In this document: positions 1 through 64,000 of the stretch, one piece after another
How positions within the stretch are numbered: the stretch's first letter is position 1
Layout of the letters: the number at the start of each line of letters is the position of its first letter
NCBI RefSeq assembly: GCF_000820845.2
Contig: NZ_CBXV010000002.1
Location: forward strand, 310,001 to 374,000
Reading direction: 5' to 3'
From: Pyrinomonas methylaliphatogenes
GTDB taxonomy: Bacteria; Acidobacteriota; Blastocatellia; Pyrinomonadales; Pyrinomonadaceae
DNA length: 64,000 nucleotides
Program-made: the position numbers and the translations under genes
The notes under the pieces: model-generated
The model's database searches: none
The model's input: only the letters and a program-made list of their open reading frames with translations
What the model was told of the DNA's origin: nothing

Positions 1-567
1 TTCCAACACCTCGTCAGCGCTCTGCATGCGTATGCCGTGCTCCTCTTCGAGGATGCGGTAGAGCGAATCGCGCTCGAGATCGTACTGATCCAAGTCGGGG
101 CATAGATCGGCTGGGATGTAGTTCGACTCGTAAGCCATTGGCGTGCCGTTGGCCAAGCGCAGTCGCTCCAAATGGAAGACCCCTTCGCCGACTTCGATCC
201 CCAGTTCATTGGCGATCTGTTGCGTTGCCTTCTCGCGCTTGAGCAGGATCAGCTTCGAGCTTGGTTTCAGACCGCGCTGTCGCATATCCTCGGTGAAGCC
301 GACGAGGTTGCGCGTATGGACGTCAACTTTGCGACGGGCGACGAAGGTCCCGATCCCGCGTTCGCGATAGACGAGCCCATCGTGGCGCAAAGCGCGCAGC
401 GCTTGACGCGCGGTCATGCGGCTGACGCCGTAGCGCTCGGCCAGCTCCCGTTCCGAGGGGACGGGCGCGCCGGGCGCGATCTCGCCGCGTTCGATCATCT
501 GGCGGAGTTTTTGCTGGATCTGCGCGTAAAGCGGGATGTAGCTGTTGCGATCGAGCGCTTTTTCCAT
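1..567 (-). CDS. GntR family transcriptional regulator with UTRA domain (3' end outside window)
   Basis: The minus strand is open from an ATG at 567 to the window edge, giving 189 codons with the C-terminus missing. Residues about 10-75 form a GntR winged helix (YIPLYAQIQQKLRQMIERGE, then PSERELAERYGVSRMTARQA). From about residue 85 a UTRA ligand domain follows (LVGFTEDMRQRG, MAYESNYIP). UTRA-type GntR proteins (DasR, NagR/YvoA, PhnF) are cytoplasmic repressors released by phosphorylated sugars or related ligands. It is divergent from a SIS-domain amino-sugar enzyme, so control of amino-sugar use is the likely role (inference). Recognition of the family is firm; the effector is not known. Confidence 0.9.
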   Translation of the reverse strand, partial: MEKALDRNSYIPLYAQIQQKLRQMIERGEIAPGAPVPSERELAERYGVSRMTARQALRALRHDGLVYRERGIGTFVARRKVDVHTRNLVGFTEDMRQRGLKPSSKLILLKREKATQQIANELGIEVGEGVFHLERLRLANGTPMAYESNYIPADLCPDLDQYDLERDSLYRILEEEHGIRMQSADEVLE

Positions 568-591
568 TACCCTTGCTCCAAGCTGAATAGC

Positions 592-601
592 GGACTATAC
601 C
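592..601. promoter_or_regulatory. Candidate GntR (DasR/NagR-type) operator
   Basis: The 10-mer GGACTATACC lies in the 124-bp divergent gap between the GntR gene and the SIS gene. It matches the core of the known dre half-palindrome GGTCTAGACC at 8 of 10 positions, and with the flanking bases 9 of 12. Position and regulator family fit an autoregulatory operator. This is one motif match, not a demonstrated site. Confidence 0.4.
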
Positions 602-691
602 ACGCCCGTTGATCATTACCATGTCGCAAGCGACCTGTCAACGGCGTTTGCGACGCGATATCTATTCGGTGAAAGGAGAGTCGAGGATAAG

Positions 692-1732
692 GTGTCATCT
701 TTGATGCTTCAAGAGATCGAAGAGCAACCGCGCGCGCTGGCCGAGACGATCCGCGAAGAGCGCGCCAAGGTCGAACGTCTCGGCAAGTTCTTGCGCGAGC
801 GCGATATCGACTTGATCATCATGGTCGCGCGCGGCAGCTCCGACAACGCCGCTTTGTTCGGGCGCTACTTGATGGAGATTCGGACGGGGATCCCGGTTTC
901 GCTCTCCGCTCCTTCCGTCTACACGCTCTACGGCGCGCGCTTGAAGCTCGATCGCGCTCTTGTGATCGGCGTTTCGCAATCCGGCGAGGGCGAAGACATC
1001 AATCGCGTGCTCGCGCGCGCCCGCGAGTGCGGGGCGTTCACGCTCGGGATCACGAACGAACCGACTTCGACCATGACGCGCATCGTTGATGAAACGCTCC
1101 TCATGCACGGCGGGCGCGAGCAATCGGTGGCGGCGACCAAGACCTACACGGGCCAGATGATGCTCTTCTACATGCTGGCCGAAGCGTTGACCGATGGGGC
1201 TACGCCGAAGCTCGATTTCGAGAAGATCCCGGAATACGTCGCCCGCGCTCTCGCGTTACGCCCCATAGTCGAAGAACTCGTCGCGCGCTACGTCTTCATG
1301 GAGAATTGCGTCGTCGTCGGTCGCGGCTTAAGCTATGCGAACGCTTATGAACTCGCTTTGAAGCTGATGGAGACATGCTACGTCGTCGCCGAAAGATTCT
1401 CCTCGGCTGACTTCTTCCACGGACCTCTTGCGATCGTCGAACGCCATTTTCCGATCATTCTGTTTGCGCCTCCCGGGGTCACGCTTCCCGGCGTGATGAG
1501 TCTGCTCGAGCGGCTGCGCGAGCTGCGCGCCGACACGCTGGCCATCACGAGCGAGCGCGCGGTGGCGGAGCTTTGCACGCGCTCCATCAGAATGCCTGAA
1601 GAGTTGAATGAATTTCTCGCGCCGATCCCATATATCGTCCCCGGCCAACTCTTCGCCGCGTTACTGGCGGAAGCGAAAGGGCTCGATCCGGATAAACCGC
1701 GTTCGCTCTCGAAAGTGACGCGCACGCTATGA
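692..1732 (+). CDS. SIS-domain sugar isomerase/deaminase, NagB-II (GlmS isomerase-like)
   Basis: This 346-residue protein has two SIS domains and no glutamine amidotransferase domain, the architecture of NagB-II glucosamine-6-phosphate deaminases and AgaS-like enzymes. Visible sugar-phosphate motifs are ARGSSDNAALFGRYL (about 46-60), VSQSGEGEDI (94-103), EQSVAATKTYTGQ (about 143-155) and HGPLAIVE in the second half. The expected reaction is glucosamine-6-phosphate to fructose-6-phosphate plus ammonia in the cytosol. The divergent UTRA regulator supports amino-sugar catabolism. I chose the GTG at 692, with GAGG at 683-686; an in-frame ATG at 704 is possible. A keto-amine deglycase of the same fold cannot be excluded. 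Confidence 0.85.
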   Translation: MSSLMLQEIEEQPRALAETIREERAKVERLGKFLRERDIDLIIMVARGSSDNAALFGRYLMEIRTGIPVSLSAPSVYTLYGARLKLDRALVIGVSQSGEGEDINRVLARARECGAFTLGITNEPTSTMTRIVDETLLMHGGREQSVAATKTYTGQMMLFYMLAEALTDGATPKLDFEKIPEYVARALALRPIVEELVARYVFMENCVVVGRGLSYANAYELALKLMETCYVVAERFSSADFFHGPLAIVERHFPIILFAPPGVTLPGVMSLLERLRELRADTLAITSERAVAELCTRSIRMPEELNEFLAPIPYIVPGQLFAALLAEAKGLDPDKPRSLSKVTRTL

Positions 1733-1852
1733 GCGGGCGCTCCCCTCGTCTCTCACGGTCGAGCAACGTAGCGCGCGTTGCGGCGCGCGGCAGCTTTCGA
1801 CATGTCGCGGGTCGTGCTAAAGTTCTAATCGGTCATCTGATTCGGGGTAATT

Positions 1853-2209
1853 ATGGCGCTTCCATTCAGTCCGGGCGACGATCTTGTTTTCCAACTGGAG
1901 AGCGCTTTCGCGTTGCTGCGTGTGCTCGCCGTCGAGGAGCGTGAAGAAGGGACGGTCTGGCACATCATGGCGTATGAAGATTTCTTCCCCGACATCGAAT
2001 CGGCGGAAGCCGCGCTCCAACGTCCCGAAAGTTTGACCGTGCGCGCGTCGCATCTGGCGCTGACCGATCGCGCTCTGAGCAAGACGCCGGCGGCGCGGTT
2101 GGGCAATCGTCCCGTGCAAGAGCGAGAGTTGAAGGCTTACCATGAATGGCGCGAAAAGGGAGGAGAAGTCTCCGATCGTTCAGTGCTGCTGTTGCTCGGA
2201 TTGAGATGA
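1853..2209 (+). CDS. Hypothetical protein
   Basis: This 118-residue soluble protein is not one I recognise. It begins [17 protein letters not shown] and has an alternating acidic/hydrophobic N-terminal half and a basic C-terminal part ending LLLLGLR. It has no signal peptide or membrane segment. A purine-rich GGGG stretch precedes the ATG, and codon use resembles the neighbours. It ends 25 bp before msrA on the same strand, so the two may be co-transcribed. No function is proposed. Confidence 0.6.
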
Positions 2210-2234
2210 TCGAGGGCGCTTTGGAAGGAGGGGC

Positions 2235-2777
2235 ATGTCTGTAAACGGAGAACTGGCGACATTGGCGGGCGGTTGCTTCTGGTGCCTAGAGGCCGTCTTC
2301 AGCGAAGTCCGCGGCGTCGAGCGCGTCATCTCGGGCTACACCGGCGGCCACGTTCCCAACCCGACTTATCAGCAGGTGTGCACGGGCATGACCGGGCACG
2401 CTGAAGCTGTGCAAATCACCTTCGATCCACAACAGATCTCGTACAAAGAGCTTCTGGAGATCTTCTTCGCCATTCACGATCCGACCACATTGAATCGCCA
2501 AGGCGCAGACATCGGCACTCAGTATCGTTCGGCCATCTTCTATCACTCACCTGAACAACGGGAGATAGCCGAAGAGATGATCGCCGCGCTCGAACGGGCG
2601 CAAGTGTGGGATCGCCCGATCGTCACGGAGATCGCGCCCGCCGCCGCTTTCTATCCAGCCGAGGATTATCATCAAGGATATTTCCGCAAGAATCCGGATC
2701 AGCCCTACTGTCAGGTGGTCGTGGCGCCAAAGGTCGCGAAGCTGCGCGCGAAGTTTCGCGACAAGCTGAAATCTTGA
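2235..2777 (+). CDS. msrA: Peptide-methionine (S)-S-oxide reductase MsrA
   Basis: The protein reduces methionine-S-sulfoxide in proteins and free methionine, repairing oxidative damage in the cytosol. At 180 residues it has the usual length. The catalytic signature GCFWC is at residues 13-17 with nucleophile Cys14. The substrate-site motif EDYHQGY lies at 143-149 and a possible resolving Cys at 159. A strong GGAAGGAGGGG ribosome site sits just before the ATG. Its end is 6 bp from the end of the convergent DUF1080 gene. Identification is secure. Confidence 0.97.
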
Positions 2778-2783
2778 CGGCGG

Positions 2784-3497
2784 TCACAAGCGTCGGATGC
2801 GAATCTTTCGAAAATAGACCTCCTCGCCATGATGCTGCAGCGCGATGTGTCCCTCTCTCGCCTTGGCGAAATGGGGCATATCTTTGAACTTGCTCTGCGC
2901 GATCAACCTCTGCAGTTCGGGGCTGCCAAGCCGATACTCGACTATCTTCCGACCGTTCAACCAATGCTCGACGTGCCCATCCTTGACGATCAGACGAATC
3001 TTGTTGTACTGCCCGACCGGCATTAGGGCCTTGTCAGCCGAAGGCGCGATCAAATCGTAGAGCGCTCCGGCAGAGGTTTTGGGGTTCTTCCCATCAGGAT
3101 GCCTCTCGTCATCGAGGATTTGCATCTCTGGACCGGTGCGCCACGAATCCGGCTCGTCCTCCGTCACCAGATAGATGATGCCGGAATTTCCTCCGGGCGA
3201 GACGCGCCATTCGCATTCGAACTCGAAGTTCCTGAACTTCTCCTTGGTGATCAGGTCGACGCGATCCCCGCCGACGATGGTTTTCAAGGCGCCGTCCTCG
3301 ATGGTCCACCCACCGGTGGGGAAAGAGTCGCGGCGATACCCGCGCCAAGCGTCGGTCGATTTGCCGTCGAACAGGACGATCCAACCGCTTCCGCGCCCGC
3401 GCCCCTCGCTGCGGCGCTTCTTCTGCGCGTAGCCGTGCGCTTCGACCGAGCAAAGGATGAAAACGGCAGTCAACAGCAATCCAATTCCTCTTCTCAT
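2784..3497 (-). CDS. Secreted DUF1080 protein (3-keto-disaccharide hydrolase family)
   Basis: PF06439, also called the 3-keto-disaccharide hydrolase domain, forms a jelly-roll related to glucanases and acts on C3-oxidised glycosides. The 237-residue protein starts at the ATG at 3497, with AGAGAGGGG before it. It has a signal peptide (residues 1 to about 24, ending near HGYAQ) and then the family core: WIVLFDGKSTDAWRG, GGNSGIIYLV, GPEMQILDDERHPDG and GALYDLIAPS. An open frame upstream to 3785 runs inside the transporter gene and was not used. It is the last gene of the minus-strand sugar locus. Secretion suggests action in the periplasm or outside the cell. Confidence 0.88.
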   Translation of the reverse strand: MRRGIGLLLTAVFILCSVEAHGYAQKKRRSEGRGRGSGWIVLFDGKSTDAWRGYRRDSFPTGGWTIEDGALKTIVGGDRVDLITKEKFRNFEFECEWRVSPGGNSGIIYLVTEDEPDSWRTGPEMQILDDERHPDGKNPKTSAGALYDLIAPSADKALMPVGQYNKIRLIVKDGHVEHWLNGRKIVEYRLGSPELQRLIAQSKFKDMPHFAKAREGHIALQHHGEEVYFRKIRIRRL

Positions 3498-3547
3498 TTT
3501 CCCCTCTCTGTCTCGAAGATCGATTCGATGATGGACCGCGACGAAGC

Positions 3548-4921
3548 TCATGCGCCGCCGGCGGCGCGCGCTTCTTCTCGCGCCAGCGCCGTTTCGCCCG
3601 CGGCCAAGCGCCGCCGCTCGCGCAAAGCGAGCAAAACGTGGAGCACGGCCATGGTGATCGCCGCAGCGACGACGACGAACAACCCGGCGCGCAGATTGCC
3701 CGTTCCCTCGCCGAGCGCATCGGAGACGTAACCGACGGCGGGCGGGATCAGCAGCAGTCCGGCAAAACCGACGCCCATGACCCAACTCATCGCCGTGCCA
3801 GCGATGCGCGGCGCGATCATGGAAGCCAATCCGACCGACGTCGGAAAGATCGGCCCCATGCCGAAACCGGCGAGGATCAAACCCGCACGCACCATCGCAG
3901 GTTTGCTCGCCGTAAAGGCGATGATCAGCGCGACCGAAGTGAAGATGCTGGCGGCGACGATCAGCCAGAAGCTATTGACGCGCAGCACGCCGAGCAGAAA
4001 ACTCGACACCAAACGTCCGAAGAGCAGCGCGAACGCAAAGAACGACAGCGTTCGCAGCGCATAGGTGGCAACCGCCACGCCCTCGCGGCTCTGCTCGAAG
4101 AAGCGCGTCTGTTCTTCGGGCGAACCTTGCGCGATGATTCGCAGGCTCTCCGCGTTCAAGCCGGAATTGGCGAGGATCTGACCATCGCGCTGCATGAAGG
4201 TGACGACCCACTTGCCGACCGCCACTTCGGCGCCGACGTACATGAAAAGCGCGATGGCTAGCAACCAGAAGCTTCCGTTGCTGAGCAGTGAACGTACGTC
4301 TCCGGCCGCCGATCCGCTCTCGTGCCCGATGGTCGGGTAGCGCGGGAAGCTAGCCGCAACGAGCAGCAGCACGGTCAAACCGGCCAGCGTCCAGAAGACC
4401 ATCTGCACGCCGCCCTGTTGCTGGATGCGCTGGACCACCAGCGGCAGCGCCGCCAATCCCAGCCCGAAACAGATGTCGAGCAGATTGAGCGCAGCATTGC
4501 GCCACGACTCGGCGACGTCGGCCACCAGCGCGTGGCCCGCGGCGACGATGGCGTTGGCTCCCATGCCGAGCACGAGCGAGCAGAGGAAGATGGGTAACAA
4601 GGCCGCTTCCGGCTCGACGCGCGTGACGACGAGCGCGAACCCAACCATCGATAGCAACACCAAGACGGAGCCGAGCGCGAGCGCGATCTTGCGCCCGAGC
4701 CGGTCCATGACGGGGCCGCTCACGATGTAGGCGACCACCGCCCCGATGGCGTTGATCAGCAGAAAGGTGCCGACGTCACTATCGGAAGGCAAGTACTGTC
4801 CGCGCTCCAGCGTCGGCAACACCGACCCCGGCAACGCTGCCAGCAGGCCGTAGAGAAAGATGCCGAAAAAAGCGACGACCATGAGAAAACGCGCGCTGAT
4901 TCTGTTGACAGTTTCGCTCAC
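3548..4921 (-). CDS. MFS transporter
   Basis: This 457-residue protein has about 12 hydrophobic helices and the major-facilitator motif A in the loop after helix 2 (GPVMDRLGRKIAL). The start is a GTG at 4921 preceded by GAGGAAG. A soluble segment around residues 235-275 separates the two halves. The substrate cannot be read from sequence. Its place between the dehydrogenase small subunit and DUF1080 suggests uptake of a sugar or a ketosugar cleavage product (inference). The 208 bp upstream hold no gene I can see. Confidence 0.88.
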   Translation of the reverse strand: MSETVNRISARFLMVVAFFGIFLYGLLAALPGSVLPTLERGQYLPSDSDVGTFLLINAIGAVVAYIVSGPVMDRLGRKIALALGSVLVLLSMVGFALVVTRVEPEAALLPIFLCSLVLGMGANAIVAAGHALVADVAESWRNAALNLLDICFGLGLAALPLVVQRIQQQGGVQMVFWTLAGLTVLLLVAASFPRYPTIGHESGSAAGDVRSLLSNGSFWLLAIALFMYVGAEVAVGKWVVTFMQRDGQILANSGLNAESLRIIAQGSPEEQTRFFEQSREGVAVATYALRTLSFFAFALLFGRLVSSFLLGVLRVNSFWLIVAASIFTSVALIIAFTASKPAMVRAGLILAGFGMGPIFPTSVGLASMIAPRIAGTAMSWVMGVGFAGLLLIPPAVGYVSDALGEGTGNLRAGLFVVVAAAITMAVLHVLLALRERRRLAAGETALAREEARAAGGA

Positions 4922-5129
4922 CTTCCTCGTCTCCTCTCTTCGTCGTTCGAGCTAATCTGGGATAGGCCGCCGTTTCAGCTCTTCGCTTCGCGCAGATCCG
5001 GTGCAAACCTGCGCGCCGTTTCTTCAACGACGGCGCTCGTCGCAAAGTCAGTGGCAGCGTCTCGCCGCGCCCGGCGAGCCTCGTCTTCAGCCGGCTATCC
5101 GCCGCCGCACTGACACGCGCCCGGCACGC

Positions 5130-5792
5130 TTATTCGATCTTCAGACCCAAAGCTTTCGCCTCGGCGCAACCCAGAAATTCCTTCTGGTAACGGTTGCCTT
5201 GGTACTGCAGATCCTGATGAATGCCGATCTCGGACGTGTAGTAGCCATCGATCGTCAGCGTCTTGATGGCGCGGAAGAAGCGCTCTTCCAGAGTCTGCTC
5301 GGCAGCGGGCTTGAACTCGTTTTTAGCTAACTCCTTGAGCAGTTCGATCTGTTGCGCTAATCGTAGATCGGCAAACCGCTCGTTGAAACGTTTGGTTGCC
5401 AAGCGATCGATCGCGACAAGGCCGTCGCGCCACAGGCGCTTCGTCTCTTCGTTGGCGACGCTCACCATCAAGTCGATGAACGCGGGCACTTTGGCTTCCA
5501 CCGCGCCGGGCGAGTGGTCGTCCGTCGGGATGATCAGGTCCGAGATGGCCGTGATCGTGCGCATCTCTTCTGCATTGAAGAAGAGCGGCTTGGATGGCAA
5601 CGGCGCGGGTGGCACTCCCGCCGCATAGCTGAACGGATTGGCGACCTGCGCTTGCGCGTTGGCCGGATTGTCGTAGATCGAGATGGTGGTTGCCGCCGCC
5701 GCGCTCATCGCCAACACGCGCAGCACGCGCCGCCGTTCGAGATCGACATCGTCGCGCTTGTCCACTGCTTCGTTGGTGAACTTCTCAGTCAT
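5130..5792 (-). CDS. Gluconate 2-dehydrogenase subunit 3-like protein (small subunit of a GMC dehydrogenase), Tat signal
   Basis: The 220-residue protein carries a twin-arginine-like leader (ERRRVLRVLAMSAAA, about residues 19-33) followed by a PF13618-type domain (FNAEEMRTITAISDLIIPTD at about 72-91, and GYYTSEIGIHQDLQYQGN near the end). Family members are the small subunits of periplasmic FAD-GMC dehydrogenases such as glucoside 3-dehydrogenase. Their Tat signal escorts the folded flavoprotein subunit across the membrane. Here the GMC gene lies two genes upstream and lacks its own signal, which fits co-export. The 3' end faces the MFS gene 208 bp away. Confidence 0.87.
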   Translation of the reverse strand: MTEKFTNEAVDKRDDVDLERRRVLRVLAMSAAAATTISIYDNPANAQAQVANPFSYAAGVPPAPLPSKPLFFNAEEMRTITAISDLIIPTDDHSPGAVEAKVPAFIDLMVSVANEETKRLWRDGLVAIDRLATKRFNERFADLRLAQQIELLKELAKNEFKPAAEQTLEERFFRAIKTLTIDGYYTSEIGIHQDLQYQGNRYQKEFLGCAEAKALGLKIE

Positions 5793-5817
5793 CTTTTGTG
5801 TTCCTCGGCCTTCGTTC

Positions 5818-6060
5818 CTAAAGTTTAGGGGCGAAGCGACGGAGAAAGTCGCGCCGCGACGCCTTTGGCTCGTTGATCACGCGCACCTCGGAGCAACATT
5901 CCGCCGCGATGCGCCGCAAATCATCGAGCCACTCCGGCGGGATCAAACAGGTTCCGTCGGGAAGTTGACGGAGCGTTCGCGCTGGATAAGCGCTCTCCCA
6001 CTCGACGAACACCCCCTGCCGATAAACCTCATCGAGTCCAATGACGGCGACGCGCACCAT
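5818..6060 (-). CDS. Small hypothetical protein in the sugar-oxidation locus
   Basis: This 80-residue soluble protein with no signal peptide starts MVRVAVIGLDEVYRQG and contains a CC pair (residues 55-56) and the basic end RRDFLRRFAPKL. AAAGG precedes the ATG. It lies 25 bp before the Tat-exported small subunit and 76 bp after the secreted unknown protein, all on one strand, so it is probably in the same transcript. I recognise no domain. Its size and position would fit an assembly or chaperone factor for the dehydrogenase, but that is speculation. Confidence 0.55.
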   Translation of the reverse strand: MVRVAVIGLDEVYRQGVFVEWESAYPARTLRQLPDGTCLIPPEWLDDLRRIAAECCSEVRVINEPKASRRDFLRRFAPKL

Positions 6061-6136
6061 CGCTCTTCAACCTTTGCCGCCGAATGAGCCGCGATTGAAA
6101 GAGACGTGTTGACTGGAAGTCGGACGTGCGGCTCTT

Positions 6137-7123
6137 TCAACGCGGCTCGGCGGACGAGGCTCGCGCGAGAAGTTGGTTCAATCGCGCAAGCTCCTCGTTA
6201 AGTCGTTCGCCCTCTCCCGCTTGCATCGCGCGTATCACACGACACATCGTTTGGTTGATCTCCTCGCCGCGCTTGTTGTCGCGCGACGGGACCATCACGC
6301 CGAGCTGATAGGTCGGCTCGGCGGCCCGCCTTCTTCCGCCGCCCCGCGCCGTGCGGGCTGGCCAGCCTTCCGGCAGGCGAAAGCGAAGGAAGAGGATCTC
6401 GCAACCGGTGGTCGCGCCGAGCCGCGCGCCGGCGACGGCAGCCGTCTGCACGGGCGGCGCCGTGATCGCTTCGGTCAGCGTCGTGCGCCCGCCCGGTGCG
6501 GTGGGCGTCTGCGCCGTGCGCGCAGTCGATTGCGTGGCCTGCGCTAGCTGGCCCAGTCCCGAAGCGCTTTCCGGATTGGCTGGCGCTTGTCCCGGCGGCT
6601 GCGCGGGATTCTGGCCAGCAGCTGGCGTGGTGGGCGTCACGGGCGCACGCGCAACGGCCTGTTCCTCTTCGGGTGGTCTGTACTTGGCGAGCGTGCCGCT
6701 GAGATCGACCGTCATGCGCACGAACGTGCGCTGGCCGACGACCGGCACGGCTTCGCCTTCCAATTCCAACCGCCCCCGAACGATGCGCGCCCCCGTCAAA
6801 CGCAGATCGAAGAACGGACGATCTTGCGAGTCGCGCACGGCGATGCGGTTGCCCCGCAAACTGCCGGTGATGGCGCGCACCGCCGCGCCCGAATCGTGAA
6901 CTGGCACTGCGCCCGGCGCGCGATGACCGCCGACGGCGATGACCGAACTGTAGGGTCCGGTGGGCGGGTAGTCGTTCGAGCTACGCAGATTCGTGCTGCT
7001 CGCTCTTTCGACGCGCGCCATGCGACCGCGCCGCTGCGCCTGCGCCGGGGCGACGTTGATCGCGGCGACGACCAATGCCACATAGATCCTCAACCAACGC
7101 CTTCTCATCCCTTTTCTCGCCAT
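6137..7123 (-). CDS. Secreted hypothetical protein coupled to the GMC gene
   Basis: The 328-residue protein has a cleavable signal peptide (ends near NVAPAQAQ, residue about 30) and a beta-rich N-terminal part to about residue 155. A low-complexity Pro/Ala/Thr/Gln linker (about 158-235) and a C-terminal domain with two Cys and a helical tail follow. The ATG is 13 bp after the GMC stop, and its GAGGAG ribosome site (7128-7133) nearly touches that stop, so translation is probably coupled. I do not recognise the family. Sitting between large and small dehydrogenase subunits, it may be an electron-transfer scaffold, anchor or substrate-binding partner (inference); it has no haem CxxCH motif. Confidence 0.8.
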   Translation of the reverse strand: MARKGMRRRWLRIYVALVVAAINVAPAQAQRRGRMARVERASSTNLRSSNDYPPTGPYSSVIAVGGHRAPGAVPVHDSGAAVRAITGSLRGNRIAVRDSQDRPFFDLRLTGARIVRGRLELEGEAVPVVGQRTFVRMTVDLSGTLAKYRPPEEEQAVARAPVTPTTPAAGQNPAQPPGQAPANPESASGLGQLAQATQSTARTAQTPTAPGGRTTLTEAITAPPVQTAAVAGARLGATTGCEILFLRFRLPEGWPARTARGGGRRRAAEPTYQLGVMVPSRDNKRGEEINQTMCRVIRAMQAGEGERLNEELARLNQLLARASSAEPR

Positions 7124-7136
7124 CTCGCTCCTCTGT

Positions 7137-8855
7137 CTAGAGACGCCCGGCCCGCAACTCCTCGACGGCGTAATCGCAAGCGCGCGCCGTGATCGCCATG
7201 TAAGTCAACGTCGGATTCTGCGTTCCGATCGAAACGTAGCACGCGCCGTCGGTGACGAAGATATTCGGGATATCATGAGCTTGATTGAACTTGTTGAGCA
7301 CGCTCTTTCGTGGATCGTTCCCCATCCGGGCCGTTCCACACTCGTGAATGCCTTGCCCCGGGATGCTCATCGGTCCGCGACTGATGGTGATCTCTTTAGC
7401 TCCGGCAGCCTCTAGCAGTTCGGCAGCCGTCTCACCCATATCGACCACCATCTTCTTTTCGTTGTCCTTGTATTCGACGTCGATGTGCAGGACTGGGATA
7501 CCGAAAGCATCGACCACGTCCTTGTTAAGGCGCACGTGATTCTCGTAGTAAGGCAAGACCTCGCCGAATCCGCCGAGGCTGATGCCCCACGGATGCTCTT
7601 CGCGCACGCGCCGCTTGAAATCGGCGCCGAAACCGGGAAGCGTCTTGGCATGTTGCCAGAGGGATTGACCGCTGCCGCCCTGATACCCGTACCCGCGCAA
7701 GAAGGGACGATCGCGCCGCTCCAGATTGACGAAGCGCGGGATGTAGATGCCGTTGGGCCGCCCATCCTGCAAGAGTGGTTTGGCAGGCAGATCAGGGAAA
7801 ATTCCCCGCGCTCCGCCGCCCATCAGGTGGTCCATCAAATAATGGCCCAGCACGCCCGACGAGTTGCAAATGCCCTCGGCGCCGTCGAGCGACCGCGAAT
7901 TTAAAAGGATGCGCGTCGATTCCAACGCGCCCGCGCAAAGGAAGATCATTCGCCCGAAGACTTCGCGATGCGCGCGCGTGACGGCATCGACATAATAGAC
8001 GCCCTTGGCTCGGCCCGTGTTGCGATCGAGCACGATGTGGCTGACCACGGCATCGGTGACGAGCGTCGCGCGTCCCGTGCGAAGCGCCGCCGGAAGCGTC
8101 GAATGGAGCGAGCTGAAATAGGAGCCCGTGTGACACCCGGATTCGCACCGCCCGCAGTAATGGCAAGGCTTGCGCGTGCCGAGCGCATCATCGAGCGGCT
8201 TGCGCGTCAGAACGGCGGTCCGCCCGATCGTCACGCGCAAGAACGGATTGCCGATCCTTCTGGCGTACGCTTCGACCCCGCGCTTTAACTTTAGCTCGCC
8301 GCACGTCATCGCCATCGGCGGCAAGAATATCCCGTCGGGCAACTGCGGCAAGTTCTCGCGCATGCCGCTCACGCCGATGAAGCGTTCGACGAGATCGTAG
8401 TAGGGTGCAAGGTCCTTGTATTCGATGGGCCAGTCCTCGCCCCACCCGTCGCGGCTCGCCGCCTTGAAATCGTAATCGGACATGCGGTAAGACTGCCGTC
8501 CCCACATCAGCGTGCGCCCGCCGACCTGTCGCCCGCGAATGTACAAGAACGGACGATCGGGCGGCGTCGTGTACGGATGCTCCAGATCGTTGACGAAAAA
8601 GTGGCTCCCATACTCGTTGCACGCATAGCAACGCGATTGGATCGGCTGCTTGCGTTCGAGCTCTTCGCGATTGCCGAAACCGCGAAAAGGGAGATGGTAC
8701 GGGAAGTAGTGCTGCTTGTAGTCGCGCTTCGGATCGATCTGTGGCCCGGCTTCGAGCACTAGAACATCGAGCCCCTTTTCGGCCAGTTGTTTAGCGGCCC
8801 AACCGCCCGTCGCCCCAGAACCGACGACGATCGCATCATAAACCCGCACACCCAT
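7137..8855 (-). CDS. GMC-family FAD oxidoreductase, large subunit (glucoside 3-dehydrogenase-like)
   Basis: This 572-residue flavoprotein has the ADP-binding GxGxxG (VGSGATGG, Gly12/14/17) and the C-terminal GMC motif with ECGTARMGNDP and ITDGA-like (VTDGACYVS) segments, ending near residue 565. Relatives oxidise sugars or polyols at the FAD and pass electrons to a cytochrome. Unusual features are a CxxCxxCxxxC cluster at Cys231/234/237/241 and a CxxC at 76/79, which suggest an iron-sulfur or metal site. There is no signal peptide, consistent with Tat co-export by the subunit-3 protein at 5130-5792. Substrate specificity for C3 of glycosides is inferred from the neighbours. Confidence 0.9.
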   Translation of the reverse strand: MGVRVYDAIVVGSGATGGWAAKQLAEKGLDVLVLEAGPQIDPKRDYKQHYFPYHLPFRGFGNREELERKQPIQSRCYACNEYGSHFFVNDLEHPYTTPPDRPFLYIRGRQVGGRTLMWGRQSYRMSDYDFKAASRDGWGEDWPIEYKDLAPYYDLVERFIGVSGMRENLPQLPDGIFLPPMAMTCGELKLKRGVEAYARRIGNPFLRVTIGRTAVLTRKPLDDALGTRKPCHYCGRCESGCHTGSYFSSLHSTLPAALRTGRATLVTDAVVSHIVLDRNTGRAKGVYYVDAVTRAHREVFGRMIFLCAGALESTRILLNSRSLDGAEGICNSSGVLGHYLMDHLMGGGARGIFPDLPAKPLLQDGRPNGIYIPRFVNLERRDRPFLRGYGYQGGSGQSLWQHAKTLPGFGADFKRRVREEHPWGISLGGFGEVLPYYENHVRLNKDVVDAFGIPVLHIDVEYKDNEKKMVVDMGETAAELLEAAGAKEITISRGPMSIPGQGIHECGTARMGNDPRKSVLNKFNQAHDIPNIFVTDGACYVSIGTQNPTLTYMAITARACDYAVEELRAGRL

Positions 8856-8871
8856 ATGATGCCCCCACCGT

Positions 8872-8967
8872 ATTGAAGACCGATGCGTCCGCTAGCTCGA
8901 CTAGCTCGCGCAAGAGCGCGGCTCGCTCAGCCCACTTGATTGAAGACCGATGCGTCCGCTAGCTCGA
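8872..8967. repeat. Pair of perfect 29-bp direct repeats upstream of the GMC gene
   Basis: The segment at 8872-8900 is repeated without mismatch at 8939-8967, 67 bp apart. Read on the minus strand each unit can be parsed as TCGAGC, 17 bp, TTCAAT, i.e. the size of one -35/-10 promoter. The copy next to the GMC start ends 17 bp before the ATG. The remaining sequence of the 185-bp gap shows no gene. Confidence 0.8.
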
Positions 8968-9040
8968 AATCTTCATCTCCGCTTCGCAGATTTTGTCGAT
9001 CATCAGAACAATTTCTCCAATCGTCTCCCCGCGTCTAGCT

Positions 9041-10156
9041 TTAAACCCTCTCCCAAACCCTGCTCGCATGCGCCCGCTCGATGGCCGCGAGCACCCGTTG
9101 ATTTCGCAGGCCATCACGGAAATTCGGCTGCGGCAATCTTCCCTCATCGATCGCCTTCAGAAAATCGAGCACCGTGTGCGTAAACGTGTGCTCGTAACCG
9201 ATGATGTGGCCCGGCGGAAACCACGCGGCGATGTATGGATGGTCCGGTTCGGTGACGATCACCTGACGGAAACCGCTGTTGGATCCTTCCTCGATGTAAA
9301 GCTCAAGCTCATTCATCCGTTCGAGGTTGAAGACGAGGCTGCCGCGGCTGCCGTTGATCTCGAAGCGGTTGTAGTTCTTTCTGCCGGTCGCAAAGCGTGA
9401 CGCTTCGATTGTGCCGATGGCGCCGTTTTCGAATCGGCAGAGCGCGAGCGCGGCATCATCCACATCGACCGGGAGGCGTTTTGTCGGATCGTCAGGCGAA
9501 GGGCGCTCTTTGATGAAAGTTTCGAGCAAGCTGGCTACCTCGGTGATTTCGCCGACGAGATAGCGCGCCAGATCGATCGAGTGCGAGGCAATGTCGCCGA
9601 GCGCGCCCGAACCGGCTTTGGCGCGTTCGAGCCGCCACACGCGCGGAAAGTTCGGATCGACGATCCAATCCTGAAGATAGGTCCCGCGGTAGTGGTAGAT
9701 CTGGCCGAGTTCGCCCCGCTCGATCAGCTCTTTGGCAAGCGCGACGGCGGGCGCGCGCCGGTAGTTGTGGCAGACCATGTGCGTGACGCCGGCGCGTTCG
9801 ACCGCCGCGAGCATCCGTTCGGCTTCTGCCAACGTGTTCGCCAAAGGCTTTTCGCATAGGATCGCTTTACCCGCTTCGGCGGCGGCGACGGCGATGTCGT
9901 GGTGCGAATCCCCGGGCGTGCAGATGTCGATGATGTCTATGTCTTTGCGCTCGATCACTTCGCGCCAGTCGGTCGCGTGCTCCTGCCAGCCGTACTTTTC
10001 GGCAGCCTTTCGCACTTCCGTTCCGTTGCGCCCGCAGATGACCTTCATCACGGGTTCGATGGGCACGTCGAAGAATCTCGCCACCTGTCGCCAAGCGTTG
10101 CTATGCGCTTTGCCCATGAAGCGATAGCCGATCATCGCGACGTTCATCCTCTTCAT
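9041..10156 (-). CDS. Gfo/Idh/MocA family NAD(P)-dependent oxidoreductase
   Basis: At 371 residues the protein has the two-domain Gfo/Idh/MocA layout: a Rossmann motif ([14 protein letters not shown], about 9-22), the active-site lysine motif CEKPLA (about 99-104), and a C-terminal alpha/beta domain with [18 protein letters not shown]. Members oxidise or reduce sugars and cyclitols. ThuB of rhizobia and levoglucosan dehydrogenase make 3-keto sugars with the same fold. It follows the TIM-barrel gene by 91 bp on the minus strand. Its likely role is redox interconversion at a sugar carbon, perhaps C3 (inference from family and context). Confidence 0.93.
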
Positions 10157-10247
10157 CTTCGCCCTTCAACCTCGCGCCCGGAGAACATGATCTTTCGCCC
10201 TAAAATCCTCCGCGCTGGAAGCGCAGCGGAGCGAACTGCTCTTTGGA

Positions 10248-11489
10248 TCAGGACCGATAGGGCTCGCGCCCGATGCCTTGAACGGGGATCCCTTGCGCGG
10301 CCAGCACCTCGTGCTGCAAAGCGTACATGCACGCAGCGGCTTCATCTATTTTGCGCGTGAAGGCGATCGAACCCTGCAGGATCGGTCTCAACCGTTCTTT
10401 GTCTTGAATGCGCGCTTTGGGATATTCATGCTCGACAATGAGCGGCGTCCGCTCCACGTCCAGCTCGAGCAGTTCGCGCGCGGCGAGCTGATGGTCCAGC
10501 CAATCGACCGTGCGATTTTGCAAATAAGCGAGCGGGTCGTGGCGCGCTGTGCCCGGCAGTTCATGTTCGGCGATGGCGGTCTGCTTCTTCCACGCGTTGG
10601 CCTGTTCGCGCGGGTCCGCAGAAGGTTTGCCGTCGCGCCAATCGCCGCGCCGCATCGTCTGTCCGCCGTAGCCCCAAGCGGCCAACCCGCGCGCGTTGAT
10701 CATCTGTCCTTTCACATGAAATCCAGCGATGAGGAAGTTGTAACCTTCCTCTTTCAGGTATTGGAAGACCGAGCGCGTATCCTGCCCCATTAAGATCGCG
10801 TGCGACGGATCGTAGTGAATGCGGAACTGATCGCCGACGCCCTCCTCTTCGCAGATCCGATGCAGGATGATCCACGCGCCCGGCGTGTAAGCGATGTTAT
10901 TGTGAAAGTGGTCCATCACGGTCCACCCGGGCATCGGACACTGCTCGACGCGATAGACGAGGCCGCGTTCTTTCGCCGCCCGCAGCAGCGGGATGAAGCT
11001 TTCGCGGAAATCGTCGAGGTTCTGCTCCAAGCTGAGATCGAAGTTGCGCCCGACGAAACCGCAGACGGCGGGCGCGCCGAGCATCACGGCGGCGTCCATC
11101 ACGCGCCGCATGAATTCGTGTTTGCGCGCGCGTATTTGCGGATCAGGGTGAAGCATGTTGTCGAAGTAAGCGACATCGCTCAACTCGATCTTGTTCGCTT
11201 CGAGCGCCCGCCGAACGCGGCGCGCGCGCTCAGCGTTGAACGGCTCGCGCAGGTCGAGCGTGTTGGCGACGGGATCGAGCATCGCCTCGGGCGGAACATC
11301 TGCTTCCGACGGATGAAGCGCCGCCGATAACTGCATTAGATCCACGCCGAGTTCGCGCGCGAACGCGGCCCACTCCTCGATCGCCAGATCGGGATCGCGA
11401 TCGCGCACGTCGCGCGGAGTTAACTCCTGCAAAGCGGCGGTCAATATGCCGACGGGCATGAACTTCGGTTCGAAAGCTTTAACGCTCAT
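10248..11489 (-). CDS. Xylose isomerase-like TIM barrel (sugar phosphate isomerase/epimerase family)
   Basis: This 413-residue cytosolic protein has the AP-endonuclease-2/xylose-isomerase fold: [26 protein letters not shown], then the metal-site strands [11 protein letters not shown] and [11 protein letters not shown], and a late Glu/His segment ([12 protein letters not shown]). Its length exceeds the usual 280-300 because of insertions between 270 and 340. Related enzymes isomerise ketosugars or carry out beta-elimination of 3-keto-glycosides (levoglucosan and C-glycoside pathways). It lies between the ThuA and Gfo/Idh/MocA genes, so a step on an oxidised sugar is likely. Confidence 0.88.
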
Positions 11490-11659
11490 CGCTAATGCGC
11501 CTCACTCGCCGAAAGCGGAACGCGATTCTAGGAGCCGCAAGAAGGTTCGTTTTTCGCAGACGGCGCTGCCCGACTCCGCTTGCGCTCCGCTTTAACTGCC
11601 GCAGCGACTCGACAGCCCCGTGCCAGCGCCGATCGGTTTGTTCGTTCGCTCGACGAATT

Positions 11660-12517
11660 TTACTGCGCGCGCATTCCCCGACACTCGATCAATGCGCTCG
11701 CCCCTCTCCACTGTGGCGCGCTCGCACCGCGCTCTTGTCCGAGCGCCCAGCGAATCCCGCCTTGCAAATGTTGCCGAAACCAATCCGCTTCGATCACCTC
11801 GGCGTGATGGCCGAGCGCTGTATAGAAGACTCTTCCCTTCCCGTACAGGCGATTCCACGCCAACGGGAAATAGCCCGGAACCTTTGATACGGGATCGATG
11901 TCGAGCGCAAGCAGGACGTGAACTTTGCTTCGGTCGAAATTGCAGATCCGGTAGATCTCATCGAAAACGGTAAGCTGCGTGCCCAGATGGCGCGTCGCCG
12001 GATGCGACCGGTCCTCAACGCGCAACGTCACGCTCATCGGCGCATCATGCGCATCGAACTCGCCGCCGAGCATCTCGATGTAAGCTGGGAAGGTGCCCTG
12101 CCGGAACGTATCGCTCGCCGCGTGAATCCCAATGAAGGCGTGGCCTGCGCGAATCCACTGCAAAAACGCCTCGCGATCGGCTAAAGGCAGCACTCCCGAA
12201 GTGTTCGCAAAGATGACGGCATCGTAGCTTTCCAATCCCCGTTTTGTGGTCTTGGCGCGCAACTCTTCATCCGTGCGCGCGAAATCGACGAGCCAGCCAT
12301 TTCGCTGGCCCAGTTCTTCGATCACGCGCTCGGCAACGGCGATCGATTGATGCCTATATCCTTTCGTGACGGTAACGACGAGCAATCGCCTATCGCCTTT
12401 TCTGGGAGCGCTTCGCGCGACACCAGCTAAAGCCGCGCATAAAAGTCCACAGCAGATGATGATCGCCGCCCGAGCGCTAGCTTTAACGAAAGCCGCTCGA
12501 CCGTCAAGGGTGAACAC
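11660..12517 (-). CDS. Exported ThuA-like protein
   Basis: The 285-residue protein has an N-terminal hydrophobic segment (about 16-34) followed by a ThuA fold related to glutamine-amidotransferase-like domains: VTVTKGYRHQS (about 48-58), SYDAVIFANTSGVLP, GHAFIGIHAASDTF and GKGRVFYTALGHH. ThuA proteins are linked with ThuB in use of 3-keto trehalose and sucrose derivatives; their exact reaction is not settled. Secretion agrees with action on sugars in the periplasm. It is the first gene of the minus-strand series. The tail after residue 268 is low in family similarity. Confidence 0.88.
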   Translation of the reverse strand: MFTLDGRAAFVKASARAAIIICCGLLCAALAGVARSAPRKGDRRLLVVTVTKGYRHQSIAVAERVIEELGQRNGWLVDFARTDEELRAKTTKRGLESYDAVIFANTSGVLPLADREAFLQWIRAGHAFIGIHAASDTFRQGTFPAYIEMLGGEFDAHDAPMSVTLRVEDRSHPATRHLGTQLTVFDEIYRICNFDRSKVHVLLALDIDPVSKVPGYFPLAWNRLYGKGRVFYTALGHHAEVIEADWFRQHLQGGIRWALGQERGASAPQWRGASALIECRGMRAQ

Positions 12518-12634
12518 GCCGACTCCTCGGGAGCAGACTCAAAAAACTATGCTGTGCTTCGGTCGAATCCCTGTGTGGCGAGGCGGATTATAAATACCGC
12601 TTTCCCGCAGTGTCAACGGGATTCTTTCGAGCGG

Positions 12635-12730
12635 GCTTGGCGGTCATGTTCGCTCGTTTACGCGAACTAGGCTATCGTCCGATTTTTTCCGAAACGAGCT
12701 TGGCGGCCATGCTCTCGTTAGACTATAGTC
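12635..12730 (+). promoter_or_regulatory. Duplicated promoter-like segment before the secreted TIM-barrel gene
   Basis: The 14-mer GCTTGGCGGTCATG at 12635-12648 recurs with one change at 12698-12711, 63 bp later, with further similarity after it. The downstream copy reads TTGGCG (12701-12706), 18 bp, TATAGT, which is a plausible promoter for the gene at 12772. The upstream copy lacks a good -10. Confidence 0.45.
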
Positions 12731-12771
12731 GCGCAGCGACACTCGAGAGAAAACGGATCAGGAGAGACGGC

Positions 12772-13683
12772 ATGTCACGTCACATTCTCAACCGGCGAGA
12801 ATGGGGCAAGATCGTTCTCGGCAGCTTAGCTTCCGCCCTTATCCCGTTCGACGCCACAGCCGACGTAGTCAAAATCGGCCCGATCGATTCGCGTTTCCGC
12901 GGCGTGCTGCTCGGCGTGCAAAGTTACAGTTTTCGCGACTTGAATCTCGATGACGCGCGACAAGCGATGCGCGAAATAGGGATCGGGAGTTGTGAACTTT
13001 GGGCCGGGCATCTCGAACCTCGCGAACTGCGCGATGATACGGATGCGCGTGCGCGCGAAGAGCTCAGGCGGTGGCGTTTGCGCGCCCCGCTGAGTCTATT
13101 TTACGGCGTGCGCGAGCGCTTCGATCGCGCTGGCATTACGATCAACGCATACAACTACACGATGCGCGATGATTTCACCGACGAAGAGATCGAGGTCGGC
13201 TTTCGTCAAGCGCGCGCTTTAGGGACGCGCATCTTGACCTCATCTTCCAATGTCAGCACGGCGCAGCGCATAGATCGAGTTGCGCGCCGCTATCGCATGT
13301 ATGTCGGCCTGCACAACCACTCGCGCATCTCGCCGAATGAGATCGCCACTCCAGAGAGCTTCCAGCGCGCGATGCGTGGGACGAGCAACATCCGCATCAA
13401 TCTAGATGTCGGCCATTTCGTCGCCGCCGGTTTCGATCCTGTGGCTTTCATTCGACGGAACCATGCGCGCATCGTGACGCTACACATTAAGGATCGAAAG
13501 CGGGATCAAGGGCCGCCCGTCCCCTTCGGAACGGGCGACACGCCGCTTCGCGCGATCCTCCGCCTGCTGCGCGACAATGGGTACAAAATCCCAGCGAACA
13601 TAGAGTATGAGTACGCCGGCGCAGACACGCGCTTAGAGGTGAAGCGCTGCTTCGAATATTGCAAGCGAATCTTGCTCTCCTGA
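12772..13683 (+). CDS. Exported xylose isomerase-like TIM barrel
   Basis: The 303-residue protein begins at the ATG at 12772, chosen because AGGAG lies at 12760-12764; the open frame reaches back to 12610 without a ribosome site. A twin-arginine leader (LNRREWGKIVLGSLASAL) is followed by a TIM barrel with GVQSYSFRDLN, VGLHNHSRIS, NIRINLDVGHF, RIVTLHIKDR and NIEYEY, the metal-ligand series of the AP-endonuclease-2 family. Folded Tat export suits a metalloenzyme working in the periplasm. Together with the convergent DUF1080 gene it suggests extracytoplasmic processing of a keto-sugar (inference). Confidence 0.87.
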   Translation: MSRHILNRREWGKIVLGSLASALIPFDATADVVKIGPIDSRFRGVLLGVQSYSFRDLNLDDARQAMREIGIGSCELWAGHLEPRELRDDTDARAREELRRWRLRAPLSLFYGVRERFDRAGITINAYNYTMRDDFTDEEIEVGFRQARALGTRILTSSSNVSTAQRIDRVARRYRMYVGLHNHSRISPNEIATPESFQRAMRGTSNIRINLDVGHFVAAGFDPVAFIRRNHARIVTLHIKDRKRDQGPPVPFGTGDTPLRAILRLLRDNGYKIPANIEYEYAGADTRLEVKRCFEYCKRILLS

Positions 13684-13696
13684 TGCCGAAAGCGCC

Positions 13697-14377
13697 CTAA
13701 TCTCCCGAGCGAAGCGGGCGCACGCTTACCTCTTTGAAGTAAACGTGCGTCGGTTTGCCGCGCGCGTAATCGTCGTGATTTTGCAAACCGATGTAACCGA
13801 CGATCGGACGGATATTGCCGCGTTCCGGCTCCCATTCTCTGGCGCGCGGCGGAACGGGCTGTTTGGGATCGAATCTGGTAACCTCGACTCCATTCAAGCG
13901 AACGATTATCCGCTCGCCTGCGAGCGTGATCTCCAGCGTGTTCCATTCGCCCACCGGCTTTGAAGGGACGCTGCGCGACGGAGCCAGCGAATAGATCGCG
14001 CCGGTGCGATGATAAGCATCCTGTCGATCGAGGATCTGGACCTCATAACCGTGGTGCACGGCGAACCATTCGTCTTTCGGACGATCCGCGATGCGCACGA
14101 AGACGCCCGAGTTTGCCGCCGGATCGTTCGTCTTATAGACGACGCGAATGACGCAATTGCCGAATTTCTCGCGCGTGTACCACAAAAGCCCCATCCCGCC
14201 TTCCGTCCGCAAAAGGCCGCCTTCAACGACGAACTTTCCCGAACCGACATGCTCCCAACCGGCGAGATCGCGTCCGTTGAACAACTGGCGCCAGGTCGAA
14301 TCAGATCGCGCGGCTTGCGCATAGCCGAAAGGCGAAAGCAGAGCGATCGAGATCAACAAGCGAAAGATGGCGCTCAT
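13697..14377 (-). CDS. Second secreted DUF1080 protein (3-keto-disaccharide hydrolase family)
   Basis: This 226-residue protein has a signal peptide (MSAIFRLLISIALLSPFGYA) and a PF06439 jelly roll: WRQLFNGRDLAGWEHVGSG, NSGVFVRIADRP, GYEVQILDRQDAYHRTGAIY and VGYIGLQNHDD. It is clearly diverged from the DUF1080 protein at 2784-3497, so it is probably not a recent duplicate. It converges on the Tat-exported TIM-barrel gene with 13 bp between their ends. Confidence 0.88.
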   Translation of the reverse strand: MSAIFRLLISIALLSPFGYAQAARSDSTWRQLFNGRDLAGWEHVGSGKFVVEGGLLRTEGGMGLLWYTREKFGNCVIRVVYKTNDPAANSGVFVRIADRPKDEWFAVHHGYEVQILDRQDAYHRTGAIYSLAPSRSVPSKPVGEWNTLEITLAGERIIVRLNGVEVTRFDPKQPVPPRAREWEPERGNIRPIVGYIGLQNHDDYARGKPTHVYFKEVSVRPLRSGD

Positions 14378-14453
14378 CTCACCCTCCCAGGCGAAAATCG
14401 AGATCCTTCATCGTTCGGCAACTCAACCACACTTCAGCGATTAAATCAATTTA

Positions 14454-14482
14454 TTTAACCCCGCAAGAAGGCATGCTATAAT
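14454..14482 (+). promoter_or_regulatory. Promoter of the aldolase gene
   Basis: A perfect -10 hexamer TATAAT lies at 14477-14482, with a weak -35 (TTTAAC, 14454-14459) 17 bp upstream in an AT-rich stretch that stands out from the surroundings. The predicted start is about 45 bp before the aldolase ATG. Confidence 0.55.
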
Positions 14483-14533
14483 TGCTGTTCTTTTGGCTAA
14501 AATGGCTATTCAAACAGAGGAGGAGACATCCCG

Positions 14534-15628
14534 ATGAGCACGCAATTGAAACACGGTGAAACCCTAGCGCGGATCGAGTCTCTGCTCGGCGACGAAGCCG
14601 CTTCGCTTCTCGAGCACCAATCGCGCACCATCCCCAAGGAGAAACTGCATCTACCGGGCCCCGATTTCGTCGATCGCGTGTGGGCGCTTTCGGATCGCCC
14701 GACCCCGGTATTGCGTTCGCTTCAAGCGCTCTTCAACCACGGACGCCTCGCCGGCACAGGTTATCTTTCGATCCTGCCCGTCGATCAGGGCGTCGAACAT
14801 TCGGCGGGGGCTTCGTTCGCGCCTAATCCTGACTACTTCGATCCCGAGAACATCGTGCGGCTTGCTATCGAAGGGGGTTGCAACGCCGTCGCTTCGACTT
14901 TCGGCGTACTCGGCGCGGTCGCGCGCAAGTACGCGCACAAGATCCCCTTCATCGTCAAGATCAATCACAACGAACTGCTGACCTACCCGAACAAGTACGA
15001 TCAAATCCTCTTCGGCACGGTCGAGCAAGCGCGCGACATGGGGGCGGTGGCCGTCGGCGCGACCGTTTACTTCGGATCGGAAGAGTCCACGCGCCAGATC
15101 ACGGAGATCGCTGAAGCCTTCGCCTACGCGCACGAACTCGGCATGGCGACCATTCTTTGGTGTTATTTGCGCAACCCGAAGTTCAAGACGCCCGAAGGCG
15201 ATATGCACACGGCGGCAGATTTGACCGGGCAAGCTAACCATCTCGGCGTCACCATGCAAGCCGATCTGATCAAGCAGAAGCTTCCGGAGAGGAACGGCGG
15301 CTATCTCGTCCTCGGCCACGAATCGCCCTATGGTAAGACGAACAAGAAGGTCTACGAGGAGTTGACGAGCGACCATCCGATCGATCTCGTGCGCTACCAA
15401 GTCGCCAACTGTTACATGGGCCGCTGCGGTTTGATCAACTCCGGCGGCGAATCCAAAGGCAAGAGCGATCTTCAAGAGGCGGTGCGCACAGCCGTCATCA
15501 ACAAGCGCGGGGGCGGCATGGGGCTCATCTCCGGGCGTAAGGCCTTCCAACGACCGATGGCCGAAGGCGTCGAGCTTCTGCATGCAATCCAGGACGTCTA
15601 TCTCGCTAAAGAGATCACCGTCGCTTGA
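14534..15628 (+). CDS. fbaB: Class I fructose-bisphosphate aldolase (DhnA/FbaB type)
   Basis: The 364-residue cytosolic enzyme cleaves fructose-1,6-bisphosphate to triose phosphates through a Schiff-base lysine. Typical FbaB segments are [61 protein letters not shown] and [12 protein letters not shown]. The ATG follows a strong GAGGAGGAG ribosome site. The gene stands alone behind its own promoter and is probably constitutive. It would complete triose formation from sugars released upstream, though it is also a normal housekeeping gene. Confidence 0.95.
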
Positions 15629-15661
15629 GCGAAAAGTTTGAGGAGGCGTTCGACCGAAAGA

Positions 15662-15880
15662 GTGAACGAGGAATTGAAGAAGCGCCTTTCGACCGACGAG
15701 CCGGCTGCGCGAGAAGCATCTAACGCCATCTCCGACGATACGGGACAATTGGATGTCCGTTTCGTCCTCTGGCGACAATTCTGCGCCGAATACGGTGTGC
15801 CCATCGAAACGCTTCCAAGCGAACTCGATGAAGAGAAGAGGCGGCGATGGGAGAAGATGAAGGAAGAGCACCTGAAATGA
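15662..15880 (+). CDS. Small hypothetical protein
   Basis: The frame encodes a charged 72-residue protein from a GTG at 15662 (or 80 residues from a TTG at 15638). It contains a stretch VRFVLWRQFCAEYG and ends in a Lys/Glu-rich helix EKRRRWEKMKEEH. AGGAGG at 15641-15646 is 15 bp from the GTG, farther than usual, so the start is uncertain. It lies 33 bp after the aldolase. I recognise no family. Confidence 0.45.
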   Translation: MNEELKKRLSTDEPAAREASNAISDDTGQLDVRFVLWRQFCAEYGVPIETLPSELDEEKRRRWEKMKEEHLK

Positions 15881-15948
15881 GTGCCAAGGGCATCGAAGAG
15901 CAAGAGGCCGCAATGGCTTTCGCCCGCTGAATCTTTCGAAATGCTTGC

Positions 15949-15977
15949 GGGGTGAGATCGTCCGCTCATCTCACCCC
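15949..15977. terminator. Hairpin between aldolase/small ORF and the convergent metallo-hydrolase
   Basis: A 10-bp perfect stem (GGGGTGAGAT with ATCTCACCCC) closes a 9-nt loop. It lies downstream of the plus-strand genes and 101 bp beyond the 3' end of the convergent hydrolase. It has no clear T-run, so it is only a candidate terminator. Confidence 0.4.
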
Positions 15978-16077
15978 CTCTCGCTCTTAGGATCGGCTTG
16001 AAACCGAAGTCTAACTGCTCTTTACGTTCAATAAACGGAGATGAGATCGCTTGCCCTAGCGTTCGGCGCGCGATTCA

Positions 16078-16770
16078 TCACCTCGGTTTATAAACGAGGT
16101 AAGCCCCCGTCAGGAAAGGGTTAGTCCGCCGCTCTTGTCCAATGGTCGTTTCGGGGCCGTGCCCTGTGTAAACGCGCACGTCATCGCCAAGCGGCAAGAT
16201 TTTGTTCTCGATCGAATCGATCAACTCTTCAAAAGAGCCGCCGGGCAGATCTGTCCGTCCGATCGAACCGGCGAAAAGGCAATCGCCGCCGAAGAGGGCG
16301 CGCTCCTTCGACTCGAATAGGACGACATGTCCGGGCGCGTGTCCGGGCGTGTGATAGATCACGAAGCGCAGGTCGCCGAGTTCATATTCATCTTCGTCCG
16401 CCCAATGCCGGTCAATCGGCGGCGGGCTTTCGTAAACAAGCCCGAGCGAAGGCCACTCGGAACGCGGGATGCCGAGCCACATCGGCTGCTCGGGTAAGGC
16501 TCGGTAAAGCGCTTCATCCGCAGGATGCAGGATGATCTCCGCATCAGGTTTCAAACGCTTGAGCTCGCTTACGCCACCGATGTGATCGACATGCGCATGA
16601 GTCAAAGCGATCGCTTGCAGAGCGAGACCGAGGCGATCGAGAGTCGAAGCGATCCGCCGCGCACCAGCCGCATCTCCGGGATCGATCACGACGGCGCGGC
16701 GCGTCCGTTCACAGGCGACGATCCGCGCGTTCTGCTGAAAGGGTGTGACGACGAAAGTTTTGACGATCAT
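16078..16770 (-). CDS. MBL-fold metallo-hydrolase (glyoxalase II/YcbL-like)
   Basis: This 230-residue cytosolic hydrolase shows the beta-lactamase-fold metal motif HxHxDH at residues 58-63 (THAHVDHIGG), then TPGHAPGHVVLF, GGDCLFAGSIGR and a late YTGHGPETTIGQE. These are the features of YcbL/GloB-like thioesterases acting on glutathione-like or acyl thioesters. The ATG at 16770 is the start; the open frame continues 262 codons upstream but only across the opposite radical SAM gene. The exact substrate is unknown. Confidence 0.9.
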   Translation of the reverse strand: MIVKTFVVTPFQQNARIVACERTRRAVVIDPGDAAGARRIASTLDRLGLALQAIALTHAHVDHIGGVSELKRLKPDAEIILHPADEALYRALPEQPMWLGIPRSEWPSLGLVYESPPPIDRHWADEDEYELGDLRFVIYHTPGHAPGHVVLFESKERALFGGDCLFAGSIGRTDLPGGSFEELIDSIENKILPLGDDVRVYTGHGPETTIGQERRTNPFLTGAYLVYKPR

Positions 16771-16926
16771 TTCCGAATAGCGAAATCTCTCCGCCGCGTT
16801 TTTTGCGGCGCGTAAGAGAAGCCATCGAGCCTCTCCCACCACGCATCTAAATTGATGTGCTCGACGAGCCTGAATGAAAGTATAATCGCTGTTGGGCGAT
16901 TCCGCCACTAAGTCGAGAGGTTCACC

Positions 16927-18000
16927 ATGCCGATCAGCCAACGCGCCGCCACACTGGCCGAAATTTTGGATGAGATGACCGCCGAAGGCGCGCCCGAATT
17001 GACCGAGCGCTACCCGGACGGATCGCTTCGATGCTACGCCTGCGGCCATCGCTGTCTGATCAAGGAGGGGCGGCGCGGGATCTGCAAAGTGCGCTTCAAT
17101 CAGGGCGGGAAGCTGCGCGTTCCGATGAACTACGTCGCCGCGCTCGCGTGCGACCCGACCGAGAAGAAGCCTTTCTTCCACGTTCTGCCCGGCTCCGACA
17201 CGCTCACCTTCGGCATGCTCGGCTGCGATCTTCACTGCGCCTACTGCCAGAACTACATCACCAGTCAAGCCCTGCGGGACGAAGCGGCTGGCGTGGTCCC
17301 ACGCGCTGTATCGGCAGATCAACTCATCGATTTGGCGCTGAGTTACGGCGCGCAAATAGTCGGTTCGAGCTACAATGAGCCGCTGATCACAGCCGAATGG
17401 GCCGTTGAAGTCTTCAAGCGCGCCAAACGGGCCGGACTGAAGACGGCCTTCATCTCCAACGGCAACGCGACGCCGCAAGTGCTCGATTATCTGCGCCCGT
17501 GGACCGATTGCTACAAGATCGACCTGAAGACGATGAACGACCGCAACTATCGTCAATTGGGCGGCGTGCTCGAGAACATCCTCGAGACCGTCAAGATGGT
17601 CTATGAGCGCGGTTTTTGGGAAGAGATCGTCACTTTGATCGTTCCCGGCTTCAACGACTCCGAGGAAGAGCTGCGGCGCGCGGCGGAGTTCATCGCTTCA
17701 GTCTCACCCGACATCCCATGGCACGTTACAGCATTCCATCAAGACTACAAGATGATGGATAAGCCGAACACGACCGCCGAGCAACTCGTGCGCGCGTGCG
17801 AGATCGGGCGCCAAGCAGGTCTGCGTTACGTATACGCGGGCAATCTGCCCGGCAAGGTCGGGCGATGGGAGAACACCTATTGTCCGCGGTGCGATGCGCT
17901 CTTAGTCGAACGCTACGGATTCATCGTGCGCCGTATGCGCGTGACGTCCGACGGCCACTGTCCGCATTGCGGCGAAACGATCCCGGGCATCTGGTCCTAA
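16927..18000 (+). CDS. amrS: Radical SAM enzyme of the AmmeMemoRadiSam type (AmrS)
   Basis: At 357 residues it has the AdoMet [4Fe-4S] motif CDLHCAYCQN (Cys100, 104, 107). An N-terminal cysteine group (36, 39, 43, 53: CYACGHRC...GIC) and a C-terminal zinc-ribbon-like part (CPRC and CPHC) flank it. This matches the PflA-like AmrS family that usually accompanies AMMECR1 and MEMO proteins. No AMMECR1 or MEMO gene is visible in this window. A -10 TATAAT is at 16881-16886 and GAGAGG precedes the ATG. The reaction is not established for this family. Confidence 0.87.
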   Translation: MPISQRAATLAEILDEMTAEGAPELTERYPDGSLRCYACGHRCLIKEGRRGICKVRFNQGGKLRVPMNYVAALACDPTEKKPFFHVLPGSDTLTFGMLGCDLHCAYCQNYITSQALRDEAAGVVPRAVSADQLIDLALSYGAQIVGSSYNEPLITAEWAVEVFKRAKRAGLKTAFISNGNATPQVLDYLRPWTDCYKIDLKTMNDRNYRQLGGVLENILETVKMVYERGFWEEIVTLIVPGFNDSEEELRRAAEFIASVSPDIPWHVTAFHQDYKMMDKPNTTAEQLVRACEIGRQAGLRYVYAGNLPGKVGRWENTYCPRCDALLVERYGFIVRRMRVTSDGHCPHCGETIPGIWS

Positions 18001-18069
18001 GGCTAATCGGCCCCGCTCACCTTTTAAGATTCGGAGACGCCTCTGCTTAAGGGCAAGCCTCACTCCCGA

Positions 18070-18876
18070 TCATTTTTCGCCCCGCTGCAACTCGACTTCC
18101 GTTTCGATATCGACCGATAATCGTCGCACGTCGGGTTCGCTCATCGGTTCGAGCAACCGCAAAGCCTCATCCAACACGCGCTTCTGGTGTTCCGGCCAAT
18201 TGGGTTGGCCGGCGACCGCGCCGAATTGCCCCGGATAGTATCCGGCGCGCGGCGGACGCACCAGGTCGGTCACTTCGCGCTCGACGGCGATCATCATCGT
18301 CGGTATACCAGCCGCTTCGATGGCGCGCGCAGCCAAGCCCATCGTCTGGTGGCACAAGCGCGACGCCGGGATGAGCAATACAGCTTGCGCCTCATAACGC
18401 CGTATGCGTTCGATCAGACGCGGCATCGCCTCCTCGACGAAGCGCGCGGCGTCGGTGATGAAGCCGCAGAAGCTCCAGAAAGCGGGCACCAGCCGACCGA
18501 TGATGTTGTTGTCCTCGAATTCGAAGAGACGTTGCAGCGGGATCTGCGCGTTGATGTCCGCTTGCACGGCGGCAGGATCGTAGCCGCGCGCGACGAAGCG
18601 CAGATCTTCCGGCTCGACGAGCGTCGGGATCTCGCGAAAACTTATGTCGCCGCCCGGAGCCTTTGTATCGAAAGGTTCGGTGCCGTCGACGTAAGCGCCC
18701 GCCGAACTGACGAGCGCTAGATTCAAAAGCGGCAAGGCGCGGCGCAAAGGGATGAAAGGCGCGCGCCGGTTCTCGATGAACGGATAATCGCTCAGATCAT
18801 CGCTCGTCGGATCAGACCTCTGCTGCCAATCCCTGTAACGCTCACGCCAATCGTTGACCTTCTCGATGATCTCCAC
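18070..18876 (-). CDS. GrdB-like protein (glycine/sarcosine/betaine reductase selenoprotein B family, Cys form)
   Basis: The 268-residue protein has the family block LVSSAGAYVDGTEPFD with GGDISFREIP (about 55-85) and the C-terminal segment RLCHQTMGLAARAIEAAGIP (about 173-192). Clostridial homologues are reductase subunits with selenocysteine. This one is a full frame with Cys175 and no in-frame TGA, and no other reductase subunit is nearby. Stand-alone homologues of unknown role are widespread. It is followed by the DUF4149-like gene upstream on the same strand, 75 bp apart. Confidence 0.8.
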   Translation of the reverse strand: MEIIEKVNDWRERYRDWQQRSDPTSDDLSDYPFIENRRAPFIPLRRALPLLNLALVSSAGAYVDGTEPFDTKAPGGDISFREIPTLVEPEDLRFVARGYDPAAVQADINAQIPLQRLFEFEDNNIIGRLVPAFWSFCGFITDAARFVEEAMPRLIERIRRYEAQAVLLIPASRLCHQTMGLAARAIEAAGIPTMMIAVEREVTDLVRPPRAGYYPGQFGAVAGQPNWPEHQKRVLDEALRLLEPMSEPDVRRLSVDIETEVELQRGEK

Positions 18877-18951
18877 AGCCTTCTCCCGCTAAAGTTTGTG
18901 CTCGAACGCAAAGCCGAAGATTTTACGGTGAAACGCGGCGAAAGTCACATC

Positions 18952-19449
18952 TTAGCGATCGGTTCCACCAAGCGGATCGGCGCGCCTTTTCGCCATAGCT
19001 AGAGAAGCGAGCGTTGCCGCCACAATCCCGACCGCCAACGCGAGCACCGATAGCGCGTGCCATTGTCCGAAGGCTTGCCGGAGCGGATCGCCCGGCGCGA
19101 GCGAATCTATCGGACCGGGCATCGTCCGGCGCAACGCTTCGATCCGCGCGCTGATGAGCAATCCGCACGCCGTCGCTGCGGCGAGCGCGCTAACGCCTGC
19201 GGCGATGATGCGCCGCGCCGCGGTCGTCGTCTGGTCCAGTCGGCGGCTCGCCAGAAGCGCGAGCGCGATGATGAGACCGGCCCAGTTGAGCATCGGCAGC
19301 ACGCGCCCGACCACCGCGCCGGCCAATTCTCTGGTCGGAAGCACGGCAAAGAGCGCCGGGGCGACGATGGCGCTGAAGAAGATCGCCGCGCCAACCCAGG
19401 CGGCGAGCAGCAAGAGGCGAACGGCACGTGCGATGTCTTTCACATTCAT
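18952..19449 (-). CDS. DUF4149-like integral membrane protein
   Basis: This 165-residue protein is predicted to have four membrane helices (about 8-28, 48-66, 80-100, 130-152). The N-terminal pattern LLLAAWVGAAIFFSAIVAPALF is typical of DUF4149 proteins. Function is unknown. It lies 100 bp downstream of gyrA on the same strand and 75 bp upstream of the GrdB-like gene. Confidence 0.75.
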   Translation of the reverse strand: MNVKDIARAVRLLLLAAWVGAAIFFSAIVAPALFAVLPTRELAGAVVGRVLPMLNWAGLIIALALLASRRLDQTTTAARRIIAAGVSALAAATACGLLISARIEALRRTMPGPIDSLAPGDPLRQAFGQWHALSVLALAVGIVAATLASLAMAKRRADPLGGTDR

Positions 19450-19549
19450 CGACTTGAGGCGGAACGAACGGGGCTTTAGCGGCTCGCGCCGCGTCCGAAG
19501 GTTCGCCCACGCTGGCGAAGCCTCTGGCCTTCAAAAAGGGGCGCGGCCA

Positions 19550-22117
<2,568 letters not shown>

Positions 22118-22292
22118 CTCGCAACCTTTCAGGTAGAATTGGCGTTGGGCACTTCGCGCCCACCTCGTCACATGGCCTGTTCGCCGGAAACTTACGCACC
22201 TATGCCATCATGATCCTTCGACGGAACATCCGTTGTCGCCGGGAGCCGTGGTGGTGAGTCTCCAGCAATGAGGGCCCGAAAAAGCACAATTT

Positions 22293-22321
22293 ATTGTAGC
22301 TGAAGCGGGTCCTGTTGGCAA
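22293..22321 (-). promoter_or_regulatory. gyrA promoter
   Basis: On the minus strand TTGCCA (22321-22316), a 17-bp spacer and TACAAT (22298-22293) form a near-consensus sigma-70 promoter. It predicts a leader of about 170 nt before the gyrA ATG. This lies in the 282-bp divergent gap between gyrA and the PilZ gene, which otherwise holds no gene I can support. Confidence 0.65.
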
Positions 22322-22399
22322 CCCCCGATGAGATTAGAACTTCTTGAGAATCAGGCACTTCCGCGGCTAACGCCCCCCCTTTCGCCAGAGGGACCCAAC

Positions 22400-23128
22400 A
22401 TGAGGACAGAAAGAGGATCGCGCCGCTTGCGCGAGCGATTGAACTTCTCGCTGCCGGCACGGGTTCACGCGCGTGAAAGCGCCTCGCATGAGTGGACCGA
22501 AACGACGCGCTTGATAGACGTCACGCCATTCGGCGCGCGTTTACGCCTGCGCCATCCGACCGAACGTGGCCGCCTACTCCACTTGACTATACCGCTGCCA
22601 AGACAGCTACGCTGCTTCGATCACGCCGAACCGCAGTATCGCGTTTGGGCATTGGTCAGGCACGTCCGAGCATACTATGCGGATGGGCAGAGTCGGTTCG
22701 AAATTGGAGTCGCTTTCATCGGCAAACGTCCGCCCGAAAGTTTCCTCAGCGACCCGACGCAGCGTTATGAGCCGATCGATTCATCGCGCGGCGATGGGAT
22801 GATCGCGGTGCGCGCGCAAAGCGAAGATACTCGTTCCGATCGGACGCGCCTCATCCTTCCACTCGAAGTCATCCTCGAACTGCTCGACGATGACGGGCGC
22901 GCTTTCTTGAGCGAGGCGACGGTGACGGAGAACATCAGCCCGGAAGGGGCCGCCGTCTTCAGCACCCTTGAGATCGAACCGGGCCGTTTCGTCAGATTGC
23001 GCGACGCGCACCGGCCCGACTTTGCGCTGGTCGCCGCCGTGCGCGCACGTCACGTCGGCCCAAACGGCCTTCCGCGCTTGCATCTCGAGTTCATCGATGG
23101 ACGATGGCCGATCGAAGGATTAACTTGA
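22400..23128 (+). CDS. Protein with two PilZ-like domains
   Basis: The 242-residue protein begins at the ATG at 22400. Residues about 5-110 form a PilZ domain with a basic RxxxR-type element (RRLRERLNF) and DVTPFGA in place of the usual DxSxxG. Residues about 135-235 form a second PilZ-like barrel with ENISPEGAAVF. PilZ domains bind c-di-GMP to control motility, secretion or polymer synthesis. The second lacks a clear RxxxR and may not bind ligand. It is cytosolic, with no partner domain, and is followed by an acyltransferase on the same strand 146 bp away. Confidence 0.8.
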   Translation: MRTERGSRRLRERLNFSLPARVHARESASHEWTETTRLIDVTPFGARLRLRHPTERGRLLHLTIPLPRQLRCFDHAEPQYRVWALVRHVRAYYADGQSRFEIGVAFIGKRPPESFLSDPTQRYEPIDSSRGDGMIAVRAQSEDTRSDRTRLILPLEVILELLDDDGRAFLSEATVTENISPEGAAVFSTLEIEPGRFVRLRDAHRPDFALVAAVRARHVGPNGLPRLHLEFIDGRWPIEGLT

Positions 23129-23274
23129 AAGCGCGAAGCGCTCACCGCCGGAGAAGCGAAACCGAGGCGCGAGGATTGTTGATTTGCGTCTGGAGCGTTG
23201 CGCTGGTCACGCGAATGAGGCATAGTGGAAGTTGAGAGACCTCCTTCCACCTCGATGATCGAGATCTCTTAGCC

Positions 23275-23955
23275 GTGAGCGAGGCGAAGACGGAGATCGC
23301 ACCTGAAAGACGGCGCGCGCTGGCGCAAAGGTCCTTCGTCTTACCGCAGTGGGTGCTCGAAGCGCTGCGACCGCCGACGCGCTTGCTCTCGAAGCTGCTT
23401 TGGCGCATGAGTTTTCGCGGCACCGAACACATCCCGCTGACGGGAGGACTCGTCATCGCCGCCAACCATCAGACATACATAGATCCGATTTGGATTTCGA
23501 TCCCGATCAAACGTCCGCTCCGCTATCTTGCGTGGGATGAAGCTTTCGACTGGCCCATCGTTGGCCCGCTGATGACGCTCTTCGGCGCCTGGCCGCTGCA
23601 AATCGAAGGGCGCGATCCGGCGGCAATACGTCGCGCCCTTCAATGGATCAGAGCGGGCGGCGCGGTGGTCATCTTCCCTGAGGGCGGGCGCGGCTACCCC
23701 GACGGCTCCCTCAAGAGATTCAAACCGGGCGCCGTGCGCATGGCGCTCGAGGCCGAGGTGCCCATCTTGCCCGTGACGATCCGCGGCGGTCATCGCGTCT
23801 GGCCCGTAGGTCAACTGTTGCCGCGTTTCTCTTCGGTCGAGATCATCTATCACGAACCATATCGGATCGCGCCGCATGCAGGCGAGGATGTTCGCGCGTG
23901 CGTGCGGCGCGAAACGGAACAGCTGAGCTCGCTCATCGCCGCCGCGCTGCGATAA
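23275..23955 (+). CDS. 1-acyl-sn-glycerol-3-phosphate acyltransferase (PlsC family)
   Basis: This 226-residue acyltransferase transfers fatty acyl groups to lysophosphatidate or a similar acceptor at the inner membrane. The HX4D catalytic motif is in AANHQTYIDPI, the acceptor site in FPEGGRGYPDG, and VPILPVTIRGG follows. The start is the GTG at 23275. Lack of a long N-terminal membrane helix resembles soluble-type PlsC paralogues. Acceptor specificity cannot be told. Confidence 0.88.
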   Translation: MSEAKTEIAPERRRALAQRSFVLPQWVLEALRPPTRLLSKLLWRMSFRGTEHIPLTGGLVIAANHQTYIDPIWISIPIKRPLRYLAWDEAFDWPIVGPLMTLFGAWPLQIEGRDPAAIRRALQWIRAGGAVVIFPEGGRGYPDGSLKRFKPGAVRMALEAEVPILPVTIRGGHRVWPVGQLLPRFSSVEIIYHEPYRIAPHAGEDVRACVRRETEQLSSLIAAALR

Positions 23956-24046
23956 AGCGGCGAGTTGTCGTGCGGACGCATATGAAGGCCTCTGCCGCAT
24001 CGATCCGTCTCGTCGCGACGCTTGGGTTGCGACGGCAAAGCGGCTT

Positions 24047-25075
24047 ATGATTAATCGGAGAGGCCAATCAACCGTGCGCGCCACGCTCAAAGATTCCTTC
24101 GGTCGGACGATCCGCGATCTTCGCATCTCGGTGACGGACCGTTGCAATTTTCGCTGTTTCTACTGCCTACCGCATGGCGAACCGCCCATCGCGCCGAAAG
24201 ACCGGATGCTGAGCTACGAAGAGATAGAATTGGCAGCCGAGCTATTCGTTTCGCTGGGGATCGAGAAGATCCGTTTGACGGGTGGCGAACCGATGATGCG
24301 GCGCGATATCGAAACGCTCGTCGAGAAGCTAGCGCGATTGAGGACGCGCGGGCTGCGCGATCTGGCGATGACGACCAATGGCTATTTCCTGCCTGCGCGC
24401 GCGGCGAGCTTGAAGCGAGCGGGACTCGACCGGATCACGATCAGCCTCGATAGTTTGCGCCGCGAGAACTTTCAGCGGATCACCGGCACGGATGCGCTCG
24501 CGCGCGTGCTCGAAGGGATCGACGCAGCGAAACGCGCCGGACTTCGTCCGATCAAAATCAACGCCGTCATCGTGCGCGGTTACAACGAAACGGAGGTCGC
24601 TGATCTGGCCGCCTTCGCGCGCGAGCACGATCTGATCATGCGCTTCATCGAGTTCATGCCGCTCGACGCCGCTTATCATTGGTCGCGCGACAAGGTGGTC
24701 TCCGGGCGCGAAATACGCGAACGGATCGAAGGCCGCTTCCCGCTCGTGCCCATCGAAGAGGAACGCGGCTCAAACACGGCGGTTCGTTATCGCTTCGCCG
24801 ATGGCGCGCCCGGCGAGATAGGCATCATCGCTCCGGTCACAGAACCCTTCTGCGGCGCTTGCTCACGCATACGGCTGACGGCCGATGGCCAAATCAGAAC
24901 CTGTCTCTTTTCGACGGTCGAATACTCTCTTCGGGATGTGATAAGAAGCGGCGCAACGCGCGATGAGATCATCGAGTTCATCTGCCGCGTCGTCACGAAG
25001 AAAGAGGCCGGCCACCGCATTAACGAGCCGGACTTTACGCCCCCGTCGCGGACGATGAGCTTCATCGGCGGGTGA
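24047..25075 (+). CDS. moaA: GTP 3',8-cyclase MoaA (molybdenum cofactor synthesis)
   Basis: MoaA converts GTP to 3',8-cyclo-7,8-dihydro-GTP in the first step of molybdopterin synthesis. The 342-residue protein has the radical SAM motif CNFRCFYC (Cys33, 37, 40), LTGGEP, and the C-terminal second cluster motif CGAC...RTCLFS. It ends in the diagnostic Gly-Gly tail (MSFIGG). No other moa gene is adjacent. A decayed relative of this gene is found at 39642-39895. Confidence 0.96.
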   Translation: MINRRGQSTVRATLKDSFGRTIRDLRISVTDRCNFRCFYCLPHGEPPIAPKDRMLSYEEIELAAELFVSLGIEKIRLTGGEPMMRRDIETLVEKLARLRTRGLRDLAMTTNGYFLPARAASLKRAGLDRITISLDSLRRENFQRITGTDALARVLEGIDAAKRAGLRPIKINAVIVRGYNETEVADLAAFAREHDLIMRFIEFMPLDAAYHWSRDKVVSGREIRERIEGRFPLVPIEEERGSNTAVRYRFADGAPGEIGIIAPVTEPFCGACSRIRLTADGQIRTCLFSTVEYSLRDVIRSGATRDEIIEFICRVVTKKEAGHRINEPDFTPPSRTMSFIGG

Positions 25076-25164
25076 AGCGGTCGAAAGCAATGATCGAGCG
25101 GCGAAAGACACGCCCGCTCTCACGCCGCGATAAAAGCGCTTCTCGCCGCTCCTCATTTGTGGTG

Positions 25165-25170
25165 TATAAT
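25165..25170 (+). promoter_or_regulatory. -10 element of the thiC transcript
   Basis: A perfect TATAAT lies 35 bp before the start of the TPP riboswitch, in the 312-bp gap between moaA and thiC. No good -35 is visible at 16-18 bp, so this is judged mainly by position. Confidence 0.45.
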
Positions 25171-25204
25171 GAGAACTCACGAGGCGATTTGACAAAGCGA
25201 ACCG

Positions 25205-25304
25205 AGCGGGGGAGCTTGCGTCTGGACGGAGGGCGCAGGCTGAGAGTCGCCCGAAGGCGAGACCCCTTGAACCTGATACGGGTAATGCCGTCGAAGGGAG
25301 CAAG
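25205..25304 (+). ncRNA. TPP riboswitch (THI element)
   Basis: The conserved thi-box blocks are present in order: GGGGGAGC, GGCTGAGAG, GACCCCTTGAACCTGATAC, GGGTAATGCCGTCGAAGGGA. Helix P3 with an extra arm (GCGTC...GGGCGC) separates the first two. It directly precedes a terminator hairpin and thiC, so thiamin pyrophosphate binding should switch off the gene. Confidence 0.96.
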
Positions 25305-25307
25305 ATG

Positions 25308-25346
25308 AAGCCGCTTCATGCCCTTGCGGACGGAAGCGGCTTTTTT
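25308..25346 (+). terminator. Riboswitch expression platform: intrinsic terminator
   Basis: A 10-bp stem (AAGCCGCTTC 25308-25317 with GAAGCGGCTT 25333-25342) and a T-run 25341-25346 follow the aptamer within 5 nt. This indicates control by premature transcription termination, not by hiding the ribosome site. Confidence 0.88.
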
Positions 25347-25375
25347 CATCTCAGATTTGAACTCTGAGCCGATAA

Positions 25376-27298
<1,923 letters not shown>

Positions 27299-27342
27299 AA
27301 CCGGCGAATGGATGATCCTGAAAGCAGGCTCTCCATAAAAAG

Positions 27343-27382
27343 GGGCGCCTCGGCGAGATCAAGACGATCCGCCGAGGCGCCC
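27343..27382. terminator. Strong hairpin after thiC
   Basis: A perfect 13-bp GC-rich stem (27343-27355 with 27370-27382) closes a 14-nt loop 44 bp after the thiC stop. The plus strand has only a short GTTT after it, while the A-run on the left gives a T-run on the minus strand. Termination of thiC is the likely role. Confidence 0.55.
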
Positions 27383-27424
27383 ACCGTTTCGGTTAATAGA
27401 AGAGCGGCCGTCTGAAGAAAAGAC

Positions 27425-27457
27425 TTGACGTTGCATCCCGTTCCGAGTAAATTACTC
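27425..27457 (+). promoter_or_regulatory. Promoter with overlapping palindrome before the Rrf2 gene
   Basis: TTGACG (27425-27430), 17 bp and TAAATT (27448-27453) form a sigma-70 promoter 30 bp before the regulator. A perfect 13-bp palindrome, GAGTAAATTACTC (27445-27457), covers the whole -10 box. This is a good candidate for an autoregulatory Rrf2 operator controlling the sulfur operon. Confidence 0.6.
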
Positions 27458-27483
27458 TACTCATTCGATAGGGTTAGTCGAGA

Positions 27484-27993
27484 ATGCTTTCGAAAAAGGC
27501 TAAATATGCGCTCCGTGCCTTGATCGCGCTGGCGCGCGCCGATGGAGATGGGCCCGTGTTGATCGCCGATCTAGCCAGACGGGAACGCATCCCGCAGAAG
27601 TTCCTAGAGCTGATTCTGCTCGATTTGAAGAGGCAGGGCATCCTCCAAAGCAAGAAGGGGCGCGGCGGCGGCTACCTTTTGCGCAAGGAGCCGGAAGCGA
27701 TCTATTTGGGCCAAGTGATCCGCGCGCTCGATGGCCCCTTAGCCCCGCTGCCATGCGTTAGTCGAACGGCCTATGCGCCTTGCGAAGAATGCGATGACGA
27801 GAAGGGTTGCGGCATCAGGCTGGTGATGAAGGAGGTGCGCGATGCGACGGCGCGCATCCTCGATGGAACGAGCCTGGCCGATCTTATCGAGCGTGTGGAC
27901 CGACAAAGGCCGAAACGTAAGGGCGCGCCATTGCGTTCATCGAGGGCGAAAACGCGCGCCGGTGGAGCTAAAAGCGAGCGTCGAACCGCCTGA
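27484..27993 (+). CDS. Rrf2-family transcriptional regulator
   Basis: The 169-residue protein has an Rrf2 winged helix (LSKKAKYALRALIALA at 2-17, then IPQKFLELILLDLKRQGILQ and KGRGGGYLL). A cysteine-bearing segment follows (CVSRTAYAPCEECDDEKGC, four Cys after about residue 90), like iron-sulfur or cysteine-sensing members. CymR and IscR-like regulators of sulfur or iron-sulfur genes belong here. It heads a tight plus-strand series of yezD, porin and sulfate importer, so control of sulfate uptake is the natural reading. The C-terminal 30 residues are basic and disordered. Confidence 0.92.
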   Translation: MLSKKAKYALRALIALARADGDGPVLIADLARRERIPQKFLELILLDLKRQGILQSKKGRGGGYLLRKEPEAIYLGQVIRALDGPLAPLPCVSRTAYAPCEECDDEKGCGIRLVMKEVRDATARILDGTSLADLIERVDRQRPKRKGAPLRSSRAKTRAGGAKSERRTA

Positions 27994-28013
27994 GCCGAGA
28001 GGTTGTTACCGAA

Positions 28014-28223
28014 ATGGGAGAGAGAGCACCGCAACGCTTGAATCAAACGGCGGAGCTGCCCGAAGAGATCGAGCGGGAGATTTTGACCGCCATTCGTACC
28101 ATTCGGTACGGTTCCGTCGAAATTATCATTCACGATTCGCGCGTGGTTCAGATAGAGCGCAAAGAGAAGGTGCGTTTTGAACCGAGCGCAAGCAAAGGAG
28201 GCGCAGCACACACGACATGTTGA
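28014..28223 (+). CDS. YezD family (DUF2292) small protein
   Basis: This 69-residue protein contains the DUF2292 core (EREILTAIRTIRYGSVEIII, then HDSRVVQIERKEKVRF). YezD proteins are commonly encoded beside sulfate or sulfonate assimilation genes; their function is not known. It begins 20 bp after the Rrf2 gene. The start is the ATG at 28014. The last 15 residues (SASKGGAAHTTC) are outside the core. Confidence 0.85.
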   Translation: MGERAPQRLNQTAELPEEIEREILTAIRTIRYGSVEIIIHDSRVVQIERKEKVRFEPSASKGGAAHTTC

Positions 28224-28349
28224 CGGAAGGAGATTGTCAAAAGCGCATCGTTGCCGACCAGAAAGCTGGAGGCGTTGATCCATCAGTTTTCCCGAGACCG
28301 ACCGGACGACCGGAGGAGACTCGAACGCTTTCACGAAGGAGGACAGCCG

Positions 28350-29882
28350 ATGAAGCGTTTACTTTTTCTGCTTCCGGTCGTTTTCAGCGCGCTAGCGTCG
28401 CCTCAAAAGTCTTCAGCCCAAGATGCAAACGCGGCGCCGAGAACGCTCGAAGCGCAGATCAAAGCTCTCGAAGAGAGATTAAGCGAACTGGAAAAGAGGC
28501 TGGATTCAATCGCCGATCCGGCACGACCCTCTCGATCATTCCCGCCCGCTGATTCCACGCTTAAAGAGCGCCTCGAAGCTTTAGCCCGAAAAGTTCAAGA
28601 ACTCGAAAGCAGCAATTCGCGCAGAGAGACTGAGGAGAAGAGGGCGATTAAACAATCTCCTCCGGCGGAGGTGGCGTCTCAGTTGCGGCGCGCCAAAGAC
28701 GATGTAAATGTCGGCGCAGGACGCGAAGGGTTCTTTCTACGCTCGGCTGACGGCGATTTTCAACTGAAACTGCGCGGATATTTCCAAGTCGATTCGCGAT
28801 GGTTCTTCGGCGACAGGAATCAAACCCTTGCCGACACGTTCATCATCCGTCGCGCGCGCCCGATCATCGAGGGCACGGTTTACAAGTATTTCGATTTTCG
28901 CATCATGCCCGATTTCGGCGGCGGCCAAACGACGCTTCAAGATCTACATCTCGACGCGCGTTTCTGGCCGCAAGCGCGTTTCCGTTTCGGCAAGGCCAAA
29001 GCGCCCTTCGGATTGGAACGCCTGCAATCGGCGACCGATACGACTTTCATCGAGCGCGCGTTGCCGACGGCGCTCGTCCCCAACCGCGATCTCGGCTTGC
29101 AGATTTTCGGGGACGTGGGAGACGGCGCGATCAGCTATGCAGCAGGGATCTTCAACGGATCGGTCGATGGCGGCAGCAACGATTCTGATACCGGCGATGG
29201 CAAAGATCTAATCGCGCGTCTTTTTGCGCACCCATTCAAGCGAAGCAGAGAGCGCACGTTACAAGGTTTAGGGCTCGGACTTGCCGGCAGCGCGGGCAAC
29301 GAACGCGGCAATGCGGCTTCGCCTAATCTGCCAAGCTATCGCACAACCGGCCAACAACTCTTCTTCCGCTATCGTTCGGATGGAACGGCTCAAGGCACGA
29401 CCATCGCCGACGGACGTCGCTATCGCCTTTCGCCGCAAGCTTACTATTACGCTGGACCAGTCGGAGTGCTCGCCGAATATGTCTGGACGTCGCAGCGCGT
29501 GCGGCGCGGCGCGGCGGTCGGGCAGATACAGAACGATGCTTGGCAAGTTACGGTCTCTTATGTACTGACCGGCGAAAGGGCTTCTTATCGCGGGGTGTCG
29601 CCGCGGCGCGAGTTCGACCCGAAGAACAAGACGTTTGGGGCGTTCGAGATCGCCGGTCGCTATCACCAACTGAAGATCGATGGCGACGCTTTCCCGATCT
29701 TCGCCAACCCGCAGGATTCATCTCGCAAGGCCGAGGCGTGGGCGTTGGGTCTTAACTGGTACTTCAATCGAAACGTGAAGTTCGCTTTGAACTACGAGCG
29801 GACCGATTTCACCGGCGGCGCCGCGCGCGGCGACAGACCGGCTGAGAAGGCCGTCCTCAGCCGTTTCCAAATCGCTTTTTAA
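28350..29882 (+). CDS. OprP/OprO-like anion-selective porin
   Basis: The 510-residue outer-membrane protein starts at the ATG at 28350, with AAGGAGG at 28337-28342. A signal peptide (to about residue 24) is followed by a coiled coil with heptads (about 30-95), which may span the periplasm or trimerise the porin. A beta-barrel of the phosphate-selective porin O/P family follows (EGFFLRSADGDFQLKLRGYF, GQTTLQDLHLDARFWP, FGKAKAPFGLERLQS), ending in the outer-membrane signature with final Phe (FQIAF). Position between yezD and the sulfate-binding protein suggests sulfate entry through the outer membrane. Confidence 0.88.
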   Translation: MKRLLFLLPVVFSALASPQKSSAQDANAAPRTLEAQIKALEERLSELEKRLDSIADPARPSRSFPPADSTLKERLEALARKVQELESSNSRRETEEKRAIKQSPPAEVASQLRRAKDDVNVGAGREGFFLRSADGDFQLKLRGYFQVDSRWFFGDRNQTLADTFIIRRARPIIEGTVYKYFDFRIMPDFGGGQTTLQDLHLDARFWPQARFRFGKAKAPFGLERLQSATDTTFIERALPTALVPNRDLGLQIFGDVGDGAISYAAGIFNGSVDGGSNDSDTGDGKDLIARLFAHPFKRSRERTLQGLGLGLAGSAGNERGNAASPNLPSYRTTGQQLFFRYRSDGTAQGTTIADGRRYRLSPQAYYYAGPVGVLAEYVWTSQRVRRGAAVGQIQNDAWQVTVSYVLTGERASYRGVSPRREFDPKNKTFGAFEIAGRYHQLKIDGDAFPIFANPQDSSRKAEAWALGLNWYFNRNVKFALNYERTDFTGGAARGDRPAEKAVLSRFQIAF

Positions 29883-29900
29883 TTGAAGGAGGGGGGAAAG

Positions 29901-30917
29901 ATGAGAAAGTGGCTTTTCGTGATCTTTGTTTCCGCTCTGTTGATCGCTTGCCAATCTTCTGGACCGGCAAATTCATCGAAAGAGATCACGTTGCTCAACG
30001 TGTCCTACGATCCGACGCGCGAATTTTATCAAGAATTCAACGCCGCCTTCGCCAAGTATTGGAAGGGGAAGACGGGGCAGACCGTTCGCATCAACCAATC
30101 CCACGGCGGATCGGGCAAACAGGCGCGCGCCGTGATAGATGGGCTGGAAGCCGATGTCGTGACGCTGGCTCTGGCCTATGACGTAGACGCGATCGCGCAA
30201 GCCGGCCTGCTCTCTGCGGATTGGCAGAAGAGGTTGCCCAACAACAGCTCGCCTTACACTTCAACGATCGTCTTTCTGGTGCGCAAAGGCAACCCGAAGG
30301 GGATCAAAGACTGGGACGATCTGATCAGACCTGATGTCTCCGTGATCACGCCGAATCCGAAGACCTCCGGCGCCGCGCGATGGAACTACCTAGCGGCGTG
30401 GGGCTATGCGTTGAAGAAGAACAACGGCGATGAGGCGAAAGCCAGAGAGTTCATCGCGCGTCTTTACAAGAACGTGCCGGTTCTCGATTCTGGCGCGCGT
30501 GGCGCGACGACTACGTTCGTCGAACGCGGCATCGGCGACGTCCTCATCAACTGGGAGAACGAAGTCTTGCTCACGCTCAAAGAGTTCGGCCAAGACAGGT
30601 TCGAGATGGTCGTCCCATCCACGAGCATCTTGGCCGAGCCGCCCGTCGCCGTGGTTGACAGGTTCGCCGATAAGCACGGGACGCGCGATGTGGCGCTCGC
30701 CTATTTGCAGTACCTGTACTCCGAAGAGGGGCAAGAGATCGCCGCCAAGCATTTTTACCGACCGCGCTCGCCAGCGGTTATGGCAAAATATGCATCACAG
30801 TTTCCCAAACTGAAGCTGTTCACGATCGAGGAGGTCTTCGGAAGCTGGCAGAACGCGCACCGCGCGCATTTCGCCGACGGCGCGACTTTTGATCAGATCT
30901 ATAGCCCGAGCAGATGA
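29901..30917 (+). CDS. sbp: Sulfate-binding lipoprotein of the sulfate ABC importer
   Basis: This 338-residue protein captures sulfate (or thiosulfate) for the CysTWA importer. It has a lipobox LIAC with Cys17, so it is tethered to the membrane. It shows the Sbp/CysP signatures [37 protein letters not shown] and [17 protein letters not shown]. The ATG at 29901 follows GGAGGGGGG. It is 18 bp after the porin gene and overlaps the permease start by 4 bp. The sulfate-contact loop SHGGSGKQ is intact. Confidence 0.95.
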
Positions 30918-31771
30918 GGTGTGGCATGACTTTGAAGGAGCGCAGCATTCTGCCCGGTTTCGGTTTGACGATGGGCTTTACGCTCTTCTATCTGAGCCTC
31001 ATCGTGCTGCTTCCGCTTTCGGCGCTCGTCATCAAAGCGACGGCGCTCACGTGGAGCGAGTTTTGGGCGATCGCGACGACGCCGCGCGCGCTCGCCTCTT
31101 ATCGTCTCAGTTTCGGCGCCTCGCTCGTCGGCGCGACGATCAACGCCGCGTTCGGACTGTTGGTCGCATGGGTGCTCGTGCGATACGACTTTCCGGGTCG
31201 GCGTCTGTTCGATGCGATGATCGATCTTCCGTTCGCTTTGCCGACCGCGGTTTCGGGCATCGCCTTGACGGCCATCTACTCGAGCAACGGGTGGATCGGC
31301 CGTCATCTCGCGCCGCTCGGGATCAAGATCGCCTACACGCCGCTCGGCGTCGTCGTCGCGCTCACCTTCATCGGACTTCCGTTCGTCGTGCGCACGGTTC
31401 AACCCGTGCTCGAAGATTTCGATCGCGAGGTCGAGGAGGCGGCAGCGAGCCTCGGCGCAAGTCGTTGGCAGACGTTCGCGCGCGTGATCCTGCCGACGCT
31501 CGCGCCGGCCATCTTGACCGGATTCGCGCTCGCCTTCGCGCGCGCCATAGGCGAATACGGTTCGGTCATCTTCATCTCGGGCAACATGCCCATGCGCACC
31601 GAGATCACGCCGCTTCTCATCGTCACGAAATTAGAGCAGTTTGACTACGCCGGGGCAACGGCGATCGCCATCGTCCTGCTTTTAGCCTCTTTCGCGCTAC
31701 TGCTTTTGATCAATCTGCTACAGTGGCGATTCAGCGACCGTCACCGAACGGTTTGGCGCGCGATGCGCTAA
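30914..31771 (+). CDS. cysT: Sulfate ABC transporter permease CysT (CysU)
   Basis: The 285-residue inner-membrane permease has six hydrophobic helices and the EAA loop that docks the ATPase ([19 protein letters not shown]). [19 protein letters not shown] is typical of CysT. Its ATG at 30914 overlaps the sbp stop in ATGA, indicating translational coupling; the next ATG at 30926 is possible. It pairs with CysW. Confidence 0.95.
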
Positions 31772-31795
31772 GGTTCATTCGAGGCGAGGTTTGAG

Positions 31796-32653
31796 ATGGT
31801 CGGAGCGACGATGGAACCCAAATTGATCCGTTGGTTTTTGACGGGCGTAGCGCTGATCTTCCTCTGTCTATTTCTGCTTCTGCCGCTCGTTGCCGTCTTC
31901 GCCGAAGCTTTCAGCCAAGGCGTCGCCGTCTACTTCGAGTCGTTTCGCACACCGGACGCGAGATCGGCCATCCTTTTGACGCTCATGACGGCGGCGATCA
32001 CCGTCCCGCTCAACGTGCTGTTCGGGCTGGCGGCGGCGTGGGCGATCGCCAAGTTTCAGTTCATCGGCAAGAACGTTCTGATGGCGCTGATAGATCTGCC
32101 CTTCTCCATCTCCCCGGTCGTCGCCGGATTGATGTACGCCTTGCTTTTCGGCGCGCGAGGCATCTTCGGCCCCTGGCTTGCGGCACACAACATCAAGATC
32201 ATATTCGCCGTGCCGGGCATCATCTTGGCGACCGCTTTCGTCACCTTTCCGTTCGTCGCGCGCGAACTGATCCCGCTCATGCAGATGCAGGGCAACGAAG
32301 AGGAGGAGGCCGCACTGACGCTCGGCGCCAGCGGCTGGCAAACCTTCCGGCATATCACGCTGCCGAACATCAAATGGGGATTGCTCTACGGGGTGATCCT
32401 CTGCAATGCGCGCGCGATGGGTGAGTTCGGGGCCGTCTCGGTCGTCTCCGGTCACGTGCGCGGCGTCACCAACACGATGACGCTTCATATCGAGATCCTT
32501 TACAATGAGTACCAATTCGTCGCCGCTTTCGCCGTCGCTTCGCTGTTGACGCTCTTGGCGCTCCTGACGTTGATCGTCAAAAGCGCGATCGAGTGGAAGG
32601 CGAAGCGATATTTAGCCATCGTCAAGTTGATGGCGGAAGAAAGCGCCGCTTGA
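31796..32653 (+). CDS. cysW: Sulfate ABC transporter permease CysW
   Basis: The 285-residue partner permease has six membrane helices and an EAA loop (EEEAALTLGASGWQTFRHI). The CysW-specific ending GEFGAVSVVSGHVRG...TLHIEILYNEY is clear. It begins 24 bp after cysT. A second ATG at 31811 (MEPKLIRW) may be the true start. Confidence 0.95.
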   Translation: MVGATMEPKLIRWFLTGVALIFLCLFLLLPLVAVFAEAFSQGVAVYFESFRTPDARSAILLTLMTAAITVPLNVLFGLAAAWAIAKFQFIGKNVLMALIDLPFSISPVVAGLMYALLFGARGIFGPWLAAHNIKIIFAVPGIILATAFVTFPFVARELIPLMQMQGNEEEEAALTLGASGWQTFRHITLPNIKWGLLYGVILCNARAMGEFGAVSVVSGHVRGVTNTMTLHIEILYNEYQFVAAFAVASLLTLLALLTLIVKSAIEWKAKRYLAIVKLMAEESAA

Positions 32654-32725
32654 GCGATCGCGATTTGCGGCCAGAGCATAACGCGAAAGCGTCGTTCGAG
32701 CGATGAAGCTTGCAGCCGTAACCCC

Positions 32726-33790
32726 ATGAAGATCGAGGTGCGTGGCATCAACAAAACCTTCGGCGCGTTCACGGCGCTCAAAGATATAGATCTGAGCGTC
32801 GAGTCGGGTGAATTGGTCGCCCTGCTCGGCCCCTCCGGATCGGGCAAGACGACGCTGCTTCGCATCATCGCCGGCTTAGAATTCCCGGATCGCGGCGCCG
32901 TCCTTTTTGATGGCGAAGATGCGACGCAACGCAAAGCGCGCGAACGAAGGGTCGGCTTCGTCTTCCAACATTACGCGCTGTTTCGCCACATGACCGTCTT
33001 TGACAATGTGGCTTTCGGATTGCGCGTCCGCCCGCGCCGCGAGCGTCCTTCGGAAGCGGAGATCAGAAGGCGCGTGAACGAACTCCTGCGATTGGTCCAG
33101 CTCGATTGGCTCGCCGACCGACTTCCAGCTCAACTCTCCGGCGGCCAACGTCAACGTGTCGCGCTGGCGCGCGCGCTCGCGGTCGAGCCACAGGTCCTTT
33201 TGTTGGACGAACCGTTCGGATCGCTCGACGCTAAAGTCCGTCAGGAGCTGCGCCGCTGGCTGCGACGATTGCATGACGAGATTCACATCACCAGCATCTT
33301 CGTCACGCACGATCAGGAGGAAGCGCTCGAAGTGGCCGATCGCGTCGTCGTGATGAACAGAGGGCGAATCGAGCAAGCGGGAACCCCCGAAGAGGTCTAC
33401 AACCATCCGGCGACGCCGTTCGTCTGCGATTTCTTGGGCAACGTGAACCTCTTTCGCGGTCGCGTCGAAGGCGGCAAAGCGATCATCGGCAACGTCGCGC
33501 TCGACCTTCCCGAAGATGGCGCGCCCGATGCCGCGCCCGCCGTCGTTTACGTGCGACCGCATCAGTTCGATATAGACGAACGTCCGCAGGGCCGCAACCA
33601 TTTTCGCGCCCGCGTCAAACACATCAACACTGCTGGCCCAGTGGTCAAACTGGAACTGGCGACCGAATGGGGCGATGCGGTTCATGTCGAGATGTCGCAT
33701 GAGCGCTTTCGCGCACTGCAATTGGCGCGCGACGTCGAGGTCTTCATCAGCCCCCGCGAGATGCGCGTTTTCCCCGATTCGACCGCTTAG
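32726..33790 (+). CDS. cysA: Sulfate ABC transporter ATP-binding protein CysA
   Basis: At 354 residues this is the ATPase of the sulfate importer. It has Walker [10 protein letters not shown] (35-43), the Q-loop FQHYALF, signature LSGGQRQR, Walker [12 protein letters not shown] and the H-loop [10 protein letters not shown]-terminal TOBE-like regulatory domain runs from about 240. It lies 72 bp after cysW and closes the operon; the sulfate reduction genes are not in the window. Confidence 0.96.
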
Positions 33791-34077
33791 AGAGGCTGCT
33801 CCCCGTCAAGCCCCAATTCCCTTGCTTTCTGACCCGGCACGGGGGTATATTTCGCGCGCGTTGCCCCTGTCCTAAGACCGTGGAAGACAGGCGCGATTGA
33901 TGCTTTACCTCAATTTGCGGGCTTAATCGCCTTCCGCCGATCACGATTTGCGGTTGCGGCGGAAGGGGAATCAGCCCTTGAGCAGATGCTCATCCCTCGT
34001 TCGTGCGATCGGCTTTGGGATCGGAGTTCTTCAGTCATCATCAGTCATAACGAATCCACGCGATCTTTGGAGGAACC
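33791..34077. other. Intergenic region with hairpin between cysA and the subtilase
   Basis: No gene is seen in these 287 bp. A 9-bp stem (CCTTCCGCC 33930-33938 with GGCGGAAGG 33958-33966) without a T-run may end the sulfur operon. A CAGTCAT repeat is near 34030, and GGAGG lies just before the subtilase ATG. Confidence 0.5.
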
Positions 34078-35490
<1,413 letters not shown>

Positions 35491-35507
35491 CGATCGGTCG
35501 ATCGGCG

Positions 35508-35544
35508 AAAAGCGCGGGCGCAAGCCATTTGGCCCGCGCTTTTT
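35508..35544 (+). terminator. Intrinsic terminator of the subtilase gene
   Basis: A perfect 12-bp stem (AAAAGCGCGGGC with GCCCGCGCTTTT) and a five-T run lie 18 bp after the stop codon. The matching A-run on the left gives some activity on the other strand as well. Confidence 0.88.
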
Positions 35545-35845
35545 CGTTCGGACCAACTCGGCGAGAAGCGCCGACCGCACCTGAAGCTTGGAGCCTGCAG
35601 GAGGCGATTCGCGCTTAACGTTGATGTGAACGCAAGAGCGCCCGGTCCCGAAATGCTTGTCGGGGCGATTTAAACCTAGCGGCGATCGTCGCTCGACCTC
35701 TCCTCTCAAACACGGCCTCTCCGATATCGATGCAACGCTGACCGTCAATCGTCCCCTTTCCACCACGACGGTTTGTAACTTGCGTCCCGCGGACTTGATC
35801 TCGCAGGATGATCTCCCTAGGATGTTCTCCTTCGTTTGAAGGGAG
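35545..35845. other. Intergenic region without supported gene
   Basis: About 300 bp between the subtilase terminator and the alpha/beta-hydrolase hold only short frames with no recognisable protein. I see no clear promoter. Confidence 0.5.
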
Positions 35846-36886
35846 ATGCCGATCAACCTCTTCGCTCGCCTGATGCGCGAGCGCGAAATCAAGTTGGCCC
35901 GGCGCGACACCAATCGTCGCATTCTGCCGTTCGATTGGGGGCTCCCGCTGCTCGCCCCCCACGTCAACGGCGATGACCCGCGTCACATCTTGCGCGCCAT
36001 CGCCCTCGAAGCTTTTCAAAAGAGCGACCAGTTCTTCGCCCTGCCGCCCATAGACGATTTTCGTTTCGATGGCGAGACTCTCCTCTGGACGAGCGCCATC
36101 ACCACTCCCGAGCGCGAGAACAACACGGCGCGCGCGCGCTTTTTTGCCCCTCACCGAAAACGCGAAGATGATACGAAGCGCGCCGTCCTCGTGCTCCCGC
36201 AATGGAACGCCGACGAACACAGCCATGTCGAACTGTGTCGCCTCCTCAATCGCTTCGGCGTCGCCGCCTTGCGCCTGACGCTGCCCTATCACGAAGCGCG
36301 TCGTCCGTCGTGGATGGAACGCGCCGACTATCTCGTCAGCGCGAACATCGGGCGCACGCTCCTTTCGATGCGTCAAGCGGTGGTGGATGCGCGCGCTGCC
36401 GTCCATTGGCTCAGCGAACACGCCGGATTTGACCAGATCGGGATCGTGGGATCGAGCGTCGGCTCATGTACGGCTTTTCTTGCCTTCGTGCATGACGAGC
36501 GCATCAAAACGGGCGTCTTCAACCACGTTTCGAGCTATTTTGCCGATGTCGTCTGGCGCGGCATCTCGACGGCGCATGTGCGCACCGGATTCGCGGATGA
36601 GGTTTCACTCGAAGAACTGCGCGTCTACTGGCTTCCCATCAGCCCTCTGCCCTACGCCGCGCGACTGGCGAAAAGGCGGGATCGCCGTCCATTTCGTTTC
36701 ATCGCCGCGCGTTACGATCTGACCTTCCCGCCCGATCTATCTCAACAGATGATCGCCGAAACGCTTCGCCATGGCCTGCGACTCGATGTGGCGTGGCTCC
36801 CGTGTGGACATTACACGAGCGGCGAACGCCCATGGAAATACCTTGACGGATGGAAGATCGCCTCTTTCCTGCTCCGTAACCTCTGA
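35846..36886 (+). CDS. Alpha/beta-hydrolase-like protein (ABHD18-type)
   Basis: This 346-residue cytosolic protein has a nucleophile-elbow pattern GIVGSSVGSCTAF (about 200-212) with the serine in GSSVGS. It also has a strand/loop VLVLPQWNADEH before it and a late His (PCGHYTSGERPW). This resembles the poorly characterised ABHD18-like alpha/beta-hydrolases. The ATG at 35846 directly abuts GGGAG, an unfavourable spacing, so the Met 27 bp downstream may be used. Substrate unknown. Confidence 0.75.
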   Translation: MPINLFARLMREREIKLARRDTNRRILPFDWGLPLLAPHVNGDDPRHILRAIALEAFQKSDQFFALPPIDDFRFDGETLLWTSAITTPERENNTARARFFAPHRKREDDTKRAVLVLPQWNADEHSHVELCRLLNRFGVAALRLTLPYHEARRPSWMERADYLVSANIGRTLLSMRQAVVDARAAVHWLSEHAGFDQIGIVGSSVGSCTAFLAFVHDERIKTGVFNHVSSYFADVVWRGISTAHVRTGFADEVSLEELRVYWLPISPLPYAARLAKRRDRRPFRFIAARYDLTFPPDLSQQMIAETLRHGLRLDVAWLPCGHYTSGERPWKYLDGWKIASFLLRNL

Positions 36887-36906
36887 GGCGACCTGCCCTC
36901 TTCCGA

Positions 36907-38439
36907 TCAATTCCCTCCCGAAGGGTGCGGGCTAGCGGCCCATTCGAGCAGTTGCGCTTCGCGTTGCCGGATGGCTCTTTCGGCGCTCCACGCGGCGAAG
37001 GTCCAGTTGCGCAGATCCTCGCGCTCCTTCGCCTTCCCTTCCCAAAGGGCCAGTATCTTTCCGGCGACGATCGCCCTTTGCGTCTCTTCCAACTTGGGCA
37101 ACTCACGGATCAACGTCGGCAGAGCATCTTCGCCTAAAGATAGCAAATAAGCGCCATCGAACGGCGCTCGGTGGGCCCGCGCGACGTTGACGCCGACGAT
37201 GAAGGCACTCGGATTGAGAGCGTGAAGAGCGATGAGCATCACGAACCAGAGAGCGATAGCACCGCGCAAAAAGCGCGAACGTCTGCGGCGAAGGACCGTC
37301 GCGGCAAACCAGACGAAGACGGACGCCAACCAAAGCATGAGAGCCGTCGTGTAGACGCGCAATTCCGTCAACCCGTAAACCTCCGTGTAAAGCAGCATGC
37401 GTTTGAGCGCCGAAAGCATGACGATGCCAAGCAAACAAAGCTGCATGCCGGCGAGGGAACGATAGATCCGTTCCGCACTTCGCTCTCCGCTGCGCTCGAT
37501 GAACCAATGGGCCGCCAAAAGTAGCGGCAGCGCCAGCGCCGCAACCGCGACCAACTCGAAGAAACCACGCCGCGCATACTCGGCATAAGTCAACCCTTCG
37601 GTCATCTCCACAAGCGGCGCGCCGCCGAACAGGTATCTGAACTGCACGATGACGAAGGTTAAAAACAAGAGGTTCAAAAGCCCGAGCGGGATCCCGATCT
37701 CGATCGCCCCGAGCGACAATTTCGGAACGGCACGGCTCGCTAGCTGCAGAGCGTCGTTCACCAAGTCCGCCCTCTTCGCGCCATCCGGGAGGAAAGCGCG
37801 CAAAAAACCGCCGACAACCCAAGCGAGAAAGAGCGTGAAGAAGACGTGCGCGAAGATCTCATCGATGGACGGATAACCGAAAAGGCCGTTCAACAGGCTG
37901 GCGAAGATCTCATCCGCCGAGGCGAGCAACGCGCCGAAGACCAAGAGCAGAGGGATCGCCAACATGACGCCGATCGTCACCGATACGAGGCGTCTGGTTC
38001 GCGTCGAACGCAGTAGACGCTTCCATTCGATATCGTAAAAAAGAAGCGCCACTGCGCCGAGCGCTGAATGCAGACCGGCGGTTAGGATCGCGCCTATGTA
38101 GTCTATGAAGCCCGCAACGCGAACGTCTCGACCGCGCCCGTACCAAACCAACAAAGCCAAGGCGAAGAGGATGCTGCACACGTCGAGGAACTTCAAGGTC
38201 GGCGACGCGCGCCACGCGATGCCGATAACGCCGAACAGGGCCAACGCGAAGAGCAGGCCCGTCTGCTTAAGATCTGTTCTTCGACTCCAACGTAGAAGCA
38301 AGAAGACGCCGCCGATCAACGCCCCCATCCACAGAAACAGGTTGAGCCCCAAACGGCCCGAGCGAAGCAGAGCGTCGCCGAACAGTCCCATCAACAATGC
38401 CACTTCCAGAACGCGCAACGCCGTCGATTGTCGAGACAT
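36907..38439 (-). CDS. DUF4153/DUF4173 membrane protein
   Basis: The 510-residue integral membrane protein has about 10-12 hydrophobic helices. The segment FYDIEWKRLLRSTRTRR with a following long helix and GLTYAEYARRGFFELVAVA is typical of the DUF4153/4173 group. A soluble C-terminal tail (about 430-510) is charged and helical. Function is unknown. It lies 118 bp downstream of the small HTH gene on the same strand; such families often sit beside this HTH/membrane pair (context only). Confidence 0.8.
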   Translation of the reverse strand: MSRQSTALRVLEVALLMGLFGDALLRSGRLGLNLFLWMGALIGGVFLLLRWSRRTDLKQTGLLFALALFGVIGIAWRASPTLKFLDVCSILFALALLVWYGRGRDVRVAGFIDYIGAILTAGLHSALGAVALLFYDIEWKRLLRSTRTRRLVSVTIGVMLAIPLLLVFGALLASADEIFASLLNGLFGYPSIDEIFAHVFFTLFLAWVVGGFLRAFLPDGAKRADLVNDALQLASRAVPKLSLGAIEIGIPLGLLNLLFLTFVIVQFRYLFGGAPLVEMTEGLTYAEYARRGFFELVAVAALALPLLLAAHWFIERSGERSAERIYRSLAGMQLCLLGIVMLSALKRMLLYTEVYGLTELRVYTTALMLWLASVFVWFAATVLRRRRSRFLRGAIALWFVMLIALHALNPSAFIVGVNVARAHRAPFDGAYLLSLGEDALPTLIRELPKLEETQRAIVAGKILALWEGKAKEREDLRNWTFAAWSAERAIRQREAQLLEWAASPHPSGGN

Positions 38440-38557
38440 AAAATCCTCCAGAGCGGAACGTCGATCGCAAGATTCGCCCAGCTCTTGCTTTCGGTGTCGA
38501 TCACTTGCGGAGCACGTTTATCTTCACACGTCGGCGCGACGAAACCGATCGGCGCGC

Positions 38558-38935
38558 TCATTTACCGCGTGCGGCCCGAATCAACGCTTCCATGTGATCG
38601 AGGTATTTTTCGAGCGCGCGTCGCCCGCGTTCCGTTAGGCTGTAAGAAGTTTTCGGGACGCGCCCTTCAAAGCTTTTGTGGCAGCGGATGTATTTTGCTT
38701 CTTCCAGCTTTCGAGCGTGCGCGCTCAAATTCCCATCCGTCGTCTCCAACAGTCCTTTGAGTTCATTGAAAGTCAGCGTTCCTCCAGCCGCCAGCGCGCT
38801 CAAGATGGCCAACCTGATTCGATCGTGGATCAAGCGGTCGAGCTCCGCGGCGGTCGCCCCCACCATGCGCTTTTCGGCAGGGGCGACCTCGCCCGCGTTC
38901 GCCTTCGATTTCAATGCGCTTCGTCTAACCGCCAT
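38558..38935 (-). CDS. Winged-helix transcriptional regulator (ArsR/MarR-like)
   Basis: The 125-residue protein has a winged helix: DRIRLAILSALAAGGTLTFN, then LKGLLETTDGNLSAHARKLE, and a wing with GRVPKTSYSLTERGRRALEKY. It has no sensor domain. It overlaps the membrane-protein gene upstream by 11 bp, so the two are co-translated. The pair probably forms a regulatory unit in which the membrane protein modulates the regulator (inference). Confidence 0.88.
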   Translation of the reverse strand: MAVRRSALKSKANAGEVAPAEKRMVGATAAELDRLIHDRIRLAILSALAAGGTLTFNELKGLLETTDGNLSAHARKLEEAKYIRCHKSFEGRVPKTSYSLTERGRRALEKYLDHMEALIRAARGK

Positions 38936-39536
38936 GGTTCTTCGAGATTAAAGCTCCGAAGACAAGATGCAGTCCGCCGAAGGAGATCGCTAAAAGGACG
39001 TTCTGCCAAGCCGGAAAGAGCAATCCGAACGCTCCGGCGACCATGAAACATGCCCCCATTGTGGGGACCAACCGCACGGAGAAGGCGCCGCCTGTGATCA
39101 CGCCAGCCCCATAAAGCAACATCCACATGGCGGGCAGAACGTCGAAGTCGCCGCGCCGCGCCAACTCGCACGTCAACAGCGCGCCAGCGAAGATCGGCGG
39201 AGAGAGATTGAGAAGGAGTTTTCTTCCCGGCTTCGACAACAGGGAGGTCCGCAGCCTGCGCGCTTTGCGCCACATCGTCGCCGCGGCGACTGAAGCGGCA
39301 ACCGCTGCGGCGATCAACCAAACGCCGAGCCACGCTCGACGAGCCGACTGCGCAGCCGCCATCGGCGCAGCGATGCACGCGACGACGCCCGCCGCCACCA
39401 ACCCTATGCCGGAGACGGCGGTGGAAGCTACGGCCCGCTCCATCGTCTCCCGGATGAAGCAGAGGTTATCCATAGCCCGATCGTACAGCGCGATCGGATC
39501 AGCGTTTTTGTCCGAGGCAGTCTCTCCCGCGCGCAT
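38925..39536 (-). CDS. Membrane protein paired with the HTH regulator
   Basis: This 203-residue protein has a short cytosolic start with the motif MDNLCFIRETMERA (22-35) and about five hydrophobic helices (about 42-60, 68-87, 115-135, 140-160, 168-195). The MDNL...FIRETMER motif is a recurring feature of a membrane family found next to small winged-helix regulators. Its end overlaps the regulator start by 11 bp. Function is unknown. Confidence 0.75.
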   Translation of the reverse strand: MRAGETASDKNADPIALYDRAMDNLCFIRETMERAVASTAVSGIGLVAAGVVACIAAPMAAAQSARRAWLGVWLIAAAVAASVAAATMWRKARRLRTSLLSKPGRKLLLNLSPPIFAGALLTCELARRGDFDVLPAMWMLLYGAGVITGGAFSVRLVPTMGACFMVAGAFGLLFPAWQNVLLAISFGGLHLVFGALISKNHGG

Positions 39537-39543
39537 GGGCCAT

Positions 39544-39589
39544 ATGGTAATCTCTTTTCAGATTTTGTCAAGTACTTTGCAATATAAAG
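39544..39589 (-). promoter_or_regulatory. Promoter and candidate operator of the membrane/HTH operon
   Basis: On the minus strand a perfect -35 TTGACA (39571-39566) is followed after 16 bp by TACCAT (39549-39544). Just upstream, CTTTGCAATATAAAG (39575-39589) is an imperfect palindrome (10 of 15 positions), a likely binding site for the HTH protein. The region is AT-rich compared with its surroundings. Confidence 0.45.
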
Positions 39590-39641
39590 CAATTACACTA
39601 TCACGAGGTGGGCGCAAAGCATCCCGCGTCACGACGCCCGT

Positions 39642-39895
39642 CGCATTTCGCTGAAGCGGAAGCGACAATTCGCCGCTGCAAACGACAAGCCGCCATTTTC
39701 GCTCAAAGAGCGGATCTCAAGTTAGGTGAAGTTTCGGCGGAGATTTTCCGTTCCCTTGAACATCGAGAAGATACATTTGACGGGCGGCGGACCGATTTTG
39801 CGCCGCGATTAGAAGAGAAGATCGAAATGGCGCGTTTGAAAGAGAATGGGGCGCATCGCCATTTGATCATCCACAAACCGCTCATGAGCGACCAT
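39642..39895 (+). pseudogene. Decayed moaA fragment
   Basis: The plus strand carries scattered moaA similarity in shifting frames. One frame reads RIS (39642) and then KPPFSLKERISS, compare EPPIAPKDRMLS of the intact MoaA. Another reads EVSAEIFRSL, compare ELAAELFVSL. Then IEKIHLTGGGPILRRD (39762-39809), compare IEKIRLTGGEPMMRRD, is followed by a stop; these 48 bp match the intact gene at 41 positions. ARLKENGAHRHL, compare ARLRTRGLRDLA, ends it. Cluster cysteines and the frame are lost. It occupies most of the 374-bp gap before the purN end. Confidence 0.6.
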
Positions 39896-39910
39896 TCAGC
39901 ATTTCGCCCG

Positions 39911-40540
39911 TTACGACTTAGAGATGACTCGTCTTCCGATCAACCGAAGTTCGCCGCGCACAACGCGCGCTACAGCCGCCGGATAGGCTTTGTGCTCTTC
40001 GGCGAGGATGCGCGCCGAAAGCGTCTCGACCGTATCATCATCGAGGACGGGCACGACGCGCTGCTCGATGATCGGGCCGCCGTCGAGCGTCTCATCGACG
40101 AAGTGGACGGTGCAGCCGGTCCACTTCACCCCGTGTTCGAGAGCTTGGCGCTGCGCATCGAGCCCCGGGAAAGAGGGCAGCAGGCTCGGATGGATGTTGA
40201 GCGTGCGCCAACGGTAAGCTTCGATGAAGACCGGCGAGAGAAGGCGCATGTAACCGGCAAGACAAACCAGATCGACGTGCCGCGCGCGCAATGCGGCGAT
40301 GATCTCCCGTTCGTGATCCGCACGCGAGCGCCCACGCCGTTCGATGACGAGCGTTTCGATCCCTTGCTCGGCGGCGAGCTTCAGGCCCGGCGCATCGGCC
40401 CTGTCGCTGATGACGACGACGATCTGCGCGTTCGGGATCGCGCCATCCCGCGCAGCGCGCACGAGCGCCAGCATGTTCGAGCCGCGCCCCGAGATCAACA
40501 CGGCAATGCGGCAAATTCCGCTGGATTCGTTCGATATCAT
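39911..40540 (-). CDS. purN: Phosphoribosylglycinamide formyltransferase PurN
   Basis: PurN transfers a formyl group from 10-formyl-tetrahydrofolate to GAR in the third step of purine synthesis. The 209-residue protein has the PRPP-site start VLISGRGSNMLALV, the catalytic NIHPSLLPSFPG (Asn-His) and GCTVHFVDETLDGGPII with the catalytic Asp. It follows purM by 55 bp in the same operon. The length is normal. Confidence 0.97.
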   Translation of the reverse strand: MISNESSGICRIAVLISGRGSNMLALVRAARDGAIPNAQIVVVISDRADAPGLKLAAEQGIETLVIERRGRSRADHEREIIAALRARHVDLVCLAGYMRLLSPVFIEAYRWRTLNIHPSLLPSFPGLDAQRQALEHGVKWTGCTVHFVDETLDGGPIIEQRVVPVLDDDTVETLSARILAEEHKAYPAAVARVVRGELRLIGRRVISKS

Positions 40541-40595
40541 GCGACGATCGTCCGCTTTCGATCTATCGAACCATTCGAGGCTTCGATCAACAGCG

Positions 40596-41636
40596 TCATT
40601 CGATGATCACGGCGCGTTCGCCTTCGACGACCCGCCCGATAGCGAAACACTCCTGACCGTGCGCTTCGAGGTGCGCGCGAATTCGCGATTCCATCTCCGG
40701 AGCCGAGATGACGATCATGCCGATGCCCATATTGAACGTGCGAAACATCTCGTCATCAGTGACGCCGCCCAAACGCTGCATGAGATCGAAGATCGCCGGC
40801 ACAGGCCACGAACCGCGCTCTATGCGGACGCTCGTGCCTGCGGGCAGAATGCGCGGCACGTTGCCGGGCAATCCGCCGCCCGTGATATGCGCAAGACCTT
40901 TGATGATGCGCTCTTCGAGCAGACCTTCGAGCGCGCGCAAGTAGCTCAAGTGTGGCCTCAAGAGCGCTTCGCCGACGGTCATCCCCAACTCTTCGACATA
41001 AGCGTCATGTTTTAACCCAGCGATGTCGAAGAAGATTTTGCGCGCCAACGAATAGCCGTTCGTGTGCAATCCCGCAGAGGGCAAAGCTAACACCACATCG
41101 TCCGGCTCGATCTGCCGCCCGTCGATGATCTCGTCGCGTTCGACGATGCCGACGATGAAGCCGGCGAGATCGTACTCGCCATCGGCGTAGAAGCCGGGCA
41201 TTTCAGCCGTTTCGCCGCCAAGAAGCGCGCAACCGTTCTCGGCGCAGGCCTGCGCCAAGCCTTCGACCACTTGGGCGATCCTCTCGGGCGCGAGCCTTCC
41301 GGTTGCGATGTAATCGAGGAAGAAGAGCGGACGCGCCCCTTGCGCGAGGATGTCGTTGACGCAATGGTTGACCAGATCGCGCCCGACAGTGTTGTGTACG
41401 TCCATCAAAAAAGCGACCTTTAACTTCGTCCCGACGCCGTCGGCGGAGGCAACCAGCACGGGCGAGCGCATCTCGGCAAAACGCGCGTCGAACATCCCGC
41501 CGAAGCTTCCGATTTCGGTCAGCACGCGCTCGTTGAAGGTCGCGCGCGCCAGAGCCTTAATCCGCTCTTTGGCGTGATCGGCAGCTTCAATCGAAACCCC
41601 GGCGTCGCTGTACGTAAGCGAACGCTTGACGTTCAT
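40596..41636 (-). CDS. purM: Phosphoribosylformylglycinamidine cyclo-ligase PurM
   Basis: PurM closes the imidazole ring of AIR using ATP, step five of the purine pathway. The 346-residue protein has LTYSDAGVSIEAAD, ASADGVGTKLKVAF, NDILAQGARPLFFLDY, LLGGETAEMPG and AHITGGGLPGNVPR, all standard. It lies between the DUF3006 gene and purN. Confidence 0.98.
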   Translation of the reverse strand: MNVKRSLTYSDAGVSIEAADHAKERIKALARATFNERVLTEIGSFGGMFDARFAEMRSPVLVASADGVGTKLKVAFLMDVHNTVGRDLVNHCVNDILAQGARPLFFLDYIATGRLAPERIAQVVEGLAQACAENGCALLGGETAEMPGFYADGEYDLAGFIVGIVERDEIIDGRQIEPDDVVLALPSAGLHTNGYSLARKIFFDIAGLKHDAYVEELGMTVGEALLRPHLSYLRALEGLLEERIIKGLAHITGGGLPGNVPRILPAGTSVRIERGSWPVPAIFDLMQRLGGVTDDEMFRTFNMGIGMIVISAPEMESRIRAHLEAHGQECFAIGRVVEGERAVIIE

Positions 41637-41747
41637 GGTTCAATCATCCAAACCGACAAATGATCAACAGATCATCACATCGGATCAAGCGACTGGAGAG
41701 CGATCAACGCTCATCATTTCCCGCCAGCCCCATCGCCTCTCATCCGC

Positions 41748-42032
41748 CTACAACTTGAACTCCTTTCTGCCTTTGCTCCGGCTCTTCTGCTGAAGTCGTT
41801 CGAGCAGTTGGCGCGTCTCTTCTTCGACACGCCGTTGCGATTCTTCGTCAAACTCTATGCGGATGCGCAAGTGCGTCCCTTCGCGCGTTCCTGATGGGAG
41901 CAAGGCGAGCGGGAAGTCGGCGCGCCCGCGTTCATCGTCGCCGAGCAGCAACACAGCCCAATCGCCATCTTCGATGCGATCTACGACAGCATGAATCGTC
42001 ACCGCGCTCTCCTTGTTCGCTTCATCCGCCAT
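41748..42032 (-). CDS. DUF3006 protein
   Basis: This 94-residue soluble protein matches the DUF3006 pattern (VVDRIEDGDWAVLLLGDDE, then LPSGTREGTHLRI). DUF3006 proteins are typically encoded next to ComEC-like metallo-beta-lactamase proteins, as here, where it follows that gene by 87 bp. Function is unknown. The C-terminal half is a charged helix. Confidence 0.85.
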   Translation of the reverse strand: MADEANKESAVTIHAVVDRIEDGDWAVLLLGDDERGRADFPLALLPSGTREGTHLRIRIEFDEESQRRVEEETRQLLERLQQKSRSKGRKEFKL

Positions 42033-42119
42033 GACGCCGAATCTCCGTTGACAGGATCTTTGAATTTAGCCGCCCGCGCCATCTTCTTGCGGCCTTCCGA
42101 CGATGGCGCATATTCTTCG

Positions 42120-43253
42120 TCAGCGCCCCTCGCCCGCCGCATGTTGGCGTCTCTTGCGGCGCGGCTCGCCGAACTCGCCATAGGCGACGAATCCCGCGCG
42201 GTCGGAATCGTCGCGCGCTGGGCGCCGCCCGATCCAAACATCCTCGGTCGCCTGCCGTTCGGTTCGGACGGCGAGATCTTTCCCGCCGCGCGTCGTGATC
42301 GTGATCTCGCCCTGAAGATCGGTGCGATAGACGCGCACGTTCGCGGCGCGCAATCGGTCCAGCACCTCTTGACTCGGATGCCCGTAGCGGTTGTCGTAAC
42401 CGCACGAGATGACGGCGATCTCGGGCCGCACGACGCGCAAGAAGCGTTCCGACGTAGCATAGCGCGAACCATGATGGCCGATCTTGAGCACGCGCGCACG
42501 CAGGTTGGCCCCGCGCTCGATCAAACGCTCTTCAGTTTGCTCCTCGGCGTCGCCCATCAAGAGCATGGAGAAATCCCCATAATCGAGGCGCGCGACGATC
42601 GAATTCGCGTTCACGACGGAGCCGCCCGCGCGCAACTGGTCTTCGGTGAAGAGCGGTTCTGTCGGCGCCAGCACGGTGATGATCGCGCCGCCGCCCAGAT
42701 CGAACCGCTGGCCCGGTTCGGCTTTGATGTACTCGGCGCCGCTCTTTTCCGCAGCCGCGAGAAAGTCTCGATATGCCTTGGTCGTCGGCAACACCACTTC
42801 GCCGCGCGTGCGCGCCGTGCGAACGCGCCCACGACTTTCGTTATCGCCGGAAGCCGATCTCGACGGCGGTGCCAACCCAGCGTCGAGCACGTTCTTGACG
42901 GGAAACTGCGCGAAGACCTCATCGGCCGCGCCGATGTGATCGGCGTGCGCGTGTGAAGCGATGAACAGGTCTATCGCGCGCGCGCCCAGACGACGCATCG
43001 TCTGCGCGATGTGGTCGCCGTTGCCCGTATCCCCAGCATCGATCAATGCCACTTTTCCTTCCGGCGAGATGATGAGGATCGAATCGCCTTGACCGACGTC
43101 GAGGACGTGAACTTGAAGTTCGCCGCCCGACGGCGGAGGCGGTTTCTCGCGCCATTTGGGCCAGATCAGGTAGTAGAAGATGAGCGCGGAACCGCCGAGG
43201 ACGATCAGCAGGAAGAGCAAAAGGCAACCGCAACCGCGTCTATCGCGCGCCAA
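42120..43253 (-). CDS. ComEC/Rec2-like MBL-fold hydrolase with membrane anchor
   Basis: The 377-residue protein has one N-terminal membrane helix (about 10-29) and a beta-lactamase fold like the hydrolase part of ComEC. Its motifs are VLDVGQGDSILI, ASHAHADHIGA (metal HxHxDH), SMLLMGDAEEQTE and LKIGHHGSRYATSERF. It lacks the ComEC competence membrane domain. Position inside the pur operon with DUF3006 is probably transcriptional convenience. A nuclease or phosphodiesterase role outside the membrane is possible (inference). Confidence 0.88.
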   Translation of the reverse strand: MARDRRGCGCLLLFLLIVLGGSALIFYYLIWPKWREKPPPPSGGELQVHVLDVGQGDSILIISPEGKVALIDAGDTGNGDHIAQTMRRLGARAIDLFIASHAHADHIGAADEVFAQFPVKNVLDAGLAPPSRSASGDNESRGRVRTARTRGEVVLPTTKAYRDFLAAAEKSGAEYIKAEPGQRFDLGGGAIITVLAPTEPLFTEDQLRAGGSVVNANSIVARLDYGDFSMLLMGDAEEQTEERLIERGANLRARVLKIGHHGSRYATSERFLRVVRPEIAVISCGYDNRYGHPSQEVLDRLRAANVRVYRTDLQGEITITTRGGKDLAVRTERQATEDVWIGRRPARDDSDRAGFVAYGEFGEPRRKRRQHAAGEGR

Positions 43254-43410
43254 CTTTCACCTCCAGCGCCCGCGCCGTGCGACCGAAAACGTCCACGAAG
43301 TTAAACGTCAGTCCCATGCGATCTTTCATCCACCTACGCTCAACTTTACGGATTGAACGCCCGACGCTCAAGCCATTGGGAATGGGAAGAGCCTTCGACG
43401 AGCTTTGCGC

Positions 43411-44847
43411 TCAAGGGACGGGTTCGTGCTCGCGTTCGTACATCGTTTCCGCTTCGCGCGTGATGCGCGTCGGATACCGACCGGTCCAGCAAGCGACGCA
43501 GGCGACGTCGGGGCTGAAGCCGCACGCTTCGAGCATGCCCTCGAGCGAAAGGTAACCGAGCGAATCGGCCTCGATGAAATCGCGGATCTCTTCGACCGAC
43601 ATCCGCGCGGCGATCAGATCCGATTTGTTCGGCGTATCGACGCCGTAAAAGCACGGGCCGATGGTCGGCGGACAACTGATGCGCACGTGAACTTCGGTCG
43701 CCCCGGCTTCGCGCACCATGCGCACGATCTTCTTCGAGGTCGTCCCGCGCACGATGGAATCATCGATCAGCACGACGCGCCGCCCCCGCAAAAGATCGCG
43801 CACCGGATTGAGTTTGACGCGCACGCCGAACGAACGGATCGACTGTTTCGGCTCGATGAAGGTGCGCCCGACGTAGTGATTGCGCACAAGACCATGACGA
43901 TAAGCGAGACCCGATTGCGCCGCGTAGCCGATGGCAGCCGCCACCCCCGAATCGGGCACCGGCACGACGATGTCCGCATCCGCGGGATGCTCGATGGCCA
44001 GACGTTTGCCCATTTTGTGGCGCGATTCGTTGACCGAGCGCCCGAAGATGATCGAATCGGGCCGGGCGAAATAGACGTGTTCGAAGATGCAAAAGGCATG
44101 CTGGCGATGCGGCAGCGGATGAGATGAACGAAGGCCGTGATCGTTTATGACGACCATCTCGCCCGGCTCTATGTCGCGCACGTACTGCGCGTCGATCAAG
44201 TCGAAGGCGCACGTCTCCGACGCGATCACCCAAGCATCGCCCAAGCGCCCCAACGCCAACGGACGAAAGCCGCGCGGATCGCGAATGGCGATGAGGGCCG
44301 CAGGCGTCAGAAAGAGCATCGAAAAGGCCCCTTCCGTATCGCGTAGCACTTCGGGGATCGCCTCGATGACAGATGCGGCATGCGAACGGGCCAGTTTGTG
44401 AAGCACGACTTCGGTGTCCGAAGTCGAGGAGAAGATCGCGCCCTCGCGCTCAAGCGCGCGCCTCTCTTCGGAAGCGAATGGCAGATTCCCGTTGTGGCAA
44501 ACGGCGATCTGACCATGTTGACAGGCGACCAAGAAGGGTTGCGCTTCGCGGATGGAGACTTCGCCAGCCGTCGAATAGCGCACATGTCCGATGGCGCTCG
44601 CGCCCGAAAGCCGGTTCAATCGCTCCTCATCGAAGACGTCCGAGACCAAACCCATCGCCCTTTCCGAACGCAACAACACGCCATCGCTGGCGACGATGCC
44701 GCACGATTCTTGACCGCGATGTTGCAAGGCATAGAGTCCGAGATAGGTCAGCCGGGCCGCTTCCGGATGGCCGTAGATGCCAAAGACCCCGCACTCTTCG
44801 CGGAGCTTATCGCGCTCGTGGTGAAATTCTTCCAAATTGTCGCCCAC
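43411..44847 (-). CDS. purF: Amidophosphoribosyltransferase PurF
   Basis: PurF makes phosphoribosylamine from PRPP and glutamine, the first committed purine step. The 478-residue protein carries an 18-residue propeptide before the N-terminal nucleophile Cys19 (EECGVFGIYG). It has glutaminase motifs (LYALQHRGQES, GHVRYSTAG) and the PRPP loop (VVLIDDSIVRGTTSKKI). C-terminal cysteines (CGFSPDVACVACW) suggest the iron-sulfur, Bacillus-type enzyme. It heads the operon, followed by the ComEC-like, DUF3006, purM and purN genes. Confidence 0.98.
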   Translation of the reverse strand: MGDNLEEFHHERDKLREECGVFGIYGHPEAARLTYLGLYALQHRGQESCGIVASDGVLLRSERAMGLVSDVFDEERLNRLSGASAIGHVRYSTAGEVSIREAQPFLVACQHGQIAVCHNGNLPFASEERRALEREGAIFSSTSDTEVVLHKLARSHAASVIEAIPEVLRDTEGAFSMLFLTPAALIAIRDPRGFRPLALGRLGDAWVIASETCAFDLIDAQYVRDIEPGEMVVINDHGLRSSHPLPHRQHAFCIFEHVYFARPDSIIFGRSVNESRHKMGKRLAIEHPADADIVVPVPDSGVAAAIGYAAQSGLAYRHGLVRNHYVGRTFIEPKQSIRSFGVRVKLNPVRDLLRGRRVVLIDDSIVRGTTSKKIVRMVREAGATEVHVRISCPPTIGPCFYGVDTPNKSDLIAARMSVEEIRDFIEADSLGYLSLEGMLEACGFSPDVACVACWTGRYPTRITREAETMYEREHEPVP

Positions 44848-44898
44848 CGCCTCAACGCACGCTATGAGTTTTTCGTCTCGGCTTAATTAAACCACTAG

Positions 44899-45086
44899 GC
44901 CGCAACTTGGAGCAAGCAACTCTTAGAGGTTTTCGCGCGCACGGACAAGATCGCGAGTGACGGCGACCAAAGCCGCAACTTGGGGCGAGCGGCCCTTAGC
45001 GGTTTTCGCGCTTCGCTCATGAGATTCGACGACGAAGAAAAGAAGAAACTGCGAGCGGCTCTTAACGGTTTTCGCGCTTCGCCTAT
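44899..45086. repeat. Three imperfect intergenic repeats between purF and the glutaredoxin-like gene
   Basis: Copies start at 44899, 44972 and about 45047 (steps of 73 and 75 bp) and share the core CTTARNGGTTTTCGCGC, with 35-45 bp of similarity. Each holds a TTArcG-like -35. Only the third has a fair -10 (TTAACG 45062-45067, 16 bp, TATGCT 45084-45089), which would serve the gene at 45133. The region shows no supported coding sequence. Confidence 0.7.
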
Positions 45087-45132
45087 GCTATCATTGAACG
45101 CTTGAGGGTCATCCTTTAGAGGGGCGCTGAAC

Positions 45133-45381
45133 ATGGAAGTCAAGGTTTACGGCACGAGTTGGTGCGAAGATACGCAGCGCACGCTCAAACAGCTGAGCGG
45201 TTTCGGCGTCGCTTACGAGTACATCGACATCGAACAAGATACCGAAGCGGCGCGTTGGGTGCGCGAACAGAACGGCGGCAAACAACGGACGCCCACGCTC
45301 GAGGTCGGCGGCCAGATCTTGAGCGTGCCGGATGAAGAGGAGCTCGAAAGCGTGCTGCGCGAAAAAGGGTTCATGGCCTGA
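45133..45381 (+). CDS. Glutaredoxin-like small redox protein (single Cys, CEDT)
   Basis: This 82-residue thioredoxin-fold protein has its active site in GTSWCEDTQRTLKQL, a CxxT form with one redox Cys (residue 11). RTPTLEVGGQ carries the cis-Pro and VPDEEEL follows. NrdH, mycoredoxin and glutaredoxin relatives use CxxC or CxxS; the monothiol version suggests glutathionylation- or bacillithiol-type chemistry, or electron relay with a partner. It stands behind the triplicated repeat region. Confidence 0.8.
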   Translation: MEVKVYGTSWCEDTQRTLKQLSGFGVAYEYIDIEQDTEAARWVREQNGGKQRTPTLEVGGQILSVPDEEELESVLREKGFMA

Positions 45382-45456
45382 GCGCCGCCATTTCGGTTTC
45401 TGTCCGGAAGAGCGCTCGGACGAGCGAAAGAACTGTGGCAGGGAGTTCGCTTCTCG

Positions 45457-45978
45457 GTGAGACGATCTTCACATACGGATTTCGACCCGGTCCGGGAGAT
45501 CATCATCCTCGTTTTAAGTTTGACGCTCGTCCTCTCGCTCGTCGGCGCAGGCTGGCGCATCTATCGAAGATTGCCGCCACAACCTCCGATCGTTTGGGGA
45601 AAGCGCGCGCGCGTCTCCGAGACGACCGTTTTAGTGCGCTTGCGTCGCCTCCCCGTCAACGGCGCGGCGGGCACGAAGATTGAATTTTACCCGGTCGATA
45701 CAGAAGCTTTGCAACGCGAGTTCGCCTTCGAGCGTAAACCGGGGCAACGCTTCGAAGATTTTCTCGCAACGAGGTTGAAAGATCGCCAGATCATCGTCTC
45801 GAAGCTCGACGAACAGGGCCGAGCGGTGGCCCAAGTTCCGCCCGGCAAGTGGTGGCTTCATGCGACGCTTAAAGGCAGCCCCGAATTGATCTGGCGTCTT
45901 CCGGTCAACATCTCCGGGCGGGAACTGATCGTCGAATTGACTCCGGAGAACGCCTACGCGCGTTTGCGCAGTTTTTGA
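45457..45978 (+). CDS. Hypothetical membrane-anchored protein
   Basis: The 173-residue protein has one N-terminal membrane helix (about 14-34) followed by a proline-rich linker and a beta-rich extracytoplasmic domain. That domain ends with a carboxypeptidase-regulatory-like pattern (AQVPPGKWWLHATLKGSPE). The start is GTG at 45457 with GGGAG upstream. It lies 75 bp after the glutaredoxin-like gene and 11 bp before the dehydrogenase. I do not recognise the family. Confidence 0.65.
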   Translation: MRRSSHTDFDPVREIIILVLSLTLVLSLVGAGWRIYRRLPPQPPIVWGKRARVSETTVLVRLRRLPVNGAAGTKIEFYPVDTEALQREFAFERKPGQRFEDFLATRLKDRQIIVSKLDEQGRAVAQVPPGKWWLHATLKGSPELIWRLPVNISGRELIVELTPENAYARLRSF

Positions 45979-45989
45979 GAGGTGAGAAG

Positions 45990-46952
45990 ATGCGGGCGCT
46001 TCGTTACGAACGAGGTCGGTTGAGGATCGCCGAGACGGAGAAACCGCGCGCCGCGCGCGAAGCTCTGATCCGCGTGACGCTAGCGGGAATCTGCAACACG
46101 GATCTCGAGATCACGCGCGGCTACGCCGGCTTCGAGGGCACGTTGGGACACGAGTTCGTCGGCGTCGTCGAGAGCGCGCCGGACCAGTCGCTGGTGGGCC
46201 AGCGCGTCGTCGGAGAGATCAACGCTGGCTGTGGCGCGTGTCAACTCTGCCGCGCCGGCGACCCGCGCCATTGTCCGCGCCGCACCGTGCTCGGCATTGT
46301 CGGGCGCGACGGAGCTTTCGCGGAGTTTCTGCAGCTCCCGATCGAGAACCTCCATCGCGTCCCCGACGAGATAGCGGATGAGGAGGCGGTCTTCACGGAA
46401 CCGCTCGCCGCCGCTTATGGCATCACCGAGCAAGTTCGCCTCGACCGTCAAACGCGCACGGTCGTCATCGGCGATGGCAAATTGGGCCTGCTTTGCGCAC
46501 AGGCCCTTTCAATCACCGGCGCCCCCATCACGCTCATCGGGAAGCATGACAACAAACTCGAGATCGCACAAAGGCGCGGAATTGAAACCGTTCGCCTAGA
46601 AGAATTCCTCGCTTCCGACGACCTGAAACGCGCTTTCGATGTCGCCGTCGAAGCCTCCGGCTCGGCGTCGGGGTTCGAGATCGCGCTCGCGGCGCTTCGC
46701 CCGCGCGGTAAACTCGTCCTGAAATCGACCTTTCACGGCGACACGAGCTTCAATGCGGCGCGCATCGTCGTTGACGAGGTGAGCATCATCGGCTCGCGCT
46801 GTGGACGTTTCCCTCCGGCTCTGGATCTGCTACGCCGCAAGGCGGTCGATGTGAAGAGTCTGATCAGCGAAGAGTATCGATTGGCCGATGGGCTCGAAGC
46901 GATGGCGCGCGCCGCAGAGCGCGGCGTCTTGAAGATCCTCCTTCGCCCCTGA
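45990..46952 (+). CDS. Zinc-dependent alcohol dehydrogenase-like (MDR) protein
   Basis: This 320-residue enzyme has the catalytic zinc Cys in AGICNTDLE, the GHEFVGVVE helix and a structural-zinc group (CGACQLCRAGDPRHC). The Rossmann region VVIGDGKLGLLCAQALS and FKSTFHGD-like segment fit the threonine/sorbitol dehydrogenase branch. I used the ATG at 45990 with GAGGTGAG upstream. It is 11 bp after the anchored protein, so they are likely co-transcribed. Substrate unknown. Confidence 0.9.
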   Translation: MRALRYERGRLRIAETEKPRAAREALIRVTLAGICNTDLEITRGYAGFEGTLGHEFVGVVESAPDQSLVGQRVVGEINAGCGACQLCRAGDPRHCPRRTVLGIVGRDGAFAEFLQLPIENLHRVPDEIADEEAVFTEPLAAAYGITEQVRLDRQTRTVVIGDGKLGLLCAQALSITGAPITLIGKHDNKLEIAQRRGIETVRLEEFLASDDLKRAFDVAVEASGSASGFEIALAALRPRGKLVLKSTFHGDTSFNAARIVVDEVSIIGSRCGRFPPALDLLRRKAVDVKSLISEEYRLADGLEAMARAAERGVLKILLRP

Positions 46953-46966
46953 GGAGATCGCGTTCG

Positions 46967-47072
46967 CTTCGTAGCTCTGGGGCTCTGCTTTGCGAATGCG
47001 CCGCGCAACATCCCAGCAACAGCTGTTGACCCAATACTCTTCGGAGCTTTAGAAATCTGCTTTGCGAATGCG
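46967..47072. repeat. 34-bp imperfect direct repeat before the EamA gene
   Basis: The 34 bp at 46967-47000 recur at 47039-47072 with 28 identities, including an exact TCTGCTTTGCGAATGCG; the step is 72 bp. The second copy includes the EamA start codon. A promoter-like TTGACC (47026-47031), 18 bp, TAGAAA (47050-47055) overlaps the second copy only. Confidence 0.75.
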
Positions 47073-47976
47073 TCTGCGAACTAACCTAGCGGCTGACGCC
47101 GCCCTTTTGTTGACGACTCTGATCTGGGGTTCGACCTTCGTCATTGCGAAGGAACTCCTCACAAGCTGGCCGCCTTTCGCCTACCTGAGCTTTCGTTTCG
47201 CGCTGGCGAGCCTGGCCTTCGCGCTCCTCTTTCCACGCCACATCTTTCGCGCGTCGCGCGAAGAATGGCGCGCGGCGATCACGCTTGGGCTTCTCGTCGG
47301 CGGTGGATTCGCGCTCCAAACCATCGGCCAAGTCTACACGACGCCCGCGAAATCGGCCTTCATCACGGGGCTGACGACGCCGCTCGTGCCGATCATCGCC
47401 TATCTGCTCACGGGCGCGCGTCCGAGCAGAGAGAATGCGGTCGGGATCACGCTCGCTTCGCTCGGCGGCGCGCTCATCCTCATGCCGCACGAAAGCGGCA
47501 AGGTCAATCTCGGCGATCTCGTGACGCTCGCTTCGACCATCTGTTTCGCGCTTCACATCGTCTACATGAGCCTCTATGCGCGTCGCCACGATATCAAAAG
47601 GTTATCCGCGTTGCAGATCGGCGTGGCCGCCATCTGCTTCATCGCGCTATGGCCCTTGGAGAGGGCGGCTCATAGCGGATCCGTTCCGCTCGTCTGGAGC
47701 GGGCGCGTCCTGTGGCAGATCATCTATCTCGCGCTCATTGCGACGGTTCTCACCTTTCTGCTCTGGACCTGGGGGCAAGCGCGCGCTTCGGCTACGCACG
47801 CGGCGATCATCTTCAGCCTCGAACCGGTCTTCGCGACTCTCTTCGCACTGGCGGTACGCGGCGGCGAAGAGTGGTTCGGTCTTCGAGGGAGCATCGGCGC
47901 GGCGCTCGTGCTAATCGGAGTCATCGCTTCGGAACTGCGCTGGACTGATCGCCTCGAAGAAGCGGTGCTCGACTGA
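47068..47976 (+). CDS. EamA/DMT-superfamily transporter
   Basis: The 302-residue protein has ten hydrophobic helices in two EamA repeats: LLTTLIWGSTFVIAKELL with FRFALASLAFALLF near the N-terminus, then AGQARASATHAA-like WGQARASATHAAII and LGGALILMP. DMT exporters move metabolites or drugs out of the cell; the substrate is not known. The start is the ATG at 47068; a TTG six bases earlier is also possible. Confidence 0.9.
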   Translation: MRLRTNLAADAALLLTTLIWGSTFVIAKELLTSWPPFAYLSFRFALASLAFALLFPRHIFRASREEWRAAITLGLLVGGGFALQTIGQVYTTPAKSAFITGLTTPLVPIIAYLLTGARPSRENAVGITLASLGGALILMPHESGKVNLGDLVTLASTICFALHIVYMSLYARRHDIKRLSALQIGVAAICFIALWPLERAAHSGSVPLVWSGRVLWQIIYLALIATVLTFLLWTWGQARASATHAAIIFSLEPVFATLFALAVRGGEEWFGLRGSIGAALVLIGVIASELRWTDRLEEAVLD

Positions 47977-48077
47977 ATTGAATCGCCGCCGCTCCCAAAC
48001 GCCTGAAATCTCCCGTCGTCGAAGACTCAAGCGAAGAAGAAGGCGGTCCCGCCATAACGGGCGCGAACGAGCTTCGA

Positions 48078-48107
48078 TTGCGGCGCGCTTCGGATTCCGG
48101 TTATACT
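48078..48107 (+). promoter_or_regulatory. Promoter candidate of the HtrA gene
   Basis: TTGCGG (48078-48083), 18 bp and TATACT (48102-48107) lie in the 251-bp gap before htrA, giving a leader of about 115 nt. The gap shows no gene. Confidence 0.45.
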
Positions 48108-48227
48108 CGAACTGCTCGTTGAAGCGGCAAGGCGTGTCGGGATCGAGGAATCCGGAGCGTTTTGGTCCTTTATTCTTAGCCAGAGACTCAGACTCCTCGC
48201 GCAAGCGAAGGATGAGGGGTTAGCCTT

Positions 48228-49787
<1,560 letters not shown>

Positions 49788-50261
49788 CGGAGGGCGCGGG
49801 TAAAGCTCGAAATGCGATGGAGAATCGCGTCCCGTGACGCGCCGAGCTGTGGTTATGCTCTCCGATCTTCTTCCTCTCGCTTAAAGCAAAGGCGAGATTG
49901 TTCACCTTGGAAGACCCTGTATGCTCTCCAAATTCTCCCTCTCGCTTCCCATAGGCTGAAAAGCGAACGCTTAACTACGTCCAATCCGGATACGAGCCTT
50001 GCCGAATCCTAGGCATAAGGATCAGTAATAAGTCCCATTCACACTTCTTACCTCCGCCTCGATCCCAACCGTCTTCAAGCTTTTGCTAAAAGTCCCACGT
50101 CGCATGTTAGAATTACTCGTCGAGTTCTTTTGAAGCGCTTCCACGCCATCGCTCGATCACATGGCTTCAAGCTTATTCCGTCGCTCTTTCAAGCCGGGCA
50201 GCGATTTGCAAGCGTGGAGCGGAACCGAAATCTAATCGATCACTCATTCGCCTATCATTTT
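49788..50261. other. Long intergenic region with two repeat pairs and a promoter
   Basis: The 474 bp before the aldehyde dehydrogenase hold no gene I support. A 28/29-bp imperfect repeat starts at 49854 and 49920 (TATGCTCTCC...CCTCTCGCTT, step 66). A second pair shares AAGTCCCA at 50030 and 50090 (step 60). A promoter-like TTGCTA (50083-50088), 19 bp, TAGAAT (50108-50113) sits in the last copy. Confidence 0.6.
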
Positions 50262-51824
50262 ATGGTCCAAGCACGCAAAGCCGTCAGAAGAAAGAAGAAC
50301 GAGCGCGCCGCCGCGCGTCGAACGGCGGTTAAAACTTACTACAACTACATCGGCGGAGAATGGGTTCGACCCGCCGCGGGCGAGTTTTTTGAAAACATCA
50401 ACCCAGCCGATACGCGCGATGTGGTCGGGCGCTTCCCGCTTTCGACCGCCGAAGACATCGCGCGCGCGGTCGAGGCTGCGGCGGACGCTTTCGACCGTTG
50501 GCGGCGCACGCCCGCGCCGCGGCGCGCCGAACTGCTCTTTCGCCTCGGCGAAATACTCGTGCGCAACAAGGAGCGGTTCGCCGCCGAGATGACGCGCGAG
50601 ATGGGAAAGGTGCTGAAAGAGACGGGCGGCGACGTGCAAGAAGCGATCGATTGCACTTATTTCGCCGCAGGTGAAGGGCGAAGGCTTCATGGCTTCACCA
50701 CCCCATCAGAGCTTCCCGATAAATTCGCCATGTGCGTGCGGCAGCCGGTCGGCATCTGCGGATTGATCACGCCGTGGAACTTTCCGATGGCGATCCCGTC
50801 GTGGAAATTGATGCCCGCGCTCATCTGCGGCAACACGGTCGTGCTCAAACCGGCGGAAGACACGCCGCTTTCCGCCATCAATCTGGTCAAAGCGTGCGAA
50901 GAGGCGGGCATCCCGCCCGGCGTGGTCAACGTCGTCACGGGCTACGGCGAAACGGTCGGTGCCGCGTTGACCGAACACGCGGGCGTCCGTTTGATCTCGT
51001 TCACCGGTTCGACCGAGACGGGAAGGATCGTCGCGAGCAAGTGCGCCGAACGAAACGCCATCTGCTCGCTGGAGATGGGCGGCAAGAACGTCATCATCGT
51101 GATGGACGATGCCGATCTTGACCTCGCCATCGAAGGGGCCGTGTGGGGCGCGTTCGGCACCTCAGGCCAACGCTGCACGGCATCGTCGCGGCTGGTGGTC
51201 CACAAGAAGGTCTACAAGCGCTTCTCGCAGATGCTCATCGAGCGGGCGCGCGCGCTGCGCGTCGGCAACGGCGCCGATCCCGAAACCGAGATGGGTCCGG
51301 TGATCAACGCCGACGCCGTCGCCAAGATCATGGGCTACATCGAAATCGGCCAGCGCGAAGACGGGGCGAAGCTGGCCTGCGGCGGGAAGCGCCTAACCAA
51401 CGGCGAGTATGCACACGGGTACTTCATCGAACCGACCGTCTTCGTTGACGTCGCGCCGCAGATGCGCATCGCGCAAGAGGAGATCTTCGGTCCGGTGACG
51501 GCGGTGATCCCGACCGACTCGCTCGAAGAGGCGATTGAGATCGCCAACGGCGTCCGTTACGGGCTATCGGCTTCGATCTACACGCAGGATGTCAACCGCG
51601 CCTTCCACGCGATGAACGAGATCTACACGGGGATCTTCTACATCAACGCGCCGACCATCGGCGCCGAAGTCCACCTGCCGTTCGGCGGGACCAAAGCGAC
51701 CGGCAACGGGCATCGCGAAGCGGGCACGCAAGTGCTCGACATCTTCAGCGAATGGAAGGCCGTTTACGTCGATTACAGCGGAAGACTTCAACGCGCGCAG
51801 ATCGATACGGCGAAGATGGAGTGA
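50262..51824 (+). CDS. NAD(P)-dependent aldehyde dehydrogenase
   Basis: The 520-residue oxidoreductase converts an aldehyde to its acid. Visible are the NAD-binding FTGSTETGR, the catalytic Glu in LEMGGKN and the nucleophile Cys in [22 protein letters not shown] and [12 protein letters not shown] are also present. Conserved sequence starts at YYNYIGGEW; the ATG at 50262 adds a basic 28-residue lead without a good ribosome site, so the start is uncertain (a TTG at 50130 is also in frame). Alanine dehydrogenase follows 105 bp later. Substrate unknown; a semialdehyde from amino-acid or sugar breakdown is likely. Confidence 0.93.
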
Positions 51825-51929
51825 AATGGCCGACTTTCCGCCGCGCAGCGTTGAATGGCAGGAGGACTCTTCCGGTGATGTCGCAGCCAAAGCGGCATCC
51901 AGCATAAATCATCTAGGAGAAGAAAGGTA

Positions 51930-53054
51930 GTGATCGTAGGACTTCCAAAGGAGATCAAAGACAACGAATATCGCGTCGGACTTGTGCCCGCGGGCGTGCG
52001 CGCGTTGACCGATGCGGGCCACACGGTGCTAGTCGAGCGTGGCGCGGGCGAAGGTTCGGGGTTCGAAGATTCGCTCTATCAGCGAGCGGGCGCGAAGATC
52101 CTCGATTCAGCCGATGATGTGTGGGCTGAAGCCGAGATGATCGTCAAGGTCAAAGAGCCGATCGAACCCGAATACAAACGCATGCGCGAAGGGCAGATAC
52201 TCTTCACATATCTGCATCTTGCGCCCGATCGCGAACTGACGCGCCAATTGCTTGAGCGCAAAGTGACCGGCATCGCTTACGAGACCATCACCGACCGGCA
52301 CGGCCATCTGCCGCTTTTGACGCCGATGTCGGAAGTCGCCGGGCGCATGGCCGTGCAGATCGGCGCTCATTATCTTGAAAAGATGGGCGGCGGGCGCGGC
52401 GTGCTCTTGGGCGGCGTCCCCGGCGTGCCCGCGGCGCGAGTTGTGATCTTAGGCGGCGGCGTCGTCGGCACCAACGCGGCCAAGATCGCCGTCGGCATGG
52501 GCGCGCAGGTAACGATCATCGACAAAGACCTCGACCGTCTGCGTGAGCTCGATGACATCTTCCTGTCGCGCATCACGACGCTCGCCTCGAACTCCTATTC
52601 GATCCACGAAGCGATCAGCCACGCCGATCTGATCATCGGGGCCGTGTTGATCCCGGGCGCGGCGGCTCCTAAACTCGTCACACGTTCGATGCTCAAGGAC
52701 GTGCCGAACGGCGCGGTCATCATCGACGTTTCAGTAGATCAAGGCGGCTGCATCGAGACGACGCACCCGACCACGCATTCGGATCCAACCTACTACGTCG
52801 AAGGCGTGCTTCACTACTGCGTCGCCAACATGCCCGGCGCCGTGCCGCGTACCTCGACCTTTGCGCTGACCAACGCGACGCTGCCCTACGCGCTCAAGCT
52901 GGCCAATCTCGGCTTCCTCAAAGCCATCTCCGAAGACAAAGGGTTGCGCGCCGGCGTGAACACCTACGCCGGTCACATCACCTACCAAGCGGTCGCCGAA
53001 TCGCAAAACCTTCCATACACGCCGCTCGAAGAGCTCGTCGAAGACTTGGCTTAA
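51930..53054 (+). CDS. ald: Alanine dehydrogenase
   Basis: Ald interconverts L-alanine and pyruvate plus ammonia with NAD+. The 374-residue protein has [18 protein letters not shown], the catalytic His in FTYLHLAPD and the Rossmann [20 protein letters not shown]. The final [15 protein letters not shown] is also typical. The GTG start follows AGGAG. It follows the aldehyde dehydrogenase and is closed by a strong terminator. Confidence 0.97.
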
Positions 53055-53097
53055 GTTCGCGAAAGCCCTCTTCTTGTACGAACCTTGAACAAAACTG

Positions 53098-53133
53098 AAA
53101 GAGGCGAATCGGGCTGGCCCGATTCGCCTCTTT
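53098..53133. terminator. Strong bidirectional terminator between ald and the response regulator
   Basis: A 17-bp perfect inverted repeat (AAAGAGGCGAATCGGGC and its complement) with a very small loop is followed by TTT on each strand. It lies 44 bp after ald and 23 bp beyond the convergent response-regulator stop. Confidence 0.88.
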
Positions 53134-53155
53134 GGAATCTCGCGCGCGCCGGGCC

Positions 53156-53566
53156 TTAAACGTCGCTCGCCCCCTCGATGAGCTTCGCCAAACAAGCCGA
53201 TAACTGCTCGGGTTGCACGGGCTTCGTCAAATAGGCATCAGGCTTGATGGACTCATCGCCGTTACGCTCCGCCCCGCTCAAAAGCACGATGGGCACGCGC
53301 GCCAAATGCGGGTGGCGCCGTAAAAAGCGACAAAGCTCGTAACCGTTCAATTGCGGCATGATGGCATCCGTGATGACGAGATCGAATTTGGTCGAAAGCG
53401 CCAACTTCATCGCTTCCAAACCATCCGCCGCGGCGACGACGCTGAACCCAGCGCGCTGCAGAAGGATCTCCATGTACCGCCGCACGGCGCGATCATCTTC
53501 AACCAGAAGGATCGTCCTGCTCATCCTTCGATCAGACACCAGTTCTGTTTCGACTTTTGCATCCAT
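53156..53566 (-). CDS. Stand-alone response regulator receiver protein (CheY-like)
   Basis: The 136-residue receiver domain has acidic Asp24/Asp25 (LLVEDD), phospho-acceptor Asp67 (DLVITDAIMP), Ser97 (LLSGA) and Lys115 (YLTKP). There is no output domain, so it works through a partner. No histidine kinase is in the window. I used the ATG at 53566 because GAGGG precedes it; a Met at residue 15 directly abuts an AAGG. Confidence 0.9.
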   Translation of the reverse strand: MDAKVETELVSDRRMSRTILLVEDDRAVRRYMEILLQRAGFSVVAAADGLEAMKLALSTKFDLVITDAIMPQLNGYELCRFLRRHPHLARVPIVLLSGAERNGDESIKPDAYLTKPVQPEQLSACLAKLIEGASDV

Positions 53567-53870
53567 TAATTCGACCCTCTGTGCCCTTCCTCCGAAGGAT
53601 AGACGGGCGCGACAATCTCAAGCAAATTTCGTACCTCTGGACCGATCCACCCGATCTGTGGGCGAAGGCCTTCGCGAGATCTCCGATCTTCGCCTTATGA
53701 TCTTCGCTGACAACGAATTGCGCCCCCTCGCTTCGGTTCGGCATCCGGCGCTTTAGTCGGGCTCAATCCAGGCCCACTCTACAAAAATCTGTCAAATCGA
53801 ATGCCACATGCCGTCATTTTGACAGCACGGCGATCCATTCTGCGAGCAAGAAGCGCTCGCGCGGCGGCTC
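53567..53870. other. Divergent intergenic region with inverted TTGACA repeat
   Basis: The 304 bp between the response regulator and the PDZ/DUF512 gene hold no supported gene. CTGTCAAA (53789-53796) and TTTGACAG (53818-53825) form an 8-bp inverted repeat, each arm being a perfect -35 in opposite orientation. Good -10 boxes are not seen at normal spacing. TATACT lies at 53875-53880. Confidence 0.5.
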
Positions 53871-55244
53871 ATGCTATACTTTGCAGATCGCCAGATGTAC
53901 GAATTTGCCGTCACGCCAGCCACATTGAAGATACGTCGCCGCGGCGCGGAGATCGCCGAGGTCGTCCCCGGAAGCCTGGGCGCAGAGCTGGAACTCGAAG
54001 CGGGCGACCGCATCATCCGCATCAACGGGCGCAAGGTGCGCGACTACCTGGACTTCAACTTCTACACGGCAGGGGAGACGCAGCTTACGCTCGAGGTCAT
54101 CAAGCGTAACGGTGAACATTGGGAGCTCATCGTCGAGCGCGATGAAGATGAGGAGTGGGGTTTGACTTTCGAGCAGATCGTCCCGCGCCAGTGCGCCAAC
54201 GAATGCATCTTCTGTTTTTGCAAAGGCAACCCGCCGGATGCGCGACCGGCGCTTTTTATCCGCGATGAAGATGTGCGCCTTTCCTTCCTTTACGGCAATT
54301 ACACGACGCTCACTTCGATCACCGAAGAGGAGATGGAGCGCGTCATCGAACAGCACCTTTCGCCGCAATATGTTTCGATTCATGCGACAGATCTGGACGT
54401 CCGCGCCTATCTGCTCGGCATAGATCGCCGCCGTGCTGATATCACCGCCAAGCTCCGCCGGTTGATGGATGCCGGCATCGAGATACACGCACAAGTGGTC
54501 CTGTGTCCAACGATCAATGACGGGCCGGTGCTGATCCGTACAATCGAAGACTTGGCCGCGCACTACCCGCGCATACGCAGCGTCGCCATCGTGCCGCTCG
54601 GTTTGACGCGCTACAATCGCGATCCGCGTCTGGTCCCTGTCACCGCAGAGTTTTGCCGTCGCGTGATAGCGGAGGTGACGCCGATCCAGCGCCGTCTGCG
54701 GAAGAGGCTGGGGACGACTTTCGCTTTTCTCGGCGACGAGATCTATTTGCGCGCCGGGCATCCGATCCCGAGCCGCAGACACTATGGCGATTATCCGCAG
54801 ATCGAAGACGGGGTCGGCATGGTTCGCACCTTCTACGAAAACTTCAATTCGCTTTGGCGAAGATTGCAACGGCGTCCACCCGCTCATCCCGAGAAGTTGA
54901 ACGGCACACTCTTGACGGGAAAACTCTTCGCCCCCATCTTGCGCGAGCGCATTGAACGCCTCAATCAACGCTTCGGCACGCGCTTGCACGTCCTAGGTGT
55001 TGAGAATCGCTACTTCGGGCCGGAGATCGTCGTCACCGGATTGATCACCGGTTCCGATATCCTCGCCATGCGCCAACAGATCGCTGGCGATTTCGTCGCC
55101 ATCCCGCGCGTCGTCTTTCGCGGCGATGAAGATATCATGCTCGATGGGATGAGACTGCCTGAACTTCAAGCCGAGTTCGAGATCCCCTTGCATCCCACCG
55201 AAGATCTACACGCCTTGCTCTCGAAGGCTCGCGATTCGAACTAA
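53871..55244 (+). CDS. PDZ-DUF512 putative radical SAM/Fe-S oxidoreductase
   Basis: This 457-residue protein starts with a PDZ domain (about 20-95, EIAEVVPGSLGAELELEAGD). A cysteine motif CANECIFCFCKG (Cys108, 112, 115, 117) follows, then a TIM-barrel-like part (SIHATDLDVRAYLLG). The DUF512 region is at the end (LLTGKLFAPIL, DIMLDGMRLPEL). The family is widespread and unassigned; a radical SAM role is inferred from CxxxCxxC. A TATACT -10 element lies inside the first codons (53875-53880), so translation may start at the ATG at 53895. Confidence 0.88.
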   Translation: MLYFADRQMYEFAVTPATLKIRRRGAEIAEVVPGSLGAELELEAGDRIIRINGRKVRDYLDFNFYTAGETQLTLEVIKRNGEHWELIVERDEDEEWGLTFEQIVPRQCANECIFCFCKGNPPDARPALFIRDEDVRLSFLYGNYTTLTSITEEEMERVIEQHLSPQYVSIHATDLDVRAYLLGIDRRRADITAKLRRLMDAGIEIHAQVVLCPTINDGPVLIRTIEDLAAHYPRIRSVAIVPLGLTRYNRDPRLVPVTAEFCRRVIAEVTPIQRRLRKRLGTTFAFLGDEIYLRAGHPIPSRRHYGDYPQIEDGVGMVRTFYENFNSLWRRLQRRPPAHPEKLNGTLLTGKLFAPILRERIERLNQRFGTRLHVLGVENRYFGPEIVVTGLITGSDILAMRQQIAGDFVAIPRVVFRGDEDIMLDGMRLPELQAEFEIPLHPTEDLHALLSKARDSN

Positions 55245-55252
55245 ATCGAGCT

Positions 55253-55289
55253 CTCCGAAATTTCGGATGGAAAATCCGAAATTTCGGAG
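55253..55289. other. Hairpin built from two copies of a 12-bp palindrome
   Basis: CCGAAATTTCGG occurs twice, and the whole forms a 16-bp perfect stem (55253-55268 with 55274-55289) around GGAAA. It lies 9 bp after the DUF512 gene and 164 bp before the TonB receptor. There is no T-run. It may be a terminator or a binding site for a dimeric regulator. The remaining gap holds a second small hairpin near 55404 and AAGGAGGAGG before the receptor. Confidence 0.7.
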
Positions 55290-55452
55290 GATCGTTCGCC
55301 TCTTCGCTTTCCGATCGGATCGAAAAATTCAGCTCTTACTTCGATTTCGCCTCGGCAACCGCCAGCGGCATAGAGGTTGCATTAGCGAAATTGATGGAGC
55401 CCTCAACCCAAGTTGGGGCTTAAATTTCAGCATCAGGTTGTAAGGAGGAGGC

Positions 55453-57723
55453 ATGTATAGAGGTCCATCGACCTTCGTTGGGTTCTTCTTTCTCATTTTC
55501 GCTCTAGCTTCGCTCTCTCTGAGTCAATCGAGCACGGGGCGATTGGTTGGGACCGTCTCTGGCCCCGATGGCGTCATTGCGGGCGCAACGGTTACCATCA
55601 CCGATAATCAAACGGGACGCGAGCGAACGGTCGTCACGAACGCCGAAGGCGTCTTCATCTTCCCTCAGCTCGAGGTCGGAACATATACGCTGAAGGTGAC
55701 GGCCCAAGGATTTAAGACCTTCACCGCGACCGATCTTAAGATAGACATCGCGCGCGAATATTCGCTCAACGTCACGCTCGAAGTCGGTGGCGTGCAAGAG
55801 AGCGTCACCGTAGTTGCAGGGGCGGATATTTTGAACGCGACGTCAGGCGAGTTGAGCAACACGGTAAGCCCACGCCAAGTGGTCGAACTGCCGCTCAATG
55901 GCCGCAATCCATTGCAATTGATTCAGCTCCAACCCGGGGTGGCCTCGAACGGGGCGACCAACACGACGATCAACGGGCAGCGCAGCTCATTCACCAATAT
56001 CACGCGCGACGGACTCAACGTCCAGGACAATTTCATCCGTGCGAATGCGACCGATTTCGTCCCCGACCGTCCGAACGTTGACGATACCGGGGAGTTCACC
56101 GTGATCACACAGAACGCTGGAGCCGATGCGGGCTATGGAGCCTCTCAAGTGCAACTGGTGACCCCGCGCGGCGGAAGCGAATTTCACGGCGCAGGTTTCA
56201 TCTACAATCGCAACTCCAAGTTCGCCGCCAACAACTTCTTCAACAATCTGGCCGGAACGCCGCGCCCGTTCCTCAACCGCAATCAGTTCGGCGGCAAGCT
56301 CGGCGGTCCGCTCTACCTGCCGCGCTTCGGCGAAGGCGGACCGGCCCTTTACAAGGGGAAGACCTTCTTCTTCAGCTCATACGAGGGTTTCCGCTTACGC
56401 CAATCGGCAACCGTCACGCGCACGATCCTGCTGCCGCAAGCGCGACAGGGCATCTTCACCTATCGCGATAACTCCGGCGTCGTGCGCTCGGTCAACATCC
56501 TTCAACTTGCCGGTCTATCCGGAATCGATCCCTTCGTCCAAAGCCGGATCCTGTCTAAACTTCCTACCGTCGGCAATCGGACCGACATCGGCGATCAGCT
56601 GAACACGACCGGGCTTGGTTTTACGCAGAAACAGGACCAGAATCGCGAAGCCTTCACCCTCCGCATCGACGAAGAACTCAGCACGCACCACTCGATCAGC
56701 GGCGTTTATGAATACCGCAAAGAGTTCCTGCTACGTCCCGACGTTGATAACTCGGGCAACGCTGGCTTCGGCAACATCCCAGCATCTTTCCAAGACAACC
56801 ATCACCACTCGCTCGTCTTAGCCTACCAGTACACGGGGTCTCGCTTCACCAATGAAGTTCGCGGCGGCGTCAGCGACGACAAGCCGCGCTTCGATAACAC
56901 GCGCGTCCCATCGGACTTCTTCATCGCCATGCCAACACCGGCAGGCAGCACCGTGACTCTCATCAGCAATCCAGAGGTCAACTTCCAGACGCAGGGGCGC
57001 AACGTCCGTTACTACAACCTGCAGGACAACGCGATCTATGTCCTCGGAGGACATTCGTTGAGGTTCGGTGGACAATTGCAAGTCTTTCGCATCAACCCAT
57101 ACGGTCCACCGGCTTTCTCCAATTCGACGATTCCGACATACGTCCTCGGGACCAATAACAACACGCCGACTTTGAACGCCAGCCAATTCCCCGGCGGTAT
57201 CAGCGCGACCCAGTTGAATAACGCCAACGCCCTTCTGGCGCTGCTCGGCGGCATAGTGGGGAGCGCTAACTTGACCTTCAACGCGACGAGCAAGAATTCG
57301 GGCTACGTGCCGGGGGCGCTCCCGAGCCGTAACCTGAACTTCGAACACTACTCCTTCTATGTTTCGGATCAATGGCGTCCGTTTCCGCAGCTGACGCTGA
57401 ACTACGGATTGCGTTATGAACTCTACACGCCAATACGGGAGCCGAACGGGCTAGCGCTCGAACCCGTGATTCAACAAGGCAAGGATGTAATCTCCACCAT
57501 CCTAGATCCGAACGGCATCTACGACTTCGTCGGACATAATGCAGGTGGGGACAACAAGTTCTTCAAAGCCGATCGCAACAACTTCGCGCCTGTGATCAGC
57601 GTCGCCTACGCGCCACAGTTCAAGAACCGTCTCTTCACGGCCCTCTTCTCCAATAACGGGCGGACGGTGATCCGTGGCGGTTTCCGCATGAGCTATGTCT
57701 TTCCGCATGAGCTATGTCAATGA
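55453..57723 (+). CDS. TonB-dependent receptor, Oar-like, N-terminal part (frameshifted)
   Basis: The 756-residue open frame holds a signal peptide (about 1-26) and a carboxypeptidase-regulatory-like domain (about 27-110, GTVSGPDGVIAGATVTITD). A plug (VVAGADILNATSGELSNTV, VVELPLNGRNPLQLIQL) and most of the beta-barrel follow. The frame is broken after GGFRMSYV at a perfect 19-bp tandem duplication (57681-57718). Deleting one copy joins it to the next frame for about 1248 residues, the usual size of acidobacterial Oar-like receptors. Such proteins import large substrates across the outer membrane. AAGGAGGAGG precedes the ATG. Confidence 0.9.
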   Translation: MYRGPSTFVGFFFLIFALASLSLSQSSTGRLVGTVSGPDGVIAGATVTITDNQTGRERTVVTNAEGVFIFPQLEVGTYTLKVTAQGFKTFTATDLKIDIAREYSLNVTLEVGGVQESVTVVAGADILNATSGELSNTVSPRQVVELPLNGRNPLQLIQLQPGVASNGATNTTINGQRSSFTNITRDGLNVQDNFIRANATDFVPDRPNVDDTGEFTVITQNAGADAGYGASQVQLVTPRGGSEFHGAGFIYNRNSKFAANNFFNNLAGTPRPFLNRNQFGGKLGGPLYLPRFGEGGPALYKGKTFFFSSYEGFRLRQSATVTRTILLPQARQGIFTYRDNSGVVRSVNILQLAGLSGIDPFVQSRILSKLPTVGNRTDIGDQLNTTGLGFTQKQDQNREAFTLRIDEELSTHHSISGVYEYRKEFLLRPDVDNSGNAGFGNIPASFQDNHHHSLVLAYQYTGSRFTNEVRGGVSDDKPRFDNTRVPSDFFIAMPTPAGSTVTLISNPEVNFQTQGRNVRYYNLQDNAIYVLGGHSLRFGGQLQVFRINPYGPPAFSNSTIPTYVLGTNNNTPTLNASQFPGGISATQLNNANALLALLGGIVGSANLTFNATSKNSGYVPGALPSRNLNFEHYSFYVSDQWRPFPQLTLNYGLRYELYTPIREPNGLALEPVIQQGKDVISTILDPNGIYDFVGHNAGGDNKFFKADRNNFAPVISVAYAPQFKNRLFTALFSNNGRTVIRGGFRMSYVFPHELCQ
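57681..57718. repeat. 19-bp perfect tandem duplication splitting the TonB receptor
   Basis: TTTCCGCATGAGCTATGTC at 57681-57699 is repeated directly at 57700-57718. Nineteen bases is six codons plus one, so it shifts the frame and creates a stop seven codons after the junction. Confidence 0.95.
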
Positions 57724-59218
57724 TGAGTTCGTTCGCGCTGCTGATAATGCTCTCTCGAGCAATCAAGGTTTGACGCAGCAGGTGACCTTGAGCAACATCA
57801 ACGCGCGGTTCTCAGCATTGCCCACCTTTTCAACTCCGACCTTCCAAGTGCCGCGCACCTACGCGCAGAACAATTTGCTTGCTGGGCGTTTCGGCACCGT
57901 TTTCGCCATCGATCCCAATCTGCAAGCGCCACGGTGGACCGAATATAGCGTTGGCATCCAGCGTGAGATCGGGTTTCAAACGGCGATCGAGATCCGTTAT
58001 GTCGGTGGGCGCAGCGACAATCTGGTGCGCGGGCGTGACCTCAATCAGGTCGATATCTTCAGCAACGGATTCGTCCAAGACTTCATACGGGCGCGGAACA
58101 ATCTGTTGTTGACGGGGAATCCGGCCTGCACACCGGCGCAGAATCCGGGATGCCAGACGCTGACTGTCTTCCCGCAACTGGCAAGCGGAGGGTTGCTTAG
58201 CAACGCCACTATACAATCGCAATTGCGCAATGGGACGCCAGCCGATTTGGCCGTCATTTACATCCAAAACGGATTGACGGGCAACGTCAAATTCCTCCCG
58301 AATCCCAACACCGGTGTAGCGGATCTACTGGACAACAGCGGTCGGGCGCGTTACAACTCTTTGCAAGTTGAGGTCAGGCGGCGCTTTGCGAAGGGCTTTT
58401 TCTTCCAAGCCAACTACACCTTCCAGAAAACGCTGACCGATGCGCCCGGTGTCGGACAGACGCGATTCGATCCGCTGCTCGATAACAATCAGCCGCAACT
58501 CGAGTATTCGCGCGCCGATTACGATCAGACCCACGTGTTCAACTTCAACACGATCTACGAACTGCCGATCGGCAAAGGGCGTCGCTTCCTGAACCAAGGC
58601 GGGGTGGCGAACCTTCTGCTGGGCGGTTGGCAACTGGGAACGATCATCCGCGCGGGCACTGGTGCGCCGGTGACGATCACCGATCCGCGCGGGACCTTGA
58701 ACCGCGTGGGGCGCTCAGGACGCCAAACGGCCGTCTCCTCGCTAACCAAGGACCAGATTAAAAGCCTGATCGGCGTCCGGCGCACACCCTGCGGCATCTT
58801 CTACATAGACCCATCGGTGATCAACATCAATCAGGCCAATCTGCAAGCCGGGTTGTGCTCGCAACTTGGCAGCGGGCGCGGAGCAGAAGGGTTCGGGACG
58901 ACTCCTTTCTCAGGCCAAGTCTTCTTTAACGCCGCCCCCGGGCAAACTGGGAATTTGGAGCGCGCGTTCATCAACGGACCGTTCATCTTCACGTGGGATG
59001 CTTCGCTGCTGAAGAACATCCCGATCACCGAGCGAGTTCGCTTCCAGATCCGAGTCGAAGCGTTCAATGTGCTGAATCGCGCGAACTTCTTCGTCCCGCA
59101 ATTCCCGACCGGAGGGAACAGCTCTGGATTCAACATCAACAGCACGAACTTCGGGCGCATCACTTCAACGGTGACCGACCCGCGCATCATTCAACTTGTC
59201 GGAAGGATCGAGTTTTAA
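57695..59218 (+). CDS. TonB-dependent receptor, Oar-like, C-terminal part (frameshifted)
   Basis: This 507-residue frame continues the receptor barrel: SYVNDEFVRAADNAL, then VGIQREIGFQTAIEIRYVGG and RRRFAKGFFFQANYTFQKTL. It ends with the outer-membrane signature and final Phe (LVGRIEF). It has no ribosome site of its own, and its first codons lie in the duplicated 19 bp. It is therefore the tail of the gene starting at 55453, not a separate protein, unless the duplication is reversed in some cells. Confidence 0.9.
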   Translation: MSFRMSYVNDEFVRAADNALSSNQGLTQQVTLSNINARFSALPTFSTPTFQVPRTYAQNNLLAGRFGTVFAIDPNLQAPRWTEYSVGIQREIGFQTAIEIRYVGGRSDNLVRGRDLNQVDIFSNGFVQDFIRARNNLLLTGNPACTPAQNPGCQTLTVFPQLASGGLLSNATIQSQLRNGTPADLAVIYIQNGLTGNVKFLPNPNTGVADLLDNSGRARYNSLQVEVRRRFAKGFFFQANYTFQKTLTDAPGVGQTRFDPLLDNNQPQLEYSRADYDQTHVFNFNTIYELPIGKGRRFLNQGGVANLLLGGWQLGTIIRAGTGAPVTITDPRGTLNRVGRSGRQTAVSSLTKDQIKSLIGVRRTPCGIFYIDPSVININQANLQAGLCSQLGSGRGAEGFGTTPFSGQVFFNAAPGQTGNLERAFINGPFIFTWDASLLKNIPITERVRFQIRVEAFNVLNRANFFVPQFPTGGNSSGFNINSTNFGRITSTVTDPRIIQLVGRIEF

Positions 59219-59230
59219 CCAAAGCCCAGA

Positions 59231-59271
59231 GTTCAAGCCGGTACCGTGACAGCAGCGGTACCGGCTTGAAC
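59231..59271 (+). terminator. Hairpin after the TonB receptor
   Basis: A perfect 16-bp stem (59231-59246 with 59256-59271) and a 9-nt loop lie 13 bp after the receptor stop. No T-run follows, so it may end transcription weakly or stabilise the 3' end while allowing read-through to the next gene. Confidence 0.6.
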
Positions 59272-59299
59272 TTACAGCCGCCCTCGGAGGAAAGCCTCG

Positions 59300-60157
59300 A
59301 TGAGAGGACTATCTGTCAGATTCACCCTCACGTTTTTGGCCGTCATCTCCTCTGGCTTCTTCCACCTCAGCACAGCTCAAACTTCCAACCCTAAGCTGGA
59401 GGAGATCATCACCAAACATCTCGCCACGATCGGCGCTGAAGAGACTCGCCGCTCGGTCTCCACCCGATTGATCACCGGGATCGTCATCGCCACTTTTCGC
59501 TCCCCGCAACTTGGCAGGATCGCCGGCAACGCCGCCCTGGCTTCAGAGGGGGAGAAGAACATCATCGGCATGTCGTTCGATAGAGCCGAATACCCTATCG
59601 ATAAGTTCGGATATGACGGCAGCGAAGTGACGACAAGTTACATCCGCCCCGGCGTAAGGTCAACGCTGGCCGATTTCCTCAAAACTCACGAAACGATAAT
59701 CGAGCAAGGGCTTCTCGGGGGCACGCTATCGACAGCGTGGCCATTGTTCGATGAAAACAAGCGAGGAGCTAAACTGGAGTACGGCGGCATCAAGCGGATC
59801 GGAGAGCGGGAAGCTTACGAGATCCGCTACTCTCCCCGCAAAGGGGCCGATTTGAAGATCCGAATCTACCTCGATCGCACGACCTTTCAGCACATACGCA
59901 CCTTGTACGAACGGACCATCCCGCCGCCGATGGGCATAGCTCCGGATCTATCAGCGAGTCAAAGGGAGACCAGATATAGAATGATCGAGGATTTCTCCGA
60001 TTTCAGGAAAGAGGGCGGATTGATGCTGCCCCACACCTACAAACTCCAGTTAGAGTTAGAGACGCGAAACGGAACCTACCTCGCCGAATGGGAGATGAGG
60101 CTCTCCAACTTCGCCTTCAACCAAAAACTGCACCCTCGGATCTTCAAGGCCAACTGA
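59300..60157 (+). CDS. Secreted hypothetical protein downstream of the TonB receptor
   Basis: The 285-residue protein has a signal peptide (to about residue 26, FHLSTAQ) and a start domain EEIITKHLATIGAEETRR. A beta-rich body follows (GIKRIGEREAYEIRYSPR, KIRIYLDRTTFQHIRTLYER) like LolA-type lipoprotein-handling folds. No family is certain. It lies 81 bp after the receptor and may assist it at the outer membrane (inference). Confidence 0.78.
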   Translation: MRGLSVRFTLTFLAVISSGFFHLSTAQTSNPKLEEIITKHLATIGAEETRRSVSTRLITGIVIATFRSPQLGRIAGNAALASEGEKNIIGMSFDRAEYPIDKFGYDGSEVTTSYIRPGVRSTLADFLKTHETIIEQGLLGGTLSTAWPLFDENKRGAKLEYGGIKRIGEREAYEIRYSPRKGADLKIRIYLDRTTFQHIRTLYERTIPPPMGIAPDLSASQRETRYRMIEDFSDFRKEGGLMLPHTYKLQLELETRNGTYLAEWEMRLSNFAFNQKLHPRIFKAN

Positions 60158-60277
60158 CAAATCCGATCGCAGTTGTTACGGCATCGGTGAAACCGATCTT
60201 CTCGCAGTTAGACGCTTCGTCAGGCGTTGCTTTTTCAGCGCTCACTCTGCTTCACTATTCACAGTTCGGGGAAACTT

Positions 60278-61054
60278 ATGAGCATCGCTGAATGGGTCGC
60301 GCTCCTTTCGCTCTTTTTCGTCACGAGCGTCGTCGGCGTCGTCACCGGCAGCAACTCGCTCATCACCGTGCCGGTCATGTTCCAGTTCGGCATCGAGCCG
60401 CGCGTCGCTGTTGCGACGAACATGTTCGGGCTTACTTTCATGAGCGTCGGCGGCGCCTTGCCATTCGTTGGCAAGAACGCCATTGACCGGAAGCGCTTGC
60501 CTAAGCTTGTCGCCTTGACGCTCGCCGGTTCGACGCTCGGCGCGCTTCTCATCCTCATCATCCCATCGCGCACGCTCCCGCTCATCGTTTCGCTTTCGAT
60601 GCTCGGCGTGGCGCTCTTTTCGACGCTCAAAAAGGGGGCCGGCGTGCGCCGCGGCGAACCGTCACGCCGTGAGACTTTCACCGCGTATCTCTTGACTTTC
60701 GCGCTCGGCGTCTACGGCGGCTTCTTCAGCGGCGGTTACGTTACGATGCTCACCGCCGTTTATGTCGCTTTTTTCGGCATGACCTTCATCGAAGCCGTTT
60801 CGATCACCAAAGTCATCAACATCTTCTCTTCCCTGATCGCCACGCTCATCTTCATGTGGCGCGATCTGATCGATTACAAGCTCGGCGTCGCGCTCGCCTT
60901 CGTCATGTTCGCGGGCGCGTTCGTCGGCGGGCGCCTCGCGCTTCGCATGAACAATCTCCTCCTCCGGCGCATCTTCCTGACGACGGTCGTCGCACTCGCG
61001 CTCAAGATCCTGCTCTACGATTTCCTTTGGAAAAACGCGCTACATGCGCCCTGA
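60278..61054 (+). CDS. TauE/SafE (TSUP) family membrane transporter
   Basis: This 258-residue protein has about eight hydrophobic helices in two halves, with the family segments VTGSNSLITVPVMFQFGIEP and GVYGGFFSGGYVTMLTAV. TSUP proteins export sulfite or sulfur-containing organic acids. The ATG at 60278 was taken, because the longer frame has no ribosome site. The sulfate importer lies far upstream, so a sulfur link is only possible. Confidence 0.88.
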   Translation: MSIAEWVALLSLFFVTSVVGVVTGSNSLITVPVMFQFGIEPRVAVATNMFGLTFMSVGGALPFVGKNAIDRKRLPKLVALTLAGSTLGALLILIIPSRTLPLIVSLSMLGVALFSTLKKGAGVRRGEPSRRETFTAYLLTFALGVYGGFFSGGYVTMLTAVYVAFFGMTFIEAVSITKVINIFSSLIATLIFMWRDLIDYKLGVALAFVMFAGAFVGGRLALRMNNLLLRRIFLTTVVALALKILLYDFLWKNALHAP

Positions 61055-61118
61055 TCGGCTTACCGGCGATTCATCAATTCGCTCCGATCGTTTATCATTG
61101 CTCCGATCGGAACAAGAT

Positions 61119-62528
61119 ATGGACCGCATCGTCGAATGTGTGCCCAATTTCAGCGAAGGGCGAAGGCGCGACCGCATCGAAAGGATCGTCGCCGCCATCG
61201 AATCGGTGCCAGAGGTCGCCGTGCTCGATGTGCATGCGGATGCCGATCACAATCGCTCCGTCGTCACCTTCATCGCTTCGCCTGAAAGAGTCGTCGAAGC
61301 CGCGGTGCGCGCCGTCGCTTGCGCCAAAGAACTGATCGATCTCAGGCAGCACACGGGACTTCATCCGCGCATCGGAGCCGCCGACGTCGTCCCATTCGTC
61401 CCCCTGCGCAACGTGAGCATGGAAGAATGCGTCGAATTGGCGCATGAGGCGGGCGAACGCATCTGGAACGAACTGAACATCCCCGTCTACTTTTACGAAC
61501 GGGCGGCGCTGCGCCCGGATCGCGTCAACCTCGAAGACGTTCGCCGCGGCGGATTCGAACGGCTACGTGAAGCTGTACAGAAAGATGCCGCGCGCGCGCC
61601 GGACATCGGCGAAGCGCGATTGCATGAAACGGCTGGCGCTTGCATCGTCGGCGCGCGCCCGCTCCTGATCGCTTTCAACGTATATCTCAGGACCGAAGAT
61701 GCCGAGATCGCCAGACGGATCGCCCGCGCCGTGCGCGGGCGCGATGGCGGATTGCGCTTCTTGAAAGCTTTGGGTTTCAAACTCGATGGGCGCGGCATGG
61801 CGCAAGTTTCGATGAACTTGACGGATTATGAGCGGACGACGCTCCACCACGCCTTTGAAGCCGTGCGGCGCGAGGCGGCGCGTTACGGTGTAACCGTCGC
61901 CAGCAGCGAGATCGTCGGGCTCGTTCCACAAACGGCCTTCGATTTGGCCGTCTCCTACTGGTTGCAGTTGGAGAACGATCCCGCGCACGTCACGCTCGAA
62001 CGGCGCATCGCCGCGGCGCTCGAGCGGCGTGAACGCGCGCCACTTCACGCGCTCTTCGCAATAGAGCTCGCGCGTCTGATCGATTCCTACCAGAAACGCC
62101 CGGCTGCCGATCAGACCCGGGAGTCGTGCGCCGAACTGGAGATGCTGCGTCAACAGTTGGAATGGGCCGCCCGCGCGTTGATGCAACAGGACGAGCGGGC
62201 GGCAGAAGGCGACGAGGCGGCGATGACGAACGCGATCAGTCTCGCGCTCGAAGTGATGAGCGGCACCGCAGAAACGCTCGCCGTTTTGGAGACCCTCGCG
62301 GAAGACGTCGAAATGGGCCACGATGAGGCGGAAGATTGGAAGACCGATCTCGCCCGCAGCGCGCAGCTTGCGCGAGCGCTCGTCGAGCATTTACGCTTCT
62401 TCGTTCGCTTGCGCGCTGGCCGCATTCTCGATGAAGAGTTCCGCGCCGAGCACCGCGCGCGCGCCGATGATCTGGTCGAACGCGCGCGCGAGAGCGTCGA
62501 ACGGATCGAAAACGCTTTGCTCGAATGA
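61119..62528 (+). CDS. ftcD: Glutamate formimidoyltransferase with unusual C-terminal helical domain
   Basis: The 469-residue protein begins [18 protein letters not shown], with [35 protein letters not shown] and [21 protein letters not shown]. These are the transferase domain of FTCD (residues about 1-300), which moves the formimino group from formiminoglutamate to tetrahydrofolate in histidine breakdown. The last about 165 residues are helical and very acidic, and lack the Pro-Gly-rich PGGGS start of cyclodeaminase. The start is the ATG at 61119. Its stop overlaps the tyrS start in ATGA. Confidence 0.9.
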
Positions 62529-63772
62529 GGTTGATCGCACCGATGAAGAATGGACTCATGGATATCGAAGAACAACTCGCATACTTACGCAAAGGCACAG
62601 TTGAGATCATCCGCGAAGATGAGCTTCGCGCGAAACTTCAAAGATCAGCGCAAACCGGCAAACGACTGCGCGTCAAACTGGGAGCGGATCCGACCGCGCC
62701 CGACATACATCTCGGGCATACGGTCGTGATTCGCAAGCTGCGCGCGTTTCAAGAATTGGGCCACACGGCGATCTTCCTGATCGGCGATTTCACGGGGATG
62801 ATCGGCGATCCTTCGGGCAAATCCGTCACACGCCCGCAATTGACGCGCGAAGAGATCGAGGCCAACGCCGAAACCTACAAAGCGCAGATCTTCAAGCTCC
62901 TCGATCCTGAACGGACCGTCATCGAATTCAACTCGCGCTGGATGGAACGGATGACGACGGCAGATTTCATCCGCCTAGCTTCGCACGTCACGGTCAAACA
63001 GATCCTCGAACGCGACGATTTTCAGAAACGGCTTGCCGAAGAACGCCCTATCGCGCTTCACGAATTGCTCTATCCGCTCGTCCAAGCCTACGACTCGGTC
63101 GCGCTCGAGGCCGACGTCGAACTCGGCGGGACGGACCAGAAGTTCAATCTTTTGATGGGGCGCGAAGTGCAACGCGCTTACGGTCAAGAGCCGCAGATCG
63201 CCATCATCATGCCGCTTCTCGAAGGCACCGACGGCGTGCAGAAGATGTCGAAGAGTCTAGGCAACTACATCGGCATCAACGAACCGCCGCAGGAGATCTT
63301 CGGCAAAGTGATGTCCATCTCCGATGAACTGATGTGGCGCTACTATGAGCTCTGCACCGATTTACGCCCCGATGAGATCGAGGCGATGCGAGCTAAGGCC
63401 GAGCGCGGCGAAATCAATCCGCGCGATGCGAAGGCGGAGCTCGCACGGCGCATCGTCGCCGATTTTCACGGTCTGGAGGCCGCGCGTCGAGCGGAAGAGG
63501 AGTTCAATCGTATCTTCCGTCGTCACGAAGCGCCTTCCGAAGTGCCCGAACTCGCCTTGACGGGCGGGCGGTGGAAAGTCGCGCGGCTTCTGGTCGAAAC
63601 GGGACTCGCGCCCTCCATGGGCGAAGCGCGCCGTCTGATGGAACAAGGCGGCGTGCGCATAGAAGGCGAGCGCATCACGCGCACCGATGCCGAGATCGAG
63701 CTCGAAGCAGAACGCCCCTTGCTCGTTCAAGTCGGCAAACGCCGTTTCCTGCGCGTGCGCGGCGCAGGATGA
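62525..63772 (+). CDS. tyrS: Tyrosyl-tRNA synthetase
   Basis: TyrS charges tRNA-Tyr. The 415-residue protein has the class I HIGH motif as HLGH (62-65), KMSKS in the second half ([13 protein letters not shown]), [13 protein letters not shown] and a C-terminal S4 domain ([19 protein letters not shown]). The first ATG overlaps the FTCD stop; conserved sequence begins near IEEQLAYL, so a Met at residue 7 or 12 could be used. It converges on panD with 29 bp between the ends. Confidence 0.97.
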
Positions 63773-63801
63773 TTAGGGGATGGGCGCGAGGAAGAGGGGA
63801 G

Positions 63802-64000
63802 CTATTCGGTCGCCGCCGATATACGCTCGCGCGCGCCGATGATCTCCACGATCCGATTCTCTTGGTCCACCAGTACCACCTTCGGCTCCCAGTCGGGCGG
63901 CACCGGATCGGGCACCTGCGCATAAGCCATGATGATGACGAGATCGCCGACCGAAAAATGATGCGCGGCGGCACCATTCAACTGCACGATGCCGCTCCCG
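63802..64000 (-). CDS. panD: Aspartate 1-decarboxylase PanD (C-terminal part, start outside window)
   Basis: The minus strand enters the window in frame and gives the PanD ending: LNGAAAHHFSVGDLVIIMAY (family pattern LNGAAARxxxxGDxVII), then KVVLVDQENRIVE. PanD makes beta-alanine for pantothenate and is self-cleaved at a Gly-Ser in the missing N-terminal part. About 66 codons are visible. The stop is at 63802. Confidence 0.93.
   Translation of the reverse strand, partial: GSGIVQLNGAAAHHFSVGDLVIIMAYAQVPDPVPPDWEPKVVLVDQENRIVEIIGARERISAATE

Follow-up and report, generated by a model that had tools for sequence, protein, structure and literature searches.

Two conserved, undescribed protein families probably associated with a GMC/SUB3 dehydrogenase in Pyrinomonas methylaliphatogenes K22 and its class

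Glucose sensing makes use of GMC/SUB3 dehydrogenases, which also belong to a 3-keto sugar route. For glucose dehydrogenase, the available part of the description indicates that a [3Fe-4S] cluster receives electrons from the flavin, and that another cysteine is disulfide-linked to the small subunit, which is exported through Tat as a hitch-hiker (PMC9727119). In other bacteria, a family of 3-keto-disaccharide hydrolases is found near LacABC-type lactose 3-dehydrogenases, according to the accessible part of the report (PMC9007349). Another Tat-exported enzyme, NapA, has a small partner: NapD, which has 87 residues and a ferredoxin-type fold, uses the face of its sheet to bind the Tat leader of NapA (PMC3712460) and, in Campylobacter, served its own enzyme only (PMC4148689), as stated in the portions of these papers that were at hand. 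In the published accounts, as far as their text was accessible, we found no explanation of how a leaderless flavin/Fe-S enzyme is checked before its export.

The locus described here belongs to the thermophilic soil bacterium Pyrinomonas methylaliphatogenes K22, whose genome comprises 3,788,560 bases in 16 contigs; the window, i.e., the whole stretch of DNA that was analysed, covers 64,000 nt. Four genes of the minus strand follow each other in the order GMC, U328, U80 and SUB3 (Table 1), with intergenic gaps of 13 nt (GMC-U328), 76 nt (U328-U80) and 25 nt (U80-SUB3). A preliminary description of this DNA had reported two unrecognised ORFs between the GMC and small-subunit genes, the 328-residue product being secreted and starting 13 bp after the GMC stop with a nearly touching ribosome site, and the 80-residue one being encoded just ahead of a Tat-exported small subunit. 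All of this was borne out. The coordinates are exact, ACAGAGGAGCGAG separates the GMC stop codon TAG from the ATG of U328, with the ribosome site almost abutting the stop, U328 has a hydrophobic leader that ends in AQAQ, and the N-terminus of SUB3 is Tat-like (ERRRVLRVL followed by an Ala-rich stretch). Neither unrecognised protein matches a Pfam family (nothing at E<=1) or an NCBIfam family. Pfam searches with eight U80 proteins returned nothing apart from one chance match, NCBIfam gave chance-level matches alone for U328 (0.15 and 0.39), and no description of these helper families was found in the open-licence literature. A promoter and terminator scan of positions 5000-9200 remained at chance level, with nothing within the gene gaps.

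U80 and U328 are genes and not chance ORFs, since their dN/dS ratios between K22 and a second Pyrinomonas genome are 0.058 and 0.43, respectively (GMC, 0.043; SUB3, 0.148). U328 evolves fast and U80 is under strong purifying selection. Synonymous distances to the same relative (locus L044; window positions 5130-8252) fall along the operon, from 0.586 in GMC to 0.192 in U80, 0.115 in U328 and 0.067 in SUB3. This drop suggests recent recombination across the U328-U80-SUB3 part.

Table 1. Location of the features discussed. Coordinates are those of the window, except for the one-haem proteins, which are given on the loci of relatives.
Feature	Location	Strand	Description
GMC	7137..8855	(-)	Catalytic GMC oxidoreductase, 572 aa, without leader; Pfam PF05199 (1.6e-20) and PF00732 (1.1e-17)
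GMC cysteines C231, C234, C237, C241	8133..8165	(-)	C-x2-C-x2-C-x3-C; probable [3Fe-4S] ligands plus one
U328	6137..7123	(-)	328 aa, secreted; member of a GMC-partner family; conserved C241 and C294
Strong hairpin	6070..6152	(-)	Spans the U328 end and the U328-U80 gap; RNA fold
U80	5818..6060	(-)	80 aa, leaderless; predicted ferredoxin-like fold
SUB3	5130..5792	(-)	Small subunit, gluconate 2-dehydrogenase subunit 3 type; Pfam PF13618 (3.2e-35)
Twin-arginine motif in SUB3	5718..5735	(-)	R20 and R21, invariant across the alignment
Hydrolase pair, alike in name calls	2784-3551; 13697-14377		PF06439 for the first; name call alone for the second
One-haem c-type protein, L046	9783-10103		
One-haem c-type protein, L094	3283-3615		
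One-haem c-type protein, L057	778-1086		
One-haem c-type protein, L059	1302-1607		

In a sequence search of solved structures, the closest relatives of GMC were subunits of fructose dehydrogenase (1.4e-41) and FAD-glucose dehydrogenase (7.7e-41). Its C231, C237 and C241 align with the fructose dehydrogenase cysteines of the [3Fe-4S] cluster region, and the four-cysteine motif is present in 41 of the 46 GMC ORFs examined. Because GMC resembles these two dehydrogenases and has the cluster cysteines, the enzyme is probably a dehydrogenase requiring an acceptor. By analogy with glucose dehydrogenase, GMC C234 and SUB3 C209, the latter invariant in the alignment, could form a similar disulfide. As for the reaction, it is the gene neighbourhood alone that suggests oxidation of a glycoside at the sugar C3. 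At this locus, an enzyme of a known kind is accompanied by two conserved, undescribed families of probable helpers.

A profile of the eight U80 proteins detected this family in 23 of the 162 genomes of the class, at 24 places; of 396 genomes sampled from the phylum, 7 contained it, each of them from this same class. Within the fetched flanks, SUB3 lies downstream of U80 on the same strand at 18 of the 24 places, nine of them with a small protein containing one CxxCH encoded in between. Two of the remaining six places stop at a contig edge (L074, L081), two have U80 behind GMC and a U328-family gene (L096, L098), one has it in the same gene cluster beside other cluster genes (L097) and one has it divergent from GMC (L100). 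SUB3 itself was found in 24/162 class genomes at E<=1e-70, a cut that excludes G039 (profile E 2.3e-12; the tally is 25/162 at 1e-10). With this cut, 22 genomes have both U80 and SUB3, one has only U80 (G126), two have only SUB3 (G050, G161) and 137 have neither; since these genomes are related by descent, the association looks stronger in such counts than it really is. Fisher values take related genomes as independent and are not to be taken for probabilities. U80 appears dispensable in some of these systems, since G050 and G161 have SUB3 without detectable U80.

U80 is predicted to be a cytoplasmic and ferredoxin-like protein. Its model (mean pLDDT of 85.9, confident for residues 1-60) has the order E-H-E-H-E followed by a C-terminal helix with a short extra strand, which is ferredoxin-like. 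This fold type is common, and the fold search gave no outstanding match, the best one (Z 6.8) being to de novo ferredoxin folds. Foldseek returned nothing at E<=0.001 for the U80 model, NapD was not among the matches listed in the structure searches, and a sequence search of solved structures gave no match.

U328 was initially taken for a narrow family, present in 4 of 40 genomes (its own included) and then in 5 of the 162 class genomes. This view was given up, a wider family being found behind other GMC genes: the genes of 189 to 307 codons located behind a second GMC group are relatives of U328. Comparison of U328 with these leaderless GMC-downstream proteins gave an hhalign probability of 94.8 (E 5.2e-8, 200 columns), earlier profile comparisons being weak (probabilities of 58 and 1.4) until more members were added. 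The joint family occurs in 22/162 class genomes at 25 places, of which 24 have GMC as the immediate upstream neighbour on the same strand, the 25th being at a contig end, and 20 genomes have both this family and U80. Structure prediction, as proposed in the preliminary description, gave a fold for U80 but not for U328, whose model is poor (mean pLDDT of 40) and unfit for a fold search. A sequence search of solved structures with the C region of U328 gave chance matches alone.

The U328 family has two export forms. Each of the five exported members combines a hydrophobic leader with the same pair of cysteines, whereas none of the 12 leaderless members has this pair and ten of them have no cysteine at all, gene starts in relatives coming from a home-made caller or being chosen by hand and some of them being uncertain (e.g. 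L050). The cysteine pair probably forms a disulfide, and the leader/cysteine split would be expected if one form folds in the oxidising periplasm and the other in the cytoplasm, possibly ahead of export through Tat. Furthermore, each form has a GMC clade of its own. Among the 44 GMC proteins of a tree, those partnered with exported U328 make up one group of five rows (support 100/99), and those partnered with leaderless members make up another of 12 rows (100/100), one of which is on a cut contig; the tree leaves out the GMC of L098, which is in two frames, and labels L088 as 'none' though its contig ends at the place of the partner. A 10-row clade and the single row L048, all without a U328-family gene, lie between these groups. 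Since such partnerless rows separate them, either loss or two gains must be assumed. At L048 (7146-8225; G036), where the GMC belongs to the U328 clade, a gap of ~1 kb behind it contains neither a called gene nor a match to the U328 family; this gap may be read as a loss or as a decayed copy.

The preliminary description had noted that no acceptor is encoded here and had viewed the two proteins as a possible link to it. Its first point stands for the window, in which none of the 58 called proteins contains CxxCH, and for one cytochrome family genome-wide, but not for relatives, which do have a cytochrome. This family of one-haem c-type proteins, barely detected by Pfam, is found in 28 of the 162 class genomes, ten of them without U80; its gene follows U328 in L046 and L094 and lies between U80 and SUB3 at other loci, and its product is the likely acceptor in these relatives. 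The family is absent from the K22 genome, where the best match (E 0.159) is a multihaem protein that we take to be part of alternative complex III. U80 is tied to SUB3 and not to this cytochrome, since 5 of the 23 U80 genomes lack the latter. That Pyrinomonas keeps U328 and U80 yet lacks the cytochrome of its relatives would agree with one of them being the electron acceptor or a link to it. We nevertheless regard this as very improbable: no CxxCH haem site and no cluster-like cysteine motif was seen in U80 or U328 and, because neither has a haem site, they appear to fill the acceptor gap in no obvious way. Moreover, U328 is apparently no replacement for the cytochrome, because the two are encoded side by side in L046 and L094.

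Our main reading, to which we give a probability of about 0.85, is that U80 and U328 are associated with the GMC/SUB3 enzyme, because their neighbourhood and co-occurrence are conserved across the class. The preliminary description would have been contradicted by close relatives having intact loci without either gene; the genus mate (the second Pyrinomonas, G001) has instead the same four genes in the order GMC, U328, U80, SUB3. Further away within the class, this order is not kept everywhere: in G161, GMC and SUB3 form a locus without U80 or U328 beside them, a U328-family gene lying elsewhere on the contig. Both families are small and restricted to one class, so that shared ancestry inflates their co-occurrence, and U80 adjoins other cluster genes in L097, as expected if both were mere neighbours that serve a wider sugar-catabolism cluster, e.g. 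in substrate binding or regulation, instead of the enzyme. This seems improbable, since the link persists through rearrangement, the partners staying together in same-strand, divergent and split arrangements, with or without the cytochrome, and since U80 is under strong purifying selection. A reading that is unlikely but carries some weight limits both proteins to assembly: most members of the U328 family would be cytoplasmic chaperones loading flavin or Fe-S into GMC, and the exported form of Pyrinomonas would be a later re-use for a different job. The 12 leaderless members directly behind GMC, one of them (L058) with a 4-nt overlap, and the lack of any cysteine in most of them speak for it. 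However, the five exported members all hold the same position behind GMC, and the family is apparently homologous over its full length, which points to one function where GMC works.

We favour the explanation that U80 and U328 are accessory proteins serving an exported, LacABC-like periplasmic GMC/SUB3 glycoside dehydrogenase of this class. Judging from FAD-glucose and fructose dehydrogenases, the leaderless GMC is probably exported in a folded state, carried by SUB3 with its Tat leader. In the cytoplasm, U80 would most likely bind SUB3 or SUB3-GMC and would keep this client away from the Tat pore until it has received its flavin and its Fe-S cluster. U328, which has its own leader, would most likely become a further, non-redox subunit of GMC once in the periplasm. 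Electrons would leave GMC via the flavin and the probable [3Fe-4S] cluster and would probably pass to the small one-haem cytochrome in relatives, the acceptor in K22 having to be another protein. Among the roles first proposed for the two proteins, maturation factor fits U80 best and anchor is possible for U328 as an accessory subunit. Taken together, U80 as a maturation factor and U328 as a GMC subunit have about an even chance of being right. A bolder proposal, which we consider quite doubtful, sees U80 as the first Tat quality-control chaperone dedicated to a hitch-hiking flavin dehydrogenase, with the same fold type as NapD and an independent origin, and the U328 family as a GMC subunit that changed, in one lineage, from leaving together with the enzyme to using a leader of its own, with gain of a disulfide. 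The two conserved helper families make the checking of a leaderless enzyme directly testable, and the leader/cysteine split of U328 can be viewed as a natural experiment on the export route.

The hairpin (-46.5 kcal/mol, z -4.18 in the RNA fold of 6055-6160) overlaps the U328 stop codon, fills the U328-U80 gap and has no U-tract. The genus mate retains this hairpin in nearly identical form, and it could give differing levels for the flanking genes. It was rejected as a repeat element, the genome having no second strong copy, and as a known RNA, Rfam giving no match. Around the four genes, Pfam identified an MFS transporter, a 3-keto-disaccharide hydrolase, a Gfo/Idh oxidoreductase and a TIM-barrel protein encoded on the same strand. 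Two hydrolase genes and the MFS, Gfo/Idh and TIM-barrel genes lie together at 2784-14377, a probable 3-keto-glycoside island.

The enzyme shares with FAD-glucose dehydrogenase, fructose dehydrogenase and LacABC of Caulobacter a GMC catalytic subunit with cysteines in the cluster region and a small subunit with a Tat leader (PF13618 and twin arginine in SUB3). With LacABC, it also shares a 3-keto-disaccharide hydrolase encoded nearby, according to the available text (PMC9007349). No gene for the haem c subunit that accompanies enzymes of this type was found here (CxxCH in the window; one cytochrome family genome-wide). In three-subunit FAD dehydrogenases, the accessible part of the description gives this subunit three haems (PMC9727119), whereas relatives of K22 have a one-haem protein and K22 is without it. 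The available portions of the published descriptions of these dehydrogenases yielded no counterpart of U80 or U328. U80 resembles NapD, as far as the accessible text goes, in being small and cytoplasmic with a ferredoxin-type fold, the last two by prediction for U80 (PMC3712460, PMC4148689), and in having its gene adjoin that of a Tat-exported redox enzyme, as in the E. coli gene order. Homology at the sequence level was rejected, the profile comparison with E. coli NapD giving a probability of 0.3 and U80 having no Pfam match. NapD serves a molybdoenzyme, whereas the putative client of U80 is the GMC/SUB3 enzyme. Furthermore, NapD binds the leader via its sheet face in the part of the source at hand (PMC3712460), whereas the invariant residues of U80 are mostly on helices and loops (alignment and model); because of this, U80, if it binds SUB3, may do so differently. 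Hence, U80 may work like NapD but is not a NapD. Pyranose oxidase and glycoside 3-oxidases have the GMC fold in common with the K22 enzyme (partial match to NCBIfam pyranose_ox, 1.7e-16, 60 bits against a cut-off of 545). These oxidases reduce O2, as indicated in the available part of the report (PMC10646112), whereas the K22 GMC has probable cluster cysteines and is accompanied by a small-subunit gene.

Follow-up and report, generated by a model that had tools for sequence, protein, structure and literature searches.

A perfect 19-bp tandem duplication at the break of a TonB-dependent receptor gene in Pyrinomonas methylaliphatogenes K22

Spontaneous tandem duplications of 26-116 bp in the gene lrp have been reported from cultures of Xenorhabdus, and the lrp mutations, tandem duplications among them, were shown not to represent phase variation (PMC6786866). 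In flies and primates, most short insertions are tandem duplications (PMC2374710). Reversible frameshift indels have been described for Mycobacterium tuberculosis in a study that does not cover tandem duplications (PMC8339072), and a search of the literature provided no usable measured loss rate for two-copy repeats of ~20 bp. With respect to P. methylaliphatogenes, strain K22 has been reported to carry TonB-ExbB-ExbD genes, with one tonB-exbB-exbD-exbD cluster (PMC4644332). The current study deals with a large receptor gene of this thermophilic soil bacterium that is broken at a short tandem duplication and that is located in the window, i.e., the whole 64-kb stretch of DNA analyzed here. For this site the original prediction had offered three alternatives, namely an on/off switch of an outer-membrane receptor, a fresh mutation, and an assembly error.

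The 19-bp repeat and the reading frame

The unit TTTCCGCATGAGCTATGTC occurs twice in the 64-kb window and at no other place therein (exact-match search). Both copies are located on the forward strand, at positions 57681 to 57699 and 57700 to 57718; they are adjacent, head to tail, and 100% identical, which confirms by exact match the claim of two perfect copies at the very point of the frame shift. The pair (57681-57718) is the top-scoring tandem array of the 64 kb (score of 76), and no such repeat pair was obtained from shuffled sequence. A third exact copy is absent from the rest of the 3.79-Mb genome (3,788,560 bases in 16 contigs), a partial third copy was looked for next to the pair and not found, and the end microhomology of the duplication amounts to a 0-bp extension on both sides checked.

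An insert of 19 nt is not divisible by three and hence shifts the frame of one gene. Frame 1 (55453 to 57723, plus strand; 756 aa) passes through both copies and ends at a TGA (57721-57723). It comprises a signal-like N terminus, a CarboxypepD_reg domain (PF13620, 69.8 bits; cut-off of 32.3), and the first half of a PF25183 barrel, and it is colinear with the intact homologues L066 and L067. Frame 2 (57695 to 59218, plus strand; 507 aa) starts with an ATG inside the first copy and lacks a signal peptide of its own; a family-invariant C-terminal Phe is present on this second piece alone (37-sequence alignment). In the Pfam profile search, the 838 positions of PF25183 are covered from 2 to 462 by frame 1 and from 469 to 838 by frame 2, with 208 and 255 bits, respectively (cut-off of 30). 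On the intact L066 homologue, the first piece extends to residue 780 and the second one begins at residue 775, and the six residues shared by the halves (775-780) are equivalent to the 19-bp duplication. The halves are thus contiguous on the profile and on the homologue, which identifies the duplication as the frame break. Together they amount to ~1,250 residues, as do intact relatives (1,227-1,280 codons for the closest ones), and in good agreement with the ~1248 residues expected after removal of one copy.

Across 60 genomes, the best homologues show no stop over about 1,230-1,300 codons, and each of the 22 relatives with a readable site contains a single copy, like RGGFRMSYVNDEF, in a long open frame. 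Since the relatives are one-copy and open, the duplication is derived and so far known from this genome alone, and a change of copy number at 57681-57718 would toggle the reading frame. The nearest homologues share ~57-66% of their amino acids (best about 65%); a close relative of the locus was not found in the 60 genomes, and the single congener examined lacks an orthologue (best match of 42-44% over parts).

The ATG codons of frame 2 (57695 and 57707) overlap the end of frame 1, the former just upstream of the TGA, as might be expected of a split receptor with both pieces made or of a recoding event in which the ribosome shifts frame, with the whole barrel still being formed. However, the second piece has neither a signal peptide nor an evident Shine-Dalgarno sequence, inspection of the sequence ahead of the TGA revealed no recognizable slippery site, and a split gene is absent from the relatives read at the site. 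We consider this the least probable of all explanations discussed here.

The receptor and its neighbor with a predicted LolA-like fold

The gene encodes a TonB-dependent receptor of the carboxypeptidase-regulatory-domain type (PF25183). Its original designation as a TonB receptor is borne out by the PF25183 matches on both halves and by the fold predicted for an intact homologue. This fold was modeled with AlphaFold2 for the L067 homologue (L067:2078-5500; 1,141 residues, the N-terminal part being omitted) on the basis of an alignment of 37 relatives and paralogues (pLDDT of 84.8, pTM of 0.80). The model matched FusA (Z of 30.9, rmsd of 4.2, 706 aligned residues), PirA (Z of 29.9), and BtuB (Z of 29.8), and these structural matches run over residues ~41-1141, i.e., the plug region and the barrel. 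NCBIfam provided a name for neither piece, and a phmmer search against the PDB resulted in weak matches that were confined to the N-terminal domain. The invariant residues R639 and G641, directly before the break, are located in a predicted barrel strand (636-647), and according to this model the break would fall in mid-barrel within a predicted strand.

A single open frame for the whole barrel does not exist in this gene, which is a broken member of the TonB-dependent receptor family and not a working one. Proteins of this type depend on a signal peptide for export, and their C-terminal strand is the BAM signal for insertion of the barrel. A functional receptor is thus not to be expected from the first piece, which lacks the last ~third of the barrel and the C-terminal insertion signal, nor from the second, which lacks the signal peptide and the plug. 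The 3.79-Mb genome of K22 contains 65 PF25183 matches, corresponding to roughly 45 genes. Among the receptor paralogues of K22, the closest one shares 37% identity, and therefore no near-duplicate stands in for the broken receptor.

A companion gene at 59300 to 60157 (plus strand; 285 aa), recognized by homologue search and structure prediction, follows the receptor match at a distance of 85 bp. A Pfam search assigned its product to no family; the predicted fold is LolA/LolB-like (pLDDT of 82.6), with a putative outer-membrane lipoprotein-sorting protein as the best structural match (Z of 15.3). The companion is present in 40 of 60 family genomes and adjoins a receptor homologue in 14 of the 20 genomes checked, which were drawn from the two hit lists, and K22 harbors only one homologue, which is intact. 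Receptor and LolA-fold gene seem to form a module that has no name in the libraries searched, and their pairing is a more interesting by-product of the analysis than the duplication itself.

Origin, age, and reality of the duplication

The alternative of a phase-variable on/off switch supposes that an outer-membrane receptor is turned on and off via gain or loss of one 19-bp copy. A perfect, frame-shifting repeat in a surface receptor gene is compatible with this proposal, and both the companion and the remainder of the gene are intact, as in a gene that is frequently restored. A repeat tract in relatives or paralogues, by which contingency loci are recognized, was nevertheless found in neither (one copy in 22/22 relatives; 0/30 paralogue loci): the 30 paralogue loci of the same genome contain no perfect tandem repeat of >12 bp, the longest comparable tract being 12 bp. 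Furthermore, two copies without a partial third one do not constitute a multi-copy hypermutable tract, and Xenorhabdus lrp mutants with comparable tandem duplications are not phase variants (PMC6786866). An evolved switch has accordingly found no support and is very unlikely, and its family-wide version is rejected for lack of similar repeats at the 30 paralogue loci. A shade less credible still is a slow, reversible two-copy 19-bp switch of K22's only copy of the receptor paired with a LolA-fold partner, in which case populations would always be mixtures of receptor-positive and receptor-negative cells. Of the proposed reversibility by slippage, it holds true that a perfect repeat can be lost in principle, but this alone is no evidence of a switch. 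If it existed, a switch would matter more than a plain mutation.

The codon-position GC contents are alike in both halves of the gene (0.56/0.44/0.72 versus 0.55/0.45/0.71), and no further stop or frameshift was found in its 3.8 kb. With a stop fraction measured in the two frames themselves and an indel:substitution ratio of 0.1 that was assumed, not measured, a neutral divergence of 0.5% would leave the gene without a second lesion with a probability of ~0.11, and a divergence of 1% with a probability of ~0.012. Judged by the sequence, the lesion thus appears to be young, or else absent from the cells, and the freedom from second lesions over 3.8 kb is in line with the young age proposed for the repeat. 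A fixed species-level pseudogene that is older than the strain and decaying would explain the broken frame, and two paralogues in the genome are broken too, but its credibility suffers from the missing second lesion, the identical copies, the preserved codon structure, and the companion gene, which is intact and has no second homologue in the genome. We regard such a pseudogene as highly improbable, even more so than the switch in either form.

The best explanation is probably a recent, strain-specific loss-of-function tandem duplication in the receptor gene, and a fresh mutation is the best fit among the three alternatives of the original prediction, given that there is no other lesion and one copy in the relatives. 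Both the directly adjacent extra copy and the single-copy ancestral state, which characterize spontaneous short tandem duplications, were found, and the kind of event is an ordinary background mutation. In this scenario, 19 bp inside the large TonB-dependent receptor gene would have been copied once in tandem, thereby shifting the frame, and the duplication would exist in the cells and not only in the assembly. Its origin is probably recent and within the lineage of K22, perhaps in the course of cultivation, by a template slip or switch in replication or repair without end homology; slippage could also reverse it, but at the background rate of an unselected event. As an origin, slippage on end microhomology has no support (0 bp on both sides). 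A search for Ku (PF02735) gave no match in the genome, which makes Ku-dependent end joining unlikely, and a replication or repair template switch would be the remaining ordinary route. A target duplication of 19 bp would be unusual for a transposon, and no transposable element remains at the site.

Second to a recent duplication, and clearly less likely, is a local assembly or consensus error, i.e., a 19-bp overlap left unmerged at a join or a minority read that was kept, with the gene being intact in reality. The K22T draft was obtained from 454 GS Junior and Nextera XT MiSeq reads, assembled with MIRA, and hand-curated in Staden, and the genome paper names no pseudogenes (PMC4644332). Such a hybrid, manually curated draft makes an error conceivable, and the end microhomology of 0 bp is what an unmerged overlap would leave behind. 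On the other hand, reads of both types (150 bp and ~490 bp, at a reported coverage of 75x) would readily span the 38-bp tract. This favors a real duplication, although a faulty join made by hand is conceivable. In a census of perfect tandem arrays with a unit of at least 15 bp, 8 were counted in 1.264 Mb sampled here and 5 in 400 kb of the finished relative G046, where two 19-bp duplications without end homology were found; the number per Mb is thus lower in the draft than in the finished genome. Short perfect duplications are therefore a normal background class, and the draft shows no assembly-wide excess.

Two of the eight sampled arrays are frame-breaking, i.e., the 19-bp receptor case and a 26-bp perfect tandem duplication at L094:16715-16768 (G000:C8:416715-416768). 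The latter shifts another frame, with a 188-aa piece on one side and a 349-aa piece carrying CBM_6 on the other; more frame changes seem to be present in the upstream part. This second case is weak evidence and strongly supports neither a mutational nor an assembly cause. Elsewhere in the genome, a short CRISPR-like array that repeats every 61 bp (L100:16763-17035; G000:C8:716763-717035) is located downstream of a tRNA-like sequence and contains the same ~32-bp spacer in four consecutive units.

Two other PF25183 genes are split by small indels, i.e., L128 near 12860 (G000:C3 near 237.86 kb) and L129 near 13810 (G000:C1 near 228.81 kb), and tandem duplications of at least 11 bp are not the cause of these breaks. 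The C1 break adjoins a short G run, and short G runs are typical sites of 454 errors. Both splits could be consensus errors, which lowers the trust in single frame breaks of this draft and speaks for an error at the 19-bp site, too. In the event of such an error, one gene is divided into two in the public genome, and the same may hold for at least two further receptors. If the duplication is real, the type strain represents a clean case of a receptor lost through one short tandem duplication, and studies of growth and uptake in K22T should not take this receptor for granted.

Comparison with known systems

TonB-dependent receptors, e.g., FusA, BtuB, FhuA, and SusC-like proteins with an N-terminal carboxypeptidase-regulatory domain, share the predicted plug and barrel of the intact homologue. 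The gene described here likewise has a CarboxypepD_reg domain, a PF25183 barrel, and the conserved C-terminal Phe, but this copy is broken and paired with a LolA-fold gene. The promoter repeats of M. tuberculosis exemplify phase variation by tandem repeats (PMC12817950), and the K22 locus resembles them in its perfect tandem repeat, whose copy number would set expression. It differs in having two copies that are located in a coding frame and not in a promoter, and the repeat is absent from relatives and paralogues and not polymorphic in the data examined. Compared to the lrp duplications of Xenorhabdus (PMC6786866), the current example is 19 bp long, affects a receptor gene, and is known from a draft genome alone, but the likeness is close: in both systems the protein is lost through a single additional tandem copy of coding sequence, and no dedicated mechanism is involved.
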